Positions 1 through 64,000 of a DNA stretch of 64,000 nt are shown here, piece after piece (within the stretch, counting starts at the first letter, position 1; the number at the start of each line of letters is the position of its first letter). A program made the translations under genes and the position numbers. This DNA is from Chromohalobacter beijerinckii (GTDB lineage: Bacteria; Pseudomonadota; Gammaproteobacteria; Pseudomonadales; Halomonadaceae), in assembly GCF_023061185.1 (NCBI RefSeq), contig NZ_JAKGAK010000009.1:1-64000 (forward strand), in the 5' to 3' direction. Below the pieces are notes generated by a model, which had not been told where the DNA came from, ran no database searches, and saw only the letters and a list, made by a program, of their open reading frames with translations.

Positions 1-23
1 GAACCAGCTCTCGGGAGCCTGCG

Positions 24-1430
24 ATGCGTAACGCCAAGCTCAGCGTGATGGAGAAGATAGGTTTCGGCATGGGTGACGCCGGCAACAACATGACCTTTGC
101 CGCCGTGGTCATGTATCTCTCCTACTTCTATACCGATGTCTACGGCATCTCGCCGGCCATCGTGGGGACCATCTTCATTTCCATGCGCTTCGTGGATGCC
201 ATCACCGACCCCCTCATGGGGGCACTAGCCGACCGCACACGCAGCCGCTGGGGGCGATTCCGCCCCTACATCCTGTTTGTTCCCGTGCCCTTGGCCGCTT
301 CCTGCGTGCTGATGTTCACCACCCCCGACTGGTCGGAGTCGGCCAAGATCGGCTACGCCTTCGCCACTTATTTCGCGATGTCGCTCCTCTACACGGCGGT
401 GAACATTCCCTACTGCGCGCTGGGCGGTGTGATCACCGACGATCACCGTGAGCGAGTATCGTTTCAGTCCTGGCGCTTTATCCTCGTCGGCGTGGCCTAC
501 CTGATTCTCAACAGCAGCTTGATGCCGCTGGTCGAATTACTCGGCGGCGGCGATGAGACTCAGGGTTTTCAATACACCATGGCCATCATGTCCGTGATCG
601 CGCTTGCGATGTTCGGCTTCTGCTTCGCCACGGTAAGAGAGCGCATCCAGCCGCCACCCAAGCAGCAGGAAAAGCTGACGGCCACGCTCAAGGCGTTGGC
701 CAAGAACGAGAAATGGCGAATTATCCTGGGCATCACCTTTCTGCAAGCATTGCAGTTCTTCCTCCGCCAAGGCGCAGCCATCTACTTCGCCACCTATGTG
801 CTGGGTTTGGGGGCTACCGGCATTTCCGTTTTCGTGACTTCCGGTGTCGTCGGAAAGATCGCGGGTACCGCCATTTCCAGCTGGTGTAGCAACCGCATCA
901 GCAAGCGCAGCGTTTTTCTAGCAAGTACCTGTGCTCTCATTTTCGCCTCGGTGATGCTCTACCTAGTGCCAGGAAGTTGGGTGCTTATGGCGACCGTACT
1001 GTTCGTGATCGTCAACTTCTTACATGGCATTGGCACGCCGATTTCCTGGGCGCTGATGGCCGATGCCGAAGACTACGGCGAGTGGAAAACCGGTACCCGC
1101 AATACCGGGGTTTCCTTCGCTGGCAACCTGTTCTTTCTCAAGCTTGGCCTCGCTTTTTCCGGCGGCATGATCGGCTACCTGCTTGCCTGGGGGGGATACC
1201 AAGCCGGTGCTGAACAGCAAAGCGCCGACGCCCTCAACGCCATCAGCCTGTTGCTGACATTGATACCCGCCGCCATAAGCGCTGTGCTGGCCATCGCCAT
1301 CTGGTTCTTCGGTCTCGACGATCGCACCATGGATGCCATTCGCCGTGATCTGGATATCCGCAAGCGCGACAACGACGCCACCGATACCGACGCCAAGACA
1401 TCCCCGGCCACTGGCTCCGCCTTTTCCTGA
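24..1430 (+). CDS. GPH-family (MelB-like) sugar or glycoside:cation symporter
   Basis: Predicted inner-membrane transporter of 468 residues with about 12 hydrophobic segments, the usual size for the glycoside-pentoside-hexuronide (GPH) family. The N-terminal half carries the family signature: an Asp in the segment before TDPLMGALADRTRS, followed by GRFRPYI in the first cytoplasmic loop. The family couples sugar or glycoside uptake to H+ or Na+. The gene ends 21 bases before a GH51 arabinofuranosidase that lacks a signal peptide, so the likely cargo is a short arabinose-containing oligosaccharide or aryl arabinoside that is hydrolysed inside the cell. That substrate is inference from context. 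The start has GGGAG about 8 bases upstream; a second ATG eight codons in is possible. The promoter and any regulator lie left of the window. Confidence 0.85.
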   Translation: MRNAKLSVMEKIGFGMGDAGNNMTFAAVVMYLSYFYTDVYGISPAIVGTIFISMRFVDAITDPLMGALADRTRSRWGRFRPYILFVPVPLAASCVLMFTTPDWSESAKIGYAFATYFAMSLLYTAVNIPYCALGGVITDDHRERVSFQSWRFILVGVAYLILNSSLMPLVELLGGGDETQGFQYTMAIMSVIALAMFGFCFATVRERIQPPPKQQEKLTATLKALAKNEKWRIILGITFLQALQFFLRQGAAIYFATYVLGLGATGISVFVTSGVVGKIAGTAISSWCSNRISKRSVFLASTCALIFASVMLYLVPGSWVLMATVLFVIVNFLHGIGTPISWALMADAEDYGEWKTGTRNTGVSFAGNLFFLKLGLAFSGGMIGYLLAWGGYQAGAEQQSADALNAISLLLTLIPAAISAVLAIAIWFFGLDDRTMDAIRRDLDIRKRDNDATDTDAKTSPATGSAFS

Positions 1431-1451
1431 CTTCAAGCCAAGGAGATCATC

Positions 1452-2966
1452 ATGCACACCCGCGTCACCCTGCACCGCGACTTCGTCATCAGCGAGATCG
1501 ACGAGCGCCTCTACGGCGCCTTCCTCGAGCACATGGGCCGGGCCATCTATAGCGGCATCTACGAACCCGGCCACCCCGAGGCGAACGACGACGGTTTCCG
1601 TCGCGACGTGCTGGACATGGTCAAGGAGCTCGCGCCGCCCATCGTGCGCTACCCGGGCGGCAACTTCGTCTCCGCCTACAACTGGGAAGATGGCATCGGC
1701 CCCCGCGAGGAGCGCCCGGTACGCCTCGATCTAGCCTGGCACAGTCGCGAATCCAACCAGGTGGGCATTCACGAATTCGCCGACTGGTGCGAGCTGGCCG
1801 GCATCGACATGATGCTGGCGGTCAATCTCGGCTCGCGCGGTATCGACGCTGCCCGCAACTTCCTCGAATACGTCAACCATCCCGAGGGCAGCGCTTGGAG
1901 CGACCTGCGGATCCGCAACGGCCGCCAGGCACCCTGGAACGTCAAGCTGTGGTGCCTGGGTAACGAAATGGACGGCCCCTGGCAGGTCGGTCACAAGAAC
2001 GCCGACGAATACGGCCACCTCGCCAACGAAACCGGCAAGGCGCTGAAGGCCTACGACAGCAGCCTCGAACTGGTCGCCTGCGGCTCCTCCAACCCTGACA
2101 TGGCCAGCTACCCCGAGTGGGAAGCCACCGTGCTCGACCACTGCTACGAGACGGTCGACTACATCTCACTGCACATGTACTTCACCAACTACGCCGACGA
2201 CCTGGGTAGCTATCTGGCGCTCAGCGAAAAGCTCGACCGTTACATCGGCTCGATCGCCGGCGTGATCGACTACATCAAGGCCAAGAAGCGCTCCACCAAA
2301 GACGTGCACATCTGCTTCGACGAGTGGAATGTCTGGTATCACAGCACCGAGCGCGACAAACGCATCCTGCAGGGCAACGACTGGCCCTTCGCACCGGCGA
2401 TACTCGAGGACGCCTACAACGTCGAGGATGCGCTACTGATCGGCTGCGTGCTCAACACCTTCATTCGCCGCTCCGATCGCGTGCGCATCGCCTGCATCGC
2501 GCAGTTGGTCAACGTCATCGCACCGATCATGACCGAAAGTGGCGGCAGCGCCTGGCGTCAGACAATCTTCTACCCGCTGTATTTCGCTTCCCGCTTTGGC
2601 CGTGGCAAGGCCCTGCGACTGGCCGTCGACAGCCCGACCTATCCAGTGAATGAACTCGGTGACGTCCCCTATCTGGATGTTTCAGCCGTGCACGACGAAG
2701 CCCAGGGCACCATCGCCCTGTTCATCGTCAACCGTCATCCCAGCGATTCGCTCGAGTTCGATGTCGACCTGGGCGGCTTCACATCCTGCCGGCTCATAGA
2801 GCATCAAAGCATCGACTATCCCGACATGAAAGCGGCCAATACCGCCGAGCAGCCCGGCCATATTCAGCCCACGCCCGGCCAAGGGCTCACCGTCGACGGC
2901 TCCGCGCTCAAGGGCGCGCTCACACCGTTGAGTTATCACATGGTGCGGCTGGAAGTGGCCGAGTGA
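1452..2966 (+). CDS. abfA: Alpha-L-arabinofuranosidase, glycoside hydrolase family 51
   Basis: Intracellular enzyme of 504 residues that removes terminal alpha-L-arabinofuranosyl groups, a typical length for GH51. The catalytic pair is readable: the acid/base Glu at about residue 172 in CLGNEMDGPW, and the nucleophile Glu at about 291 in CFDEWNVWY. These positions are close to those of characterised Geobacillus enzymes. The catalytic (beta/alpha)8 barrel is followed by a C-terminal beta domain, where the arginine and histidine-rich turns of the family are visible. No signal peptide is present. AAGGAG lies 8 bases before the ATG. It forms a two-gene unit with the upstream GPH transporter. No arabinose catabolic genes (araBAD type) are visible in this window. 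Confidence 0.92.
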   Translation: MHTRVTLHRDFVISEIDERLYGAFLEHMGRAIYSGIYEPGHPEANDDGFRRDVLDMVKELAPPIVRYPGGNFVSAYNWEDGIGPREERPVRLDLAWHSRESNQVGIHEFADWCELAGIDMMLAVNLGSRGIDAARNFLEYVNHPEGSAWSDLRIRNGRQAPWNVKLWCLGNEMDGPWQVGHKNADEYGHLANETGKALKAYDSSLELVACGSSNPDMASYPEWEATVLDHCYETVDYISLHMYFTNYADDLGSYLALSEKLDRYIGSIAGVIDYIKAKKRSTKDVHICFDEWNVWYHSTERDKRILQGNDWPFAPAILEDAYNVEDALLIGCVLNTFIRRSDRVRIACIAQLVNVIAPIMTESGGSAWRQTIFYPLYFASRFGRGKALRLAVDSPTYPVNELGDVPYLDVSAVHDEAQGTIALFIVNRHPSDSLEFDVDLGGFTSCRLIEHQSIDYPDMKAANTAEQPGHIQPTPGQGLTVDGSALKGALTPLSYHMVRLEVAE

Positions 2967-3032
2967 GATATCCGCTCCCCAAGCCCTACTGCAGACACAT
3001 TAAGATGGAAGAGCATAAACAGAAGGAGATTG

Positions 3033-3060
3033 TTGACATTCACACCTATACTGTGCTTAT
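3033..3060 (+). promoter_or_regulatory. Candidate sigma-70 promoter for the flavin oxidase gene
   Basis: A perfect -35 hexamer, TTGACA, is at 3033-3038. A weak -10-like GCTTAT follows after a 16-base spacer (3055-3060). The oxidase ATG is 130 bases downstream. A better-looking TATACT lies only 8 bases after the -35 and cannot be its partner. Low confidence. Confidence 0.3.
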
Positions 3061-3189
3061 CCACTGACGAAATGCCAATCATGGGATCACTGTGAGGCAT
3101 AAGGCTAATCGCCAGACTGGTCGTATTCCTCTCCCCCGCCCGGGGCTGCCTTTGGTGTGTGCCCCGTGGCATACGTAACGGTGGTTGCT

Positions 3190-4575
3190 ATGAGCCAGTT
3201 TTCACAGACCCAACTAAAGGAGTTCAAGACCAATGTCGCGGGAAGCGTGATTCTCCCCGACGATCCGCAATACGACGAAGTTCGCCAAATCTGGAATGCC
3301 ATGATTGATCGCAGGCCTTCCATGATTGTCCGCTGCATTTCAGCTGCAGATGTGGTCCATTCCTTACGCTTCATTCACCAGCACGACTTGTCCTTCTCCA
3401 TACGCGGCGGTGGTCACAACATCGCAGGCAACGCTGTCTGCGATGCTGGACTGATGATCGACCTCTCACTGATGAAGGGAGTGCACATCGACCCAGAGCG
3501 TCAACACGGATTCGTCGAGCCAGGCTGTACCCTCGCTGATTTCGACGCCGCCGCCCAAGCGTACGGCCTCGCCACACCGTTAGGTATCAACTCCACCACG
3601 GGAGTGGCCGGTCTAACTCTGGGCGGGGGCTTCGGTTGGCTCAGCCGAAAGTACGGCATGACCATAGATAACCTACTCTCTATGGAGGTGATTACAGCCG
3701 ATGGTCAAGAATTACACGCCAGTGAATCGGAAAACGCCGACCTTTTCTGGGGACTGCGCGGCGGAGGCGGTAATTTTGGTATCGTGACCCGTTTCGAGTA
3801 CCAACTGCATCCGGTGGGACCCAACGTACTATGCGGTCTTATCGTTTTCCCCTTCGACCAAGCGAAAGCGGTCATCACACAGTTTGCCCGTTTCACCGAA
3901 ACGATGCCGGACGAACTCAACGTGTGGATGATCACTCGCCAGGCCCCTCCCTTGCCCTTTCTGCCTGAGGAAGTTCACGGCAAAGAGATCGTCGCCCTCG
4001 CCATGTGCTACGCCGGCGACCCCGCCGAAGGCGAGACACACATCGCGCCGCTGCGCGAATTCGGCACCGCCTACGGCGAGCACATTGGTATACAGCCATA
4101 TACCGACTGGCAACAGGCTTTCGACCCACTGTTGACCCCAGGTGCCCGCAACTACTGGAAAACACATAATTTCTCGACCCTCGACGAAGGGCCGATCGAT
4201 GCCATCATCGAATACGCCAGTGCATTACCGTCTTCGCAATGCGAGATATTCATCGCCACGATCGGAGGCCAGACACGCCGAGCACTTCCCGAAGCAATGG
4301 CCTACTCAAACCGTGATGCCAACTACGTATTGAACGTGCATGCGCGATGGGAAACGGCCGCCGAGGACGTACACTGCATTGCCTGGGCACGTGAATTCTT
4401 TGCTCGCTCACAACCCTTCGCCAGCAGTGGCGCCTATATCAACTTCCTGACCGGGGATGAGAGCGATCGCGTCGCTTTCGCCTACGGTACGAGCTACGAG
4501 CGATTGGCAAAACTCAAGAAGAAGTTCGATCCGGCAAACATTTTCCGTGTCAACCAGAACATCCGTCCGGCTTAA
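3190..4575 (+). CDS. FAD-linked oxidase with berberine-bridge C-terminus
   Basis: Predicted flavoprotein oxidase of the PCMH/VAO fold, about 461 residues from the chosen start. The FAD domain contains GGGHNIAGNAV, whose His is the usual 8-alpha-histidyl attachment point, and the TTGVAGLTLGGGFGWLSR pocket. The second covalent ligand of bicovalent relatives, a Cys just before this GxxG segment, is replaced by Thr, so mono-covalent FAD is expected. The C-terminal KKKFDPANIFRVNQNI segment is the berberine-bridge (BBE) tail. Relatives oxidise sugars, alcohols or alkaloid-type substrates; no specific substrate can be read. An earlier in-frame ATG at 3157 adds 11 residues that do not look like the family. 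The gene stands alone, downstream of abfA. Confidence 0.85.
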   Translation: MSQFSQTQLKEFKTNVAGSVILPDDPQYDEVRQIWNAMIDRRPSMIVRCISAADVVHSLRFIHQHDLSFSIRGGGHNIAGNAVCDAGLMIDLSLMKGVHIDPERQHGFVEPGCTLADFDAAAQAYGLATPLGINSTTGVAGLTLGGGFGWLSRKYGMTIDNLLSMEVITADGQELHASESENADLFWGLRGGGGNFGIVTRFEYQLHPVGPNVLCGLIVFPFDQAKAVITQFARFTETMPDELNVWMITRQAPPLPFLPEEVHGKEIVALAMCYAGDPAEGETHIAPLREFGTAYGEHIGIQPYTDWQQAFDPLLTPGARNYWKTHNFSTLDEGPIDAIIEYASALPSSQCEIFIATIGGQTRRALPEAMAYSNRDANYVLNVHARWETAAEDVHCIAWAREFFARSQPFASSGAYINFLTGDESDRVAFAYGTSYERLAKLKKKFDPANIFRVNQNIRPA

Positions 4576-4675
4576 ATGCCCTTATACCCAAGCCATGAGG
4601 GTTGTCATCATCTCGAACTGAGGGACTCAAACGGCATCTGTATTGCCACGCCTATTCAGGAGGGGGAATAGAGAA

Positions 4676-4710
4676 AAGAAAAAGCCCGCGAGATGACTCG
4701 CGGGCTTTTA
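4676..4710 (-). terminator. Rho-independent terminator of tRNA-Arg
   Basis: A perfect GC-rich hairpin, AAAGCCCGCGAG with its complement across a 4-base loop, lies just past the tRNA 3' end. Read on the minus strand it runs into TTTTTCTTTTC. The hairpin is symmetric, so it could also act weakly on the plus strand. Confidence 0.8.
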
Positions 4711-4718
4711 GATATTCT

Positions 4719-4795
4719 TGGCCCGCCCTGAAGGATTCGAACCTTCGACCTTTGCCTCCGGAGGGCAACGCTCTATCCAGCTGAGCTAAGGGCGG
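4719..4795 (-). tRNA. tRNA-Arg (anticodon CCG)
   Basis: A 77-base cloverleaf on the minus strand. The acceptor stem CCGCCCT pairs with AGGGCGG, followed by G and an encoded CCA. The D arm reads AGCTCAGCTGGATAGAGC. The anticodon stem TTGCC/GGCAA encloses the loop CTCCGGA, giving anticodon CCG, and the T loop is GGTTCGAATCC. From memory it closely resembles E. coli argX tRNA. A terminator follows directly. The gene reads away from the citE-like gene upstream. Confidence 0.96.
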
Positions 4796-4816
4796 AACGC
4801 GGCATATCCTACTGTG

Positions 4817-5662
4817 TCAGGACAGGTGTTGTCCACCGCGAACACCCGCCTCGTGCTTGGCGAGGATGCCCCGGGCGCGGCTGACGACCGGCGCATCGAC
4901 CATCTGGCCCGCGACGCTGAATGCGCCGGCTTCACGGTCGGCGCCGTCGATCACTTGCCTGGCCCAGGCCACATCGGCCTCGCTGGGAGAAAACGCCCGG
5001 TTGACGGCGGTCAACTGCCGAGGGTGGATGCATAGCATGCCGGCGAAGCCCATCTCCTTGGTATGAACGGCCGTCCGCGCCACGGCGTCCGTGTCGTCGA
5101 TGGCGGGATGCGGGCTCTCGAGCGGCGCGGCCAGGCCCGCCGCGCGCGAGTGGACCACCAGTTGGTAGCGCCCCTGGTCGAGCATTTGGCGCGCACCCGG
5201 CGTCTCGGGTGTCAGTCCCAGCTCGGTGATCAGGTCCAGGGCCCCGAAGCTCAGCCGCTCGACGCCGGCCATGCCCGCCAGGCCGGGCAACGCCAGCAGC
5301 CCTGTCGCGGTTTCGATCTGCAGCCACAGCGGCTTGCCGCAGGCGGTGGCCTGCTCCAGCGCTGGGACGGATTCGGCCTTGGGCACGAGCAGGTGCGTGA
5401 CGGCCGTATGACGCGCGCACAGCGCCAGATCGAGCGTATGATGCGGGGAATCGGATGCGTTCACGCGCACCACGAGCGAGGCCTGAGGGTTGTCCGCCAG
5501 GAAGGCCGCGAGGGCATTCCGGGCCTTAGCCTTGTCGCCGTCGGCCACGGCGTCTTCCAGATCGACGATCACTGCATCCGCCGGGCTGGCCAGGGCCTTG
5601 GCGATGCGGTCCGGTCGGGTGGCCGGCACAAACAGAAGAGAGCGCAGGGCATGTGGGTTCAT
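4817..5662 (-). CDS. HpcH/HpaI (CitE-like) aldolase/lyase
   Basis: A 281-residue TIM-barrel enzyme of the HpcH/HpaI aldolase and citrate-lyase beta-subunit superfamily. It opens with RSLLFVPATRPDRIAKA and has the metal-site segment DAVIVDLEDAV at about residues 29-39. The motif LWLQIETATGLLALPGL supplies the second conserved Glu. Stand-alone CitE-like proteins split acyl-CoA thioesters such as malyl-CoA or citramalyl-CoA. No citrate-lyase alpha or gamma partners are present, so a CoA-ester lyase is more likely than citrate lyase. GGAG sits 6 bases before the ATG. It lies 46 bases after rep on the same strand and may be cotranscribed with trmL-rep. Confidence 0.85.
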   Translation of the reverse strand: MNPHALRSLLFVPATRPDRIAKALASPADAVIVDLEDAVADGDKAKARNALAAFLADNPQASLVVRVNASDSPHHTLDLALCARHTAVTHLLVPKAESVPALEQATACGKPLWLQIETATGLLALPGLAGMAGVERLSFGALDLITELGLTPETPGARQMLDQGRYQLVVHSRAAGLAAPLESPHPAIDDTDAVARTAVHTKEMGFAGMLCIHPRQLTAVNRAFSPSEADVAWARQVIDGADREAGAFSVAGQMVDAPVVSRARGILAKHEAGVRGGQHLS

Positions 5663-5708
5663 AAAAGGCTCCGTCGAATGACACTGTTAGCATTCAGGCA
5701 ATGGCGCA

Positions 5709-7766
5709 CTATCCCAGCAACGAGCGCAGCCCGGCAATGGCGTCCTTGCCGCGCGCCTGCTTCTTCTCGGGGTCTTCCTTGTCGGCGCGGCCTTCCCATT
5801 CGAGGTCGTCGGGCGGGAGCTCCTCGAGGAAGCGACTGGGCGTGCAGTCCAGCAGCTCGCCGTAGGCCTTGCGCTGGCGGGCCAGGGTCAGCGTCAGCGT
5901 GCGCCGCGCCCGGGTGATACCGACGTAGGCGAGACGCCGTTCCTCCTCGATGGTACCGGCTTCGACCGCGTTACGGTGCGGCAGCAACTCTTCCTCCAGC
6001 CCCATCAGGTAGACATGCGGGAACTCCAGCCCCTTCGAGGCATGCATGGTGAGCAGTTGCACCCGGTCGGAGTCGTCTTCCTCGGCCTGTTGCTCGAGAA
6101 TGTCACGCAGCACTAAGCGTGATATCGCCGACTGTACGTCATCGGTCTCCTCGGATGCATCGCCATCTTCGTCATCGCGGTGCATCGACTTTTCGAGCTG
6201 GTCGACCAGCGTCCACACATTGGCCATGCGCCGCTCGGCGATGGTCGGGGCGCTGGCGTTTTGGAACAGCCAAGCCTCGTAATCCATCTCGCGCAGCATG
6301 TCGCGAATCGCCGCAATGGCATCGCCCTGATCCATGCGCCGGCGCACGCCGTCGATGAAGTGCGTGAAGCGGGACAGGCGCTCCACCGCACGCGTGGGCA
6401 GAACCTGCTCGAGGCCGATTTCGTGGCATGCGGCGAACAGCGACACCTGCCGCTCGGTGGCGTAGTTGGCGAGCTTCTCCAGCGTCCCCGGGCCAACCTC
6501 GCGACGCGGCACGTTGACGATGCGCAGGAAGGCATTGTCGTCGCCGGGATTGATCAACAGGCGCAGGTACGCCATGGCATCCTTGATCTCGTTGCGCGAG
6601 AAGAACGACGTGCCACCGGAGAGCTTGTAGGGAATCTGGTAATGCTGAAGCTTAAGCTCCAATAACCGCGCCTGGAAGTTGCCTCGGTAAAGGACCGCGA
6701 AATCGCGCCATTCGGCACGTTCCTTGATGCGCCGGGTGAGGATCTCGCTGGCCACGCGCTCGGCCTCAGCCTCTTCGTGGCGGTTGACGATGACACGAAT
6801 GGCATCGCCCTGGCCCATCTCCGACCACAAGGTCTTCTCGTAGACGTGGGGATTGTTGCCGATCAGGGTATTGGCCGCGCGCAGAATGGTACCGGTGGAG
6901 CGGTAGTTCTGTTCGAGCTTGATGACATTCAGACGCGGGAAGTCCTCGCCCAGAGTGACCAGATTTTCGGGGCGCGCGCCACGCCAGGCGTAGATCGACT
7001 GGTCGTCGTCGCCGACCACGGTGAAGGTGGCGCGCTCGGCCATCAGCAGCTTGACCAGCTGATACTGGCTGACGTTGGTGTCCTGATACTCGTCGACCAG
7101 CATGTACTGGATCTTGCGCTGCCAGCGGGCCAACGCATCAGGATTGTCGCGCAGCAGCACCACTGGCAGCAGGATCAGATCGTCGAAGTCGACCGCGTTG
7201 TAGGCCTTGAGATGCCGACTGTAGGCTTCGTACACCCGCGCCGCGTATTGCGCGTCTTCATCCGCGGCATGCGAGATCGCCTGTCCCGGCAGCACCAGGT
7301 CGTTTTTCCACTGGGAAATCTGCCCCTGCACCGCGTTGATCTGCTCGGCGTCGGTATCCGCTTCCTTCTGCATCAAGTCGCGCAGCAGTGCCTTGGCGTC
7401 CTCGGGGTCGAACAGCGAGAAGCCCGGCTTGTAGCCCAGCGTCTTCAGCTCGCCGCGAATGATGTTGAGCCCCAGGGTGTGGAAGGTCGAGACCGTCAGA
7501 CCGTAGCCCTCGCGTCCCTGGAGCATCTCCCCCACGCGCTCCTTCATCTCGCGCGCCGCCTTGTTGGTGAAGGTTACCGCCGCGATCTTGCGCGCGCTCA
7601 TCCCGCATTCCTGGATCAGGTAGGCGATCTTGGTGGTGATCACGCTGGTCTTGCCGGATCCGGCACCGGCCAGCACCAGGCAAGGGCCGTCGATATAGCG
7701 CGCGGCTTCCTGCTGACGGGGGTTGAGCTTGGCGAGGCGCTGGCGAATCGAGGGCGTAGTGCTCAT
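5709..7766 (-). CDS. rep: ATP-dependent DNA helicase Rep
   Basis: A superfamily 1A 3'-5' helicase of 685 residues that aids replication forks past bound proteins and restarts stalled forks. The N-terminus follows E. coli Rep closely: [31 protein letters not shown] contains motif Ia/Walker A, and [17 protein letters not shown] follows. Further motifs are LVDEYQDTN (Walker B), [42 protein letters not shown] and [12 protein letters not shown]. The section [21 protein letters not shown] identifies Rep rather than UvrD. Its ATG overlaps the trmL stop as ATGA, which suggests translational coupling. Confidence 0.95.
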
Positions 7767-8257
7767 GACGTCGGTGCCGTACTCGCATCGGCGATCCCCG
7801 CCCCGGCGAACTCGAGCTGTCGCCAGGCTTCGAAGACCAGGATCGCGCAGGCATTAGAAAGGTTCAGACTGCGGCTGTCGGGCAGCATGGGAATGCGCAG
7901 CCGCTGCGCCGGCGGCAAGGCGTCGAGCATGGTCTGTGGAAGCCCGCGAGTCTCGGGACCGAAGACCAGGGCGTCGCCTTCCCGATAGGCAACCTCGTGA
8001 TAACCGGTGCGCCCTCGCGTGGACACCGCCAGCACACGCGTCGGCTGGACGCTTTCCACGAAGGCGCTCCAGTCAGCATGTACCTTGACCCGCGCCCACT
8101 CGTGGTAATCGAGCCCCGCGCGGCGCAGACGCTTGTCGTCGAGCGCGAAGCCCAGCGGCTCGATCAGATGCAGGCGGAAGCCGGTATTGGCGCACAAACG
8201 GATGAGATTGCCCGTGTTGGGTGGAATTTCGGGCTCAAAGAGTACGATATCGAGCAT
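7763..8257 (-). CDS. trmL: tRNA (cytidine/uridine-34 2'-O)-methyltransferase TrmL
   Basis: A SPOUT-class methyltransferase of 164 residues acting on the wobble base of tRNA-Leu. Recognisable blocks are [21 protein letters not shown] at the start, [11 protein letters not shown] in the knot region, and [27 protein letters not shown] at the C-terminus, which forms the SAM-binding trefoil knot. An upstream in-frame start would add 35 unrelated residues; the chosen ATG matches the family start. The gene overlaps rep by four bases (ATGA). Such coupling of trmL and rep is not one I recall as general, so it may be lineage-specific. Confidence 0.93.
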
Positions 8258-8363
8258 GAGGATCACTGTGCCATGGCGGCGATGAGCCCCCATGATACGC
8301 AATCGGCGCCCCGAATGGGACGCCGATCGGTGCTTTCTACAGCGCCCTGGAACCAACGCCAAC

Positions 8364-8400
8364 GCCCGTAGCCCGTAGCCCGTAGCCCGTAGCCCGTAGC
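8364..8400. repeat. Heptanucleotide tandem repeat (GCCCGTA x5)
   Basis: Five perfect, contiguous copies of GCCCGTA plus two bases of a sixth, between the trmL promoter side and the 3' end of the YfaZ-like gene. About 30 bases further on, AGCTTAAAGCTTTCAGCT shows a second imperfect repetition of AGCTT-type units. Neither is part of a gene. Confidence 0.95.
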
Positions 8401-8446
8401 TATAGATTATGCGTTGGACCTTTCTTCCAGCTTAAAGCTTTCAGCT

Positions 8447-8462
8447 CCCGGCGCAGCCGGGC
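8447..8462 (-). terminator. Hairpin downstream of the YfaZ-like gene
   Basis: CCCGGC and GCCGGG arms around GCA lie just beyond the stop codon of the minus-strand gene. There is no uridine tract, only AGCTGAAAGCTTTAAGC, so termination is possible but unproven. Confidence 0.4.
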
Positions 8463-8466
8463 GCCC

Positions 8467-9021
8467 TCAGAAGCCGACGCTGACGCCTACTACCGGCCCA
8501 CTGTCGAGGGTATGCTCGCCGCTCTCGTCGAAGTCGGTGCGGTAATAGCGATACCCGCCATAGAGATAGGTCTGCGAGACGACATTGACTCGCGCCTGGG
8601 CGCCGTATTCGTAGCTCTTCTCGATGTCACCGTGGCTCAGGCCATCCGGCGTGTAAAAGCCGTAGCCACCCACCGAGGTCAGCGGAATCGGCGTATCGAC
8701 GTAGGCCGAACCGCCGAGCCCAACGCCGCCACCGTCACCGAAGTGCGTGTCCTGGTATTGATAGCGCGCGCCCACCGAGAGGTCGACCAGCGGCAGATAG
8801 GGCGAGAACATCAACGACCCGGAATAAGCGTCGGCGTCATGACCGCTATCGTCCGAGGAAAAGTAGCCGACACTGGCGCGCAGGGTCGGGAAGATGCTCT
8901 GGCTCGCTTCGATCCCATGCGAGTCGGCACCCGCGTTGGCGGAAACGCTGAGCGCCATGGCCTGCTGGCTGGCCAGCAGGAGGCCGGCAGAGGTGAGCGC
9001 AAAACCGAGTGACTTGATCAT
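8467..9021 (-). CDS. YfaZ-family outer membrane protein
   Basis: A 184-residue predicted outer-membrane beta-barrel. It has a clear signal peptide (MIKSLGFALTSAGLLLASQQAMA, cleavage after AMA), alternating hydrophobic strands, and a C-terminal Phe (VGVSVGF) typical of barrel insertion signals. The pattern of YQYQDTHFGDG, YGAQARVNV and YGGYRYYRTDF matches the YfaZ family, whose function is unknown. An 18-residue N-terminal extension in the longest frame was dropped, because GGGAG precedes the internal ATG and the signal peptide begins there. The gene stands alone between the repeat region and pyrE. Confidence 0.8.
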   Translation of the reverse strand: MIKSLGFALTSAGLLLASQQAMALSVSANAGADSHGIEASQSIFPTLRASVGYFSSDDSGHDADAYSGSLMFSPYLPLVDLSVGARYQYQDTHFGDGGGVGLGGSAYVDTPIPLTSVGGYGFYTPDGLSHGDIEKSYEYGAQARVNVVSQTYLYGGYRYYRTDFDESGEHTLDSGPVVGVSVGF

Positions 9022-9101
9022 GGGAGACTCCCGCAAAAGATGGTGAACACTGCCACCACTATGGCATAATCGCATCAGTTTAGAAACGCCGTTTTCAAAC
9101 C

Positions 9102-9788
9102 TTATCCGTCGAGACGCACACCGTAACGATCGCGATACGCACGAATAGCCTCGGCATGAGGCTTGAGGTCGTTACCGGCATGAGTTTCGAGATAGGCAAG
9201 CACCTGGTCGAGCGTGACGATACTCACGACCGGCATGGCATAGCGTGCCTCGACCTCCTGGATGGCGCTGTGGCGCTGGGTGCCATCTTCGGCCTGGCCG
9301 CACTCCTGACGATCGAGGGCGATGACCACGCCCACCGCCTGGGCATCGGCGGCATCGATCAGGTCCATGACCTCGCGGATCGCGGTGCCCGCGGTAATGA
9401 CGTCGTCGATGATCAGCACCCGCCCGGCGAGCGCCGCGCCGACGATGTTGCCGCCTTCGCCGTGAGCCTTGGCTTCCTTGCGGTTGAACGCGAACGGCAA
9501 GTCACGGTCATGATGATCGGCCAGTGCCACGGCTGTGGTGGTGGCAAGCGGGATGCCCTTGTAGGCAGGGCCGAACAGCACGTCCGCCTCGAGCCCGCTA
9601 TGCGCGATGGCCTGGGCATAGAATCGGCCCAGACGTGCCAGGGCACGGCCGCTCTTGAAAAGGCCGGCGTTGAAGAAATAAGGGCTGACCCGCCCGGACT
9701 TGAGGGTGAATTCCCCGAAGGAGAGTACGCCTTCTTCGATGGCGAATTCGATGAACTCCTGCTGATATGGTTGCAGCTGCGCGGTCAC
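9102..9788 (-). CDS. pyrE: Orotate phosphoribosyltransferase
   Basis: Catalyses orotate + PRPP to OMP in pyrimidine synthesis. It has 228 residues from a GTG start. The PRPP-binding motif [16 protein letters not shown] is present, as are [34 protein letters not shown] and [13 protein letters not shown], in the order of E. coli PyrE. GTG at 9788 is preferred over the ATG 36 bases upstream because AGGGAG precedes it by 6 bases and the protein then begins close to the E. coli N-terminus. It is divergent from the crc-like gene. pyrC is elsewhere in the window (27.4 kb). Confidence 0.95.
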
Positions 9789-9881
9789 GCCGGACTCCCT
9801 ATCACCCTGATCGCTATTACACATTTACCTAAACGTCGAAAGCTCAGGTATCATACACGCGCGACGAAAAAGGGACCATGT

Positions 9882-10649
9882 ATGAAAATCGCCAGCATCA
9901 ATGTCAACGGAATCCGCGAAGCGGTCGGGAGGGGGTTTCTCGACTGGCTGGCCAATCAGGACGCCGACGTCGTCTGCGTCCAGAACCTTAAGGCCAAAAG
10001 CTTCGAACTCGACGACAGCATTCTTTTCCCCGAGGGATACGAAGGCTATTTCCTGGATGCCGAGGAAGACGGTTTCTCGGGTGTAGGACTCTATTGCCGC
10101 AAGATTCCCAAGGCCATCATGTACGGGCTGGGCTTCCCCCAGTGCGATAACGAAGCACGCTTCCTGCAGGCCGATTACGATCGCTTCAGCATCGCCAGCT
10201 TCCTGATGCCCGACGGTAGCGACATGGAGGCCAAGCAGTCCTTCATGAATCAGTACCAGGAATATCTCAGCAAGATGGTGAAAAAACGCCGCGAGTACAT
10301 CATCTGCGGCACCTGGCACATCGCGCATAAGACCATCGATCTTGCCAACTGGGCCGATAACCAGACCACGCCGGGCTTTCGCCCCGAAGAGCGCGCGTGG
10401 ATGGATCAGGTCTTCGGGCCGATGGGCTATATCGACACCTTCCGCGAGGTTAATCGCGATGCCAGCCAGTATACCTGGTGGCCCAAGCTCGATCAGGACG
10501 TGCCTCGCATGCGTCAGGAAGGCTGGCGCCTCGACTACCAGATCGTTGGCCCCGAGTTCCGCCGCCACGTGGTGGATGCCTGGATCGACCGCGACGCGAC
10601 CTTCTCTGAATTTGCGCCGCTTATCGTCGAGTACGATCTCGAGCTGTAA
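9882..10649 (+). CDS. crc: Crc-like catabolite repression protein (nuclease-dead ExoIII fold)
   Basis: A 255-residue protein with the exonuclease III/EEP fold but a ruined active site. By alignment with ExoIII, the metal-binding Glu is Asn35 (VQNLKA), the catalytic Asp and Asn of GDMN are Thr144 and His146 (CGTWHIAH), and SDHAP reads SEFAP (243-246); Asn7 and Asp218 remain. Pseudomonas Crc shows the same kind of losses and the same sentences (CGSLYVAH, PGFxxPERAWxDxVFG, WRxDYQ). Crc acts with Hfq to block translation of catabolic mRNAs. Position between pyrE and rph matches the Pseudomonas crc locus. Whether it binds Hfq here is not visible. The ATG is chosen to match the family N-terminus. 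Confidence 0.8.
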   Translation: MKIASINVNGIREAVGRGFLDWLANQDADVVCVQNLKAKSFELDDSILFPEGYEGYFLDAEEDGFSGVGLYCRKIPKAIMYGLGFPQCDNEARFLQADYDRFSIASFLMPDGSDMEAKQSFMNQYQEYLSKMVKKRREYIICGTWHIAHKTIDLANWADNQTTPGFRPEERAWMDQVFGPMGYIDTFREVNRDASQYTWWPKLDQDVPRMRQEGWRLDYQIVGPEFRRHVVDAWIDRDATFSEFAPLIVEYDLEL

Positions 10650-10674
10650 CGTCGCTGGTCCCGCGCAAATGACA

Positions 10675-10695
10675 ACGCCGGCCCTAGGCCGGCGT
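10675..10695. terminator. Hairpin between convergent crc-like gene and rph
   Basis: A perfect 9-bp inverted repeat (ACGCCGGCC/GGCCGGCGT) with a 3-base loop lies between two convergent genes. Neither strand has a strong U tract, so it may be a weak bidirectional terminator. Confidence 0.5.
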
Positions 10696-10727
10696 CGTGC
10701 GTTCTTGCCGTATGGTATCGTCTGCGA

Positions 10728-11450
10728 TCAGTCGCGAAAGCCCAGCGCCTCGCGTTGATGATCGAACAGCTGACGCCCAGCACCCTCGGCCAGATCGAGC
10801 ATCGCATTGAGCTCCTGGCGGGTGAACGTCGCCGTCTCGGCGGTACCCTGCACCTCGATCAAGCCGCCATCCTCGGCCATCACCACGTTCATGTCGGTGC
10901 CTGCCGTGCTGTCCTCGGGGTAGTCGAGATCCACCACCGGCTGGCCCTTGAAGATGCCCACCGACACCGAGCTCACCAACTGCTTGAAGGGATCCTTCTT
11001 GAGCAGCTTCTCGCGTTGCAAGTGATGGATCGCATCCACCAGCGCCACACAGCCACCGGTGATCGACGCCGTGCGTGTGCCGCCATCGGCCTGGATCACG
11101 TCGCAATCTACGGTGATCGTGAATTCACCCAGCTTCTTGAGATCCACCACCGTGCGCAGCGAACGGCCAATCAGGCGCTGGATCTCCAGCGTGCGTCCGC
11201 CTTGTTTGCCACGCGTGGCCTCGCGTCCGCCACGCGTGTGCGTCGCGCGCGGCAGCATGCCATATTCCGCGGTGATCCACCCCTGTTGTTTGCCACGCAA
11301 CCAGCGCGGCACGCCAGCTTCCACGCTGGCGTTACACAACACCTTGGTATCGCCGAAGCTCACCAGTACGGACCCCTCCGCATGGCGCGTATAGCCCCGT
11401 TCCAGGGTGATCTCGCGGGGTTCATCGGGCTGTCGTCCACTCGGGCGCAT
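10728..11450 (-). CDS. rph: Ribonuclease PH
   Basis: A phosphorolytic 3'-5' exoribonuclease (240 residues) that trims tRNA 3' ends and some rRNA precursors. Full-length match to the family: MRPSGR start, [91 protein letters not shown]. The chosen ATG is preceded by GAGAGG; a start ten codons upstream is less likely. It is divergent from yicC, the order seen in many gammaproteobacteria. Confidence 0.96.
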
Positions 11451-11643
11451 ACCACCTCTCTGCATCGTCGATCGAAACACTCACTTCGGAAGACCCGGAT
11501 CGCAAGACCCCGGGCCGAAACGTCCAGTCGCGGCCATGCCACGACGATCCGCGCATTCTACACCCAAGCGGGCCTCACGCGGACCGTGAATCGGTTAGAC
11601 TGCAGAATTGAATGATTGGCCACGTACCGCGCAGGAGAATCGC

Positions 11644-12507
11644 ATGGCGTACAGTATGACCGCCTTCACCCGGCAGACGCAGGACGCCGACTGGGGCAGC
11701 TTGCAACTCGAGTTGCGCTCGGTAAATCAGCGCTACCTGGAACCCCATTTCCGCCTGCCGGATAACCTGCGCGATCTCGAGCCGCATTATCGCGATGCAT
11801 TGCGCAAGCGCCTCTCACGCGGCAAGGTCGAATGCACGCTGCGTTTCGACCCGGCCCACGACAACACCACGCTCAGCGTCAACGAAACGCGCCTGGCCAC
11901 CCTGGCCCAAGCGCTGGAAACAGTACGCGCACAGGTGCCCGACGCCGCCATGCCGAATGCCCTGGCGCTGCTCGATCACCCCGGCGTGCTGGAAAGCGAC
12001 GGTGTCGACCTCGAACGCGTCCAACAGGCCGCCCAGGCACTGTTCGAAACCGCGCTGGACGACCTGACCGTCGGCCGCGCCCGCGAAGGCGAGCGTCTCG
12101 CGGCGTTGATCCGCGAGCGGCTCGAGGGTATTCGCGACTTGGTCGCCGAGGTTCGCGCGCACCTGCCCGCCATTCTGGACAACCAGCGCCAACAGCTGAC
12201 CGACCGACTGAACGCCTTCAAGGCCGAACTCGACCCACAACGCCTCGAGACCGAAATCGCCCTGCTTGCCCAAAAGGCCGACGTCGCCGAAGAACTCGAC
12301 CGTCTCGAGACCCACGTGGCCGAGGTCGAACGTCAGCTCACGCAAAAAGGTCCCATCGGCCGCCGCCTCGACTTCCTGATGCAGGAACTCAACCGCGAAG
12401 CCAACACCCTCTCCTCGAAATCCATCGTCGCCGACACTACCCGCTGCGCGGTGGAGTTGAAGGTGTTGATCGAACAGATGCGCGAGCAGATCCAGAATTT
12501 GGAGTGA
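11644..12507 (+). CDS. yicC: YicC-family endoribonuclease
   Basis: A 287-residue YicC protein; E. coli YicC is an endoribonuclease implicated in degradation of the small RNA RyhB. N-terminal MAYSMTAFTRQ and LELRSVNQRYLEPHFRLP, and C-terminal GRRLDFLMQELNREANTLSSKS and ELKVLIEQMREQIQNLE, are the family's two conserved domains (YicC_N, DUF1732). AGGAGA lies 5 bases before the ATG; a start 12 codons upstream lacks family similarity. It is divergent from rph. Confidence 0.94.
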   Translation: MAYSMTAFTRQTQDADWGSLQLELRSVNQRYLEPHFRLPDNLRDLEPHYRDALRKRLSRGKVECTLRFDPAHDNTTLSVNETRLATLAQALETVRAQVPDAAMPNALALLDHPGVLESDGVDLERVQQAAQALFETALDDLTVGRAREGERLAALIRERLEGIRDLVAEVRAHLPAILDNQRQQLTDRLNAFKAELDPQRLETEIALLAQKADVAEELDRLETHVAEVERQLTQKGPIGRRLDFLMQELNREANTLSSKSIVADTTRCAVELKVLIEQMREQIQNLE

Positions 12508-12514
12508 GATCCAC

Positions 12515-12554
12515 GCGAACCCACGCCAATCTACAAGCTCATGCCTGGGTTCGC
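12515..12554 (+). repeat. Inverted repeat downstream of yicC
   Basis: Perfect 9-base arms GCGAACCCA (12515-12523) and TGGGTTCGC (12546-12554) flank a 22-base spacer a few bases after the yicC stop, followed by CGAAAAACGG. It could be a weak terminator or an mRNA 3' stem; no U run follows. Confidence 0.4.
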
Positions 12555-12677
12555 CGAAAAACGGCTATGGGGTGTAGCCGTGGCGATCGAACGCGGACCG
12601 GGGACTCCCTTCCAACGGTTGGGCCTACTGTCCCATCCTTGATACGACGCACAACAATTACATGATGGAGACGCTCC

Positions 12678-14231
12678 ATGTCCTTTGGCCTGTTTTCCCT
12701 GTTCCCTCCATTGCTCGCGATTATACTGGCGCTGGTGACTCGCAACGTGATTCCCGCGTTATTCTGTGGGGTGTGGCTGGGGGCGACAATGCTCAGTGGT
12801 GGCAACCCAGCAGCCGGGCTCTACGATAGTTTCGCGGATTTCATCATCCCCAGCGTAGGCGATGAGTGGAGCGCCACCGTTCTCATCTACTGCGGCCTGT
12901 TCGGGGTACTGATCACCGTGCTGCAGCGAACCGGCGGTGCCCATGCCATCGCCCGCGCCATTTCCTCCAAGGTGGCCTCGCCGCGCGGAGCCCAGAGCGC
13001 CACACTGGGGTTCGGGGTGCTGATCTTCTTCGAGGACTATTTCAATGCATTGACGGTGGGAAGCGTCATGCGGCCGATCACCGACCGCATGCGCGTCTCG
13101 CGAGAAAAACTCGCCTACATCGTCGATTCGACCTCGGCGCCCATGTGCCTGTTGGGGCCCGTATCCACCTGGGTGGTGTTCGTCATGGGACTGATCGGCA
13201 CCCAGCTTGGCGAGATGGACATGACGGGCTCCGAGTATCTGATATATCTGTCGTCGATTCCGCTCAATTTCTATGCCTGGCTGGCGCTGCTGTTGATTCT
13301 GGTGATCGTCGTTACCCAATCGGATTTCGGCCCCATGGCCAAGGCCGAGCAGCGCGCACGGGTGAGTGGCAAGCTGCTGGCAGATGACGCCCAGCCGCCG
13401 TCCGATCGCGAAGCGACCGAGATGCTGGGCGTTGCCGAAGAGAGCTCGCGCAAGCGCAACATGCTCGTGCCGATCCTGGTGCTGGTGGGAATGATTCCGC
13501 CCCTGTTCCTGTGGACCGGCAACTTCCCCGAGAACGACCTGATCACGGCGATGGGAGAAGCCGAGGGCGGCCTATCGATCCTGATCGCGACCTTCCTGGC
13601 GGTCAGCGTAGCGCTGGGCATGGGACTGCAACAGCGGCTATTCGATTTTCGCGAAGCGATGGATCTGGTGGTCACCGGCATCAAGAGCATGACGCTGGTT
13701 TACATCATTCTCACCCTGGCCTGGTCGATCGGTAGCGTGACCTCGCAGCTGGGCACTGCAGATTATCTGGTCACGCTGGCCCAGGCCGGCATCGCGCCGA
13801 GCCTGATTCCCGTCTTGCTGTTCTTGATCGGCTCGCTCGTCGCCTTCACCACCGGCACCTCCTATGGCACCTTCGCGATCATGATCCCCATCGCCATGCC
13901 GGTGGCTGCTGCAATGGACATGTCGTTATCGTTGGCCATTGCCGCTGTGCTCAGCGGCGGTATCTTCGGCGATCATTGCTCGCCGATTTCGGATACCACC
14001 ATCCTCTCCTCGGCCGGCTCTTCGTGTGACCACATCGACCACGTACGGACCCAATTACCCTATGCAATGAGCGCAGGAACATCCGGGATCATCGCCTTCT
14101 TCGTCGCCGGACTGACAGATTCGGCCTGGATAGGGGGACTCAGCGGGGTGGCCGCACTGTTTACGGTGGTGCTTGTATTGCGTTGGGCATGGGGCCCGAA
14201 AGCATCTGCAGAGTACGACTCGGCTAGCTGA
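12678..14231 (+). CDS. NhaC-family Na+/H+ antiporter
   Basis: A 517-residue inner-membrane protein with about 11-12 hydrophobic segments and the ion-transporter fold of the NhaC family. Marked blocks include FFEDYFNALTVGSVMRPITDR, STSAPMCLLGPVSTWVVFVMGLIG, FTTGTSYGTFAIMIPIAMP and GGIFGDHCSPISDTTILSSAGSSCDHIDHV. The Asp-His-Cys and Ser-Pro-Ile-Ser-Asp motifs near the C-terminus are typical of the family. Members exchange Na+ for H+ or malate/lactate couples; substrate cannot be fixed from sequence. Such a carrier suits a salt-tolerant organism. GGAG lies 8 bases before the ATG. It appears to be a single gene. Confidence 0.88.
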   Translation: MSFGLFSLFPPLLAIILALVTRNVIPALFCGVWLGATMLSGGNPAAGLYDSFADFIIPSVGDEWSATVLIYCGLFGVLITVLQRTGGAHAIARAISSKVASPRGAQSATLGFGVLIFFEDYFNALTVGSVMRPITDRMRVSREKLAYIVDSTSAPMCLLGPVSTWVVFVMGLIGTQLGEMDMTGSEYLIYLSSIPLNFYAWLALLLILVIVVTQSDFGPMAKAEQRARVSGKLLADDAQPPSDREATEMLGVAEESSRKRNMLVPILVLVGMIPPLFLWTGNFPENDLITAMGEAEGGLSILIATFLAVSVALGMGLQQRLFDFREAMDLVVTGIKSMTLVYIILTLAWSIGSVTSQLGTADYLVTLAQAGIAPSLIPVLLFLIGSLVAFTTGTSYGTFAIMIPIAMPVAAAMDMSLSLAIAAVLSGGIFGDHCSPISDTTILSSAGSSCDHIDHVRTQLPYAMSAGTSGIIAFFVAGLTDSAWIGGLSGVAALFTVVLVLRWAWGPKASAEYDSAS

Positions 14232-14243
14232 CCATAACCCAGC

Positions 14244-14265
14244 AGGCGGGGACTCTCCCCCGCCT
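14244..14265 (+). terminator. Hairpin after the NhaC-family gene
   Basis: AGGCGGGG and CCCCGCCT arms around a 6-base loop lie 12 bases past the stop codon. No U tract follows. The remaining ~220 bases up to the SDR stop show no convincing gene. Confidence 0.4.
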
Positions 14266-14489
14266 CGCAGGCCATCGGACACAGGAGCGCCACGGAACCG
14301 TACCGGCGTTTCCTGCCCTGTATGGCGACGATCTTCACGCTAGGTGCGCAGCACAGCTCGCTACCGGGGCAGCGTTTTGTCCCTATTCGCGATCTGATCA
14401 CCAACGCCACCCTCTGCGCTATGGAGGCGAAGGTGTTGAGCGGATAGATGCAGCATTTCGACGAGTAAAAGGAAGGCTAACGAACACCT

Positions 14490-15449
14490 TCAGGCGCGCC
14501 CCTGAATGCCCTTAAGCCATTGCCAATAATCGTGCAATCCTTCTCGGATATCGGTGAACTTTGGGGCAAAGCCTATTTCTCGCTCCGCCAACGAGATATC
14601 CAGCGGTGCGCCACGGCCCACGAATACGCCAGGTCCAAGCTGGACGTTGGATGTCTTTCCGATCAGATCGGCGACATGCTTGATGATGTCGGTGTGTGCC
14701 ACCGTCACGCCGCTGGAGATATTGAAGTTGCGGTGAGTAACGCTTTCCTTTTCGAACAGCTGCACGATGCCGGTCGCCGTGTCATGCACGTGGGTCCAGT
14801 CCAAAGCCTGTTCCGAGCCATTGGGAGCTAGAATGTTATCCAGCCCTTCCAAGGGACCAAACATGGCTTGATAGACTTGGTGCATGTCCGAAGGACGCTT
14901 GCCAGGGCCGTAGACAAAGAACAACCGGGCATTTCTTACGTCCATGCCGAAAGTATCTGTGTACTGCAAACCGAACAATTCGCCCGCGATCTTGGTGGCT
15001 CCATACAGATCGGTCGCCTTGTAGGGTGTCGCCTCGCTCTGTGGGCCCGACGCATCGCCATACACGGCACCAGAGCTCATATTGACCACTTTTTTGATAC
15101 CCAAGATACGACAAGTCTCAAGCACATTAAGAGTGCCATTGGTGTTGATAGTGGTGTGCTTGTACGGCCGTGTTTGAAAATTCGGCCCAGCGATCACCGA
15201 GACACCATGAATCACTCCCTCTAAGTCTCCTCGATGTCGCAGCATGACTTCGAACAAGCTGTGATAGTCCAACACATCGATACTTTCCAGAATCAGCTTG
15301 TCGCGAACCGTTTCCAGATAGTCAAGCCCTAAATTCTCGAAACGGCCTGCTGCCATATCGCAGATAATGACTTGCTTGCCCTGCTTGGCTAATTGGTAGG
15401 CCACCCAGGAGCCGACGTGGCCGAGCCCACCTGTAATCAATACGGACAT
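14490..15449 (-). CDS. Extended SDR dehydrogenase/epimerase of the acid-sugar locus
   Basis: A 319-residue extended short-chain dehydrogenase (NAD-dependent epimerase/dehydratase family). The NAD motif is TGGLGHVG (Gly7, Gly10, Gly13), Ser125/126 lies in NMSSGAVYGD, and the catalytic Tyr149-xxx-Lys153 is in YGATK. It is the last gene of a minus-strand run with the RuBisCO-like protein and the TRAP transporter, 42 bases after dctM, with AAGGAG 8 bases before the ATG. D-erythronate dehydrogenase (DenD) belongs to the same broad family, so oxidation of a 4- or 5-carbon sugar acid before phosphorylation is a reasonable guess. A nucleotide-sugar epimerase role is not excluded. Base composition is lower in GC than core genes, which hints at transfer. 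Confidence 0.75.
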   Translation of the reverse strand: MSVLITGGLGHVGSWVAYQLAKQGKQVIICDMAAGRFENLGLDYLETVRDKLILESIDVLDYHSLFEVMLRHRGDLEGVIHGVSVIAGPNFQTRPYKHTTINTNGTLNVLETCRILGIKKVVNMSSGAVYGDASGPQSEATPYKATDLYGATKIAGELFGLQYTDTFGMDVRNARLFFVYGPGKRPSDMHQVYQAMFGPLEGLDNILAPNGSEQALDWTHVHDTATGIVQLFEKESVTHRNFNISSGVTVAHTDIIKHVADLIGKTSNVQLGPGVFVGRGAPLDISLAEREIGFAPKFTDIREGLHDYWQWLKGIQGRA

Positions 15450-15491
15450 GGAAAACTCTCCTTATTTTACATTATTACTAATTTTTGCTGG

Positions 15492-16790
15492 TCAACCAAG
15501 AATCAAACTGGGCAAAAACATGACGATCGATGGAAAACACGTAATGATCAGAAGCACCACGAACAAAGGGATATAGAAAGGTATGGTCTCCCGTACCAAT
15601 CCTACGAATGACATCCCGGTTATTTTTTGTATGGTGAATAGGACCGTACCCACCGGTGGCGTGATCAAACCGATCATCAAGGTAAAGATCATGACCACAC
15701 CAAAGTGCACGGGGTCGATGCCATATTGAGTCACTACCGGTACCAACAGGGGGGTCAAGAGAAACAAAGCCGGTACCGAGTCGATAAACAACCCGATCAG
15801 CAGGATGAACACGACCAACAACAACATCAGGCCGAGCGGATCGGTCACAGTAGCCAACAGAAAATCCGCTACTAACGCTGTGACTTGGTAACGCGCCAGC
15901 ACCCAGCTATAAAGAGCGCTTCCAGCAATGATGAAAAGCAGTGCGGCAGTATCGATGGCAGTGGCTCGGAGAATCCCCAGAAACTCCCTAAAGGTGATCG
16001 AGCGATAAACCAGGAACGAGATGATCATGCAATACAACAGGGCAATCACCGAAGCTTCTGTAGGCGTAAACACGCCTGAGAGAATCCCCACGATGATGAT
16101 CAACGGGGTCAACATAGGTAACAGCCCACGCGAAAGCGCCCGCAAGACATCGTTGAGGCGTGCCCGAGTTCGTGTAGGGAATCCACGGCGATGTGAAATG
16201 ATAGCCACCATGAGCATCAGTCCCAGCCCCATGAACAAACCGGGAATGATCGACGCGAGGAAGATAGAAGCAATTGAAGCATTCGCCAAAGCCCCGTAAA
16301 TAACGGCGGGAATACTGGGTGGAATGATCGGACCGATAGTGGCTGAACTGGCGGTGACAGCAGCACTGAACCCCGTTGGATATCCATCATCCTCCATGGC
16401 TTTTATTTCCAACGCTCCAAGGCCACCGGCATCAGCGACTGCCGACCCCGACATACCTGCAAACAGCATGCTAGCTACCACGTTGACGTGGCCCAACCCC
16501 CCTTTGAAATGGCCAACCATGGTACGTGCCACGTCGAAAACGCGGTCCGATATGCCTGCCGAATTCATCAAGCGGCCAATGAAGAGAAAAGCAGGAATAG
16601 CCAACAAGGTAAAACTGTTGACTCCATAAAGAGTGCGCTGAGAGATCATTTCTATGGGAATGGCATCGAAGCCCCGCGTATAGCCCAATACGAGGGCAGA
16701 AGACGCGATCATGGCAAACGCGACGGGGACGCCCAGCATTAGCAGGACGATCAACCCAATGAACATGATGGTGAATACTTCCATAGTCAT
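15492..16790 (-). CDS. dctM: TRAP transporter large permease, DctM family
   Basis: A 432-residue integral membrane protein with about 12 segments, the usual DctM size. Typical blocks are GVPVAFAMIASS, the long FAGMSGSAVADAGGLGALEIKAM, SSATIGPIIPPSIPAVIYG and the C-terminal GLITPPVGTVLFTIQKITG. It is the Na+-coupled transport subunit of a tripartite (TRAP) uptake system. Its ATG overlaps the dctQ stop (ATGA). A second ATG two codons later has better spacing from GGAG and may be the true start. It lies in the acid-sugar locus between dctQ and the SDR. Confidence 0.92.
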   Translation of the reverse strand: MTMEVFTIMFIGLIVLLMLGVPVAFAMIASSALVLGYTRGFDAIPIEMISQRTLYGVNSFTLLAIPAFLFIGRLMNSAGISDRVFDVARTMVGHFKGGLGHVNVVASMLFAGMSGSAVADAGGLGALEIKAMEDDGYPTGFSAAVTASSATIGPIIPPSIPAVIYGALANASIASIFLASIIPGLFMGLGLMLMVAIISHRRGFPTRTRARLNDVLRALSRGLLPMLTPLIIIVGILSGVFTPTEASVIALLYCMIISFLVYRSITFREFLGILRATAIDTAALLFIIAGSALYSWVLARYQVTALVADFLLATVTDPLGLMLLLVVFILLIGLFIDSVPALFLLTPLLVPVVTQYGIDPVHFGVVMIFTLMIGLITPPVGTVLFTIQKITGMSFVGLVRETIPFYIPLFVVLLIITCFPSIVMFLPSLILG

Positions 16791-17302
16791 AGACTCCGGC
16801 GTTGATCGCTAACGGGCAGACAGATAGACACGATTCGTCGGTACAAATTGACAAGTAAGATGCCCATCATCAGGAGAGCGGAGATCATCTGGACCAAATA
16901 GATATAGGAAAAACTCATATCGAATGTGCTAGCCATGACACCCGCCGTGCGCTCCATCATGTTCCAGGCACCACCTATCAACATCAGCAGCACCAACATG
17001 CAAGCAATATCTGCCAAGATACCTGCCAGATGACGCAGGGGACGCGGTAGCATATCGGTCACGACAGTAATCCGAATGTGTTCCTGCAAGCGCAGCGCTA
17101 ATACGGAGCCCAAGAAAATTTCAGCGAGGAACAGGTAGCGCGAGGCTTCATCGGTCCAGGGAACTGCCATGCCCAGGGCATAGCGCGAGATGACCTGGAT
17201 CGCCATGATGATCAGCATCAGAGCGAAAGCCGTCATGACGATGGCGGTCAAAAGCTTCCAAAACAGATCGACCATATAGGTGATACGTTCCGCGTTTTTC
17301 AC
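16787..17302 (-). CDS. dctQ: TRAP transporter small permease, DctQ family
   Basis: A 171-residue membrane protein with four hydrophobic segments. It shows the DctQ pattern of QVISRYALGMAVPWTDEASRYLFL, with the Trp-Thr-Asp/Glu-Glu motif, and ALRLQEHIRI after the second segment. The start is taken as GTG at 17302 because GGAGGT lies 7 bases before it; the longest frame adds 28 residues with no family resemblance. It ends inside the dctM start (ATGA overlap), so the two subunits are probably translationally coupled. Confidence 0.88.
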   Translation of the reverse strand: MKNAERITYMVDLFWKLLTAIVMTAFALMLIIMAIQVISRYALGMAVPWTDEASRYLFLAEIFLGSVLALRLQEHIRITVVTDMLPRPLRHLAGILADIACMLVLLMLIGGAWNMMERTAGVMASTFDMSFSYIYLVQMISALLMMGILLVNLYRRIVSICLPVSDQRRSL

Positions 17303-17386
17303 AGGGAGACCTCCGTGCAGAGGTAGGTCGTAAAGGATAGCGAAGGCGGCCCGGCAACTCCGATGAGCGCTGGACCGCCCAGCCAC

Positions 17387-18361
17387 TTACTCGATCAGCG
17401 ACAATACGTAGTCGCGTACCTGTGGGTTATAGCCTGAGGCGATCTCACGAATGGCGGGTTTCGCCGCTTCACGGAAGGCGGCAACGTCCGGTTCCACGAC
17501 CTCCATTCCCTCTTCTTTAAGCTCGGCGTACGTTTCCTCCTGCCCATTGGCTACCATATCGTCGCCCCATGCGGTGGCTTCTTCGATGGCGCCGAGAATG
17601 ATCTCGCGGTTCTCATCGGAGAGCCCCTCATAGAAATCCTCGTTCATCAGCCAATGGAAGAACGAATACACATGCTCGGTCCGATTGACGTAATCCTGTA
17701 CCTCATAAAGCTTACCGGCCTGAATCAAATCGACCGGATTTTCCTGCATCTCGATCACCCCGGTCTGCAGCGATGTATAGACTTCAGGCCAGGCGATGGG
17801 GCTCGGTAGCGCTCCGATCTGCTTCCAGATTTTGATCCAAGGCGCAATCTCTGGCACCCGCATACGCACCCCCTGGATATCGTCGGGAGTTTTAACCGGG
17901 AAGTTAGAGGTCAGGTTCCGCGGATTACGTGCCGAGAGTCCCACCAGCCTGAGATTGCCATTGGCCACCAATTGCTCGTTGAGCAATTTTCCACTCTCGC
18001 CGCGATAAACCTCACGAGCTTCATCGCTGGAACTGTAAACAAAGGGTAGGTCGGCCGCGGCAAACTTCTCCGCGTATAGCGTCATGGGCATCGACCCCCC
18101 CAGAGCGATGTCATATTCACCGTAACTCGCCCCTTCCAACTGGTCGCGTTCTCCTCCGACTTCGGTACCCAGCAGGGTCACCGAGTATTCACCGTCGGTT
18201 TGCGACTCGATACGTTGCTTGATCCTCTCCCCGATCTTGAACATGGGGTGTGAAGGTTCCACGTGCAGAGCAATGGCCATTTCCTCGGCCGAAGCGTTCG
18301 TTGTAGCTCCCAGAGTGATGAGACCGGCGAGCACGATGCCGCTAGCTTTTATTGTCTTCAT
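17387..18361 (-). CDS. dctP: TRAP transporter solute-binding protein, DctP family
   Basis: A periplasmic substrate-binding protein of 324 residues with a signal peptide (MKTIKASGIVLAGLITLG..., cleavage near NASA-EE). DctP-family blocks are ALHVEPSHPMFKIGERIKQRIE, EVGGERDQLEGASYGEYDIALGGSM, RVPEIAPWIKIWKQIGALPSPIAWPEVYTSLQTGVIEMQENPVD (conserved Arg and Pro-x-x-E/Y-x-x-L-x-x-G elements) and YSFFHWLMNEDFYEGL. TRAP binding proteins recognise organic acids and sugar acids, consistent with the surrounding genes. AGGAGA precedes the ATG, and 57 upstream in-frame residues were rejected. The gene follows the RuBisCO-like protein by 47 bases. Confidence 0.92.
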   Translation of the reverse strand: MKTIKASGIVLAGLITLGATTNASAEEMAIALHVEPSHPMFKIGERIKQRIESQTDGEYSVTLLGTEVGGERDQLEGASYGEYDIALGGSMPMTLYAEKFAAADLPFVYSSSDEAREVYRGESGKLLNEQLVANGNLRLVGLSARNPRNLTSNFPVKTPDDIQGVRMRVPEIAPWIKIWKQIGALPSPIAWPEVYTSLQTGVIEMQENPVDLIQAGKLYEVQDYVNRTEHVYSFFHWLMNEDFYEGLSDENREIILGAIEEATAWGDDMVANGQEETYAELKEEGMEVVEPDVAAFREAAKPAIREIASGYNPQVRDYVLSLIE

Positions 18362-18408
18362 GTCGGCTTCTCCTTGGCGGATTGAGCTTGGTTGGCGTAA
18401 TCGCTGCT

Positions 18409-19698
18409 TCATCCTGAAAACGGGCTGCGAAAAGCCCGCAACGCGACCGCAAGGTCGGGTTCCTGCTTGGCGTGATCCTCCAGGGAGACGCCAATGGACG
18501 CGGCCTCCCATGCGGCACGTATGCTGCGACACCCGGCGGCGACGCCATCGGGGTGAGCCATGATGCCTCCCCCGCAGGTGTAGATCAGATCGGTCGACTG
18601 CAACTGTTGGAAGGTGGGGCGTGCTTGATGAACGGTTTGCGCCGAAGAAAATACCGGCATGGCACGGTCATCGCGCTCCGCTCTCTCAAGCAATGGCGTA
18701 AGGCAGGCGCGAGCGGAGTCCATGACCGAGGCATCCTCTTCAGCGAACTTGCTGGCGAGACCGTTGACATGTAGGTGATCGGCTCCCGCCAGTCGCAACA
18801 AAGCCTGATAAGCGCGATAGCTAATACCGAGCTTTGGATGACGATAGAACGTGCCCCAGCCATTGCGGTGGCCGTGAATTGCCAATTGCGAGTGGCGCCG
18901 CAGCGCAGCCAGTGCTCCCAGGCCAATCCAGTTGACACTAGCCATGACGCACGTCCCCCCATGATCGCGGACCAGATCGTGACGATGGCGCATCTCGTCG
19001 GTATCGCCCGTGATATTGAAGGCATACATCGGCTTACGCCCGGTCCGCTGAGCATGCTCGTTGATGACCTGCATGATCGCAGGCACCCGCTCGCTCAGCG
19101 GCGAATAGGGAGGATCGGCAATCAACTCATCATCCTTGATGAAGTCGATGCCCCCTTCGATGAGCCGTTTGACCAGTGCCGCCGTTTCCTCTGGGGTAAG
19201 CCCGACGCTCGGCTTGATGATGGTGCCGACCAAAGGGCCTTGCTCGGTACCGGAAAGCCGTCGGGTGCCTTCGATGGAGAATTGCGGGCCTGGAAATGCT
19301 TCGATAAAGCAGGCCGGCATGACCAGATCCGTTAGGCGTATGCCAGAGAGCTCACGGAGCTCGGTGAGATTGCCAAATACCGTGGCCAATAAGTTAGGCA
19401 GACTTGTCCCGATGTTTTCGAGTGGCCATGACAGAACCACATCGGCAGATGTGTAGGTGTCTCCGGGTAGAGCCCCCGGCAAGGAGGGCGTGGCGCCGAC
19501 CTCCAGACAGGTCACCGACTCGACCCGGGCAGCATGGCGCTCACGCAGCGCCTCAGTCTCTCCAGCCAGCTTGAGGAACGTGCCGGAGGATTGTTCGCCG
19601 GCCATCGCCTCGGCAGCCCGTTCGGGGTCACACGGGGTCTCGATACGGTAGCGGGCAGTGATCCGTGGCAATTGCCCTTCATGCCGGGATAACTCCAT
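18409..19698 (-). CDS. RuBisCO-like protein (form IV), likely 3-oxo-acid-4-phosphate decarboxylase
   Basis: A 429-residue RuBisCO large-chain homologue. Aligning to plant RuBisCO numbering by motif, it keeps Glu60 (E35), Thr65 (T40), Lys175 (K162 in IIKPSVG), the carbamylated Lys201 with Asp203 and Glu204 (FIKDDE, K188/D190/E191), His327 (H310) and loop-6 Lys334 (K317, exactly 7 residues later), and the phosphate-binding Gly403-Gly404 (CGGGIM). It has lost Lys177 (Ser), Thr173 (Ile) and Asn123 (Thr), so CO2 fixation is unlikely. Beside a DUF1537 kinase this pattern fits OiaX, 3-oxo-isoapionate-4-phosphate decarboxylase; the exact substrate is inferred. AGGAG lies 8 bases before the chosen ATG; an upstream ATG at 19749 has no comparable site. 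It is the first gene of the minus-strand arm. Confidence 0.85.
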   Translation of the reverse strand: MELSRHEGQLPRITARYRIETPCDPERAAEAMAGEQSSGTFLKLAGETEALRERHAARVESVTCLEVGATPSLPGALPGDTYTSADVVLSWPLENIGTSLPNLLATVFGNLTELRELSGIRLTDLVMPACFIEAFPGPQFSIEGTRRLSGTEQGPLVGTIIKPSVGLTPEETAALVKRLIEGGIDFIKDDELIADPPYSPLSERVPAIMQVINEHAQRTGRKPMYAFNITGDTDEMRHRHDLVRDHGGTCVMASVNWIGLGALAALRRHSQLAIHGHRNGWGTFYRHPKLGISYRAYQALLRLAGADHLHVNGLASKFAEEDASVMDSARACLTPLLERAERDDRAMPVFSSAQTVHQARPTFQQLQSTDLIYTCGGGIMAHPDGVAAGCRSIRAAWEAASIGVSLEDHAKQEPDLAVALRAFRSPFSG

Positions 19699-19762
19699 TG
19701 GCGTGCTCCTGCCGACCAGAACCGGTCGTTTGTCGTTGTTATCAAACAAGCTAGCATGGGCT

Positions 19763-19782
19763 TTTTGGTAGCGCTACCAAAA
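19763..19782. promoter_or_regulatory. LacI-family operator 1 (perfect palindrome)
   Basis: TTTTGGTAGC joined to its exact complement gives a 20-bp perfect palindrome with the central CG of LacI/GntR-type sites. It lies 65 bases upstream of the RuBisCO-like start, in the divergent region shared with the LacI-type gene. Confidence 0.8.
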
Positions 19783-19807
19783 GCAAGGACATTTGACTTA
19801 GACTTAT

Positions 19808-19821
19808 TGGTAGCGCTACCA
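19808..19821. promoter_or_regulatory. LacI-family operator 2 (same core)
   Basis: TGGTAGCGCTACCA repeats the core of operator 1. Centres are 42 bp apart, four helical turns, so two dimers would sit on the same face of the DNA. A TTGACT -35-like element lies between them, and TACAAT at 19854-19859 is a plausible -10 for the regulator gene. Confidence 0.8.
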
Positions 19822-19882
19822 GATCATTCCCATCAGAATGGGATAGTAGGAATACAATCTGTACAGCACGAGGACACCTTTC

Positions 19883-20929
19883 ATGGCAAAAGAGAAGCCA
19901 TCACCGCGGGGCAGACGCCGCCATCATGGCGACAACCGAGTCACCATCGACGATGTGGCAAAAGAAGCTGGGGTGGCCCCGATTACGGTATCTAGAGCTT
20001 TGAACACGCCCGATAAGGTGTCATCAAAACTACGCGCACGTGTCGATCAGGCCGTGACATCACTGGGTTATGTCCCCAACCTCATCGCCGGAGGTCTCGC
20101 ATCAGCGGGCACGCGAGTCATCCCGGTCGTGGTGCCATCGCTATCCATCCTGACCTTTATCGAGGTAGTACACGGCATCCAGCAGACGCTCGAAGACGCT
20201 GGCTATCAAGTGTTATTGGGCTCGACCGATTTCGACTTGGACCGTGAAACATCACTGATCGATTCGGTGCTGGGCTACTCGCCGTCGGGCGTCATTTTGA
20301 CTGGTCTAAAACATAACGATAGCACCGTGCAACGCCTCAAGACCTGGGGCCGGCCAGTGGTCGAGATCATGGAGTTGGGGCTGCCTTGCATCGATATGAA
20401 TGTCGGTGTCGACAACCCGCGAGCGGGGGCCTGTATGGCCCAGCATCTCCTTGACCGTGGTTATCGACGCATCGCTTTCCTCGGGGTCGGGATGGCGCGT
20501 GACTATCGTGCCCGGCAACGTTTCGAAGGACATCGCGAGGTGCTGGCTGCCGCAGGGGTCGAGAGTGACCTTCTGTTTACGAGTGAGGAACCATCCTCTT
20601 ATGCAGCAGGACGCCGTGTTTTCCTTGAAGCGCTGGCTGCCCGCCCCGACCTCGATGCGCTTCACTTTGCCAACGACAACCTCGCAGCCGGCGCGATCCT
20701 CGAGGCAAACCGTCAGGGAATCCGCATGCCTGACGACATTGCCATGGGCAGCTATCTGGGTCTGTCTCTCGGCGAACACCTATCGCCTACGCTGACCACC
20801 GTGTCGGTGCCACGATTCGAAATGGGAGTCGAGGCGGCGAAGCTACTGCTGGAACGGCTAGAAGGTCGACCGCCTTCTCAACCTCGGATCGATATCGGCT
20901 ATCGCTTGATCGCACGCGAAAGCACTTGA
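19883..20929 (+). CDS. LacI/GntR-type transcriptional repressor of the acid-sugar locus
   Basis: A 348-residue LacI-family regulator. The N-terminal helix-turn-helix and hinge read VTIDDVAKEAGVAPITVSRALNTPDKVSSKLRARV...LGYVPNLIAGGLAS (about residues 20-75), followed by a periplasmic-binding-protein-like effector domain (VVPSLSILTFIEVVHGIQQTLE, IAFLGVGM, ALHFANDNLAAGAI). The DNA-reading helix resembles the gluconate-repressor group, which binds GGTAGCGCTACC-like sites; two such palindromes lie just upstream. Effector is probably the transported acid or an intermediate. It runs with the kinase gene 25 bases downstream and is divergent from the RuBisCO-like/TRAP/SDR arm. Confidence 0.92.
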   Translation: MAKEKPSPRGRRRHHGDNRVTIDDVAKEAGVAPITVSRALNTPDKVSSKLRARVDQAVTSLGYVPNLIAGGLASAGTRVIPVVVPSLSILTFIEVVHGIQQTLEDAGYQVLLGSTDFDLDRETSLIDSVLGYSPSGVILTGLKHNDSTVQRLKTWGRPVVEIMELGLPCIDMNVGVDNPRAGACMAQHLLDRGYRRIAFLGVGMARDYRARQRFEGHREVLAAAGVESDLLFTSEEPSSYAAGRRVFLEALAARPDLDALHFANDNLAAGAILEANRQGIRMPDDIAMGSYLGLSLGEHLSPTLTTVSVPRFEMGVEAAKLLLERLEGRPPSQPRIDIGYRLIAREST

Positions 20930-20954
20930 GGATAGGCAATGGGGAGATCATGGC

Positions 20955-22271
20955 ATGAAACAACTTTTGGCCGCCTTCTATGGCGATGATTTCACAGGCT
21001 CGACAGAAAACTTGGCGCAATTCTGCCGCCATGGGCTTCGGGGCAGATTATTCTTCACCAGCAGCAATCGGGAGGCGATTCTTGAGATGGCCTCCGAACT
21101 GGACGTAGTGGGACTAGCAGGCACAGCTCGTGGCCTGGCTCCCTCGGCAATGACCGAGGAAGTGGCCCCTGCTCTTGCCTTGTTAGACACCCTCAACCCC
21201 CGCCTCAAGCAGTTTAAGATTTGCTCGACTTTCGATTCCTCGCCCACCATCGGTAGCATAGGGCATGTCATGGATCTAGCCCGACGCCGATGGCCGGAAT
21301 GTGCTCTTCCCATCTTGCCTGCCACGCCGGCTTTTGGTCGGTACACGGCCTTTTCCCATCTGTTTACACGTTATGAAAACGAAATATGCCGTCTGGATCA
21401 GAACCCTGCGATGGCATATCACCCATCGACCCCAATGGGCGAAGCCGACCTACGGCGTCACCTCATGGCGCAGACCGCCATCCCTCCGGGAGCGGTCACG
21501 TTGCTGGATTATCAACGGCACGACGGCGGCTGGCAGTGCTTGGCATCCGCCGTAGAAGAGACACGCTTCGTGGTTATGGATGCGACACAAGCAGCTGAGA
21601 TGCATCATGCCGCCAAGCTTATTCTTAAGCTTGCCGAGCGACATCCCACCCTTGCAGTAGCGGCGCAGGGTCTGGCCGATGCCCTAGGTGGACTGGTCAC
21701 GCGCGACATGGAACAACGCGAGCCACTGCCCACGACGTATCCTGGAGTGGATAGGCTACTGGTGCTATCCGGCAGTTGCTCGCCCCAGACCCGTAAGCAA
21801 CTCGCACACTTGGAAGCGCAAGGTGGCTGCATCGTGACGATCTCCCCCATGGAGGCATTGCGTTCCCCTGGTGCGTTATCGAAAAGGCTCGCTCACGAGG
21901 TGATGGGCGCCTTCACCCAGAGCCAGATGGTCGGTGTCGCGACGACGCTCCAAGACGCCGATCTCGTCGATGAGCTAGCTAGTGATCGTTTATCGCTGGC
22001 AGTGGGAGAAGTATACGCTCTCTTGGCTCAGCACCTTCGTCGAGAAACAGCCATCCCCCGTATCGTTTTCGCCGGCGGTGACACATCCAGCCATGCCATG
22101 CGCCGTATCGGCGCTGATGCCCTGGAGTTGGTTGCTTTCGATGAGACACAGGGTGGTCATCTATGTCGCCTCATCGCTCCCGGCTCACCGATAGAGGGAT
22201 TGGAGGTAGTGCTCAAGGGCGGCCAGATCGGAGGAGAAGACTTCTTTTCGCGGACGCAGCGAGGCACATAG
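20955..22271 (+). CDS. DUF1537 acid-sugar kinase (OiaK/OtnK type)
   Basis: A 438-residue four-carbon acid sugar kinase family protein (former DUF1537). The N-terminus has the substrate-binding FYGDDFTGSTEN, the variant I associate with isoapionate-type kinases rather than the plain ADDFTGA form. The middle holds KICSTFDSSPTIGSIGHVMDLA, and the C-terminal nucleotide domain contains LSGSCSPQTRKQL and FAGGDTSSHAMRRIGADALEL. The family phosphorylates 3-oxo sugar acids at the terminal hydroxyl, producing the substrate for a decarboxylase. Here the only decarboxylase candidate is the divergent RuBisCO-like protein. It lies 25 bases after the LacI-type gene. The substrate is not readable. Confidence 0.85.
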   Translation: MKQLLAAFYGDDFTGSTENLAQFCRHGLRGRLFFTSSNREAILEMASELDVVGLAGTARGLAPSAMTEEVAPALALLDTLNPRLKQFKICSTFDSSPTIGSIGHVMDLARRRWPECALPILPATPAFGRYTAFSHLFTRYENEICRLDQNPAMAYHPSTPMGEADLRRHLMAQTAIPPGAVTLLDYQRHDGGWQCLASAVEETRFVVMDATQAAEMHHAAKLILKLAERHPTLAVAAQGLADALGGLVTRDMEQREPLPTTYPGVDRLLVLSGSCSPQTRKQLAHLEAQGGCIVTISPMEALRSPGALSKRLAHEVMGAFTQSQMVGVATTLQDADLVDELASDRLSLAVGEVYALLAQHLRRETAIPRIVFAGGDTSSHAMRRIGADALELVAFDETQGGHLCRLIAPGSPIEGLEVVLKGGQIGGEDFFSRTQRGT

Positions 22272-22481
22272 GCACTCATCCGTGTATAAGACGGCGGCGG
22301 AGCCTTTGACGGCTTCCGAGAAAGCAAGCAGACCACTACTATGGCCAACCGTCACCCACGGAGTCGAAACCACTACTCATCCTCGACCATTGGCGTAGAA
22401 CCATCCCGATTTTGACCGTAATCGGCTACCCTTGCGTCTTCGGCTTTGCCGCCGTGCTGCATTACCTTTCGATTTCCAAGG

Positions 22482-23717
22482 ATGGTTCTCTTGTCGACTT
22501 CCGCGATCCCCCGCCGGGGTGTTCTAACTCTCGTCGCGCTGCTGCTGGTGGCGCTCAACCTCCGCCCGGCGCTGACCAGCGTGTCGCCGGTGCTCGGCAA
22601 CATCGGTGAAGCGCTGGCGCTCTCCCCCAGTTGGCAAGGCATCCTGACCACATTGCCGGTGCTGTTTCTGGGTCTGGCGGCGCCACTGGCACCACGCCTG
22701 GTCCGCCGGATCGGCCCGGAGCGCAGTGTGTTTGCCGCGCTTGTGGTATTGGCGGTAGCGCTGCTCGCGCGGCCCTATATCGGCACACTGGGGCTCTTCC
22801 TGGGCACGGCGATCGCCGGCGGCTGCATCGGGATCATCGGGGTGTTGCTGCCGGGCATCGTCAAGCGCGACTTCCCCCGACGCGTCAGTATCATGACCGG
22901 CCTCTACACCGTGGCGCTCAACCTCGGCGCTTCCGCCGCTGCCGGCACCACGGAGCCACTGCGTCAATTATTGGACGGCGCGTGGCAAGGCGCTTCACAG
23001 GGGGCTTCATACAGCCCCTGGCAAGGCGCGCTGGCGTTCTGGTTGCTGCCGGCGGTAATCGCCGCGCTGTGTTGGCTGCCGCAGCTCAAGGACACCAAAC
23101 CCACTCGCGTTCCCGTTCGTCGCGGTGCGCGGCTACGCCACGACCCACTGGCGTGGCAAGTCTCGCTGTTCATGGGACTACAGTCGTCGCTGGCCTATAT
23201 CGTGTTCGGCTGGTTACCGACAATCCTGCAAGATCGCGGATTGGCAGCAGTCACCGCGGGGCTGGCGCTGTCGGTATCGATCCTGCTACAGGTGTCCACC
23301 GCGATTCTAGCGCCGTGGATCGGCAGCCGTATGCGCGATCAGCGAACGGTACTGATTGGCGTGATGACACTCACCCTGACCGGACTGCTGGGCTGCCTCT
23401 ACGCCCCGATCGACAGCATATGGCTGTGGATCGTGGTGCTGGGCCTGGGTCAAGGCGGTACTTTCAGTATGGCGTTGACGCTGCTGGCGCTGCGCGCACC
23501 CGATGCCACCACCGCGGCTAGTCTCTCGGCGATGGCCCAGGGCATCGGTTATACCCTCGCGGCGCTTGGGCCGCTGCTGGTCGGTGTGCTGCACGACTGG
23601 AGCGGTGACTGGAACGTGGTCGGTTTTCTGGTGAGTGTGCTGGGGCTGGGCGCGCTGGTCATGGCGCTGGGCGCCGGGCGCGCTCGTCAGGTGGCATCGA
23701 CACAGGGTACGGATTGA
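22482..23717 (+). CDS. MFS transporter, CynX/NimT type
   Basis: An inner-membrane carrier of about 411 residues with 12 segments. NLRPALTSVSPVLGNI near the N-terminus, GLYTVALNLGASAAAG in the middle and LGLGQGGTFSMALTLLALRA in the C-terminal half are typical of the CynX/NimT group (cyanate, nitroimidazole and unknown substrates). The ATG at 22482 overlaps the best Shine-Dalgarno (AAGGA), so TTG at 22491 with 8-base spacing may be the real start. No cyanase gene is nearby. It appears monocistronic; 210 bases before it hold no gene. Confidence 0.82.
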   Translation: MVLLSTSAIPRRGVLTLVALLLVALNLRPALTSVSPVLGNIGEALALSPSWQGILTTLPVLFLGLAAPLAPRLVRRIGPERSVFAALVVLAVALLARPYIGTLGLFLGTAIAGGCIGIIGVLLPGIVKRDFPRRVSIMTGLYTVALNLGASAAAGTTEPLRQLLDGAWQGASQGASYSPWQGALAFWLLPAVIAALCWLPQLKDTKPTRVPVRRGARLRHDPLAWQVSLFMGLQSSLAYIVFGWLPTILQDRGLAAVTAGLALSVSILLQVSTAILAPWIGSRMRDQRTVLIGVMTLTLTGLLGCLYAPIDSIWLWIVVLGLGQGGTFSMALTLLALRAPDATTAASLSAMAQGIGYTLAALGPLLVGVLHDWSGDWNVVGFLVSVLGLGALVMALGAGRARQVASTQGTD

Positions 23718-23828
23718 AGGATCGGGCTGAGAACGTGGGCTGATGGCACGGTTTGAGACGCGGGCCGACGAACCTGGACGCCGGAATCGGTTACTCTAGG
23801 AGCGAGACCAACGACTCAGGAGACTCGC

Positions 23829-24668
23829 ATGCCCGCCAGTGCCATCAGCCTCACGCAACAGCAGCGCCTGATCGAGATCGTGCGCGATGCCGCCAAGACC
23901 GAAATCCTGCCGCGCTTTCGCAATCTCTCCGAAGGCGCGATCCGCTCGAAGAGCGCGCCGGACGACCTGGTGACCGATGCCGACCAGGGCGCGGAGCGGA
24001 TGATGACGGCGGCGATCCGCGAGCTGCTCCCGGAGGCGACGGTAATCGGCGAGGAAGCGGTGGCCGAAGGCAGCGCCAGTCTCGATGACATCGCCGACGC
24101 CGAGCTGGCGCTGATCATCGACCCGGTCGACGGCACCTGGAACTTCGCCCGTGGGCTCAATCAATTCGGGGTGATTCTGGCGGCGACCAGTTTCGGCGAG
24201 ACGATCTTCGGCCTGCTCTATGATCCGATGGCGGACGACTGGATCGTCGCCCGCCACGGCGAAGGCGCCTGGTTCGGCCGCCCCGACGGCACCCAGCGCC
24301 AACTGCAGGTCTCGGACACCGACAAGTTCGACGAGATGGTCGGTTCCACCTCGATCCGGCTGTTTGCCAAGCCGCAGCAGTATCAACTGGCGGCGACCTT
24401 CCCCGACTTCCAGCGCATGATGGCCTTCGGCTGCGCCTGCCACGAATATCGCACCATGGCGTTCGGCTTCGTCGATTTCATGCTCACCGGCAAGCTGATG
24501 CCGTGGGATCACGCCGCCGGGCTGATGATCCACGCCGAAGCGGGTGGCTATTCGGCGCTGCTCGACGGCACGCCCTACCAGCCAACGATCCATCAAGGCA
24601 AAGTGCTCGCCGCCAGTTCCCACGCGCATTGGGAACAGTTGCGCGAGAAGTTCAGCTTTCTGGTGTGA
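23829..24668 (+). CDS. Inositol monophosphatase-family phosphatase
   Basis: A 279-residue Mg2+-dependent phosphatase of the IMPase superfamily. All metal-site motifs are present: DLVTDADQGAE, IGEEA, DPVDGTWNF and, near the C-terminus, WDHAAGLMI. The family hydrolyses inositol phosphates, PAP/PAPS, fructose-1,6-bisphosphate or histidinol phosphate. SuhB itself is shorter and differs in the middle, so the substrate here is uncertain. In a halophile, removal of phosphate from a compatible-solute precursor is possible but speculative. The ATG follows AGGAG with 6-base spacing. The gene is not in an obvious operon. Confidence 0.85.
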   Translation: MPASAISLTQQQRLIEIVRDAAKTEILPRFRNLSEGAIRSKSAPDDLVTDADQGAERMMTAAIRELLPEATVIGEEAVAEGSASLDDIADAELALIIDPVDGTWNFARGLNQFGVILAATSFGETIFGLLYDPMADDWIVARHGEGAWFGRPDGTQRQLQVSDTDKFDEMVGSTSIRLFAKPQQYQLAATFPDFQRMMAFGCACHEYRTMAFGFVDFMLTGKLMPWDHAAGLMIHAEAGGYSALLDGTPYQPTIHQGKVLAASSHAHWEQLREKFSFLV

Positions 24669-24758
24669 ACGCGATCACCCCGTTTTTAATGGATGAATGG
24701 AGCACGCGTTACCCTGAGCCGATTCGTCGGGCTTGTGAGAGCTCGACACCGACAATGG

Positions 24759-25082
24759 TCACTCCACCCCGTAGGCATCCACCCAGTCGCCCACCGCCAC
24801 GTCCATGCACTGCGGCTGTTGCTCGAGCCACTCTGCTAGCGCGAGGCGCTCGTCCTGCGAGGCATTGGCGCCCTTGCGCGGCAACACGAAGACATCCAGC
24901 CGAGCCGCGTCGACCCCGCCGCCCATGACCAGACCGTGCGACTCGAGTTCTGCATCCAGCGCATCGAGCAGCCGCGACGCATCCTCTTGTTCCACTGCCT
25001 GCAGACGGCATGACAACGCAAATCCGAGCACCGCGAATTTACCCTTTTCCCGAACTACACCCCCATTTTCCATCCCCGACAT
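24759..25082 (-). CDS. YggL-like (DUF469) ribosome-associated protein
   Basis: A 107-residue acidic protein, the length of YggL. The pattern VLGFALSCRL near the start, SHGLVMGGGVDAARLDVFV in the middle, and DERLALAEWLEQQPQCMDVAVGDWVDAYG at the C-terminus fits the DUF469 family, whose E. coli member binds the 50S subunit. The ATG at 25082 is chosen for GGAG seven bases upstream; the longest frame adds 24 residues. Upstream DNA (25190-25240) is AT-rich and may contain the promoter. The match is by remembered pattern only, so the family call is moderate. Confidence 0.6.
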   Translation of the reverse strand: MSGMENGGVVREKGKFAVLGFALSCRLQAVEQEDASRLLDALDAELESHGLVMGGGVDAARLDVFVLPRKGANASQDERLALAEWLEQQPQCMDVAVGDWVDAYGVE

Positions 25083-25308
25083 AGCATTTCTCCACGACGT
25101 CCATTCTGGTGGTTTCAATGGTCCCACCCCGCGAAGTATCGCGAGTACGTTCACCTTGCGATGCGGCTGGGCGACACTGCCCCTAAAGCCCCATCGGCAA
25201 GAATAAGGAAAAACTTAAATTTTGCCGAACAATGAAGATGCCGAGAGAGTTGTGATGCAAGGAGAGTGACGACCGCGAGCAACGTCAAAACGCGACTCGC
25301 GGCGTGCC

Positions 25309-26526
25309 TTATGACGAAGCAGCGGACTGCTGCAATGCCTCGCGCTTTTCCAGCCAGCGGCCGGTGGCGAAGATCGCGATACCCAACAAGGCGAGCGAGG
25401 TGCCCACCAAGCCGGTGGACGACCACGCCAGCCCCGCCTTGATGGTCACGCCAGCCAACCAGGCGCCGAGCGCATTGGCCATGTTGAAGGCGGCGTGATT
25501 GAGCGAGGCCGCCATGGTCTGGGCGTCTTCGGCGACGTCCATCAACCGCGTCTGCATGGCGGGAGCGACAGCCATGCTGGTCCCGACGAGCGCCACGAAC
25601 AAAAACCCTGTCCACACCGAGTTGGCGGCGAAGTAAAAACCGCCTTGTACGCACGCCACCCACAGCAGAATGATCGGAATGCCGCGCAAGAGATTCCAGT
25701 CGGCGATACGCGCGCCGGCGAAATTACCCAGGATGGTACCCACCCCGAAAATCGCCAGCACCAGCGGCCCCAGCGACTCGGCCATGCCGGCCTGCTCGGT
25801 GAGCGTGGGCATGACATAACTGAACACCGCGAACATGCCACCGCACCCGAAACAGGCCACACCCAGCGTGAACAGTACGCGCGGCTTGATCATCGCGGTC
25901 ATCTCGCGCTTGGGACTGGCCTGACGGTCGGCAGGCTGATACGGCACCCATAGGCGCACCATCAGCGCCGTCAGCAACGCGATGCCACCCACACCGGCGA
26001 AAGCCGCCTGCCAGCCGATCAAATTGCCCACCCAAGTGGCCAACGGGGCGCCGACCAGAATCGCCACGGTCAACCCGGTCATGACACGCGCCACCGCCCG
26101 GGCACGTTGATCGACGGGCACCGCCGCCGCGGCCACTAGCGCCGCGACGCCGAAGTAGGCCCCATGCGGCAGGCCGGCGATGAAGCGCAGCCCAACGAAG
26201 GTGCCGAAATGCGGCGCCATGATGCTGGCGAAGTTGCCAAGAGCGAACAGCAGCATTAGCCCGATCAGTAACGCGCGTTTGGGCAGCCGTGCCGCCAACG
26301 CCGAGATGATTGGCGCCCCGACGACGACGCCGAGCGCGTAACTGCTGATGGCGTAGCCGACATCGGGAACTGCCACCTGAAGATCGTCGGCGACGCGGCT
26401 CATCAATCCCATGATGACGAATTCACCGGTACCGATACCGAAGCCACCCAGCGCCAGGGCCAATTCCGCCAATCGTGGGTGCGCGGCGCCGCCGGAAGGC
26501 GTCGACGCGTCTGTGGATGCGCTCAT
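25309..26526 (-). CDS. MFS drug/sugar exporter, DHA1 (AraJ/YdhP-like)
   Basis: A 405-residue inner-membrane exporter with 12 segments. LALGGFGIGTGEFVIMGLMSRVADDLQV at the N-terminus and ALGVVVGAPIISALAARLPKRALLIGLM (motif A region) are typical of the AraJ/YdhP subfamily of DHA1 carriers. The MPHGAYFG-like LPHGAYFGVAA is also present. Export of arabinose, purine or drug-like compounds is known for relatives; no substrate can be assigned. AGGA lies 8 bases before the chosen ATG. A 26-bp perfect palindrome lies 116 bases upstream and is probably its operator. Confidence 0.88.
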   Translation of the reverse strand: MSASTDASTPSGGAAHPRLAELALALGGFGIGTGEFVIMGLMSRVADDLQVAVPDVGYAISSYALGVVVGAPIISALAARLPKRALLIGLMLLFALGNFASIMAPHFGTFVGLRFIAGLPHGAYFGVAALVAAAAVPVDQRARAVARVMTGLTVAILVGAPLATWVGNLIGWQAAFAGVGGIALLTALMVRLWVPYQPADRQASPKREMTAMIKPRVLFTLGVACFGCGGMFAVFSYVMPTLTEQAGMAESLGPLVLAIFGVGTILGNFAGARIADWNLLRGIPIILLWVACVQGGFYFAANSVWTGFLFVALVGTSMAVAPAMQTRLMDVAEDAQTMAASLNHAAFNMANALGAWLAGVTIKAGLAWSSTGLVGTSLALLGIAIFATGRWLEKREALQQSAASS

Positions 26527-26641
26527 GGGCATTTTCCTGTCTTGAGGTCCTGATCTTGAGGAACGTATCGAAAAGAACGTGTCCCGAAGACAACGTGTCG
26601 CGACCAATTCGCAACCTGTGGGCCGAAACGATCAATTCTCT

Positions 26642-26667
26642 CAGATTTAGACTTAAGTCTAAATCTG
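26642..26667. promoter_or_regulatory. 26-bp perfect palindrome, probable repressor site
   Basis: CAGATTTAGACTT followed by its exact reverse complement. It lies between the divergent MFS exporter and histidine phosphatase genes. It is AT-rich in a GC-rich region and unrelated to a terminator. The length and symmetry suit a MarR, TetR or HxlR-type dimer, but no such regulator is encoded in the window. Confidence 0.75.
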
Positions 26668-26768
26668 GGCACTTTAACATGACGGCCATTGCCATCCATG
26701 ACACGGAATACGCGCTCCGCCACGCTTGGCCTGATAGGATCGAGTCAGGATTTTTTGGAGTCATCGCC

Positions 26769-27353
26769 ATGCCCGAGCTGATTCGTCGTCCCTTCGTCTT
26801 TCTGCGCCACGGCCAGAGCACCAGTAACCTGAACCGTCGGATCGCCGGCCAGCGCGATGTCCCCCTCACTGCGCAAGGCGAACGAGAAGCGCACCAGGCA
26901 TCGTTATTGCTCGGCGACGTCGTCTGGCCATTGATCGTCGCCAGCCCCCTGGAACGCGCCCGACGTACGGCGGAACTCGCCACCGGACGTGCCCCGCACT
27001 GCCTGATCGGTGGGCTCAAGGAACGCCATTGGGGCGAGCACGAAGAACACCCCATCCCCGAGACGATGCCTTATCTGCTCTCGCCCGAGGGCGGGGAAAG
27101 CTGGGCGGATTTCGTCACCCGCATCGTCGCTACGCTCAATGCCCTGCTCGTCGAGCACGAGACGCCGCTGATCGTCGGCCATTCCGGACTGATCCGGGTG
27201 ATCCGTTATCTCGACGGCGGTTCACCGGAAGGCCCGCGCACCGATAACGCCATGCCGCAATGGGTGGCGCCATACGGAACACGCGGCTGGGAGATCCGCC
27301 CACTACGCGAGTCAGACGTGGCGCACCTACCGCGCCTATCGAAGACGACCTGA
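26769..27353 (+). CDS. Histidine phosphatase (phosphoglycerate mutase-like) family protein
   Basis: A 194-residue branch-1 histidine phosphatase. FLRHGQSTSNLNRRIAGQRDVPLTAQGEREA holds the phosphorylated His of the RHG motif; SPLERARRTAEL supplies the second Arg, and LIVGHSGLIRVIRYL the second His. It is shorter than true dPGM (about 250), so a small-molecule phosphatase such as an alpha-ribazole- or phosphosugar-phosphatase is more likely than a glycolytic mutase. The ATG is preceded by GGAG with 8-base spacing. It is convergent with pyrC, 10 bases away. Confidence 0.82.
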   Translation: MPELIRRPFVFLRHGQSTSNLNRRIAGQRDVPLTAQGEREAHQASLLLGDVVWPLIVASPLERARRTAELATGRAPHCLIGGLKERHWGEHEEHPIPETMPYLLSPEGGESWADFVTRIVATLNALLVEHETPLIVGHSGLIRVIRYLDGGSPEGPRTDNAMPQWVAPYGTRGWEIRPLRESDVAHLPRLSKTT

Positions 27354-27363
27354 CCCCGGCGTA

Positions 27364-28419
27364 TCAATCGCGTCCGGTGTTGACCGTCCAGGCCAGGGTT
27401 TCACCGGCCTTGAAGGGCTTCAATGTCTCGCCGTGACCTTCGGTACGCTCGGGCATCGTCCAAGGGCGACGTTCGAGCTCGATTTCCTCATCGTTGAGCG
27501 GCAGGCCATAGAAGCGCGGGCCGTTCTCCGAGCAGAATGCCGCGAAGTGCTCGAGTGCGCCCTCTTCCTCGAACACTTCCGCGTATACCGACAACGACGC
27601 CTGGGCGTTGAACACCCCGGCGCAGCCGCAGGCCGTTTCCTTGGCGGCGACCACGTGCGGCGCCGAGTCGGTGCCCAGGAAGAACCGCGGATGACCGCTG
27701 GCCACTGCCGCGCGCAGCGCCCGCTGGTGCTCGGCCCGCTTGAGGATCGGCAGGCAATACAGATGCGGACGAATGCCGCCGACCAGCATGTCGTTGCGAT
27801 TGTGCGCCAGATGCTGCGGCGTCAGCGTTGCGGCCAGGTTGGCATCACCCTCGAGGACATACTGCGCGGCGTCGCCGGTCGTGATGTGCTCGAACACCAC
27901 CTTGAGTGCCGGGAAACGCTGGCGCAGCGGGATCATCACCTCGTCGATAAAGAACTTTTCGCGATCGAAGATATCGATCTCGCCGCGCGTGACTTCGCCA
28001 TGCACCAGCAGCGGCATACCGATCCGCTCCATCGTCTCGAGTAGCGGATAGATATCCGCGATGCGCTTGACGCCGTGCTGAGAGTTGGTGGTGGCATTGG
28101 CCGGATACAACTTGGCCGCCGTCAGCAAGCCGCTGGCGTGCCCTGCCTCCAGCGTCTCGGCACTGACACTCTCGTTGAGGTAGCAGGTCATCAGCGGGGT
28201 GAAGTCATGACCGGCCGGCACCGCCTCGAGGATCCGTGCACGGTAAGCCTCGGCTGCCGCCAGCGTAGTGATCGGCGGCATCAGGTTGGGCATCACGATG
28301 GCGCGCCCATAGACCCGACTAGTGGCAGGCAGCACCAGGCGCATCACGTCACCATCGCGCAGGTGAAGGTGCCAGTCGTCGGGGCGGCGGAGGCGAAGAC
28401 GGGTGGGGGACTCGGACAT
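27364..28419 (-). CDS. pyrC: Dihydroorotase
   Basis: A 351-residue class II dihydroorotase, close to the E. coli length of 348. [11 protein letters not shown] holds the first two metal histidines. [16 protein letters not shown] contains the carboxylated Lys, and [18 protein letters not shown] and [15 protein letters not shown] carry further His ligands. [16 protein letters not shown] contains the catalytic Asp. It catalyses ring closure of carbamoyl-aspartate in pyrimidine synthesis, the pathway of pyrE at 9 kb. CAGGAG lies 8 bases before the chosen ATG; the longer frame begins with a GTG six codons earlier. Confidence 0.95.
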
Positions 28420-28464
28420 TCTCAGGCTCCTGGGCACTGACGGAAAGGCTGACGGGTAAAACGT

Positions 28465-29673
28465 TTAACGCACCACCGTGGCGGCACGCTGACGCTGCAA
28501 TGATACCAAAGCGGCGCCCGCCAGTGCGGCCACGCCGATGGCAAATCCCACGCCGGTGGCTTGCAGGCCGACGAGCCGCGCCACCAGGCCGATGCCCACC
28601 ACGGGAATCGAAATCGCCACATAAGCGATCACGAAGAAGGTCGACGTCACCGCGCCGCGCTGATTCAGCGGGCAGGCAGCCGCCACGGCGCCCAGCCCGG
28701 CGCGAAAGGCAACACCCTGACCCAAACCAACGATCAGCGCTCCCAGCAGGAAGACCCACAGCGTCGCCAACGCCAGTCCCGTCCCGACGGTCAATGCGCC
28801 GACAATCACCACGGCACACCCCAGCGGCAAGCGATGCGCCTCGGGCAGACGCCCCTGCACGAGCTGTCCCAGCGTCGAGGCGAAGAACACGCAACCGGCC
28901 ACCAAGCCGATCGCCAGCAGATTCGAATGCCCCAGCACCTGGCTCATGAACGCCGGTGCGGTGGCGGTGAAGAATCCCAGCACCGCGAATCCGGCGAACC
29001 CGGCGATCACCGCCGGCACGAACACGCCGCGCACCTCGGCGGGCACCTTCAAACGCTGTATGCGCAGGCGAACCCGGGGTGGCCGCGTCACGGTCTCCGT
29101 CGCCACGGCGACCCCCAGCACGGCGATCGCCAGCAGCCCCAGGTGCACGGCATACGCCAGGTGTAGCGGCCACGCGGCATATTCACCCAAGGCGCCCGCG
29201 ACCACCGGTCCCAAGCCCAGGCCGCCCATGTTGGCGGCGGTAGCGACGAAGGTCGCCGCGCGCTTCCAGGCCTCGGGCGCCGACTCGACCACGGCCACCG
29301 TCGCCGTGCCGGTGAAAATACCGGCCGAGATCCCCGACAGCACGCGCCCAGCCAGCAACGTGGAAAGACCATCGGCCGCAAGGAAGACGACATCGCTAAG
29401 CGCCGCTGCCGCCAACCCCGCAAACAATAGCGGACGGCGCCCCAACTGATCCGACCAGCGCCCGGTGATCAACAGTGCGGCGATGACGCCCACGGCATAG
29501 GCGGCGAAGATCACCGTGATGACGAGCTGCGAGAAGCCAAAGGCCGACTGATAGCCTGGGTAGAGCGGTGTCGGCAGCGTCGTGCCCAGCATGGTCACGA
29601 GAAACGCGAAGGCGACCCCGGCAAAACCCAGCCGCGTCGTCGAATCACTTGAGGAAATACCCGTGGGGGACAT
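28465..29673 (-). CDS. MFS transporter
   Basis: A 402-residue carrier with 12 hydrophobic segments. Motif A is seen as GRWSDQLGRRPLLFAGL between segments 2 and 3, and AGRVLSGISAGIFTGTATVAVVE follows. The C-terminal half repeats the fold with GALIVGLGQGVAFRAGLGAVAA. The sequence does not point to a defined substrate group. It begins 108 bases from gmk (divergent) and ends 45 bases before pyrC on the same strand. Confidence 0.82.
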   Translation of the reverse strand: MSPTGISSSDSTTRLGFAGVAFAFLVTMLGTTLPTPLYPGYQSAFGFSQLVITVIFAAYAVGVIAALLITGRWSDQLGRRPLLFAGLAAAALSDVVFLAADGLSTLLAGRVLSGISAGIFTGTATVAVVESAPEAWKRAATFVATAANMGGLGLGPVVAGALGEYAAWPLHLAYAVHLGLLAIAVLGVAVATETVTRPPRVRLRIQRLKVPAEVRGVFVPAVIAGFAGFAVLGFFTATAPAFMSQVLGHSNLLAIGLVAGCVFFASTLGQLVQGRLPEAHRLPLGCAVVIVGALTVGTGLALATLWVFLLGALIVGLGQGVAFRAGLGAVAAACPLNQRGAVTSTFFVIAYVAISIPVVGIGLVARLVGLQATGVGFAIGVAALAGAALVSLQRQRAATVVR

Positions 29674-29781
29674 GCAAACGTTTCCTTGTCAGGTGGCGCG
29701 CATCCTGCGCGATGTCGGCAGGACACGAAGTGTATGCGATAATGCTCGTTTCCCCAGAAGCGGCTCAATCGGACACGCCCT

Positions 29782-30429
29782 ATGCCCACTCAGCTTCCGT
29801 CAAAAGGGACACTCTACATCGTCTCGGCGCCTTCCGGCGCGGGCAAGACCAGCCTGGTACGTGCCCTTCTCGAACGTATCGCAGGCATCCAGGTCAGCGT
29901 CTCGCACACTACGCGCGCCATGCGCCCCGGCGAGCACAACGGCGTCAACTACCACTTCGTCGACGTCACGACCTTCGAGCGCCTGATCGAAAGCGGCGAT
30001 TTCATCGAGTATGCGCGGGTCTTCGATAACTACTACGGCACCTCGCGTGCCGCCGTTCAGGCCCTGCTCGACGCCGGCCAAGACGTGATTCTGGAAATCG
30101 ACTGGCAAGGGGCTCGCCAAGTGCGTGCGGCCTTCGACGAGGCGGTCTCGGTGTTCATTCTGCCGCCTTCGCGTGAGGCGCTCCACGCGCGGCTTTCAGG
30201 GCGCGGCACCGATGACGAGGCGACCATCGCCCGGCGCATGCGCGATGCGGTCGACGAGATGTCACACTACGCCGAATACGAGCACATCATCATCAACGAC
30301 ACCTTCGCCCACGCGCTCGACGAGCTGAGTTGTCTGGTGCATGCCGAACGCACCCGCGTGACACGGGTCCGGAAAGCTCACGCGCCACTGCTGGCGGCGC
30401 TCTTGTCACGCGTGGAAGACGTCGAGTAG
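29782..30429 (+). CDS. gmk: Guanylate kinase
   Basis: A 215-residue enzyme converting GMP to GDP with ATP. The P-loop is [14 protein letters not shown] (residues 16-29). The GMP-binding region is [21 protein letters not shown] with [17 protein letters not shown], and the lid is [15 protein letters not shown]. It heads the conserved gmk-rpoZ-spoT cluster; guanine nucleotide supply and ppGpp metabolism are thus linked. The Shine-Dalgarno is weak. Confidence 0.96.
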
Positions 30430-30493
30430 ACTCGAAGCTCCTTCCGCAGGTCTGGCTTACGCCGTTTTTATTTCTCGATCAGGGTTCACACTC

Positions 30494-30745
30494 ATGGCAC
30501 GCGTTACCGTAGAAGATTGCCTCGACAACGTCGATAACCGTTTTCAGTTGGTGATGATCGCCACGCAGCGTTCACGTCAGCTCGCTCGCGGCTCGCGCGA
30601 TGCCCAACTGGCGTGGGAAAACGACAAGCCCACGGTCATGGCACTGCGCGAAATCGCGGCCGGCCTGGTCGATGTCAACGTCCTCGACGAAGTCGTCGAC
30701 CCGCCCGCTCCCAAGCCGCGTCCCGAGCGAGAGTACAACGACTAA
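30494..30745 (+). CDS. rpoZ: RNA polymerase omega subunit
   Basis: An 83-residue omega subunit with [51 protein letters not shown] and an acidic tail. It stabilises beta' and forms part of one ppGpp-binding site in gammaproteobacteria. It lies 64 bases after gmk and 28 before spoT, so cotranscription is likely. Confidence 0.95.
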
Positions 30746-30773
30746 GTTCTCTCCATTCTCGAAGGCGCGCGCT

Positions 30774-32909
30774 ATGTTCACCATCGACGATCTCGCGGAC
30801 CGACTCGGCGGCTACTTACCCCCCGAGGAGATTCTGCACGTCAAGCGCGCCTTCTACTACGCCGAGCAGGCCCATGACGGCCAGCGGCGGCGCTCCGGCG
30901 AGCCCTATGTCACCCACCCGCTGGCGGTCGCCAACATCCTCGCTAACATGCACATGGACCATCAAAGCTTGATGGCCGCCATGCTGCATGACGTCATCGA
31001 AGATACCGGCGTGACCAAGGAGGCGTTGACCCGGCAATTCGGCGAGCCCGTGGCCGAACTGGTCGATGGCGTCTCCAAGCTGACCCAGATCACCTTCGAG
31101 GACAAGGCGGTCGCCCAGGCGGAGAACTTCCAGAAGATGGTCCTGGCGATGTCTCAGGACATCCGCGTGATCATCGTCAAGCTCGCCGACCGCTTGCACA
31201 ACATGCGCACGCTGGGTGCGTTGCGCCCGGACAAGAAGCGCCGCATCGCCCGCGAGACACTGGAAATCTACGCCCGCATCGCCGGGCGGCTGGGCATCAA
31301 CACCATTCGCGTCGAGCTCGAGGATCTCTCGTTTCAGGCGATCCACCCGATGCGCGCCGAGCGCATCAAGCGTGCGGTCACCAAGGCGCGCGGCAATCGT
31401 CGTTCGATGATGCGCCAGATTCAGGACAGCCTGCAGAAGTGCCTCGATGACGATGCGCTGGGCGGCAGCGTGGTGGGCCGTCAGAAGCATCTATTGTCGA
31501 TCTATCGCAAGATGCGCGACCAGCGCAAACCCTTCGCCGAGATCATGGACGTGTTCGGGTTTCGCATCATCACCGATGACGTCGACACCTGTTACCGCAT
31601 CCTCGGCGCGGTGCACAATCTCTACAAGCCGGTGCCGGGACGCTTCAAGGACTACATCGCCATCCCCAAGGCCAATGGTTACCAGAGCCTGCACACCACG
31701 CTGTTCGGCCCTAGCGGGATGCCCGTTGAGGTGCAGATTCGCACCCGCGAGATGGAAGCGATGGCCAACAACGGTATCGCCGCGCACTGGCTGTACAAGG
31801 CCGGTCAGACCGAGCGCCCCATCGGCGCCGGCAGCCATGCCCGTGCCCGCGAATGGGTCCGCGGGCTGCTCGAGATGCAGCGCCACGCCGGCAACTCCCT
31901 GGAGTTCATCGAACACGTCAAGAACGACCTGTTCCCCGACGATATCTACGTGTTCACGCCCAAGGGCGACATCATGGAGCTTCCCGGCGGTGCTACTGCA
32001 GTGGATTTCGCCTATAGCGTGCACACCGACATCGGCAACAGCTGCATCGCCTGCCGCATCGACCGCCATCTGGCGCCACTGTCCTCGACCCTGGAAAGCG
32101 GCCAGACGCTGGAGATCATTACCGCGCCCGGCGCCCGGCCCAACCTGGCCTGGCTCAACTTCGTGGTCACCGCCAAGGCGCGCTCGGCGATCCGTCACGC
32201 CCTCAAGCATCAGCAGCGCACCGAATCCGTGCAGTTGGGGCGGCGCCTGCTCAACCGCGCGCTGAGTGCCTTCGAAACCAGCCTCGAGGAGCTGCCCGAG
32301 CATCGCCTGGCGGCGATACTCGAAGAACTCGATCTCAAGCACGAGGACGATCTGCTCGAATCGATCGGGCTCGGCACGCGCATGGCCTACGCCATCGCGC
32401 GCCGTCTATTGGAGTGCAACGCGCCGGAAACCGCCGAGGAAGTCGCCACGGCGTCGCGTTCCGGGATGCCGATCGTGATCAACGGCGCCGAGGGCATGAT
32501 CATCAGCTTCGCACGCTGCTGCTATCCGCTGCCCGGGGACCCCATCATCGGCCATCTTTCGGTCGGCAAGGGAATCGTGGTACACCGCCATGATTGTGGT
32601 AACCTGCGAGAATTGCGTGACGATCCCGACAAGCTGTTCGCCCTGGAGTGGTCACAGCAGATCGATCAAGATTTCCCGGTGGCGCTGCGTCTGCATGTCG
32701 AGACGCGGCGCGGCTTGGTCGCCGAACTGGCCGGCCTGGTGACCGACGCCGATGCCAATATCGAACGCATCGGCATCGAGGAACGCGATGCACGCCTGTC
32801 GATCGTCAACCTAACGTTGGCCGTCCACGACCGCGTGCATCTAGCAAGTATCATGAAACGACTGCGCAACCTGCCCCACGTCGGCAAGATCACTCGCGTT
32901 CGCAGTTGA
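30774..32909 (+). CDS. spoT: Bifunctional (p)ppGpp synthetase/hydrolase SpoT
   Basis: A 711-residue long RSH protein. The N-terminal HD hydrolase domain has MLHDVIEDTG and VIIVKLADRLHNMRTLGAL. The synthetase domain has FGFRIITDDVDTCYRILGAVHNLYKPVPGRFKDYIAIPKANGYQSLHT; the RFKD stretch is the RxKD form expected of SpoT rather than the EXDD form of RelA. TGS (FTPKGDIMELPGGATAVDFAYSVHTDIG), helical, CC/ZFD (FARCCYPLPGDPIIGH) and C-terminal ACT domains follow. Length agrees with E. coli SpoT (702). The start is the internal ATG with GAAGG upstream. A strong terminator follows. Confidence 0.96.
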   Translation: MFTIDDLADRLGGYLPPEEILHVKRAFYYAEQAHDGQRRRSGEPYVTHPLAVANILANMHMDHQSLMAAMLHDVIEDTGVTKEALTRQFGEPVAELVDGVSKLTQITFEDKAVAQAENFQKMVLAMSQDIRVIIVKLADRLHNMRTLGALRPDKKRRIARETLEIYARIAGRLGINTIRVELEDLSFQAIHPMRAERIKRAVTKARGNRRSMMRQIQDSLQKCLDDDALGGSVVGRQKHLLSIYRKMRDQRKPFAEIMDVFGFRIITDDVDTCYRILGAVHNLYKPVPGRFKDYIAIPKANGYQSLHTTLFGPSGMPVEVQIRTREMEAMANNGIAAHWLYKAGQTERPIGAGSHARAREWVRGLLEMQRHAGNSLEFIEHVKNDLFPDDIYVFTPKGDIMELPGGATAVDFAYSVHTDIGNSCIACRIDRHLAPLSSTLESGQTLEIITAPGARPNLAWLNFVVTAKARSAIRHALKHQQRTESVQLGRRLLNRALSAFETSLEELPEHRLAAILEELDLKHEDDLLESIGLGTRMAYAIARRLLECNAPETAEEVATASRSGMPIVINGAEGMIISFARCCYPLPGDPIIGHLSVGKGIVVHRHDCGNLRELRDDPDKLFALEWSQQIDQDFPVALRLHVETRRGLVAELAGLVTDADANIERIGIEERDARLSIVNLTLAVHDRVHLASIMKRLRNLPHVGKITRVRS

Positions 32910-32917
32910 CACCATGG

Positions 32918-32966
32918 CGACCGACCCGCCGCCAACAGGAGCGGCGGGTCGGTCGTTTCGTTTTTA
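32918..32966 (+). terminator. Strong rho-independent terminator after spoT
   Basis: A perfect 15-bp stem (CGACCGACCCGCCGC with its complement) and an 8-base loop are followed by TTTCGTTTTTA. It closes the gmk-rpoZ-spoT unit and separates it from ridA. Confidence 0.92.
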
Positions 32967-33059
32967 CGATGCCCGGCGCGCCCGCTAACGCGGACGCGGC
33001 GGCGTCGTTATTTTTGTCCATCGCAATGCGCACATCGCATAACGACAAGGAGCCATGCC

Positions 33060-33449
33060 ATGAGTAACAAAGCCGTCATCAATACCGAGCAGGCACCCGC
33101 CGCCATCGGCCCCTACTCGCAGGCCATCAAGGCCGGCAATACGGTGTACATGTCCGGGCAGATCCCGCTCGACCCCAAGACCATGGAACTGGTTTCCCAG
33201 GACTTCGAGGCCCAGGCGCGCCAGGTCTTCACCAATCTGCAGGCGGTGTGCCATGAAGCCGCTGGCTCGATGCAGGACATCGTCAAGCTCAATATCTATC
33301 TGACGGACCTGAGCAACTTCGCCGTGGTCAACCAGATCATGGAAGAGTACTTCCAGACTCCGTACCCGGCCCGTGCCGCAGTCGGCGTCAAGGAACTGCC
33401 CAAGGGCAGCCAGGTGGAAGCCGAAGCCGTGATGGTCATCGGGGACTGA
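33060..33449 (+). CDS. ridA: RidA-family reactive imine/enamine deaminase
   Basis: A 129-residue YjgF/RidA protein, a trimeric cytosolic enzyme that hydrolyses 2-aminoacrylate and related imines formed by PLP enzymes. Signature blocks are [28 protein letters not shown] near the start, [27 protein letters not shown], and [23 protein letters not shown] with the conserved Arg of the active site. AAGGAG lies upstream of the ATG. It is separated from spoT by a terminator, so it has its own promoter. Confidence 0.95.
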
Positions 33450-33485
33450 AATCCGCCAGCCGTCCCCGACGACTGAGGTAAACGG

Positions 33486-34454
33486 TCAGGCGCGAGCGGT
33501 CTGCGGCAGCTCGCCGCGCAACTTGCTCACGTCCGTGCGGGGCGGCACGCCGAAAAGGCGGCTGTATTCACGGCTGAAATGGGATGGACTTCCGTACCCC
33601 ACGCGGAAACTGGCGGTGGCCGCCTCCATCCCTTCGGCTAGCATCAGCCTGCGCGCTTCGTGCAATCGCAGCTTCTTCTGGAACTGCACCGGCGACATCC
33701 GGGTAACCTGCTTGAAGCTGTGGAACAGCGACGACTCACTCATGTTCACCATGTCCGCCAGCTCGCGAACGCGCAGCGGCTCGGTGAAGCGATCCTTGAG
33801 TACTGCGATCACCTTCGAGATACGGTGGGTCTGGGTATCGGCCACCGCGAACTTGCGCATGTGCAGGCCGATCTCGCCGACCAGCGCACGATAGAAGATC
33901 TCGCGCCGCACCAGCGGGGCGAGAATGTGGATGTCCTGGGGTGCGTCGAGCAGTTTCACCAGCCTCAGCATGGCTTCCACCAACCCCTTCTCGGCCTGCA
34001 CGCGCCCAAGGCCGCAAGCGGTCTCGGCGCACGCCCGCTCCTCCATCTCGCCCAGCCCTTCTCCCAGCTCCAGCACTAGATCGGTGACTTCCTGGGCATC
34101 GACGGCGAGTTTTAGCCCCAGGTAGGGCCGCTCCGTCGAAGCCTCGGTGACCTTGCCCAATACCGGCAGATGCACCGCCGACACCATGCAGCTCAGCGGC
34201 CCATAATCGATTTCCCGATCCCCCAGCCATATTCTCTTGCTCCCCTGCGCGATCAGGCAGAGCGAAGGGTCATAGACCGTCGAGCCGATACAGTTGGTCA
34301 ACGAGGAGTTGGCGCGCACCAGTTCCAGCCCCGGCACCGCCGTCGGGGTCAGCCCCTCTTCCGGTGCCCATTTCTGAATCTGACGAGACAGAGTATTTGC
34401 CAATTGGTCGATCTCATCATCCAGTGTTTCGAAAACAGGCTGCACGACACTCAC
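33486..34454 (-). CDS. AraC-family regulator with AraC_N domain, divergent from RND pump
   Basis: A 322-residue AraC/XylS protein. The N-terminal cupin-like AraC_N domain includes VYDPSLCLIAQGSKRIWLGDREIDY and MVSAVHLPVLGKV. The C-terminal double helix-turn-helix reads LRVRELADMVNMSESSLFHSFKQVTRMSPVQFQKKLRLHEARRLML and ATASFRVGYGSPSHFSREYSRLFGVPP. The ligand is unknown. It is divergent from a two-gene RND efflux pump, and three direct repeats of an AraC-type site lie in the shared upstream region. Activation of the pump genes is the likely role. Confidence 0.9.
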   Translation of the reverse strand: MSVVQPVFETLDDEIDQLANTLSRQIQKWAPEEGLTPTAVPGLELVRANSSLTNCIGSTVYDPSLCLIAQGSKRIWLGDREIDYGPLSCMVSAVHLPVLGKVTEASTERPYLGLKLAVDAQEVTDLVLELGEGLGEMEERACAETACGLGRVQAEKGLVEAMLRLVKLLDAPQDIHILAPLVRREIFYRALVGEIGLHMRKFAVADTQTHRISKVIAVLKDRFTEPLRVRELADMVNMSESSLFHSFKQVTRMSPVQFQKKLRLHEARRLMLAEGMEAATASFRVGYGSPSHFSREYSRLFGVPPRTDVSKLRGELPQTARA

Positions 34455-34481
34455 GACTCCGCCCTCTCGTTGGCCGACTAA

Positions 34482-34498
34482 TTATCGTTTTTCGATAA
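34482..34498. promoter_or_regulatory. Inverted repeat near the AraC regulator start
   Basis: TTATCG and CGATAA flank five T residues, 28 bases upstream of the regulator ATG. It is AT-rich and placed where an autoregulatory or foreign regulator site would be. No regulator is assigned. Confidence 0.4.
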
Positions 34499-34550
34499 AG
34501 CGCGAGTATAGGCCAGCCAGCCGGCATTTTGATGACAAAACCCGATCCCT

Positions 34551-34657
34551 GCAGGATTGGGCAAGATCTTTGAAGGAACGGGCAAGCATCATACCGACAG
34601 GTCGCGATAGCGAACGCTCCTCACTCCCGGATGGGCGATGTCTACAGGATTAGGCAA
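34551..34657 (+). promoter_or_regulatory. Three direct repeats, probable AraC-type binding sites
   Basis: CAGGATTGGGCAAG is at 34551-34564, AAGGAACGGGCAAG at 34572-34585 (exactly 21 bp on), and CAGGATTAGGCAA at 34645-34657. Direct half-sites spaced 21 bp are characteristic of AraC/XylS regulators. The third copy is 94 bp from the first, about nine turns, and nearest the pump genes. Confidence 0.65.
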
Positions 34658-34809
34658 TTAACCACGAGTAACCCGATAACGTGTATCCGCCCTGGAACCG
34701 TACATTGATCGTCCATGATCCCATGCCGGCTCATCGTCGCCCGCCAGGGTGCTGCGCCGGACGCGAGGACACGGGATCGACGTCCGGGAACGACCCAGGG
34801 GGCCAGGCA

Positions 34810-35991
34810 ATGAAGAGGTTCGACCAGAAGCGCATGCCGAGATCAGGGCGGATTCACGGCCTGGGCGTCATGCTCGTCATCGTGCTGCTGGCCGGCTGCG
34901 ATGCCCATGGCGAGGCAGACTCCGCCAGTGCACCGCCACCGCCGGAAGTCGACGTGGCAGCGGTGTTGGTGGAACCGGTCACCCTGCGGGAGACCTTTAC
35001 CGGCCGCGTGTCGTCCCCGCAGACCGTGCAGGTTCGGCCACGGGTGAGCGGCTATATCGACGAGGTCGCCTTCGAGGAAGGAGAACTGGTCGAGGCCGGC
35101 GACCTGCTGTTCCGTATCGACCCTCGCCCCTACGAGGCACGCGTTCAGGCCGCCAAGGCATCGTTGGCGCAGGCACGCAGCCAGCGTCAGCTCGCCGAGG
35201 TCGAGGCCGAGCGGGCCAGGACCTTGGTCGGACGGCAGGCCATTTCCCGGGAGCAGCACGATCAGCGCCAGGCGGCGGCGCTCAATGCCCGGGCGCAGGA
35301 AGCCGAGGCCGAGGCCACGCTGACCAGTGCCGAATTGGAACTGCAGTACACCCGGGTCACCGCGCCGGTGGCAGGCCGCACCGGACGCGCCATGGTGACG
35401 AAAGGCAATCTCGCCAGCGCCGACCAGTCGATGCTGACCACGCTGGTGTCGGTGGATCCCTTGTACGTCTACTTCGACAGCAACGAAACCGAGGCCCAGG
35501 GGGCGCAGACGCTGTTGGCCCAGAGCGAGACCATGACGCTACATATCGGCCTGACCGGGGAGACGGGTTTCCCCCACCAGGGCCAGTTGGATTTCGTGGA
35601 TAACCAGATCAACGCCGACACCGGTACGCTGCGCTATCGCGCCGTCCTGCCCAACCCGGATGGCGCATTTCGGCCCGGCCAGTTCGCGCGGGTGGAGATG
35701 CCCGTCGCCAACCTCAGCGAGGCGATGCTGATCAATCGCAAGGCGGTGCTCGCCAATCAGGACCGGCGCTTCGTCTACGTGGTTGGCGACGACGACACCG
35801 TGACGCCCCGTCAGGTAGAGCTCGGCCGCGAGGTGGGAGAGCTGGTGGTGATCCGCGATGGATTGAAGGCCGGTGAGCGGGTGATCGTCAACGGCACCCA
35901 GAAGGTGTTCGCGCCTGGCATGCCGGTGGCACCGAACCCGGTCGCCATGCGCGAGCCGGTCGTCACCAACGATGTCGCCACTCGATCCTAG
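34810..35991 (+). CDS. RND efflux periplasmic adaptor (membrane fusion protein), lipoprotein
   Basis: A 393-residue adaptor of the AcrA/MexE type. A lipobox (VIVLLAGC, about residue 31) replaces a plain signal peptide, so it should be anchored in the inner membrane. The barrel-sandwich region opens with SPQTVQVRPRVSGYIDEVAFEEGELVEAGDLLFRIDPRPYEA, followed by a coiled-coil hairpin rich in Ala, Glu and Gln (about residues 105-165). ELQYTRVTAPVAGRTGRAMVTKGNL marks the return strand. It precedes the RND pump gene by 80 bases. The start is the ATG nearest the signal sequence; 43 upstream residues were dropped. Confidence 0.9.
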   Translation: MKRFDQKRMPRSGRIHGLGVMLVIVLLAGCDAHGEADSASAPPPPEVDVAAVLVEPVTLRETFTGRVSSPQTVQVRPRVSGYIDEVAFEEGELVEAGDLLFRIDPRPYEARVQAAKASLAQARSQRQLAEVEAERARTLVGRQAISREQHDQRQAAALNARAQEAEAEATLTSAELELQYTRVTAPVAGRTGRAMVTKGNLASADQSMLTTLVSVDPLYVYFDSNETEAQGAQTLLAQSETMTLHIGLTGETGFPHQGQLDFVDNQINADTGTLRYRAVLPNPDGAFRPGQFARVEMPVANLSEAMLINRKAVLANQDRRFVYVVGDDDTVTPRQVELGREVGELVVIRDGLKAGERVIVNGTQKVFAPGMPVAPNPVAMREPVVTNDVATRS

Positions 35992-36071
35992 CACTGCCCA
36001 AGGACCTTTCCCTCCCTCCGGAATGACAAGACGCGGCGGACATCGCATCCGCCGCCCAGGAGCCTGCTGTC

Positions 36072-39000
36072 ATGAATTTTTCCCGCTTTTTCGTCGACCG
36101 GCCGATCTTCGCCGCGGTGCTCTCCATCGTCATCTTCGCGGTAGGGGTGATCTCCATTCCCAATCTGCCGATCGGCGAATATCCGGAGGTGGTGCCGCCC
36201 TCGGTGCTGGTGCGCACCACTTACCCGGGCGCCAACCCCAAGGAGATCGCGGAAACCGTGGCGACGCCGCTGGAGGAGGCGATCACCGGCGTCGAGGACA
36301 TGATGTACTACAAGTCCGTGGCCGGCTCCGATGGCGTGCTGCAGATGACCATCACCTTCCAGCCCGGGACGGATGCCGAACAGGCCACCGTGCGCGTCCA
36401 GAACCGGGTCAGCCAGGCGCTGGCGCGGTTGCCGGAAGCGGTGAGGCGACAGGGCGTGACCACCCAGAAGCAGTCCCCCACCTTCCTGATGGTGGTGCAC
36501 CTGGTCTCGCCGGATGACAGCTACGATACCCTCTACCTGCGCAACTATGCGCGCCTGCACGTGCGCGACCAGCTGGCGAAGATCTCCGGCATTGGCGAGG
36601 CGCAGCTGTTCGGCGGCGGCGATTACGCCATGCGCGCCTGGCTGGATCCCGATCGCATCGCATCCCATGGTCTCACCGCCGGCGACGTGGTCGCGGCCAT
36701 GCGCGAACAGAACGTTCAGGTCTCCGCCGGCCAGATCGGCGCCGAGCCGATGCCGGACAGCGATTTCCTCACCCTGATCAACGCCAAGGGGCGCCTGTCC
36801 ACCGAGCAGGAATTCGGTAACATCGTACTCAAGGTCGGCGAGGATGGCGAAGTCCTGCGGCTTCGCGATGTCGCTCGCCTCGAGATGGGCGCGGGCGACT
36901 ACACCCTGCGCGCCAGCCTCGACGGCAAGGAGGCGGTGGCGATCGGCATCTTCCAGTCGCCCGGCGCCAACGCCCTGCAGATCCGCGACCAGGTGATCCG
37001 GACCATGGACGAGCTGGCCACCCAGTTCCCGCCGGGGGTGGAATATCGCACCGTCTACGACACCACCCTGTTCGTCACCGACTCGATCCGCTCGGTGATC
37101 CAGACACTGCTGGAAGCGATACTGCTGGTGGTGCTGGTGGTGACGCTGTTCCTGCAGACCTGGCGCGCCTCGCTGATTCCGCTGCTGGCGGTGCCGGTCT
37201 CGGTGGTAGGCACCTTCGCGGTGCTGTTGCTGCTGGGATATTCGATCAATACCCTGACCCTGTTCGGATTGGTCCTCGCCATCGGCATCGTCGTCGACGA
37301 CGCCATCGTGGTGGTGGAGAACGTGGAGCGCAACATCGGCCAGGGGCTGGCGCCGCGGGCCGCCGCCCACCAGGCGATGCGCGAGGTGTCCGGGCCGATC
37401 GTCGCCATCGGCCTGGTGCTGTGCGCGGTGTTCGTGCCGATGGCGTTCCTCTCCGGGGTGACCGGCCAGTTCTACCGCCAGTTTGCGGTCACCATCGCCA
37501 TCTCGACGGTGATCTCGACGATCAACTCGCTGACCTTGTCACCGGCCCTGGCGGCGATGCTGCTCAAGCCCCACGACGCGCCCAGGGATCGTCTGACCCG
37601 GGTGATCGACTTCCTGTTCGGCTGGCTGTTCCGGCCGTTCAACCGCTTATTCAACGCCGGCTCCAATCGCTACCAGGGCGTGGTCTCGGGCAGCCTGCGC
37701 CGGCGTGGCGCGGTATTCGTGGTCTACCTGGTCCTGCTGGGATCCACCGGTTATCTGTTCCAACTGGTGCCGCCGGGATTCATTCCGGTGCAGGACAAGA
37801 TGTACCTGATCGCCGGAGTGAAGTTGCCGGAGGGCGCCTCGCTGGATCGCACCGACGACCTGCTGCGCCAGGTGGTGGATATCGCCATGGAGACCGACGG
37901 CGTCGAACACGCCATCTCGTTCCCCGGCCTCAACGCGCTGCAGTTCACCAACACCGCCAACACCGGGCTGGCGTTTCTGACCCTGAAACCCTTCGATCAG
38001 CGCACCCGCACCGCGGCGGAGATCAACGCCGAGATCGCCGGCAAGATCAGTGGTCTCAAGAATGGCATCGCGTTCTCGTTCATGCCGCCGCCGATTCTCG
38101 GGCTGGGCAACGGCTCCGGCTATCAGTTGTTCATCGAGGACCGCAGCGGCCTCGGCTACGGTCCGCTGCAGGAGGCGGTGACCGCGTTCCAGGGCGCGGT
38201 GGTGCAGACCCCGGGCATGTCCTATCCGATCACCAGCTACCAGGCCAACGTGCCCCAGCTCGATGCCGAGGTGGATCGCCTCAAGGCCAAGATCCAGGGC
38301 GTGGCGGTGAGCGACCTGTTCGACACCCTGCAGACCTATCTTGGCTCCACCTACGTCAACGATTTCAACAACTTCGGCCGCACCTGGCAGGTGATCGCCC
38401 AGGCCGACGCCCCCTACCGAGACAGTGTCGAGGACATCGCCCGGCTGCGTACCCGCAATGCCCAGGGCGAGATGGTGCCGATCGGCTCGATGATCGATAT
38501 CCACCAGAGCTTCGGTCCCGACCCGGTGCTGCGTTTCAACGGCTACCCGGCCGCGGATCTGGCCGGCGAAGCCGATCCTCGGGTGCTCTCCTCGCCTCAG
38601 GCGATGAGCGTTCTGTCCGATATCGGCGAGCGCGTGCTGCCAGATGGCATCGACTTCGAATGGACCGATTTGAGTTATCAGCAGTTCACCCAGGGCAATG
38701 CCGCGCTGGTGGTGTTCCCGCTGGCGGTGCTGCTGGTGTTCCTGGTGCTGGCCGCGCTCTACGAGAGCTGGACGTTGCCGCTGGCGGTGATCCTGATCGT
38801 GCCGATGTGCCTGCTGTCGGCGCTGGTCGGCGTCAAGATCTCCGGCGGCGATACCAACGTCTTCGTCCAGGTGGGGCTGGTGGTGCTGATCGGGCTGGCC
38901 TGCAAGAACGCCATCCTGATCGTCGAATTCGCCCGCGAGCTCGAGTTCCAGGGTCGCAGCGTGGTGGAAGCGGCACTGGAAGCCTGTCGCCTGCGGCTGC

Positions 39001-39254
39001 GGCTGCGCCCGATCATCATGACCTCGATCACCTTCACCGCGGCGGTGATACCGCTGGCGCTGGGCCATGGCGCCGGTGCCGAAGTGCGCCAGGCCCTGGG
39101 CATCGCCGTCTTTGCCGGGATGCTCGGCGTGACCCTGTTCGGCCTGTTCTTGACGCCGGTGTTCTACGTCGCACTGCGCAAGCTGGCCGGTCCGCTCAAG
39201 CCGCACGCTTCGACGCTGGAGGGAGAGACTCACGATCAGTCACCGTCCCACTAG
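36072..39254 (+). CDS. RND multidrug efflux transporter, HAE1 family (MexF-like)
   Basis: A 1060-residue inner-membrane pump, the full length for AcrB/MexF proteins. MNFSRFFVDRPIFAAVLSIVI and IGEYPEVVPPSVLVRTTYPGANPKEIAETVATPLEEAI follow MexF closely. Twelve membrane segments are visible. The proton-relay Asp pair is in GLVLAIGIVVDDAIVVVENVERN (segment 4), and a Lys is in GLACKNAILIVEFARE (segment 10). Two large periplasmic loops bind drugs. With the lipoprotein adaptor it lacks only an outer-membrane channel, which is not encoded nearby, so a TolC/OprM-type channel from elsewhere would be needed. It is probably activated by the divergent AraC regulator. Confidence 0.93.
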   Translation: MNFSRFFVDRPIFAAVLSIVIFAVGVISIPNLPIGEYPEVVPPSVLVRTTYPGANPKEIAETVATPLEEAITGVEDMMYYKSVAGSDGVLQMTITFQPGTDAEQATVRVQNRVSQALARLPEAVRRQGVTTQKQSPTFLMVVHLVSPDDSYDTLYLRNYARLHVRDQLAKISGIGEAQLFGGGDYAMRAWLDPDRIASHGLTAGDVVAAMREQNVQVSAGQIGAEPMPDSDFLTLINAKGRLSTEQEFGNIVLKVGEDGEVLRLRDVARLEMGAGDYTLRASLDGKEAVAIGIFQSPGANALQIRDQVIRTMDELATQFPPGVEYRTVYDTTLFVTDSIRSVIQTLLEAILLVVLVVTLFLQTWRASLIPLLAVPVSVVGTFAVLLLLGYSINTLTLFGLVLAIGIVVDDAIVVVENVERNIGQGLAPRAAAHQAMREVSGPIVAIGLVLCAVFVPMAFLSGVTGQFYRQFAVTIAISTVISTINSLTLSPALAAMLLKPHDAPRDRLTRVIDFLFGWLFRPFNRLFNAGSNRYQGVVSGSLRRRGAVFVVYLVLLGSTGYLFQLVPPGFIPVQDKMYLIAGVKLPEGASLDRTDDLLRQVVDIAMETDGVEHAISFPGLNALQFTNTANTGLAFLTLKPFDQRTRTAAEINAEIAGKISGLKNGIAFSFMPPPILGLGNGSGYQLFIEDRSGLGYGPLQEAVTAFQGAVVQTPGMSYPITSYQANVPQLDAEVDRLKAKIQGVAVSDLFDTLQTYLGSTYVNDFNNFGRTWQVIAQADAPYRDSVEDIARLRTRNAQGEMVPIGSMIDIHQSFGPDPVLRFNGYPAADLAGEADPRVLSSPQAMSVLSDIGERVLPDGIDFEWTDLSYQQFTQGNAALVVFPLAVLLVFLVLAALYESWTLPLAVILIVPMCLLSALVGVKISGGDTNVFVQVGLVVLIGLACKNAILIVEFARELEFQGRSVVEAALEACRLRLRLRPIIMTSITFTAAVIPLALGHGAGAEVRQALGIAVFAGMLGVTLFGLFLTPVFYVALRKLAGPLKPHASTLEGETHDQSPSH

Positions 39255-39457
39255 GGCATCCAAACGCGTACTGATTGTGATCGACGCATCAAGTGGCGGC
39301 TCACGAACAGCTCGACGCTCATCTCGGTCATGATGACTAGATTGGATATCGACACGAACCATGAACGCGGAGCCACTGATCGTCCGATTCGGATCGCGCG
39401 AGAACATCGCCTCAATCTGGACTGTTGTCGACCACTTCGCTATCATCCTTTAACACC

Positions 39458-39476
39458 ACAAATGAGAATTATCATC
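39458..39476 (+). promoter_or_regulatory. Candidate Fur box upstream of the PQQ dehydrogenase
   Basis: The 19-mer beginning ACAAATGAGAATTATC matches the classical 19-base Fur consensus at 13 positions by hand alignment. It is 52 bases before the TTG start. The local A+T content is high, so a chance match is possible. Confidence 0.4.
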
Positions 39477-39527
39477 ACTTGTGACGGAAACATCAGATTC
39501 ACCCTAATAGGGGATGCGGAGGGAACA

Positions 39528-42002
39528 TTGAAGATCATCACACTCGTCCTGGGGGCCATCACGGCCCTGCTGGGCTTGGCGCTGTTCGTCGGCGGCATCT
39601 GGCTGGCGTCGCTTGGCGGAGCCTGGTTCTACCTGATCGCCGGAGCCTTGTTGACCGTCGCCGGGATCGGGATGGCAAGACGTGCCGCCTACGCGCTCTG
39701 GCTGGCCTTTCTGGTGCTGCTATATAGCTTGGTCTGGGCATTCTACGAAGTTGGGCTGGATTTCTGGCAACTCGTGCCACGCCTGTTGGTCTTCATCGGT
39801 ATCGCGATGGTATTTGCTTCCCTAGCGCCAACGTTGAAGACCTCGTCCGGCCAACGCGCGCTGGGCGGAAAAGCCTCCGCAGCCATCGCCGTGATCTGTC
39901 TGGTTACTCTCGTCGGTTTCATTGCCGGCATGTTTCACCCGCATCCCTCAGTGGTCGCCGACGACGATACCAGTGCAGCGATCATCAAGTCGGATGCCGG
40001 TCAGGAAAACGGCAATGACTGGCCCGCTTGGGGGCGCAGCACCCAAGGCGAACGCTTCGCACAGTTCGAGCAGATCAATAAGGACAACGTCGATCAGCTC
40101 GAGGTCGCATGGACCTACCGTACCGGCGACCTGGCCACCGGTGGCGCCGAATATCAGGTCACGCCGCTGAAGGTCGATGACACTGTCTACCTCTGCACGC
40201 CGATGAGCAAGGTCATTGCCTTGAACGCGACCACTGGCAAGGAAAAGTGGCGCTTCGACCCGCAACCCAAGATCACCGAGAGCGTCCAGGGCTGGAAGCG
40301 TTGCCGCGGCGTTGGTTATACCGACCTGGGGCCACGAAAGCAGACGGCCTTCGCCGATAGCGTCGTCCATTCAGCTGACGATAACGACACGGCCGCGCAG
40401 GATGACGCCAACACTTCCGACAGCCAGATTGACAATGCTTTGAGGGCCTCATCCGCACCAAGCTGCCGCCGTCGCATCATCGAAACCACCATCGATGCTC
40501 GTTTGCTGGCACTGGATGCCGATACCGGCAAGCTCTGCACGGACTTCGGCGATGGCGGTTACGTCGATCTCCGCAAAGGATTGACGCCAACCCCGGCAGC
40601 CAGTCAGGAAGGAACCTACAACGTCACTTCCGCGCCGCTGGTTGCGGACGGAGTGATTCTGGTCGGCGGTCGTCTCAATGACAACCTATCAATCGATGAG
40701 CCCTCTGGCGTAGTCCGCGGTTTCGACGCCGAGACCGGCAAACTGATCTGGGCCTGGGATGCCGCTCGCAAGACGAGCAAACCATTGCCGCCGGGAGAGA
40801 CCTACGCTCCCGAAACACCCAATTTCTGGGGCACTGCAGCATACGACCCCAAGCTCGGCCTGGCCTACTTTCCCACCGGCAACCAAACACCGGATTTCTG
40901 GACGGGGAATCGCCATCCGTACTCCAACGAGTACAACGACTCGATCGTCGCCGTCGATTTGCAGACGGGCGAGGAGCGTTGGCACTTCCGCACCGCCAAC
41001 ATCGACCAATTCGATTACGACGTCTCCTCGCAGCCGATTCTGTATGACCTACCGCGCGAGGATGGCTCGACCACCCCCGTGCTCATCCAGTTGACTAAGC
41101 GCGGCGAGATCTTCGTACTGGACCGTCGTAACGGCAAGCCGGTATTCCCGGTCGAGCAGCGTCAAGTGCCTACCGATGGCATGCCTGGCATGCAGATCGC
41201 GTCTACCCAGCCGTTCTCGGCGCTTTCGGTGGGCACTACGCCGCTCAAGGAGACGGACATGTGGGGCGCGACACCACTCGACCAGCTCTACTGTCGTATT
41301 CAGTTCAAGCAGATGCGCTGGGAAGGGCCATTCACGCCACTGTCTGACAAAAAGCGCACGCTGATTTATCCCGGCTATTACGGTGGCTTCAACTGGGGCG
41401 GCGGCGCAATCGATGCCTCCACCGGAACATTGATCGTCAATGATATCCGCATGGCGCAATGGGGCCGCTTCATCAAGCAAGAGGTGGCAGAGAGTACCGG
41501 GCTGAAACCCTCCACCGAAGGGGAATACTCGACTCAGACCGGTACCCCATGGGGAGTCGAGCGCTCCATGTTCGTTTCACCACTGGGCGTCCCCTGCTTC
41601 AAGCCCCCGTTCGGCAGCATGACCGCAATCGACCTGACCACCGGCAAGACCAAATGGCAAGTACCTATGGGCACGATCGAGGATGCGCCGGTCCATGGCT
41701 TCGTCTCGGGACTGCACATCCCGCTGGGTATGCCGACCATGGGTGGGCCGCTGGTCACTGGCGGCGGCTTGACGTTCTTCCACGGCACGCTCGATTACTA
41801 CATTCGGGCACTGGATAACGACACCGGTGAAGAGCTGTGGCGCAGTCGCCTACCGGTTGGCGGACAGGGAGCACCAATGAGCTACATCGGTAGCGACGGC
41901 AGGCAATATGTCGTCGTCGTCGACGGGGGCGCAACGCGCACTGGCAGCGACGAAAATCGCGGCGACTACGTGATCGCCTACGCCTTGCCCAAAGCCGACT
42001 GA
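39528..42002 (+). CDS. gcd: Membrane-bound PQQ-dependent dehydrogenase (glucose/quinate/shikimate family)
   Basis: An 824-residue quinoprotein of the mGDH family, somewhat longer than E. coli Gcd (796). Five N-terminal membrane segments (residues 1-140) are followed by a periplasmic eight-bladed propeller. Gcd-like blocks are WPAWGRSTQGERFAQFEQI, GNRHPYSNEYNDSIVALD-type, FVLDRRNGKPVFPVEQR and TQPFSALSVGTTPLKETDMWGATPLDQLYCRIQF, ending RGDYVIAYALPK. Between CRGVGYTD and CRRRIIET it has an extra acidic stretch of about 35 residues, and the CRGVSYH motif of glucose enzymes reads CRGVGYT. Substrate is therefore open. TTG is chosen as start: GGAGGG lies 5 bases before it and the first membrane segment begins there. 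Confidence 0.86.
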   Translation: MKIITLVLGAITALLGLALFVGGIWLASLGGAWFYLIAGALLTVAGIGMARRAAYALWLAFLVLLYSLVWAFYEVGLDFWQLVPRLLVFIGIAMVFASLAPTLKTSSGQRALGGKASAAIAVICLVTLVGFIAGMFHPHPSVVADDDTSAAIIKSDAGQENGNDWPAWGRSTQGERFAQFEQINKDNVDQLEVAWTYRTGDLATGGAEYQVTPLKVDDTVYLCTPMSKVIALNATTGKEKWRFDPQPKITESVQGWKRCRGVGYTDLGPRKQTAFADSVVHSADDNDTAAQDDANTSDSQIDNALRASSAPSCRRRIIETTIDARLLALDADTGKLCTDFGDGGYVDLRKGLTPTPAASQEGTYNVTSAPLVADGVILVGGRLNDNLSIDEPSGVVRGFDAETGKLIWAWDAARKTSKPLPPGETYAPETPNFWGTAAYDPKLGLAYFPTGNQTPDFWTGNRHPYSNEYNDSIVAVDLQTGEERWHFRTANIDQFDYDVSSQPILYDLPREDGSTTPVLIQLTKRGEIFVLDRRNGKPVFPVEQRQVPTDGMPGMQIASTQPFSALSVGTTPLKETDMWGATPLDQLYCRIQFKQMRWEGPFTPLSDKKRTLIYPGYYGGFNWGGGAIDASTGTLIVNDIRMAQWGRFIKQEVAESTGLKPSTEGEYSTQTGTPWGVERSMFVSPLGVPCFKPPFGSMTAIDLTTGKTKWQVPMGTIEDAPVHGFVSGLHIPLGMPTMGGPLVTGGGLTFFHGTLDYYIRALDNDTGEELWRSRLPVGGQGAPMSYIGSDGRQYVVVVDGGATRTGSDENRGDYVIAYALPKAD

Positions 42003-42038
42003 CCCGGGCGGCGCCAGCGCCGCCCGATCCGGCTCGAG

Positions 42039-42076
42039 CGGCCCCCGCCGTGCCTAGCACGACGGGGGCCGTTTTC
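42039..42076 (+). terminator. Rho-independent terminator after the PQQ dehydrogenase
   Basis: CGGCCCCCG-C-CGTGC pairs with GCACG-A-CGGGGGCCG (one mismatch, 3-base loop), followed by TTTTC. A second hairpin (GGGCGGCG/CGCCGCCC) lies just upstream at about 42005-42026. Confidence 0.82.
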
Positions 42077-42107
42077 CTATGCTGGGCGCGACACGGGAGG
42101 AATCGCG

Positions 42108-42620
42108 ATGCGAAGACTCTTCTTCGCCCTCTGGCCCGACGACGCCAGTCGCCGGGCGCTGGCGAGCGCGGCCGACCGCCTCGCGCCGATCTGCGGCGGA
42201 TGGCCGCTGCCCGCCGCGAACATGCACATCACGCTCGCCTTTCTCGGCAACGTCGACAGCGCCCGCCTCGAAGCCCTGGGCGGGTTGACCCGCGCCTGGC
42301 CCCGGTTCGCGGACGCGTGGACGCTCGACCGGCTGGGGCACTTTCCCAGGCCGCGCATCGTCTGGGCCGGCGGCGCCCCCTCGGCCACGCTCAGCCGCCT
42401 CCATGACGCACTGTGGCAGGCACTCGCCGCCCACGGCTTCACCCCGCCGCAGCGCGAATTCACGCCCCACGTCAGCCTGGTGCGCCAGGCCGAGCGCCCC
42501 GCCCGCGAGACGACGTTGGCCACCCCCATCGTGTGGCGCTTCGATCATCTCGCCCTGGTGGAGTCGCAGCTCGGCAACGGCGGCTCGCGCTATCGGACGC
42601 TGGCGTGCAGAGTCGATTGA
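42108..42620 (+). CDS. thpR: RNA 2',3'-cyclic phosphodiesterase ThpR (2H family)
   Basis: A 170-residue 2H phosphoesterase. The two histidine motifs are HITLAFLGNV (about residue 40) and HVSLVRQ (about residue 125). The second has Ser where HxTx is usual; both HxTx and HxSx occur in the family. MRRLFFALWPDD at the start is typical. It acts on RNA cyclic phosphate ends and can ligate 2'-5' bonds in vitro. It sits between two terminators or gene boundaries, without an evident operon. Confidence 0.92.
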   Translation: MRRLFFALWPDDASRRALASAADRLAPICGGWPLPAANMHITLAFLGNVDSARLEALGGLTRAWPRFADAWTLDRLGHFPRPRIVWAGGAPSATLSRLHDALWQALAAHGFTPPQREFTPHVSLVRQAERPARETTLATPIVWRFDHLALVESQLGNGGSRYRTLACRVD

Positions 42621-42796
42621 TACCACCAGCATGAATTGCCCAGAAGAATGACGGTACGCGTTGCCAAATCTGCCAGGAGAAAGTGCTGAACATCCGCCAG
42701 GATGCTGTTCAAAGCGCGTAATTTTCCCTGCAAGTCGCTATTGACGGGCAAGTTCGCGACGCGTTTTGTCGCAGCCGTGTTGTACAGTCCGGCCAT
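42590..42796 (-). pseudogene. CcdA-like antitoxin remnant
   Basis: A 68-codon frame with a good start (GGGAG, 6-base gap, ATG). The first 32 residues, MAGLYNTAATKRVANLPVNS followed by DLQGKLRALN, resemble the N-terminal DNA-binding part of CcdA-type antitoxins (xLYdxxAPKrxxNlsVNSDLlxkARaLk). The rest diverges and the frame ends inside thpR, so the toxin-binding tail is missing. No CcdB-like toxin follows. It is divergent from the PcfJ-like gene by 27 bases. Probably a decayed toxin-antitoxin fragment; it could still be a short repressor. Confidence 0.45.
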
Positions 42797-42823
42797 GGTT
42801 TTCTCCCGTACAGAGCTCCTCCG

Positions 42824-44086
42824 ATGAAGCCGCTATTCGCTCAAGACGGACGCCAGGATAAGAAGCACGTCTCCCTCTGGGAGCGGCTCCCCTCAAGGAA
42901 GGTTGCCCTACTACCGTGGCAACGCCTGAAAAAGGTGCTCTTACCATCCTGTCGGTCCACACACCACGGTGAGGACGCCAACTGGCGCTCGGTGGATCTC
43001 TCCGCGCAGCTGGGTTATCCACTGACGCTTGAGATTCAAGGCTGGTGCGGCTCCAGCCCCTTCGCCTGGAGAAGCATCAGCGAAGGCACCATCATCGTGA
43101 AAAGCTGCTTTCTCCAAGCGCCCGGTATCCCTCTGGAAATGCTGCTCGCTCGGGACGATGTCATCGGGGAGGGCGTACCGTCGGAACTCGTCTTCTTGGG
43201 CAATAACGTACCTTTCCTGCGTTATGCCCTCTATCAGGCCTGCGCCTGCCTAACCTCCGCCCGACAACTGGCCGTGGACTGCCCACTACTGCTGATCTTC
43301 GCCCTCGATTGGGCACATCGGATGGATATTGAACAAGCCGAACTGGCGGCATGGCTTTCCAGCAAGCGCACCCGGCTATTGGAAACTATCGGCCTGCCCG
43401 GCTCCGCTTCACTCGCTCGGCTGTTGCGTCGTATTCCAGTGACTCCGCTCACGAACTGGCAGTTGGACGCCGCACGGCAATGCCTGCAACACCCCGATGC
43501 CTTGGCGCTACTAAGGCACCTCACCCACCCTACTCTCAACCATGTATGGTTCCTGCACCGCTTCCCCGCTTCTTGGCCAAAGCTGCTGGAGATGATCGGG
43601 CAGGACGCGCCGTTGCACGAAATCATCTGGTTACAGCGCATGGTCCTGGACATTCAACGCCTCGCGCCCAATGGCACCCAGCTCTACCGCGCAAGCGATC
43701 CCCAGGCGTTGCAGCAGCTGCATGACGACTTGGTGGAACGTTTCAATGCCCTGAGCCGGGAGAACCGTGGCGCTGCACTCGCTATGCAGTATGGCGATTA
43801 CCCTGAGGCGCCCCTGCCCGGCGATGCCGATATCGTCGCGCTGGCTAGCTGGGATGCCCTGCTGGAAGAAGGCAAGCGAATGCATCACTGCATCGGCAGT
43901 TACGCGGCACAAATCGCCGCGCGCAAGGTCTTCGTCTACCACATGGAAACGCCCGAGGTGCTGACCATCGCGCTGGCCCCGCAAGGCGGCAAATGGGGAC
44001 TGCAAGATGCACGCGGTTACTGCAATGCGCTGCCGAGCGAGGCGTCACTGAAAGCAATACAGTGGTGGCTGGCAGCTTACTACTAG
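42824..44086 (+). CDS. PcfJ-like protein
   Basis: A 420-residue protein. The C-terminal third carries the PcfJ-like signature: LLEEGKRMHHCIGSYAAQIAARKVFVYHM, then LTIALAPQGGKWGLQDARGYCNALPSE. This domain is named after a gene on the enterococcal conjugative plasmid pCF10 and is scattered through plasmids, phages and genomic islands; its activity is unknown. No signal peptide or membrane segments are evident. The Shine-Dalgarno is poor (GAGCTCCTCC). Its stop is only 2 bases from the stop of the convergent nuclease gene. Base usage and position suggest acquired DNA. Confidence 0.7.
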   Translation: MKPLFAQDGRQDKKHVSLWERLPSRKVALLPWQRLKKVLLPSCRSTHHGEDANWRSVDLSAQLGYPLTLEIQGWCGSSPFAWRSISEGTIIVKSCFLQAPGIPLEMLLARDDVIGEGVPSELVFLGNNVPFLRYALYQACACLTSARQLAVDCPLLLIFALDWAHRMDIEQAELAAWLSSKRTRLLETIGLPGSASLARLLRRIPVTPLTNWQLDAARQCLQHPDALALLRHLTHPTLNHVWFLHRFPASWPKLLEMIGQDAPLHEIIWLQRMVLDIQRLAPNGTQLYRASDPQALQQLHDDLVERFNALSRENRGAALAMQYGDYPEAPLPGDADIVALASWDALLEEGKRMHHCIGSYAAQIAARKVFVYHMETPEVLTIALAPQGGKWGLQDARGYCNALPSEASLKAIQWWLAAYY

Positions 44087-44088
44087 AC

Positions 44089-45351
44089 CTAGCCTGCGGT
44101 ATGAGTTTCTGTCTGAAAGGCGTGTTCATCCACCCACTTAGCCAAATCGCCCAGTGCTGTCATCGCACCTGCCTTGGTGTACTCGCGGGGCCAAGCACTC
44201 AAAGCCAGCCAGCGCCCTGCGATTTCAGGCCAAGTGTCATTGCCATAGCCATCCCTATACCAAGTGCAATCCAGCTGCTTGGTGACAGGCGTTACCTTCA
44301 GAAAGGCCTGCTCGACTTCTTCCAGCCAGGGGTCGTTACGCTCCTGACTTTCCAAATACACCCTCACCTCGAAACCGATGTTTTCATTGCCTTCCGACTC
44401 CGATGAAGGATAATAAATAAGGCATATCTGTGACCCTCCACCGTTATTTTCCCTCCACATCTTGGGAAAAAATCGCCACACCCTCGTCTGATCTTCTCTC
44501 CAATCCTCTGGATTTTTATTGGTAGTGATCTCACTGTTCTCTATCTGCAACGCGGTAGCAATATGATTTTTCCCTTCTACCATTAACTCCTTTTCGAGCT
44601 GTTCCAGACGTTGTGATGCTTCGTATAGATCATTGAAATGTTTCAACGAAAAATCCAGCTCTTCTGGCGTCATTGTCTTTGCTTCCTTCGGATGAGCGAT
44701 AGCGTCGAGGTGCTGCAACAATTCTTGGTAGAAGACTTGCCATTTCGTCTGATTGGATGGCACTACATCTTGCCCGTAAAGTTCATAAGCCGACTTCAAT
44801 AGTTCTGAGTAGGATAGCGTCGGCCAGCCAGCATCAGTGGCGGGTGCTCGAACACTTTCCTTGGATTCATCCGGGCATAAAACACACTTATAAACTTTAG
44901 CTTCATAGCTTTTCAGAAAGCCGTCATAGGCATCAAACGGGTTATTCTCCGCTGAAGCCCATACTTTATGCTCGATACCCAATACGAAGTCGGTTCCTGA
45001 AACTACCAGATCCAGGCGTTTCGTCGATTCGCTTTCGGCATTCCAGCTTCCCGCTTCCCGCTCGGTAGTGACCGCTTCCCAGTCGATTCGCTGTAGATGT
45101 TCGTGATCGCAGCCACCTTGACGTACGAGTGCATGCAACACGGCCTTGGCCAACCAACGGGGCGAGCCGGGATACCCCCCCATGAAGAAGGCCATCAAGT
45201 TTGACAGGCGGTTCTCGTTCGTTCCTGGCCCTGCCTCGGAAAACAGATTGGGCGTAGGGGGCTCTGGTGAGGGAAGCAACGCCAGTTTCTCGAAAAAACG
45301 CTCCAATGCTGCCAAGTCGGTCGTTTCTGAAGACATCACGTCATGGCTCAT
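44089..45351 (-). CDS. PD-(D/E)XK nuclease superfamily protein (PDDEXK_4-like)
   Basis: A 420-residue predicted nuclease. ENRLSNLMAFFMG near the N-terminus and the core RLDLVVSGTDFVLGIEHKVWASAENNPFDAYDGFLKSY (about residues 112-150) give the PD-(D/E)XK triad: Asp in RLDLVV, then Glu and Lys in IEHK. This resembles the PDDEXK_4 family (PF14281), often found in defence or mobile regions. The C-terminal half (about 260-420) is less familiar and could recognise DNA. GC content is visibly lower than in neighbours. It is convergent with the PcfJ-like gene. No methylase or other defence gene is adjacent. An ATG five codons later is an alternative start. Confidence 0.7.
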   Translation of the reverse strand: MSHDVMSSETTDLAALERFFEKLALLPSPEPPTPNLFSEAGPGTNENRLSNLMAFFMGGYPGSPRWLAKAVLHALVRQGGCDHEHLQRIDWEAVTTEREAGSWNAESESTKRLDLVVSGTDFVLGIEHKVWASAENNPFDAYDGFLKSYEAKVYKCVLCPDESKESVRAPATDAGWPTLSYSELLKSAYELYGQDVVPSNQTKWQVFYQELLQHLDAIAHPKEAKTMTPEELDFSLKHFNDLYEASQRLEQLEKELMVEGKNHIATALQIENSEITTNKNPEDWREDQTRVWRFFPKMWRENNGGGSQICLIYYPSSESEGNENIGFEVRVYLESQERNDPWLEEVEQAFLKVTPVTKQLDCTWYRDGYGNDTWPEIAGRWLALSAWPREYTKAGAMTALGDLAKWVDEHAFQTETHTAG

Positions 45352-45533
45352 GTGTGGGTTGAGCCATCATTTTGACGCAAGGCCTTTACATTTTCACACA
45401 AGGAAGAACAGTCTCAGATCGCCCCGAACAGGCACCGTCTCGCCAAGACACGAAACGCCCGCACCCGGCAGACAGCAGAAAAGCGCCCGCAGGCGCTTTG
45501 TCATGGTTTTCAGCGGGTTGGCGAGGTTAGTCG

Positions 45534-46412
45534 TCAGGCGCTTTCCGTGGCGGTCAGGAAGCCGCCCTGCTTGAGAACGTCCTCGTATCCCTCGCGAAAG
45601 GTGGGATACTGAAAGCGGTAGCCGCTGTCACGCAGCCGAGTATTGTCGCAGCGCTTGCTGGCCCGGCGCCGTAGCGGCGACTGGATGGTCTCGGTGAGCT
45701 CGACCTTGAGCTTGCCGGCCATCCACGTCATCACCTCGTGCAGCGGTGTCGGCTCGCAGTCGCTGGCCAGGTAGAGCGCCTCTACCGGCTTGTCATCGAG
45801 GCTCAAGGCGATCAAATGCGCCAGCACGCCCACGCAATCGTCGCGATGGATACGGTTGGAATACATCGGCGGATTCGCCGCCGCGACGCGCCCTTCCTTG
45901 ACCTGACGGATCAACCGATCACGCCCCGGGCCGTAGATGCCGGAAAAACGTACCACGGTGCCCGGCAGCGGATGGTCGAGCAGCGCTTGTTCGGCCTCGC
46001 GCATCAGCAATCCCGAGAAGCCGGTGGGCTCGGTCTCGGAGGTTTCGTCGACCACTTCGCCCGCTTGCTGGGCATAGACGCCGGTCGATGAGACAAAAAA
46101 CACGCGCTTGGGTGGCGTGGCGCGCGTCTCGAGTTCGCCGAGCACGGCCTTGAGCCCCTTGGGATACGCTTCGGCATAGGCGTTTTCGTCGAAGCGCGCA
46201 GCGCTTAGGATATAGACTACGGTGTCCGCGTCGGGCAAACGTGCCAGCGTAGCGGGGTCCGTGACGTCTAGTGCCAGGGCCTCGATGCCTGTTTCCGCGA
46301 GCGGCGCAACCTGGCGGCGCACGCCGATCACCCGCTGGCCAGCGTCGATCAACCGCTTACCTAGCTGGATACCAATGTCGCCGCAACCAATAATCAGAGT
46401 CGTTTTCTTCAC
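45534..46412 (-). CDS. NAD(P)-dependent SDR-like epimerase, YeeZ-like
   Basis: A 292-residue Rossmann protein of the extended SDR class. It opens with TTLIIGCGDIGIQLGKRLIDAG (NAD-binding Gly pattern), followed by DVTDPATLARLPDADTVVYILSA and VFFVSSTGVYAQ. RFSGIYGPGRDRLIRQVKEG and SNRIHRDDCVGVLAHL match E. coli YeeZ and relatives of unknown substrate. The Tyr-xxx-Lys of catalytic SDRs is not evident, so a regulatory or binding role is possible. It is divergent from oxyR. Confidence 0.8.
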   Translation of the reverse strand: MKKTTLIIGCGDIGIQLGKRLIDAGQRVIGVRRQVAPLAETGIEALALDVTDPATLARLPDADTVVYILSAARFDENAYAEAYPKGLKAVLGELETRATPPKRVFFVSSTGVYAQQAGEVVDETSETEPTGFSGLLMREAEQALLDHPLPGTVVRFSGIYGPGRDRLIRQVKEGRVAAANPPMYSNRIHRDDCVGVLAHLIALSLDDKPVEALYLASDCEPTPLHEVMTWMAGKLKVELTETIQSPLRRRASKRCDNTRLRDSGYRFQYPTFREGYEDVLKQGGFLTATESA

Positions 46413-46426
46413 CTTTCCCTAGCCTC

Positions 46427-46468
46427 TTGGTAAAAGTCCTTGATAAAAAGTCTTTGGCAAAAAGTCCC
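46427..46468. repeat. Three tandem A-rich repeats upstream of oxyR
   Basis: Units TTGGTAAAAGTCC, TTGATAAAAAGTCT and TTGGCAAAAAGTCCC follow one another with a 13-15 base period between the divergent YeeZ-like gene and oxyR. They could bind a regulator or bend DNA. Confidence 0.75.
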
Positions 46469-46529
46469 TTGCATCGAATACCTTAGTGAATCCATCGCGT
46501 AGCCTAGGAGGCCCGAAAAGGCCCAGCCC

Positions 46530-47450
46530 ATGACCCTAACAGAACTCCGTTATATCGTAACCTTGGCTCAAGAGCACCACTTCGGGCGCGCTGCCGAGCG
46601 TTGCTACGTCTCCCAGCCCACACTTTCGGTGGCCGTCAAGAAACTGGAAGACGAACTGGGCATCGCCCTGTTCGAGCGTTCCAAATCCACCGTACAGGTC
46701 ACACCACTGGGCGAGAAGATCGTTGCTCAGGCGCATCGGGTGCTGGAACAAGCCGGCCTCATCAAGGAAATGGCCACTGAAGGCAAGGACCAGTTGGCAA
46801 GCCCGCTGCGCATTGGGGCGATCTACACCATCGGACCTTACCTGTTTCCGCACCTGATACCCGAGCTGGCGCGTCACGCCCCACAGATGCCACTGTACAT
46901 CGAAGAAGGCCTGACGGGTGATCTACGCCGCAAGTTGCGCAGTGGTGAGCTGGACGCCGTGATCGTCGCCCTGCCGTTCAACGAGCCGGATGTGCTGACC
47001 AAGGCGATCTACGAAGAGCCTTTCGAAGTGCTGTTACCCGCCGGCCATCCATGGACACGCAAGACCGCGATCGCCAAGGAAGACTTGCTCCAGGAAAAGC
47101 TGCTGCTGCTGGGCGAGGGACACTGTTTTCGTGACCAGATCCTTGAGGCTTGCCCCGCCATCAACAATCAACTCAATAATCCGGGCAACACTCTGATCGC
47201 CGAGGGCGGCTCGCTGGAAACCATTCGCCACATGGTGGCCTCGGGGCTGGGCATCACGGTGCTACCCAAGTCGGCCATCGGCACCAGCCATTATGAATCG
47301 GGACTGCTCGAAAGCCGGCCCTTTGCCAATAGCGTACCCAGCCGCACGGTGGCCATCGCCTGGCGTGCCAGCTTCCCCAGGCCCAAGGCCATCGATGCCC
47401 TGACCACGGCCATCGAGACATGCCAACAGCAGCGTATCCAGGCGGCATGA
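46530..47450 (+). CDS. oxyR: Hydrogen peroxide-sensing regulator OxyR
   Basis: A 306-residue LysR-family activator. The N-terminal helix-turn-helix is ELRYIVTLAQEHHFGRAAERCYVSQPTLSVAVKKLEDELG. The redox pair Cys199 and Cys208 lies in GEGHCFRDQILEACP, at exactly the E. coli positions. It activates catalase, peroxiredoxin and iron-control genes on disulfide formation; no catalase or ahpC is in this window. Its stop overlaps the recG start (ATGA). The oxyR-recG pairing is also found in Pseudomonas. Confidence 0.95.
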   Translation: MTLTELRYIVTLAQEHHFGRAAERCYVSQPTLSVAVKKLEDELGIALFERSKSTVQVTPLGEKIVAQAHRVLEQAGLIKEMATEGKDQLASPLRIGAIYTIGPYLFPHLIPELARHAPQMPLYIEEGLTGDLRRKLRSGELDAVIVALPFNEPDVLTKAIYEEPFEVLLPAGHPWTRKTAIAKEDLLQEKLLLLGEGHCFRDQILEACPAINNQLNNPGNTLIAEGGSLETIRHMVASGLGITVLPKSAIGTSHYESGLLESRPFANSVPSRTVAIAWRASFPRPKAIDALTTAIETCQQQRIQAA

Positions 47451-49540
47451 GCACTGACATAAAGGCTATGGATGCGCCGGTCAGCGAACTCACCGGCGTG
47501 GGCGAGGCGCTGGCCGCCAAGCTCGCCCGGCTGGGTATCGCCAGCATCGCCGATATGCTCTTTCATCTGCCGTTGCGCTATCAGGACCGGACGCGCATCA
47601 CGCCGATCGGCACCCTGCGCGCCGGTACCGAAGCCGTGGTCGAGGGCGATATCGCCGCTGCCGATATCGTCAAGGGACGGCGGCGCAGCCTGCTGGTCCG
47701 CCTCAAGGATGGTTCAGGCATCCTCAGCCTGCGCTTCTTCCACTTTTCGCCCGCGCAGCAACAACAGTTCACGCGTGGCTTGCGTGTGCGTGCCTTCGGC
47801 GAGGCCCGCGCCGGCGCTACGGGCCTCGAGATCTATCATCCCGAGTACCGCTTGCTGCATCAGGAGGACGCCCCGGTCGAGGAGCACCTGACGCCGATCT
47901 ACCCCACCACCGAGGGCTTGACCCAACCACGCCTGCGCGGCCTGATCCAGCAGGCACTCAAGCAACTCGACGCCGCGCCCGACGCCTTGCCGGATTGGAT
48001 TCCCGACGCCCTGCGCCAGCGCTTTCGCCTGCCGGGGCTGCTCGAGTCGCTGCGTTACCTGCACGAACCGCCCCCCGAGGCGCCGGTGGAACGCCTTGCC
48101 GAAGGGCGTCATCCCGCCCAGCGACGCCTGGCGTTGGAAGAACTGCTTGCCCATCAACTCAGCCTGCGGCAGGTGCGCCTGCGCATCCAGACCGACAGCG
48201 CGCCCGCACTGGGCGGTGGGCGTAGCCTGCAGGCACGTTTTTTGACCCAGTTGCCGTTCTCGCTGACCGGCGCGCAGCGCCGCGTCCTCGACGAAATCAG
48301 CCACGATCTGGAACGCGCCACCCCCATGCTGCGCCTGGTCCAGGGTGACGTCGGCTCAGGCAAGACCGTGGTCGCTGCCATGGCGGCACTGGCGGCCATC
48401 GCCGGTGACTGTCAGGCGGCCATCATGGCGCCTACCGAAATCCTCGCCGAGCAGCATTATCGCAACTTCCGCGATTGGTTTACGCCGCTGGGCATCGAGG
48501 TCGGCTGGCTGGCGGGCAAGCTCAAGGGCAAGGCGCGCCTGGACACCAAGGCGGCAATCGCCGATGGTCGCGTTCAGGTCGCGGTGGGCACGCACGCGCT
48601 GTTTCAGGACGACGTGCACTTTCACCGCCTGGGCCTGGCGATCATCGACGAACAGCACCGCTTTGGCGTTCACCAGCGACTGGCGCTACGCCAGAAGGGC
48701 GAAGCCGGCGGCCTCACGCCACACCAGTTGATCATGACCGCCACACCGATTCCGCGCACGCTGGCGATGAGCGCCTACGCCGATCTCGACCTGTCGATGA
48801 TCGACGAGCTACCGCCCGGCCGCACGCCGGTCAAAACAGTGGCAGTCCCCGACGAGCGTCGTCCCGAAGTGATCGAGCGCATTCGTCGCGCCTGCGCCGA
48901 GGGCCATCAGGCTTACTGGGTGTGCACGCTCATCGAAGAATCCGAAGCCTTGACCTGCCAGGCCGCCGAGGCGACCCATGAACACCTCAGCGAAGCGCTG
49001 CCCGACCTGGCCATCGGCCTGGTGCATGGGCGCATGAAAGCGGCAGAAAAGGCCGAGGTAATGGAGGCATTCAAGACGGGCGAGCTGGATCTTCTCATCG
49101 CCACCACGGTGATCGAGGTCGGCGTCGATGTGCCCAATGCCAGCTTGATGATCATCGAAAACCCCGAGCGTTTGGGACTCTCGCAGTTGCATCAGCTGCG
49201 TGGCCGCGTGGGGCGCGGCGCCACCGAGAGTTTCTGCGTGCTGCTGTATCATCCGCCGCTGTCGCAGCACTCGCGGGAACGGCTAGGGGTGATGCGCGAT
49301 ACCACCGATGGTTTTCGTATCGCCGAGAAGGACCTGGAGCTGCGCGGTCCTGGCGAAGTACTCGGCACTCGCCAGACGGGCCTGGCGCAGATGAAGATCG
49401 CCGATCTGGAGCGCGATCGTGATCTGCTCGACACCATCAGCCCCCTGGCGCGTGCGCTGCTCGACGAGGCGCCGGAGGCCGCCACGCCCTTGATCCGCCG
49501 TTGGCTGGGCGAAGACGCCGGGCATTATGGGCAGGTATAA
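47447..49540 (+). CDS. recG: ATP-dependent DNA helicase RecG
   Basis: A 697-residue branch-migration helicase that rescues stalled forks. The wedge domain is N-terminal (LFHLPLRYQDRTRITPIG, with the OB fold to about residue 150). Helicase motifs are LVQGDVGSGKTVVAAMAAL (Walker A), MAPTEILAEQHY, AIIDEQHRFGVHQRLAL (motif II), MTATPIPRTLAM (III), LVHGRMKAAEKAEVM, TTVIEVGVDVPNASLMIIENPERLGLSQLHQLRGRVGRG (V-VI) and the TRG-like DTTDGFRIAEKDLELRGPGEVLGTRQ. It overlaps oxyR by four bases and starts at the ATG inside that overlap. Confidence 0.96.
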   Translation: MSTDIKAMDAPVSELTGVGEALAAKLARLGIASIADMLFHLPLRYQDRTRITPIGTLRAGTEAVVEGDIAAADIVKGRRRSLLVRLKDGSGILSLRFFHFSPAQQQQFTRGLRVRAFGEARAGATGLEIYHPEYRLLHQEDAPVEEHLTPIYPTTEGLTQPRLRGLIQQALKQLDAAPDALPDWIPDALRQRFRLPGLLESLRYLHEPPPEAPVERLAEGRHPAQRRLALEELLAHQLSLRQVRLRIQTDSAPALGGGRSLQARFLTQLPFSLTGAQRRVLDEISHDLERATPMLRLVQGDVGSGKTVVAAMAALAAIAGDCQAAIMAPTEILAEQHYRNFRDWFTPLGIEVGWLAGKLKGKARLDTKAAIADGRVQVAVGTHALFQDDVHFHRLGLAIIDEQHRFGVHQRLALRQKGEAGGLTPHQLIMTATPIPRTLAMSAYADLDLSMIDELPPGRTPVKTVAVPDERRPEVIERIRRACAEGHQAYWVCTLIEESEALTCQAAEATHEHLSEALPDLAIGLVHGRMKAAEKAEVMEAFKTGELDLLIATTVIEVGVDVPNASLMIIENPERLGLSQLHQLRGRVGRGATESFCVLLYHPPLSQHSRERLGVMRDTTDGFRIAEKDLELRGPGEVLGTRQTGLAQMKIADLERDRDLLDTISPLARALLDEAPEAATPLIRRWLGEDAGHYGQV

Positions 49541-49564
49541 GCCCAGGCGGACACTGCCCGATCA

Positions 49565-49999
49565 TCATGATGGCGTGGAGTCATCCTCGGCCTGGCCGGC
49601 CTGACGCTCCCACTTGCCCGCCTTGGCTAGCGCCATGATGACCTCGCGGGCAATGGCACGCTGACTCGGCGGCAAGCCGGCGAAGGCTTCCAGGGTCTCG
49701 CGCTCGCGATAGCTCAGCGCTTCCCACAGATGGTCGCTCTCGTTGACGCGGTGCTGCACCGGCGCACCGAAGCGCAAGGCTGCCGGCGGCACTTTCAGCC
49801 ACTCGGCGAGAACCACGAGCTTTTCCTGAGTAGGCAGCGTCTCGCCACGCAGCCAACGGCGCACGCCGTGCAGCGTCACTGGGCGTCCCGGATTGCGCAG
49901 GTTGAACTCACGCTCCAGCACGGCGGGCTTGGGCGCATAGCCGGCCTGTTGCATGGCCTCGCGCAGGCGTTGGGCGAATTGGGTCTTGGCGTCTTCCAT
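49565..49999 (-). CDS. Predicted helix-turn-helix regulator
   Basis: A 144-residue soluble protein with an XRE/lambda-repressor-like N-terminal fold: QFAQRLREAMQQAGYAPKPAVLEREFNLR...VTLHGVRRWLRGETLPTQEKLVVLAEWLKVPPAALRFG (about residues 7-80). The C-terminal half is helical (YRERETLEAFAGLPPSQRAIAREVIMALAKA). No sensor domain or Cys/His cluster is present. It is convergent with recG. The start is taken at the ATG where similarity to a regulator begins. Target and function are unknown. Confidence 0.7.
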   Translation of the reverse strand: MEDAKTQFAQRLREAMQQAGYAPKPAVLEREFNLRNPGRPVTLHGVRRWLRGETLPTQEKLVVLAEWLKVPPAALRFGAPVQHRVNESDHLWEALSYRERETLEAFAGLPPSQRAIAREVIMALAKAGKWERQAGQAEDDSTPS

Positions 50000-50132
50000 G
50001 CCTGCACAGTAAGGCGTCTCGCCCCCATGCGACGTAACCATTCCGTTGCTTTTTTGAAGATCGGGCAACACTACCGGTTACGTTGCGTGACGTCGATTAT
50101 CCCGAGATAGCAGTGACTTACCCGTGACGCCG

Positions 50133-52319
50133 TCATTCGCGCGAGGCCTGGATCGACAAACGCCCCGCCGCCTCGCTCAACGCGACCAGTTGACGACTGA
50201 TCAACGCCAGTTGGTTCTGCAGCAAGCGGCGTTCATCACACGTTTCCTCGGCGGCGGACGCCTCCAGCAAGCCGGCATGCCGCGTCAGGGTGTCCTGGTG
50301 CGATTCGATCGTTTCTCCCGCAGCGAGCTGGCGTGCCACGCGCGCCAGCGTCTCGGCCACGTCATCGGCCGCCGCCGTCACCGCGGTGTTGTCATCGCCT
50401 GCGGCGCCGGCCGCCCCGCGATGGGCCCCCAGTGCTGAGAGATAACTCAACAGGGTGTGTGAATGCACCAGAAAACGCAGCCCGACATCGGCATCCTTGC
50501 GAAAGTGTCCCGGCTCCAGCAGAACATTGCCCAGCGTCGTGGAAAGCGCCGCGTCGGCGTTATGAGCGTTGCGCCGTGCCAACCGGTAGGCAAGGTCGTC
50601 GCGCTTGCCTCGCGCGTACTGGTCGAGGATCGCGCGCAGGTAGGCCGCACTGGCTTCGAGTGTCGTCGCCGCTTGACGGTGCAGTCCACGCCCTTGCCAA
50701 TCGGGCAAGATCACCAGCACCGCCAGGCCCGCGATGGCAGCGCCCAGTAGGGTATCGAACAGACGCGGCCAGATCAGCCCAAAGCCGTCGCCGACTTGAT
50801 TGAAACAGAACAGCACCATCAGCGTGATGGAAGCCGTTGCCAGTGTGTAATGATGCGCACGGGTAGCGAAGAAAGCGACACCAGCGGCCACCGTGATCAA
50901 CGCTTGGACAGGCTCGGTGGGAAATAGCGTGATCAGCGCCCAACCGGCGACCAACCCCATCACTGTGCCTTGGATACGCTGACGCAGAAAACGCCGCGTG
51001 GCCCCGAAATTGGGTCGGCATACGAACACGCTGGTGAGCAGGATCCAGTACCCCTGAGTAGGATGGATCCAGTGCAGCACGCCATAGCCCACCACCAGCG
51101 TCACGCTCAAGCGTAGCGCATGGCGAAACACCGGTGACGCCAGGCTGACATGCGCCTGGAGACGTTCGATGACGTCGCGCGGCCCGCGTGGCGAGCGGTC
51201 GAACAGACTGCTGTCTTCGTGATCGGCCCGCGCATCGGGATTGTCGGCACCGGCCAGCTTGTCTTCCAGCGTAGCGAGGTTATCGGCCAGTGCCGACAGC
51301 GAGCGCAGCAGATCACGCCATTCGTCGCGTCCCTGGGCATGCAGGTTGTTCAGGGATGCATTGAAATCCTCCAACGCCTGGGCGCTGGGGCCGTGATCGA
51401 AAGGACGATCGAGAAGCAACGCACGACTCAAGGCCTTGCAGGCACGCCCTTGCTGATCGAGCAAACGCTGGGCGCGAAAGAGGATATCGTGATGGAAGAA
51501 CGCCTCGGCCAGCGCACCATACGGATAATGCGAGGAACTCGCCCGCTCGTGGATGTCCTGCGCGATGAAGTAGAGCCGCAGGTAACGATTGAGCTTGCGC
51601 CCGCCGCGCTGGCCTTCGAGGCGTCGGAAAATCATTTCCTTGCTCTGATTGAGCGCCGCCACCACGCGACCATTCTGCTGGGCCAGCGCCAGACGCTGCT
51701 GCTCGATATCCATCCCTCTCAGCGGCTCGAAAAGTGCCGACTTGAGGCGCAAGTACACGCCCAGCTCGCGAAAGACGTGCGCCAGACTCAACTTGAGCGG
51801 ATGACGCGAGAACAAGGCGCACCACACCACCGAGATCGCCCCGTACCAGGCCGCGCCCGAGACCAGCAGTAACGGCTCGCGCCATAGCTCACCCAGCGCG
51901 ACACCGCCGTGCTGCTCGAGGCTGATCATGGTGTAGATGGCGAGAATCAGGGTCGCGGTGGCGATGGTCGCATAGCGCTGTCCCACCGCACCGAGCATGG
52001 TCATGCCGAAACTCGACACGCCAAGGCCCACCGCGAAGATCACGGGATGCGCAAACGTCAGCTCCACCGACAACGCAGCGACGGCGAAACACACTAAGGT
52101 CACCAGCAACGCCTGCAGGCGTCCCTGCCAGGTATCGTCGGTCTCCGCCAGGGCGCTGGCGATGATACCCAAGAACAGCGGGATCAGCTTGCCCATGTCG
52201 TCGAGATACCAGCACAGCGCCATGACGCCGGCCAGCGCGATGAATACACGCAAGCTGTAGGCGAAGGACTCCAGGGTCCAAAGGCGTCTAAGCGGTTGGA
52301 TCAACGACGTCGGCAGCAT
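50133..52319 (-). CDS. yccS: YccS/YhfK-family inner-membrane protein (FUSC)
   Basis: A 728-residue protein with two sets of about 5-6 membrane segments separated by a cytoplasmic helical domain. LRVFIALAGVMALCWYLDDMGKLIPLFLGIIASALAETDD, VGQRYATIATATLILAIYTM, YFIAQDIHERASSSHYPYGAL and GYWILLTSVFVCRPNFGATRRFLRQRIQGTVMG align well with E. coli YccS. The fusaric-acid-resistance-like (FUSC) fold suggests export of an aromatic or amphipathic compound, but the function is not established. The start with GAGAGAT upstream is preferred to the longer frame. Confidence 0.9.
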   Translation of the reverse strand: MLPTSLIQPLRRLWTLESFAYSLRVFIALAGVMALCWYLDDMGKLIPLFLGIIASALAETDDTWQGRLQALLVTLVCFAVAALSVELTFAHPVIFAVGLGVSSFGMTMLGAVGQRYATIATATLILAIYTMISLEQHGGVALGELWREPLLLVSGAAWYGAISVVWCALFSRHPLKLSLAHVFRELGVYLRLKSALFEPLRGMDIEQQRLALAQQNGRVVAALNQSKEMIFRRLEGQRGGRKLNRYLRLYFIAQDIHERASSSHYPYGALAEAFFHHDILFRAQRLLDQQGRACKALSRALLLDRPFDHGPSAQALEDFNASLNNLHAQGRDEWRDLLRSLSALADNLATLEDKLAGADNPDARADHEDSSLFDRSPRGPRDVIERLQAHVSLASPVFRHALRLSVTLVVGYGVLHWIHPTQGYWILLTSVFVCRPNFGATRRFLRQRIQGTVMGLVAGWALITLFPTEPVQALITVAAGVAFFATRAHHYTLATASITLMVLFCFNQVGDGFGLIWPRLFDTLLGAAIAGLAVLVILPDWQGRGLHRQAATTLEASAAYLRAILDQYARGKRDDLAYRLARRNAHNADAALSTTLGNVLLEPGHFRKDADVGLRFLVHSHTLLSYLSALGAHRGAAGAAGDDNTAVTAAADDVAETLARVARQLAAGETIESHQDTLTRHAGLLEASAAEETCDERRLLQNQLALISRQLVALSEAAGRLSIQASRE

Positions 52320-52451
52320 ATCTCTCGATCGGACGGTAACAAGCCAGGAAGTCGTGCCTTGCACGACACTACGACTTTAGTATAACGAACCCAACCGAGC
52401 CATGGCGATGCCCGTCGCGCGCACCAGGCGTCACGACACCGCACAGCGGAG

Positions 52452-52811
52452 CTAGCGTAGATGCTTGAGCAATCCCTGCAAGCGTTCCAGATCGCGCGAA
52501 TCGCCAACCAGACGTAGACGACCACTTTGCAAACCGTCGAAGAACGCACGCGCCGTGGGGCGCTTGAGAAACGCCACGCCGGCATGGGCATCGCGAAAGC
52601 GTAATTCCAGATCGAGATCGATGGGTAAGCCCGGCGCATCCTCGATGGCCTCGGGGCGCATACGGTAATGGCGTGCGAGGCTGAGATCCTCGGTGGCGAC
52701 GCCCCAATCGAAGCGTTGCATGTCCGAGAGTTTCTGCTGAAAACGCGGATTGCGACGTCGAGCACGCTTGAGCATGACACCCAACAGCCACAGCATCAGA
52801 CGCAGTTTCAT
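52452..52811 (-). CDS. Conserved hypothetical protein, SCP2-like
   Basis: A 119-residue basic protein starting MKLRLMLWLLGVMLKRARRR, which might be a short membrane anchor. The C-terminal part (LELRFRDAHAGVAFLKRPTARAFFDGLQSGRLRLVGDSRDLERLQGLL) resembles the sterol-carrier-like fold seen in small proteins of Pseudomonas and Halomonas. That resemblance is weak. It lies between the HU gene and yccS on the same strand. Function unknown. Confidence 0.6.
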   Translation of the reverse strand: MKLRLMLWLLGVMLKRARRRNPRFQQKLSDMQRFDWGVATEDLSLARHYRMRPEAIEDAPGLPIDLDLELRFRDAHAGVAFLKRPTARAFFDGLQSGRLRLVGDSRDLERLQGLLKHLR

Positions 52812-52839
52812 GCGCGCCTCGCCACATAGAAAAAGAGGG

Positions 52840-52896
52840 GAAAGGAGAAGAAATTGCACGGAGCGCCGGTGAATAGATGGCCCGAACACTCCGTGC
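52840..52896 (-). terminator. Probable terminator after the HU gene
   Basis: On the minus strand, GCACGGAG and CTCCGTGC arms (52889-52896 and 52856-52863) enclose a 25-base loop and are followed by AATTTCTTCTCC. It lies 6 bases past the HU stop. The loop is long, so confidence is moderate. Confidence 0.45.
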
Positions 52897-52902
52897 CATC
52901 AC

Positions 52903-53175
52903 TCACTTCACGGCGTCCTTGAGCGCCTTGCCGGGCTTGAACGCCACGGTCTTGCTCGCCGGAATGGTCAGCGGCTTACCCGTCTGCGGATTCTTACCGG
53001 TACGCGCGGCACGCTCGCGGACGGTGAAGGCACCGAACCCGATCAGCGAGACATCCTGGCCCTTGGAGACGGTACCTGTGATCTCATCGAGAATGACATT
53101 AAGGACCTGACTGGCCTTGTCCTTGGAAAGATCGGCACGATCGGCGATCGCCGCGGCGAGTTCTGGCTTGCGCAT
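52903..53175 (-). CDS. hupB: HU-family DNA-binding protein
   Basis: A 90-residue histone-like protein: MRKPELAAAIADRADLSKDKASQVLNVILDEI, then VSLIGFGAFTVRERAARTGKNPQTGKPLTIPASKTVAFKPGKALKDAV. The beta-arm GKNPQTGKPLTIP with its intercalating Pro is intact. AGGAGG precedes the ATG; 11 residues of upstream frame were dropped. It could be the HupB or an HU paralogue; a second copy is likely elsewhere. Position next to the rubredoxin reductase matches Pseudomonas. Confidence 0.93.
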   Translation of the reverse strand: MRKPELAAAIADRADLSKDKASQVLNVILDEITGTVSKGQDVSLIGFGAFTVRERAARTGKNPQTGKPLTIPASKTVAFKPGKALKDAVK

Positions 53176-53325
53176 AAAGCCCTCCTGGTTTGGCAACGAA
53201 TGCGACACCTTTGAGATATCGCTTGTTGTTTTTCAATGAGCGAAACAAGCGCCACGCCATCGGCGCAGCGCTGACACTACCCACCTACTGCGCCAGACCG
53301 GTACCCACCGGCATGACGACCTAAG

Positions 53326-54486
53326 CTAGGGTAGCAACGGCGGGGCGGCCCGCGCCAGCTCGACTTTCCGACGTACGCAAGCGCCTGTCAATGCAAACCC
53401 CAGCAAATAGCCGTTTTCATCCTCGGCGAGCGCACTGAGATCGTCGCCCTCGCCCTCGATCCGCCAGCGTGTCGGTGCCTGACGCGGCGGTAGGGCCACT
53501 ACCGGGCATGACGGGGTCTTGACCAGCACTGGCCAGGCACCGTAAGCGACCGGCGTCGGCGTTCCGGTCAGGGTCGCCGCCAGCGCCTTGGCGCTGGCCT
53601 GAAGCGGTTGCACGTACATGGCGTTGAGCCCCGCCACGCAGGCACAATCGCCCAGTGCATGAATGCCGGGCTGCGTGGTCGCCAGGTAGCGGTCGGTCTG
53701 AATACCGGCCTCGGACACAGTGAGCCCAGCGGTGTCGGCCAGCGCGGTACGCGGCGAGAGGCCGGTGGCGATCAACACCAAGTCGGCGGACAACACCTCG
53801 CCATCATCGAGCACCAGCGAGACCGCCTCATCGTCACGCTGGAGCTGGGCAAGGCTACGTCCCAGGCGCAGGTCGGCGCCCGTCTTGCCCAAGGCGGCCC
53901 CCAGCACTTGTCCTAGCGGCGGCGGCAGCAAGCGCGCCAGCGGTGCCGCTTCGGGCGCGACCAGGGCAACGCGATGCCCTCCAGCAAGCATGTCGTCGGC
54001 GAACTCGCAGCCCACCAGTCCGGCGCCGACGATTGCCACGCGCGCGACGCCGCCATGACGCGATAAGGCGGCATGGAAAAGCCGATAGTCGTCGAGATCG
54101 TTGATGGTGAAGACGCGATCACGCACCTCGTCCGCCACCGTGAAGGGCGCACTGGGTGCGGCCCCAGTGGCCAATACCAGCTCGCCGTAGGGTAGACGTT
54201 CCGCGCCGATAGCAAGCGTCTGCGTCTGCGGGTCGATGGTACCGACCCGCGTGTGCGTGCGCATTGTCATCTGGAGCGCATCGGCCACGTCGATGGGGGA
54301 GCGCATCGCCAAACGCTCGGGCAACATCCCCTTGGCAAAGCCCGTGGACAAAAGCGGTTTCGAATAGTCGGCGCCACTATCGGCGGTAATCAAGGTGATG
54401 GCGCGCTGCGCATCGCGAGCACGTACCTGCCGGGCCAGGCCCAGGCCGGCCATGCCGCTGCCGACGATGATCAAAGGGTCGCTCAT
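53326..54486 (-). CDS. FAD-dependent rubredoxin reductase-like oxidoreductase
   Basis: A 386-residue two-dinucleotide-binding flavoprotein. FAD-binding is at PLIIVGSGMAGLGLARQVRA. The NAD site is VAIVGAGLVGCEFADDMLAGGHRVALV at about residue 155, and GIHALGDCACVAG is the C-terminal FAD motif. Sequence and location (HU, reductase, ubiC, ubiA) match the Pseudomonas rubredoxin reductase. No rubredoxin gene (CxxC...CPxCG, about 55 residues) is adjacent, unlike in Pseudomonas, so the electron acceptor must be encoded elsewhere or be different. Confidence 0.85.
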   Translation of the reverse strand: MSDPLIIVGSGMAGLGLARQVRARDAQRAITLITADSGADYSKPLLSTGFAKGMLPERLAMRSPIDVADALQMTMRTHTRVGTIDPQTQTLAIGAERLPYGELVLATGAAPSAPFTVADEVRDRVFTINDLDDYRLFHAALSRHGGVARVAIVGAGLVGCEFADDMLAGGHRVALVAPEAAPLARLLPPPLGQVLGAALGKTGADLRLGRSLAQLQRDDEAVSLVLDDGEVLSADLVLIATGLSPRTALADTAGLTVSEAGIQTDRYLATTQPGIHALGDCACVAGLNAMYVQPLQASAKALAATLTGTPTPVAYGAWPVLVKTPSCPVVALPPRQAPTRWRIEGEGDDLSALAEDENGYLLGFALTGACVRRKVELARAAPPLLP

Positions 54487-54619
54487 TGGCGCCTCGTGCT
54501 ACGCATGACAGAAAATGATGATGCGGCGATATGACAGCTCGAACGCCGCAAGCGCGGACGCCGCCATAGCGCATCGTACACGCATGATACACTCATGTAC
54601 TTTGAGCCTGATTTTACGC

Positions 54620-55168
54620 ATGGCACACGACAGTTTCAGCGCTGGCCCACACTGGCTACCGGCCGCCGCCCAGCGCCCCCGCATGAGCCCCGCTTGGTGG
54701 CGCTGGGTGGCCTCGCGCGACTCGCTGACCGCGCGCCTGCGCGCCGCCAGCACGCGGCCCTTCGGGGTACGGCTGCTCGCTCAGGGAATCAGCAGCCCCC
54801 GGCACGATGAGGCCCAAGCGCTTGAACTCGATCCCCGAGCCCGTATCTGGCGGCGCGAGGTCATGCTGATGCTGGGCGACACACCGTGGGTCGCGGCACG
54901 TTCGGTGGCCCCACTGACGTCGCTTCATGGCGCGCGACTGCAGTCACTGGGAACACGTTCGCTGGGCAGTTGGCTGTTTCGCCAACCCGGCCTCGAACGC
55001 GGTCCTATCGAGATCATTCGGTCACCGACGCCCAAGCTCGTTACGGGACACGGTCGCATCGCGCCCTGGGGACGGCGCTCGATCCTGCGCCTGGGGCGTA
55101 CGTCGATTCTCGTACAGGAGTTCTTTCTCGATGCCATGACCGCTGACCTCGCGTTGCCATCGCGCTAA
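54620..55168 (+). CDS. ubiC: Chorismate lyase
   Basis: A 182-residue UbiC protein that converts chorismate to 4-hydroxybenzoate, the first committed step of ubiquinone synthesis. Recognisable stretches are SAGPHWLPAAA near the N-terminus, FGVRLLAQGIS, DEAQALELDPRARIWRREVMLMLGDTPWVAARSVAP with the active-site Arg, and LGRTSILVQEFFLDAM with the Glu near the C-terminus. The start is taken at MAHDSFS; longer frames add unrelated residues and the Shine-Dalgarno is weak. It lies 83 bases before ubiA. Confidence 0.88.
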   Translation: MAHDSFSAGPHWLPAAAQRPRMSPAWWRWVASRDSLTARLRAASTRPFGVRLLAQGISSPRHDEAQALELDPRARIWRREVMLMLGDTPWVAARSVAPLTSLHGARLQSLGTRSLGSWLFRQPGLERGPIEIIRSPTPKLVTGHGRIAPWGRRSILRLGRTSILVQEFFLDAMTADLALPSR

Positions 55169-55192
55169 GCTGGCTGTTCACGTTTTCATAGG

Positions 55193-55236
55193 CACGTTGC
55201 TTTTTCACAGCCACATTGCTTTTCACAGCCACATTG
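55193..55236 (+). repeat. Short tandem repeat before ubiA
   Basis: CACGTTGCTTTTTCACAG, CACATTGCTTTTCACAG and a partial CACATTG are spaced by single C residues just upstream of the ubiA Shine-Dalgarno. About 2.4 copies of an 18-base unit; probably a local duplication. Confidence 0.8.
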
Positions 55237-55251
55237 TTACAGGAGAGCCCG

Positions 55252-56145
55252 ATGTCCGCCGATTCATCCGACGCCGCGCGCCCCACCGGCCTGGCCCGCG
55301 TGCCGGATTTCCTGCGCCTGACACGACTCGACCGCCCCATCGGCACTTGGCTTCTGATGTGGCCGACGCTATGGGCCCTGTGGCTGGCGGCCGAGGGCGT
55401 GCCCGAGCGTGGCACGCTGCTGATCTTCGTTATCGGCGTCTACGTGATGCGTGCTGCCGGCTGCGTGATCAACGACTACGCCGACCGCCATTTCGATGGC
55501 CACGTCAAACGAACGCGTGATCGGCCATTGGCCACCGGGCGCATCTCCGAGAAGGAAGCCAAGGCCACCTTCGCGGTGCTGGTAATGATTGCCTTCGGCC
55601 TGGTCTGTCTGACCAATCTACCGACTGTGCTGCTGTCGTTCGCAGCGCTGGCGCTGGCGGCTACCTATCCGTTCATGAAGCGCTATACGCATTTCCCACA
55701 GGTGGTGCTGGGAGCCGCTTTCTCGTGGGGTATCCCCATGGCCTTCATGGCCATTCAACGCCAGGTACCGCTCGAGGCGTGGTTGCTACTTGCCGCCAAT
55801 GTCGCCTGGACGGTGGCCTACGACACCGAATACGCCATCGTCGACCGCGACGACGACCTCAAGGTAGGGATCAAGTCCACGGCGGTCCTGTTCGGCCGCG
55901 CCGACCGGCTGATAATCGGACTTTTGCAGGGCGTGACCGTCGTGCTGCTCGCCTGGATCGGCCTGCGTTTGGCGCTGGGCGGTTTCTTCTGGCTGGGGCT
56001 GGCCGCCATGGTGGCAATCTTCGTCTATCAGAACTCTTTGATTCGTTATCGTGAACGCGACCCTTGCTTCCGCGCCTTCCTCAACAATCATTGGGCCGGG
56101 CTGGTGGCCTTCGCGGGCATCGCCCTGACGTTATGGCCTATGTGA
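55252..56145 (+). CDS. ubiA: 4-hydroxybenzoate octaprenyltransferase
   Basis: A 297-residue integral membrane prenyltransferase with about eight segments. The two Asp-rich motifs are readable: [23 protein letters not shown] (first, NDxxDxxxD) and [20 protein letters not shown] (second). It attaches the polyprenyl tail to 4-hydroxybenzoate made by UbiC. AGGAG lies 6 bases before the chosen ATG. ubiC and ubiA likely form one unit. Confidence 0.95.
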
Positions 56146-56173
56146 CGCTATGAGCTATAGGTAAAGAGCGCGA

Positions 56174-56225
56174 TTGTCACGAAGCTGTCACATTAGCGCG
56201 TTGTAATCGTCATGCTGATGTCATT
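56174..56225 (+). promoter_or_regulatory. Pho box with four phased PhoB half-sites
   Basis: TTGTCAC-GAAG-CTGTCAC is a good Pho box. GTCAC/GTCAT cores start at 56176, 56187, 56209 and 56220, all on one 11-base register with a degenerate site at 56198. It lies 45-95 bases upstream of the phoB ATG, indicating autoregulation. Confidence 0.8.
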
Positions 56226-56269
56226 CATGAGTGATTCGCTTCATCGCGATCCGCAAGAGGCCCACGCCC

Positions 56270-56959
56270 ATGACCGCCAAGACCGTGCTCATCGTCGATG
56301 ACGAGGCGTCCATCCGCGAAATGATCGCGGTGGCGCTGGAAATGGCCGACTACCGCGTGCTGGAAGCCGACAATGCCCAGACGGCGCACGCCATGGTGGT
56401 CGACGACCAGCCCGATCTATTGCTGCTGGATTGGATGATGCCCGGCACCAGCGGCATCGAACTGGCACGGCGTCTCAAGCGCGATACCGCCACCGCCGAG
56501 CTGCCGATCATCCTGCTCACCGCCAAGAGCGAGGAAGACAACAAGATTCAGGGGCTGGAAGCCGGCGCCGATGACTACATCACCAAGCCGTTCTCGCCGC
56601 GGGAACTGGTGGCACGCCTCAAGGCCGTGCTACGACGCGCCACGCCCACCGGGGTCGAGGATACGGTGGAAATCGACGGCTTGCGTCTCGACCCCGTCAG
56701 CCACCGGGTCAGCGCCAATGGCGAGGCACTGGACGTGGGCCCCACTGAGTATCGGCTCCTGCAGTTCTTCATGACGCATCAGGAGCGTGCCTACACCCGT
56801 AGCCAGTTGCTCGACCAGGTCTGGGGTGGCAATGTCTACGTCGAGGAGCGCACCGTCGACGTACATATTCGCCGCCTGCGCAAGGCGCTCGGCGATGACC
56901 ACCAACACCTCATCCAGACGGTACGCGGCACCGGTTATCGCTTCTCCACCAAGGAGTAG
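56270..56959 (+). CDS. phoB: Phosphate response regulator PhoB
   Basis: A 229-residue OmpR-type response regulator. The receiver domain has the acidic pair and phosphorylated Asp in VLIVDDEASIREM and LLLLDWMMPGTSGIELA (about Asp54), plus LLTAKSEEDN and DDYITKPFSPRELVAR. The C-terminal winged helix includes LDVGPTEYRLLQFFMTHQERAYTRSQLLDQVWGGNVYVEERTVDVHIRRLRKAL. AAGAGG precedes the chosen ATG. It activates the phosphate-starvation regulon; the Pho boxes upstream fit control of its own gene. phoR follows after five bases. Confidence 0.95.
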   Translation: MTAKTVLIVDDEASIREMIAVALEMADYRVLEADNAQTAHAMVVDDQPDLLLLDWMMPGTSGIELARRLKRDTATAELPIILLTAKSEEDNKIQGLEAGADDYITKPFSPRELVARLKAVLRRATPTGVEDTVEIDGLRLDPVSHRVSANGEALDVGPTEYRLLQFFMTHQERAYTRSQLLDQVWGGNVYVEERTVDVHIRRLRKALGDDHQHLIQTVRGTGYRFSTKE

Positions 56960-56964
56960 CGCAC

Positions 56965-58284
56965 GTGTATTATTGGACCAATGAACTATGGCGTCTGGCA
57001 TACCTCGTCATCGGTCTCGGTGCCCTCGGATGGTTATTGGGTGCGCCCGGCTGGGGGTTGGCCGCCGGTCTGGGCCTCTATGTCTACCTGCATCTGCGCC
57101 ATTTGCGCGCTCTGTATGTCTGGCTGACCCAGCATCCGCATGATACGCCACCGGTCGGCGCCGGGGTCTGGGGCGACCTGTTCGACCGCCTCTACAAGTA
57201 TCAGAAGACCCAGCGTCAATCGCAGGCCCGCCTGCGCGATATCATCCGCCGCGTACAGGACTCCTGCGAAGCGATGCGCGATGCCGTGGTCATGCTCGAC
57301 CGGCACGGCGACCTGGAGTGGTGGAACAGCGCTGCGGCCCAGATGCTTGGCTTTCAAACGCCCCATGATCGCGGCCAGCACATCACCAACTTCCTGCGCG
57401 ATCCGAGCTTCGTGGCTTATTTCAATGCCCGCGATTACCGCGAACCGCTGACCTTGGCCTCGCCGATTCGCGATGACGTGACGCTGCAATACCAAGTCAC
57501 GCTGTTCGGCGACAACGAGCGCCTCGTCATGGCGCGCGACATCTCGCGACTGCATCGCCTCGAGCAGATGCGACGCGACTTCGTGGCCAATGTGTCACAT
57601 GAGCTGCGCACCCCGCTCACCGTGTTGACCGGTTATCTCGAGACCTACCTCGATCAGGCCGACCAAGTGCCGCCACGTTGGCAACGCGGCCTCGGCCAGA
57701 TGCAGGAACAGACCCAGCGCATGCAGAACCTGGTCGAGGACCTGCTGCTGTTGTCGAAGCTGGAAACCGATCAGACCCGCGACGACCCGGCCCCGATGGA
57801 CATGGCCACGCTGCTTGAAAACATTCGCGATGACGCCGCCAACCTTTGTGCGGGCAGTCATGAGATAGCCCTGGATATCCACACCGACCATTGCCTGCTG
57901 GGTGACGAAGGCGAGATGCGCAGCGCCGTTTCCAACCTGGTCTTCAACGCCGTGCGTTATACACCGCCAGGGAGCACCGTCACGCTGCGCTGGAAGACCT
58001 GGAAGGAAGGTGCCGCAGTGGAGGTCGAGGACGACGGCGACGGTATCGACCCCGTGCATCTGCCGCGCCTCACCGAACGCTTCTATCGCGTCGACAAGGG
58101 ACGCAGCGCCGCCAATGGCGGCACCGGGTTGGGGCTGGCGATCGTCAAGCATGTGTTGCTGCGCCACGATGCGCATCTCGACATCGACAGCCACCCCGGC
58201 CGGGGGGCGCTTTTCCGCTGTGTTTTCCCCGCCACGCGCGTGCACGCCGCCCCCGCAGAACGGCGTGCCGTGGGTAATAGCTAG
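56965..58284 (+). CDS. phoR: Phosphate regulon sensor kinase PhoR
   Basis: A 439-residue inner-membrane histidine kinase. Two N-terminal membrane segments (LAYLVIGLGALGWLLGAPGWGLAAGLGLYVY) have almost no periplasmic loop, as in PhoR. A PAS domain (VVMLDRHGDLEWWNSAAAQMLG) precedes the H box FVANVSHELRTPLTVLTGYLE. ATP-binding N, G1 and G2 boxes are NLVFNAVRYTPPG, VEDDGDGID and GGTGLGLAIV. The start is GTG with AAGGAG nine bases before it. It senses phosphate through the Pst system and phosphorylates PhoB. pst genes are outside the window. Confidence 0.94.
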   Translation: MYYWTNELWRLAYLVIGLGALGWLLGAPGWGLAAGLGLYVYLHLRHLRALYVWLTQHPHDTPPVGAGVWGDLFDRLYKYQKTQRQSQARLRDIIRRVQDSCEAMRDAVVMLDRHGDLEWWNSAAAQMLGFQTPHDRGQHITNFLRDPSFVAYFNARDYREPLTLASPIRDDVTLQYQVTLFGDNERLVMARDISRLHRLEQMRRDFVANVSHELRTPLTVLTGYLETYLDQADQVPPRWQRGLGQMQEQTQRMQNLVEDLLLLSKLETDQTRDDPAPMDMATLLENIRDDAANLCAGSHEIALDIHTDHCLLGDEGEMRSAVSNLVFNAVRYTPPGSTVTLRWKTWKEGAAVEVEDDGDGIDPVHLPRLTERFYRVDKGRSAANGGTGLGLAIVKHVLLRHDAHLDIDSHPGRGALFRCVFPATRVHAAPAERRAVGNS

Positions 58285-58357
58285 GTCCTGTGGATAAGCG
58301 AAGTGCCGATCCTCATGTGGACAAGTCGATGTTGCCACCAGGGGACGCGGGCAAGGA

Positions 58358-59116
58358 TCAGCCGTTGACCACGCGACGCGGCGACTGTGTTTCGGCCTTC
58401 TCGCGGCATGCCAATGGGCAGTTGCCGCAGTAGCCGAGTCCGGGCAGGAGATAGCGGATACAACAGACGCGCCGGATGGGTTCGATGTCGCCATCGGCGT
58501 TTTTACGCTGACGAACGGGTTGGAAAAGTGGATTGCGCTGGCCGTCGGCCAACTCGCGCAGAGTCATCCAGCGTTCGCCGAGCTCCGCTCCACGCTGGGC
58601 CTCCGGCAAAGTGTGCAACTGGCGCACGAGATAGTCGACGTATTGCCCCAGGTTACTCCACAGAGCACGCGGCGCGATGCCGCTGTGATGCGCCATGCAC
58701 GTGATGGCGGGGCCCCAGGTGTCGTGTATCAGCGGCAAAAAGCGCGCTTCTGCTCGAGTGTCGGCCAGAGGCGCGGACGTATCCTCGACCACCAGGGCAT
58801 CGATGAGCATGTCTTCGCCGAGCACGACTCCGAGCCGCGACAGATCGAGCGGCAACTGCCGATCCGCCAGCAGGTTGTGCGCCATACCCGTGTACGTCGT
58901 CAGGGCCAGGAAATACTTCGACCAGAGCGACATTACGGCACGGCAGTCGCCATGCTGATGTTCGGCGCCATAGCGTTGGATCACGTGCGCCATGCCACGC
59001 CGGGAAAACAGATCTTGCGCCCGCCAGGCCGTCTTGGGCGCCTGGTCCCAGGTCATCAGCTTGCGATCCATCCCCTTCAAAGGGCCGGCATAAAGCCGGG
59101 TAAGCGACACCGACAT
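58358..59116 (-). CDS. fhuF: FhuF-like siderophore-iron reductase
   Basis: A 252-residue cytoplasmic [2Fe-2S] protein that reduces ferric siderophores after uptake. The C-terminus has the FhuF cluster ligands Cys218-Cys219-x10-Cys230-x2-Cys233 in RRVCCIRYLLPGLGYCGNCPL. The N-terminal part (MSVSLTRLYAGPLKGMD...) is helical. It lies 138 bases after a TonB-dependent siderophore receptor on the same strand, the expected partner. An intergenic hairpin lies between them. AGGA upstream favours this ATG over the longer frame. Confidence 0.88.
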   Translation of the reverse strand: MSVSLTRLYAGPLKGMDRKLMTWDQAPKTAWRAQDLFSRRGMAHVIQRYGAEHQHGDCRAVMSLWSKYFLALTTYTGMAHNLLADRQLPLDLSRLGVVLGEDMLIDALVVEDTSAPLADTRAEARFLPLIHDTWGPAITCMAHHSGIAPRALWSNLGQYVDYLVRQLHTLPEAQRGAELGERWMTLRELADGQRNPLFQPVRQRKNADGDIEPIRRVCCIRYLLPGLGYCGNCPLACREKAETQSPRRVVNG

Positions 59117-59150
59117 CGAAGACGTTTCCTGTGGCGAGGCCGAAATGGGT

Positions 59151-59172
59151 GGCGTGGGCCATGACCCACGCC
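59151..59172 (-). other. Hairpin between the siderophore receptor and fhuF
   Basis: GGCGTGGG and CCCACGCC arms around 6 bases lie in the 138-base gap. No U tract follows on the minus strand. It may protect or partly terminate the receptor transcript, lowering fhuF expression. Confidence 0.4.
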
Positions 59173-59254
59173 AGGCAGCGTAAATGAAAACCACTCGCGA
59201 CTCAATCGCGCCAAGATCTTGCCGGCGAAGCCGTCGCGCGATGGCTTGCAGGGT

Positions 59255-61420
59255 CTAGAAGTCGTAGGTCAGGCTCGCGCGCACATTCCGCTCCGCTCCG
59301 AAGTAGCAGTGCTGAAGCGAGTTGCATGACGCCACGTATTCCTTATCAAACACGTTGCCCACATTGAGCTGTACCTGCATGCCCGGCATGCCCATCTGGC
59401 TCAGGTCATAACCCAGCATGGCATCGACCAGCGTGTAGTCGGGAACTTGCTCGGTATTGGCGCGATCCGCTTGGATATCGGCGTAATAGCGCACCCCGAG
59501 ACCGGCATCCAACCCTGCGAGCGTATCGCCCTGGAAGGCATAGTGGCCCCATAGACTCGCCTGGTGACGTGGGGCGTAGATGGCGTGGCTACCTTCCTCG
59601 CTATCCACGTCACTCTTGGTGTAGGTGATGTCGGTGTAGCTGTAGGCGGCCTGCAAACGCAGCCCCTCGGTCAATTGCGTGCGGGCTTCCAGCTCCAGGC
59701 CTTGCGACTCGATCTCGCCGATGGAACGGTAAGGATCGGTGGGCTGTTCCTTGGTAGCGACGTTTTCCTGGGTGATGCGGAACAGCGAGAGGCTATAGCG
59801 ATCTTGGGTGCCCGGCGGTTGGTACTTGAGGCCCGTTTCCCACTGCTCGCCTTCCATCGGCTCGAGCAGATCGCCTTCGGCATCGACGAAGCTGGTCGGT
59901 GTGAAGGCCGTGTTATAGCTGACGTAGGGCGCGACACCATTGTCGAATAGATAGAGCACGCCGGCCCGGCCACTGAACTGGGTATCGTCTAGCTTGCTCT
60001 CGCTGTCGTTTAGATAATCGGTGTTTTTGATGTCGACCCAGTCGTAGCGGCCGCCCAACGTCAGGCGCCAGCGATCGAATGCCATCTGGTCTTGCAGATA
60101 GACCCCCGTCTGCGTCAATTCATGGCGTTCATCGTTGGTCTTGGCGATATCACCCACGATATCGGCACCATATTGCGGGTCGAAAGCATTGAGATTGGGA
60201 ATGGCTCCCGAGGTATAGACAATATCATTCTTGCGGGTTTGGTAGTCGACACCCATAAGCACGGTGTGATCGATGAAGCCACTGCTGAGCTTGGCTTCTA
60301 CTTGGTTATCGACGGTCCAGGCCTCAAGTGATTCTTCGGCACCGTAATAATATCGCTTGAGTTCGTTGCTATCCCCATCGACCCAGACGTTTTGCCCTAT
60401 CAAGTTGCCTGCACCGTCATAAAGGTATTCAGCACCTTGGGCGACTTGATCCATATCGACATCGGCATTCAGATAGCGCACCTTCTGGCGCGCGGTCCAG
60501 GCATCATTGAAACGGTGCTCGAGGCTGTAACCGAACATCCGCTGAGTCCGTTCGAACTTGTCGTAATCGTCTTCGCCATCGAAGAAGTTATTGCTGATCT
60601 TCTGGCCATTGTGGCTTTCCACCGCCCCCTCGTAAGGCACGCCGGAGTGATAGCCGCCTTCCGGGTCCTTTTGCAGATAGGCCATGAACGACAGCGTCGT
60701 GTCGTCGGTAACATCCCAGGTCACCGAGGGTGCGATGGCGTAGCGCTCCTCCTCGACCGTGTCGAACTGGGTGTCCGCACCGCTGGCCAGCCCCACCACG
60801 CGATAGGCGGCCCGCCGCTCGTCGTCCAGAGGGCCGGTCAGATCGAACGCCGCGCTGCGCTGGCTGTTGTTGCCGACGCTGAACCGTAGTTGACGATGCG
60901 TCTCGAACTGCGGCTGCTTGCTGGTCAACGCCACCAGGCCACCGGGGGAGGAGCGCCCATAGAGTACGGAGGCCGGTCCCTTGACGATTTCGACGTTCTC
61001 CAGGAAATACGGATCGATCACCATCGAGCTGTAACCGTTGGTATCGCCCATGACCTTGAGGCCATCGAGATAGGTATTGCTCAAGCTGCCGTCGGAGAAC
61101 CCTCGCATGACCAGGTAATCGTAGCGATTGGAGGCGCCGACCTGATTGGTATAGACCCCCGGCGTATATTGCGCGGCTTCCCTGAGGGTGCGGGTGTCAC
61201 GCTCATCCATCTCGTCGCGGTCGACTCGCGAGACAGACTGAGGGGTTTCGACAATCGGCGTCTGTGTCTTGGTGGCGGCCTGGCCCGAGACCGTCACCGT
61301 GGACAAATCGACGGCCCCGCCGTCATTGCTTTCGGATTGCGCCCATGTCGTCGTGGGCATGAACAGTACGCCTGCCAGGCACGCGCAGGAAAACCAGTGG
61401 GGATGCAATGTGCGACTCAT
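59255..61420 (-). CDS. TonB-dependent siderophore receptor
   Basis: A 721-residue outer-membrane receptor. The signal peptide ends near TTTWAQ-SES. The plug includes ETPQSVSRVDRDEMDERDTRTLREAAQYTPGVYTNQ and VEIVKGPASVLYGRSSPGGLVALTSKQP. The barrel ends with NVRASLTYDF, the C-terminal Phe signal, and FDKEYVASCNSLQHCYFGAERNVR marks the last strands, as in ferrichrome, ferrioxamine and pyoverdine-type receptors. The TonB box is probably STVTVSGQ. A PchR-like AraC gene is just upstream and a Fur-like box lies 53-71 bases before the start. Siderophore is unknown. Confidence 0.94.
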   Translation of the reverse strand: MSRTLHPHWFSCACLAGVLFMPTTTWAQSESNDGGAVDLSTVTVSGQAATKTQTPIVETPQSVSRVDRDEMDERDTRTLREAAQYTPGVYTNQVGASNRYDYLVMRGFSDGSLSNTYLDGLKVMGDTNGYSSMVIDPYFLENVEIVKGPASVLYGRSSPGGLVALTSKQPQFETHRQLRFSVGNNSQRSAAFDLTGPLDDERRAAYRVVGLASGADTQFDTVEEERYAIAPSVTWDVTDDTTLSFMAYLQKDPEGGYHSGVPYEGAVESHNGQKISNNFFDGEDDYDKFERTQRMFGYSLEHRFNDAWTARQKVRYLNADVDMDQVAQGAEYLYDGAGNLIGQNVWVDGDSNELKRYYYGAEESLEAWTVDNQVEAKLSSGFIDHTVLMGVDYQTRKNDIVYTSGAIPNLNAFDPQYGADIVGDIAKTNDERHELTQTGVYLQDQMAFDRWRLTLGGRYDWVDIKNTDYLNDSESKLDDTQFSGRAGVLYLFDNGVAPYVSYNTAFTPTSFVDAEGDLLEPMEGEQWETGLKYQPPGTQDRYSLSLFRITQENVATKEQPTDPYRSIGEIESQGLELEARTQLTEGLRLQAAYSYTDITYTKSDVDSEEGSHAIYAPRHQASLWGHYAFQGDTLAGLDAGLGVRYYADIQADRANTEQVPDYTLVDAMLGYDLSQMGMPGMQVQLNVGNVFDKEYVASCNSLQHCYFGAERNVRASLTYDF

Positions 61421-61472
61421 GAAAACGCTTCCTCGCTCTCGTACTCGGGTCGCGGTCGACCCGTTTCTTATG

Positions 61473-61491
61473 GAGAGTGAGAATTATTAAC
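61473..61491 (-). promoter_or_regulatory. Candidate Fur box of the siderophore receptor
   Basis: The 19-mer beginning GAGAGTGAGAATTATT (plus strand) agrees with the classical Fur consensus at 14 of 19 positions by hand. It is located 53-71 bases upstream of the receptor ATG, where Fur would block transcription. Confidence 0.65.
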
Positions 61492-61577
61492 TTTTAAGAG
61501 TCGTTCTGCTTATGCTGAATGCCGAAAAACCTATGCGCGGCGCTGTAAGCAAGCTCGCGGAGGAACTTATTTCATCA

Positions 61578-62597
61578 TTAAGGAGTATTCACGGCCCCAG
61601 GTAGGGGTAGACGCTGGTGCAACGCACGCGGCGATAGGCCATAACGCTGCTTGAAGGCGGTGGCAAAGTTGCTGGCATGCCGATACCCGACCCGTGTTGC
61701 GACGTACTGCACGCTATATCCTTCCCGGAGCAGCTCATGGGCCATTTCGAGGCGGCGTTGGCGCAAACATTCGAAGACCGACTGGCCATACGCCTGGCGA
61801 AACTTGTCACGCAATGCGCTGGGGCTCATGCAGGCCAGTTGCGCCAAGGCTTCGATGCTATGCGACGCCTCGGGATGTTCGTGCAGACATTCACGCACTC
61901 GAGCCAGGTGGTGGCGATCACGCACCCCCAAACGGCGGTCTTTCCGGGGAGGCGTTCCCCTGGCCGCCAGGCCGTGGGCCATCAATTGCAGCGCCAGCCC
62001 CTCGCCGAGTAAGGCATGCTGTGTCTCCTCCGATGGCGCATTCAGCCACTCTTCAAGCGACAGCCAAACGCCTTCGGGCAAGGACAAGCGCCATGCCTCA
62101 CTGGCGGCGTTGTCGAGCAATTCAGCCAGCGGCGTAGCCAAGCGCGTATGTGACGTACGTGCGGTGTCCAGGAGGGTGAGATTGATCGCGCGCAGGCGCT
62201 GCCCACCGGCATGACGTGCACTCAACGTCTGCTGACCGGCGTGCGTGAGCATTAACGCTTCACGCGGTGCCAGGGTGAAATGTTGCCCACCGTGCGACAG
62301 TTCCGCGCTGCCCTCGAGTATCACGATGATCGACACATGCGCTGGCGCGTCGGCCAAGGCGTGCGTTTCGTAGGTATGGTGAATCGTGAGGCGCGAACCG
62401 ACGAGGCTGACACCCATGGCAGGGCGACATTCGTCGACCCAACCCTCGGCCACCGGGGTGGAAGCGGCGTCGTTGCGGGTCAAGGAGGGAAAGCGGTGAT
62501 ACAAACGATAACGGCGCTCGAAAGCGCCGAAATCTGCCATGGTCAGGCATTGGGCCGGCACTGAGACATCGTTCGTCATGCCTGTCACCGGGCCCAT
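61578..62597 (-). CDS. AraC-family regulator, PchR-like
   Basis: A 339-residue AraC protein. The N-terminal part holds a cupin-like sensor region (VGSRLTIHHTYETHALADAPAHVSIIVILEGSAELSHGG). The C-terminal DNA-binding domain is SIEALAQLACMSPSALRDKFRQAYGQSVFECLRQRRLEMAHELLREGYSVQYVATRVGYRHASNFATAFKQRYGLSPR. The arrangement resembles PchR/YbtA siderophore regulators, which sense an imported ferric siderophore. It is placed between sodA and the receptor. GGGAG precedes the ATG; a second ATG six codons in is possible. Confidence 0.87.
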   Translation of the reverse strand: MGPVTGMTNDVSVPAQCLTMADFGAFERRYRLYHRFPSLTRNDAASTPVAEGWVDECRPAMGVSLVGSRLTIHHTYETHALADAPAHVSIIVILEGSAELSHGGQHFTLAPREALMLTHAGQQTLSARHAGGQRLRAINLTLLDTARTSHTRLATPLAELLDNAASEAWRLSLPEGVWLSLEEWLNAPSEETQHALLGEGLALQLMAHGLAARGTPPRKDRRLGVRDRHHLARVRECLHEHPEASHSIEALAQLACMSPSALRDKFRQAYGQSVFECLRQRRLEMAHELLREGYSVQYVATRVGYRHASNFATAFKQRYGLSPRALHQRLPLPGAVNTP

Positions 62598-62615
62598 GAC
62601 ATACTCCCGATAGGC

Positions 62616-63227
62616 TTACGCAGTGGCTTCGGCGTAACGACGTGCCACTTCGTCCCAATCGACGACCTCGAAAAAGGCCTTGATGTACTCGGGACGCTTG
62701 TTCTGATACTTGAGGTAATAGGCGTGTTCCCACACGTCCAGCCCCAGAATCGGCGTATTGCCGTGCATCAGCGGGCTATCCTGATTGAGCGTGTTTTCCA
62801 CGACCAGGCGCCCGGCAGGCGTGACGGAGAGCCAAGCCCAGCCACTGCCGAAACGCTTGACGGCAGCTTGCGTGAAGGCTTCACGGAACGCTTCGTCACC
62901 GCCCAGCTCATTGTCGATAGCTGAGGCCAAATCGCCCTTGGCTTTGCCTCCACCCTGTGCCGACATGACCGTCCAGAACAGCGAATGGTTGGCGTGCCCG
63001 CCGCCGTTGTTGATCACTGCCTGACGCTTGGCTTCCGGAACACGCTCGATTTCTCCCATCAGGGTTTCGACCGGCAGCGACTCGAGATCCGTGCCTTCCA
63101 GAGCAGCGTTCAGATTATTGACGTAGGTCTGATGGTGACGGCTGTGATGGATCTCCATGGTGAGCGCATCGATATGCGGTTCCAAGGCATCATAAGCATA
63201 GGGTAACGTCGGTAGTTGATGCGCCAC
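62616..63227 (-). CDS. sodA: Superoxide dismutase, Mn type
   Basis: A 203-residue cytoplasmic Fe/Mn superoxide dismutase. Metal ligands are His in [15 protein letters not shown], His in [11 protein letters not shown], and Asp/His in [14 protein letters not shown]. The [11 protein letters not shown] and SGWAWL contexts are those of Mn rather than Fe enzymes (which carry AAQxWNH). The start is GTG with a full AAGGAGG and 6-base spacing; the longest frame adds 17 unrelated residues. The next gene (PchR-like) begins 18 bases after its stop, so the two may be cotranscribed. A Fur-like box lies upstream. Confidence 0.93.
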
Positions 63228-63304
63228 GATATACCTCCTTGTCAATCTATCGTCGAATGTCGAGCCTTGGTGCAACATGGCACCAACGGCACGTTGTATC
63301 TAAC

Positions 63305-63323
63305 AATAATAGTTTTCATTGCA
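63305..63323 (-). promoter_or_regulatory. Candidate Fur box upstream of sodA
   Basis: The minus-strand 19-mer starting TGCAATGAAAACTATT matches 12 of 19 Fur consensus positions. It lies 78-96 bases before the GTG. The match is modest but Mn-SOD genes are commonly Fur-controlled. Confidence 0.4.
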
Positions 63324-63358
63324 GGTTTGTCAATTACTTAGCAGCTTGGGCGAGGGGG

Positions 63359-64000
63359 TCAGAACACCTTGTCGAGCACGAACATCAGCATGAATCCTCC
63401 CAGCACTCCGAAGGTCGCATCGCGTTCATGTCCCTTGCGATGCGACTCAGGAATGATCTCGTGGCTGATCACGAACAACATCGCGCCAGCGGCAAAGGCT
63501 AGGCCAAAAGGCAGCAAGGCGTCGACGACATGCACCGCAAAGGCCCCGATGACCCCGCCGATAGGCTCCACCAGACCGCTCAATAACGCCGCCCCCAATG
63601 CAGTGAGGCGCGAATAGCCGATAGCCAGCAGCCCCAGGGAGACGATCAGACCCTCGGGCAGATTCTGGAGACCGATGCCCAGCGTCAGCGCCACTCCGGC
63701 GGCCATGTCGCCACGCGCGTAGCCCACGCCAACCGCCAACCCTTCGGGAAAGTTGTGAATGGTGATGGCGAAGATGAACAACCAGATACGTCGGATCTGC
63801 AAGGCATCCGCGCCGCCCTGCTTGCCTAACGCGAAATGCTCGTGGGGCACGAAGCGGTCCATGCCCCAGACCAGAATGCCGCCACATATGATCCCCCCGC
63901 AGACGATCATTAGGGCCCAGCCGATGGTGCCGGTGAGCGCCAGCGAGTCCTCGTAGGCCGGCATGGCCAGGGAATAGGCCGTGGCGGCCAGCATCACGCC
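63359..64000 (-). CDS. ZIP-family divalent metal transporter (N-terminus outside window)
   Basis: The last 213 or so residues of a ZIP transporter; the reading frame runs off the right edge. TIHNFPEGLAVGVGYARGD holds the conserved His/Pro/Glu metal site of segment 4, and LQNLPEGLIVSL and VISHEIIPESHRKGHE the segment 5 site. About six of eight segments are visible, and a His- or acid-rich loop (DRFVPHEHF) precedes segment 4. ZIP proteins import Zn2+, Fe2+ or Mn2+. The pairing with sodA suggests Mn or Fe, but this is inference. The transcript reads toward sodA with a 131-base gap. Confidence 0.85.
   Translation of the reverse strand, partial: GVMLAATAYSLAMPAYEDSLALTGTIGWALMIVCGGIICGGILVWGMDRFVPHEHFALGKQGGADALQIRRIWLFIFAITIHNFPEGLAVGVGYARGDMAAGVALTLGIGLQNLPEGLIVSLGLLAIGYSRLTALGAALLSGLVEPIGGVIGAFAVHVVDALLPFGLAFAAGAMLFVISHEIIPESHRKGHERDATFGVLGGFMLMFVLDKVF

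Follow-up and report, generated by a model that had tools for sequence, protein, structure and literature searches.

The window analysed here, a stretch of 64,000 nucleotides from Chromohalobacter beijerinckii, contains a locus of seven genes, in which two arms diverge from one operator-bearing intergenic region common to both (Table 1). One arm encodes a RuBisCO-like protein (RLP), the DctPQM proteins of a TRAP transporter and an extended SDR; the other encodes a LacI-family regulator and a DUF1537 kinase. A preliminary description of this DNA named these genes and their arrangement correctly but counted six instead of seven, and its view of one divergent unit with operators is borne out by the two palindromes found. 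The transporter is complete, with DctP, DctQ and DctM all above their Pfam cut-offs. None of the seven genes was found to encode a lactonase or an aldose dehydrogenase. The nearest solved chains are 4pc9 for DctP and 3nwr for the RLP.

Table 1. Genes and operators of the locus (positions within the window). The starts of DctQ, DctP and the RLP were chosen from the sequence and from orthologues; RLP residues are numbered in the text on the 446-aa ORF starting at TTG 19749.
Feature	Position	Strand	Remarks
SDR, extended (PF01370)	14490..15449	-	319 aa; PF01370 132.7 bits
DctM, TRAP large permease	15492..16790	-	PF06808 400.6 bits
DctQ, TRAP small permease	16787..17275	-	PF04290 93.4 bits; ORF open from 17386
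DctP, TRAP solute-binding protein	17387..18361	-	PF03480 202.6 bits; ORF open from 18532
RLP	18409..19698	-	PF00016 223.9 bits; ORF to TTG at 19749
Operator 1	19765..19780		perfect 16-base palindrome
Operator 2	19807..19822		same core, outer pair with one mismatch
LacI-family regulator	19883..20929	+	PF00356 and PF13377
DUF1537 (SBD_N/NBD_C) sugar-acid kinase	20955..22271	+	PF07005 150.1 and PF17042 80.8 bits

The 14-base palindromic core of the operators lies at 19766-19779 and 19808-19821, and when up to two mismatches were allowed, these two sites alone matched it in the window, where 0.13 matches would be expected; 1 of 100 shuffles gave as many. In whole genomes, 32 exact copies of the operator were found in 22 of the 25 SDR-bearing genomes and none in 7 genomes without the SDR; a reversed control pattern gave one match each in 3 of 32 genomes. 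All exact copies whose positions were compared adjoin this LacI gene, and the whole-genome search found no exact LacI site away from the SDR locus. Across the other SDR loci that were read, the identity of LacI is 60-88%, and that of DctM is 82-95% in 16 SDR-bearing stretches (L136-L151).

The locus is an acquired island. Its GC content is 0.558 against 0.622 for the rest of the window, while the lowest value among 204 windows of the same size taken from other parts of the 64 kb was 0.594. It is missing from all nine of the other same-genus genomes compared, and its insertion site is variable. The preliminary description put forward both the lower GC content, which is confirmed, and the acquisition, which is supported.

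The SDR belongs to the extended type, scoring 132.7 bits for PF01370 against a gathering score of 20.9 and carrying Y149-x3-K153. TGGLGHVG, D31, S125/S126, Y149 and K153, which we take to be the motif residues of such enzymes, are invariant in 6 orthologues. D-erythronate dehydrogenase DenD (NF043036) was rejected as an identity, at 41.5 bits against a cut-off of 325. A survey of 275 Halomonadaceae genomes (E 1e-60 for the SDR, 1e-40 for the RLP) found the SDR in 25 and the RLP in 55, the latter including all 25 SDR genomes (hypergeometric 1.5e-20, uncorrected for kinship, in related genomes whose counts are not independent); co-occurrence in other genomes is strong. The SDR and ApnO, the oxidoisomerase of the D-apionate pathway, alternate beside RLPs of the 56-60% class: for 31 of 35, the contig also carries ApnO at a distance of at most 3 kb, and the remaining four (G025, G031, G198 and G271) adjoin this SDR in genomes without an ApnO match anywhere. 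In these four, termed type B, the order is LacI | DctPQM-SDR-RLP-kinase, whereas 11 SDR genomes have the window-type arrangement (type A). In the ten type C genomes a TRAP-SDR module (LacI | DctPQM-SDR) is unlinked to an RLP or kinase, neither being present within the 19 kb read in 9 of the 10, and an ApnO-RLP pair is found elsewhere in all ten (2.6e-11, again with related genomes and counts that are not independent). In the five of these ten genomes that were read at that place, the ApnO-RLP operon adjoins a GntR-type regulator. ApnO at 77% identity or more is also kept in 14 of the 25 SDR genomes, namely all ten of type C and four of type A; the window genome gave no ApnO match at 1e-30. Over the whole survey ApnO occurs at 77-100% in 31 genomes and at 41-45% in 15 more, the query having been named from its PGDH_C domain and neighbourhood, without a match to a curated ApnO model.

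In a tree of a chosen subset of 23 SDRs, the four type B proteins join the window-type SDR of G093 with support 98/94, indicating that one SDR lineage serves two different RLP/kinase pairs. Elsewhere, 369 genomes of the class gave no SDR relative at 1e-60 except the window's own, and 72,556 plasmid records gave one record at 1e-40. A Paroceanicella SDR (62%) adjoins OtnK-OtnC, and no further oxidoreductase lies in between. OtnK-OtnC also directly follows the kinase in 3 of the 11 window-type genomes, and in a fourth OtnC follows it together with OtnK in two frames; OtnC-level matches occur in 160 of 275 genomes, so that its presence discriminates little. The position of SDR relatives beside OtnK-OtnC suggests C3 oxidation of acids with a four-carbon backbone. 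The SDR is probably an NAD-dependent sugar-acid 3-dehydrogenase, and it is likely that it supplies a 3-oxo acid to the kinase/RLP pair in ApnO's place, a replacement that the preliminary description had supposed and that the genome comparison strongly supports. No description of such an SDR paired with an RLP was found in the titles and abstract beginnings listed from the open-licence literature.

The kinase has OiaK (NF042436) as its best curated match, at 256.6 bits against a cut-off of 700, and is not a plain OiaK member; the type B kinase in L022, at 491.6 bits, is also below that cut-off. 3-Oxo-tetronate kinase OtnK (NF043035; 136.7 against 350 bits) and D-threonate kinase (62.9 against 450 bits) were likewise rejected, the separation from threonate kinases being a matter of curated score and not of a tree. 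In a tree of a chosen subset of 66 rows, the window-type kinase groups as sister (99/97) with those of Rhizobium and Agrobacterium loci that have OiaX but lack ApnO, and not with the ApnO-linked kinases. These sister loci hold an SDR and aldo-keto reductases, and one also holds a lactonase-family protein. Five rows labelled OtnK (one annotated, four labelled in this analysis) stand apart at 100/100, and L073_5593p, labelled OtnK in error, falls among the RLP-linked kinases.

The RLP likewise has a curated family of the apionate route as its best match, OiaX (NF042437), at 470.4 bits against a cut-off of 700 that is exceeded by Rhizobium (759.0) and Agrobacterium (740.4) proteins. It is therefore not a plain OiaX member, and neither are the ApnO-linked Halomonas RLPs tested canonical OiaX, with 466-470 bits; an identity with OiaX/OiaK, towards which the preliminary description leaned, is not supported for either protein. 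DK-MTP enolase (MtnW; 191.0 against 409 and 142.0 against 513.6 bits) and RuBisCO form III (TIGR03326; 250.8 against 497.45 bits) were also rejected, the former on curated scores and not on trees. The comparison with OiaX by tree, in a chosen subset of 58 rows without the long-branched distant outgroup, came out two ways: window-type RLPs and OiaX form separate clades, each at 100/100, but a single clade of the two was not rejected by the AU test (p 0.458).

Residues were compared with a wider, ApnO-linked set of 79 RLPs, 55-61% identical to that of the window. It consists of the RLPs of L006-L080 minus L022, L008 and L024, plus seven of Halomonas; L001-L080 are 80 loci of 568 relatives, with a kinase in 77 of the 80; among the 75 of them numbered L006-L080, ApnO was found in 61. 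Columns were compared over 122 of 126 RLP rows, after L008, L024 and L177 (truncated) and the outgroup L210 were dropped. Of 22 discriminating columns, 21 agree with the wider set and one (column 213) with OiaX. E52, N127 and H327, which align to CbbL E63, N126 and H329, are conserved in 10/10 window-type and 79/79 wider rows, while 6/6 OiaX proteins have D, G and Q there, a signature derived from two proteins scored against NF042437 and four named OiaX by their records. S368 is serine in 10/10 window-type rows, 76/79 wider rows and 0/6 OiaX proteins. The RLP retains the RuBisCO residues at the E60, N123, H327 and S379 positions, which are lost in the six OiaX proteins, and has K179, K205, D207, E208, H294, H327, K334, G393 and G394 as in CbbL, the active-site set tested for the wider group.

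Erythrulose-phosphate isomerases of the LerI/DerI kind, which were searched for in the stretches L001-L080 (80 of the 568 relatives), were found in 0/80, 65 of these stretches being at least 15 kb long; at the OiaX loci they are present in the stretch in 3/6 and missing from the other 3. Decarboxylation, the RLP reaction foreseen in the preliminary description, is not supported by these results or by the residues. In whole genomes, a LerI relative (54-57%) occurs in 8 of 31, all 8 among the 24 SDR genomes searched (6/11 type A, 2/9 type C, 0/4 type B), an RpiB relative in 16 of 31 (12 of the 24 SDR genomes, that of the window included, with no match in the four type B genomes) and a TIM relative in 31 of 31. 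The window genome has no 54-57% LerI relative, its one LerI-query match being at a level common to every genome searched. Because of the LerI and RpiB relatives, some SDR genomes could make use of erythrulose phosphate, and the LerI relatives make OiaT-like chemistry slightly less likely. GlcD (glycolate oxidase) matched in 31/31 genomes at 1e-60, with 12 over the curated cut-off, and since genomes without an RLP are included, it is uninformative on a glycolate product. OiaT-like rather than OiaX-like chemistry is, on balance, modestly favoured for the RLP, whose group would be OiaT kin by family-level kinship with Xanthobacter and not by the characterised sequence.

The locus is probably a self-regulated set for import, oxidation, phosphorylation and RLP cleavage of a branched sugar acid, a succession that agrees with the oxidation-phosphorylation-RLP logic first proposed for it; the reactions, substrate and products are predicted from sequence. 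Under the control of LacI, the island would break down a branched acid whose backbone has four carbons; DctPQM would import this acid, and the SDR would oxidize it with NAD+ at the C3 hydroxyl to a 3-oxo acid, in a single step without group migration. The apionate route would thereby be entered at the compound that ApnO makes, 3-oxo-isoapionate, and the simplest substrate for such an entry would be isoapionate (2-C-hydroxymethyl-tetronate). The kinase would then phosphorylate O4, and the RLP, with its RuBisCO metal-carbamate site and carboxylate-handling residues, may move the carboxylate in an OiaT-like manner and hydrolyse the chain to 3-phosphoglycerate and glycolate, which are the products of OiaT. 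The joint proposal of an SDR in ApnO's role and OiaT-like RLP chemistry, for any substrate of the C4-backbone class, falls just short of an even call; the GntR-type regulator beside the ApnO-RLP operon in type C and the lack of an exact LacI site away from the SDR locus weigh against it. Isoapionate is a tentative best guess, drawn from the C3 oxidation that the SDR relatives beside OtnK-OtnC suggest, with hamamelonate as its main rival; no natural source of isoapionate is known to us.

Hamamelonate (2-carboxy-D-arabinitol), which has six carbons and is the night inhibitor of RuBisCO without its phosphate, is a plausible plant acid. The SDR would convert it to 3-keto-hamamelonate, the kinase would act at O5 and the RLP would cleave as in the D-hamamelose pathway, in agreement with the reductases and the lactonase-family protein at the ApnO-less loci of the sister kinases, and with an RLP of the Ochrobactrum anthropi hamamelose cluster, linked second-hand to 3-phosphoglycerate and glycolate in an unclear sentence of PMC8914248. 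This substrate is nevertheless unlikely, as the SDR occurs with ApnO-linked-type kinase/RLP pairs in types B and C, as SDR relatives or window-type kinases adjoin OtnK-OtnC, enzymes of four-carbon acids, and as the locus has neither lactonase nor aldose dehydrogenase. Scarcely better placed is an OiaX-type decarboxylase, the version given in the preliminary description, which would turn the SDR/kinase product into L-erythrulose-1-phosphate and CO2. The best curated matches of both proteins, the unrejected joint clade, column 213, the OiaX loci of the kinase's closest outside relatives and the LerI and RpiB relatives in some SDR genomes argue for it; the scores of both proteins below their cut-offs, while the Rhizobium and Agrobacterium proteins pass that for OiaX, the missing OiaX signature, the background-level LerI match of the window genome and the lack of an RpiB match in type B argue against it.

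The SDR and TRAP transporter could also serve plain tetronates through OtnK-OtnC, with the RLP and kinase as unrelated passengers. OtnK-OtnC does adjoin the Paroceanicella SDR, and it follows the kinase in four of the 11 window-type genomes, in one of them with OtnK in two frames; yet an RLP in every SDR genome, the single intergenic region for both arms and the widespread OtnC render this quite improbable. Still less probable is D-apionate as substrate, with the SDR performing the whole oxidation plus migration of ApnO: it would fit the four genomes in which the SDR takes ApnO's place beside the RLP, but ApnO would be redundant in the 14 SDR genomes that keep it, and we know of no extended SDR with migration activity.

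If the preferred reading, SDR oxidation followed by OiaT-like cleavage, is true, it would provide a new entry enzyme for RLP catabolism, and the exchange of SDR for ApnO between operons that are otherwise alike would make a shared intermediate testable with few purified proteins. The residue signature may distinguish true OiaX decarboxylases from RLPs in which the carboxylate-handling residues of RuBisCO are kept. A bolder form, which we hold as rather doubtful, is an undescribed entry in which an SDR isoapionate 3-dehydrogenase, possibly accepting plain tetronates, directly feeds OiaK/RLP-type pairs and replaces ApnO's oxidation and migration; the RLP, its RuBisCO residues intact, would carry out the late half of RuBisCO's reaction for catabolism, placing the carboxylate and cleaving the C-C bond by hydrolysis, and a swappable TRAP-SDR-LacI cassette would have been combined with two or more RLP/kinase pairs and, in its TRAP-SDR part, with OtnK-OtnC.

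The tetronate route through OtnK-OtnC, reportedly described by Zhang et al. in 2016, shares with the predicted pathway a 3-oxo acid, a DUF1537 kinase and C-C cleavage, and an SDR relative adjoins it in Paroceanicella; the window has an RLP, whereas OtnC is an aldolase-type decarboxylase. D-apionate catabolism is said (Carter et al., 2018) to proceed via ApnO, OiaK and OiaX or OiaT. Here too a DUF1537 kinase and an RLP go together, and in four relatives the ApnO-linked kind of pair is used with the same SDR, but the window genome has the extended SDR instead of an ApnO match and a kinase 32-33% identical to those of type B. The oxidizing step appears to be carried out by a different enzyme than in the known breakdown of the plant sugar apiose. 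EC names for the D-apionate enzymes appear in PMC11747546, and in PMC6302742 the Xanthobacter autotrophicus enzyme OiaT is named as a 3-oxo-isoapionate-4-phosphate transcarboxylase/hydrolase. The RLPs at the five Xanthobacteraceae loci sampled (L023, L055, L057, L071 and L077) belong to the wider group, whereas those of the window type make up a separate clade (100/100). The D-hamamelose pathway of O. anthropi (Kim et al., 2018, via PMC8914248, with the title cited in PMC10176493) is a second published RLP route, not considered in the preliminary description; no Ochrobactrum record was among the 14 matches listed. The seven genes of the locus include no sugar dehydrogenase or lactonase, but there, too, an RLP ends a branched-sugar route, and 3-phosphoglycerate and glycolate are mentioned in PMC8914248.

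The locus comprises seven genes in two divergent arms, flanked in the window by an antiporter gene (Na+/H+) and by the gene for a CynX-like permease, and the region between the arms carries one palindromic operator in two copies. The preliminary description was right about this structure. In a whole-genome search, 32 copies of the exact 14-base operator core were found, in 22 of the 25 genomes bearing the short-chain-type dehydrogenase (extended SDR) and in 0 of seven SDR-less genomes; the reversed pattern, used as a control, matched once each in 3 of the 32 genomes. When compared with the SDR loci, the core sites were found upstream of the locus-type LacI gene. Three SDR genomes are without an exact core (G069, G070 and G081), the first two of which have paired one-mismatch copies upstream of LacI. 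From these occurrences, LacI looks like a dedicated local regulator.

Coordinates, gene order and occurrence of the locus, its arms and its relatives
Feature	Window position	Gene order or content	Occurrence
Locus	14490-22271	two divergent arms	
Variable site	14232-22445	between antiporter and CynX-like genes	
Leftward arm		RLP (RuBisCO-like protein), DctP, DctQ, DctM, extended SDR	
Rightward arm		LacI-family regulator, DUF1537 kinase	
Type A (window's)		LacI-kinase / RLP-DctPQM-SDR, divergent	11 genomes; G076 cluster broken by contig ends
Type B		LacI / DctPQM-SDR-RLP-kinase, divergent	4 genomes
Type C		LacI / DctPQM-SDR only, divergent	10 genomes; neighbourhood read in 9

Acquisition of the locus, as proposed earlier, was borne out by its GC content (0.558, against 0.622 for the window outside it) and by the absence of RLP and SDR matches from all nine other genomes of the genus. 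Both flanking genes are kept in all nine, separated by 1.2-1.7 kb in six, by 3.6 kb in one, and by 10.7 and 13.2 kb with other cargo inside in two; the insertion point is therefore a variable site. Reading of the ORFs at this site in four genomes, with sequence starts as the only guide, showed one lone ORF of 278 aa, PAAR-like ORFs, or large ones that resemble type I restriction-modification genes.

Among 275 Halomonadaceae genomes, the SDR was matched in 25 (1e-60) and the RLP in 55 (1e-40), and every SDR genome also has an RLP. The RLP and kinase of type B are of the kind otherwise accompanying ApnO, the apionate oxidoisomerase, and ApnO was matched in none of the four type B genomes; all ten type C genomes have ApnO adjoining an RLP elsewhere. 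Comparison of coordinates for the RLPs of the 56-60% class placed ApnO within 3 kb in 31 of 35 (19 directly adjacent, 12 separated by about 3 kb) and the SDR adjacent in the other four. This alternation of genes in relatives lends good support to the earlier proposal that the SDR stands in the oxidoisomerase's place, and, read most simply, it means that the SDR and ApnO would supply one shared 3-oxo acid or two closely similar ones. Furthermore, the type B SDRs join one type A enzyme in the SDR tree (support 98/94) and the type B RLPs join one from an ApnO operon in that of the RLPs (100/99), groupings by which one SDR-TRAP-LacI cassette has been combined with two RLP/kinase pairs.

Other arrangements were observed in relatives. 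In L023, L051, L064 and L080, where no ApnO was found, the RLP-kinase pair is followed by a classical, FabG-like SDR, 60-61% identical to that of the Rhizobium locus L185: a second type of SDR at this position. A 41-45% ApnO relative occurs in 15 family genomes (g8, g9, g20) without any RLP match. A third RLP class, with 46-52% identity to that of the window and 19 family matches, was seen in L165-L180 of Halomonadaceae and on plasmids of Paracoccus marcusii (L203) and Azospirillum (L206), with TRAP genes and a VOC-family protein gene followed by RLP and DUF1537 kinase; the VOC gene is present in 16 of 17 loci searched, the exception being L164. Because no dehydrogenase is annotated adjoining the RLP in L203 or L206, entry in this class may be redox-free.

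Tetronate genes give a clue to the SDR reaction. On a Paroceanicella plasmid, a 62% identical SDR follows DctPQM and faces genes annotated as the 3-oxo-tetronate kinase OtnK and an aldolase (in the position of the decarboxylase OtnC); no further oxidoreductase lies between them. Three type A genomes (G078, G093, G100) have OtnK-OtnC immediately after the window-type kinase, and a fourth, G079, has OtnC behind an OtnK that spans two reading frames; no such genes were found in the stretches examined from the window and the other six. 3-Oxo-tetronate is processed by OtnK and OtnC, and this proximity points to C3 oxidation of four-carbon-backbone acids by the SDR, with a product that OtnK-OtnC do not handle passing to the kinase-RLP pair. 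Isoapionate (2-C-hydroxymethyl-tetronate) would be converted to 3-oxo-isoapionate by plain dehydrogenation. The precedent for such a mechanism is an SDR-type threonine 3-dehydrogenase, a name also borne by entries among the solved relatives of the SDR.

Hamamelonate stays a live rival as the substrate, because of the kinship of the kinase. The OiaK name given to it earlier is unearned. It is the odd member of the set: it shares 30-40% identity with kinases adjoining other RLPs, and it groups (99/97) with kinases of Rhizobium and Agrobacterium loci from which ApnO is missing and in which OiaX, the RLP decarboxylase, occurs with a classical SDR and a BKACE-family protein. These may be hamamelose loci, since a published D-hamamelose pathway is reported to have an RLP as its last step (PMC8914248). 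Plasmid loci of Rhizobium, Agrobacterium and Bradyrhizobium (L185, L186, L187, L208) hold, besides RLP and DUF1537 kinase, a 3-keto-5-aminohexanoate cleavage protein and aldo-keto reductases; an SDR adjoins the kinase in three of the four, and two have a lactonase-family protein. ApnO was absent from these stretches, and they are candidate hamamelose loci despite the OiaX annotation of the RLP in the first three. Pyruvate kinase genes lie near RLP-kinase pairs in L208 and on a Rhodococcus plasmid (L207, with glycerate kinase also), neighbours that would fit 3-phosphoglycerate as RLP product.

The RLP was likewise named OiaX too early: it scored 470 bits against the NCBIfam cut-off of 700 and the assignment was rejected on that cut-off, whereas OiaX proteins of Rhizobium and Agrobacterium plasmids scored 759 and 740. 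Seven RLPs of other organisms (two Xanthobacteraceae, one each of Vreelandella, Paraburkholderia, Shinella, Granulosicoccus and Aromatoleum) reach 447-478 bits. In 22 alignment columns splitting six OiaX from 79 wider-group, mostly ApnO-linked RLPs, window-type RLPs agree with the wider group in 21 and with OiaX in one. Aligned to Cupriavidus CbbL, in spinach numbering with K201 as the carbamylated lysine, the window RLP retains the positions K175, K201, D203, E204, H294 and K334, as well as E60, N123, H325, H327 and S379. All 10 window-type rows and all 79 of the wider group have E52, N127 and H327, where each of the six OiaX has D, G and Q; H325 is kept in 10/10 and 76/79 (Q in 6/6 OiaX), and S at position 379 likewise in 10/10 and 76/79 (C or G in OiaX). 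A LerI/DerI step (erythrulose-phosphate isomerase) is required after decarboxylation; relatives were found in three of the six OiaX loci and in none of the stretches L001-L080, a set of 80 in which 65 span at least 15 kb. Decarboxylation, the reaction predicted earlier, is hence the less likely of two, although a joint clade of window-type RLPs with OiaX survives the AU test (p 0.458), and elsewhere in the genome a LerI relative (54-57%) occurs in 8 of 24 SDR genomes searched, the window's not among them, and an RpiB relative in 12 of 24, the window's included.

Decarboxylation and transcarboxylation/hydrolysis are reported as reactions of RLPs from A. radiobacter K84 and X. autotrophicus, which we read as respectively (PMC6302742, citing Carter 2018). 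All five sampled loci of Xanthobacteraceae, the family of X. autotrophicus with its enzyme OiaT, carry wider-group RLPs; together with the failed OiaX score, the retained RuBisCO residues and the lack of LerI/DerI in the stretches, this family-level kinship favours OiaT-like chemistry. In conclusion, the locus is, as judged from sequence, a variant of already known RLP/kinase catabolism, new in its proposed SDR entry.
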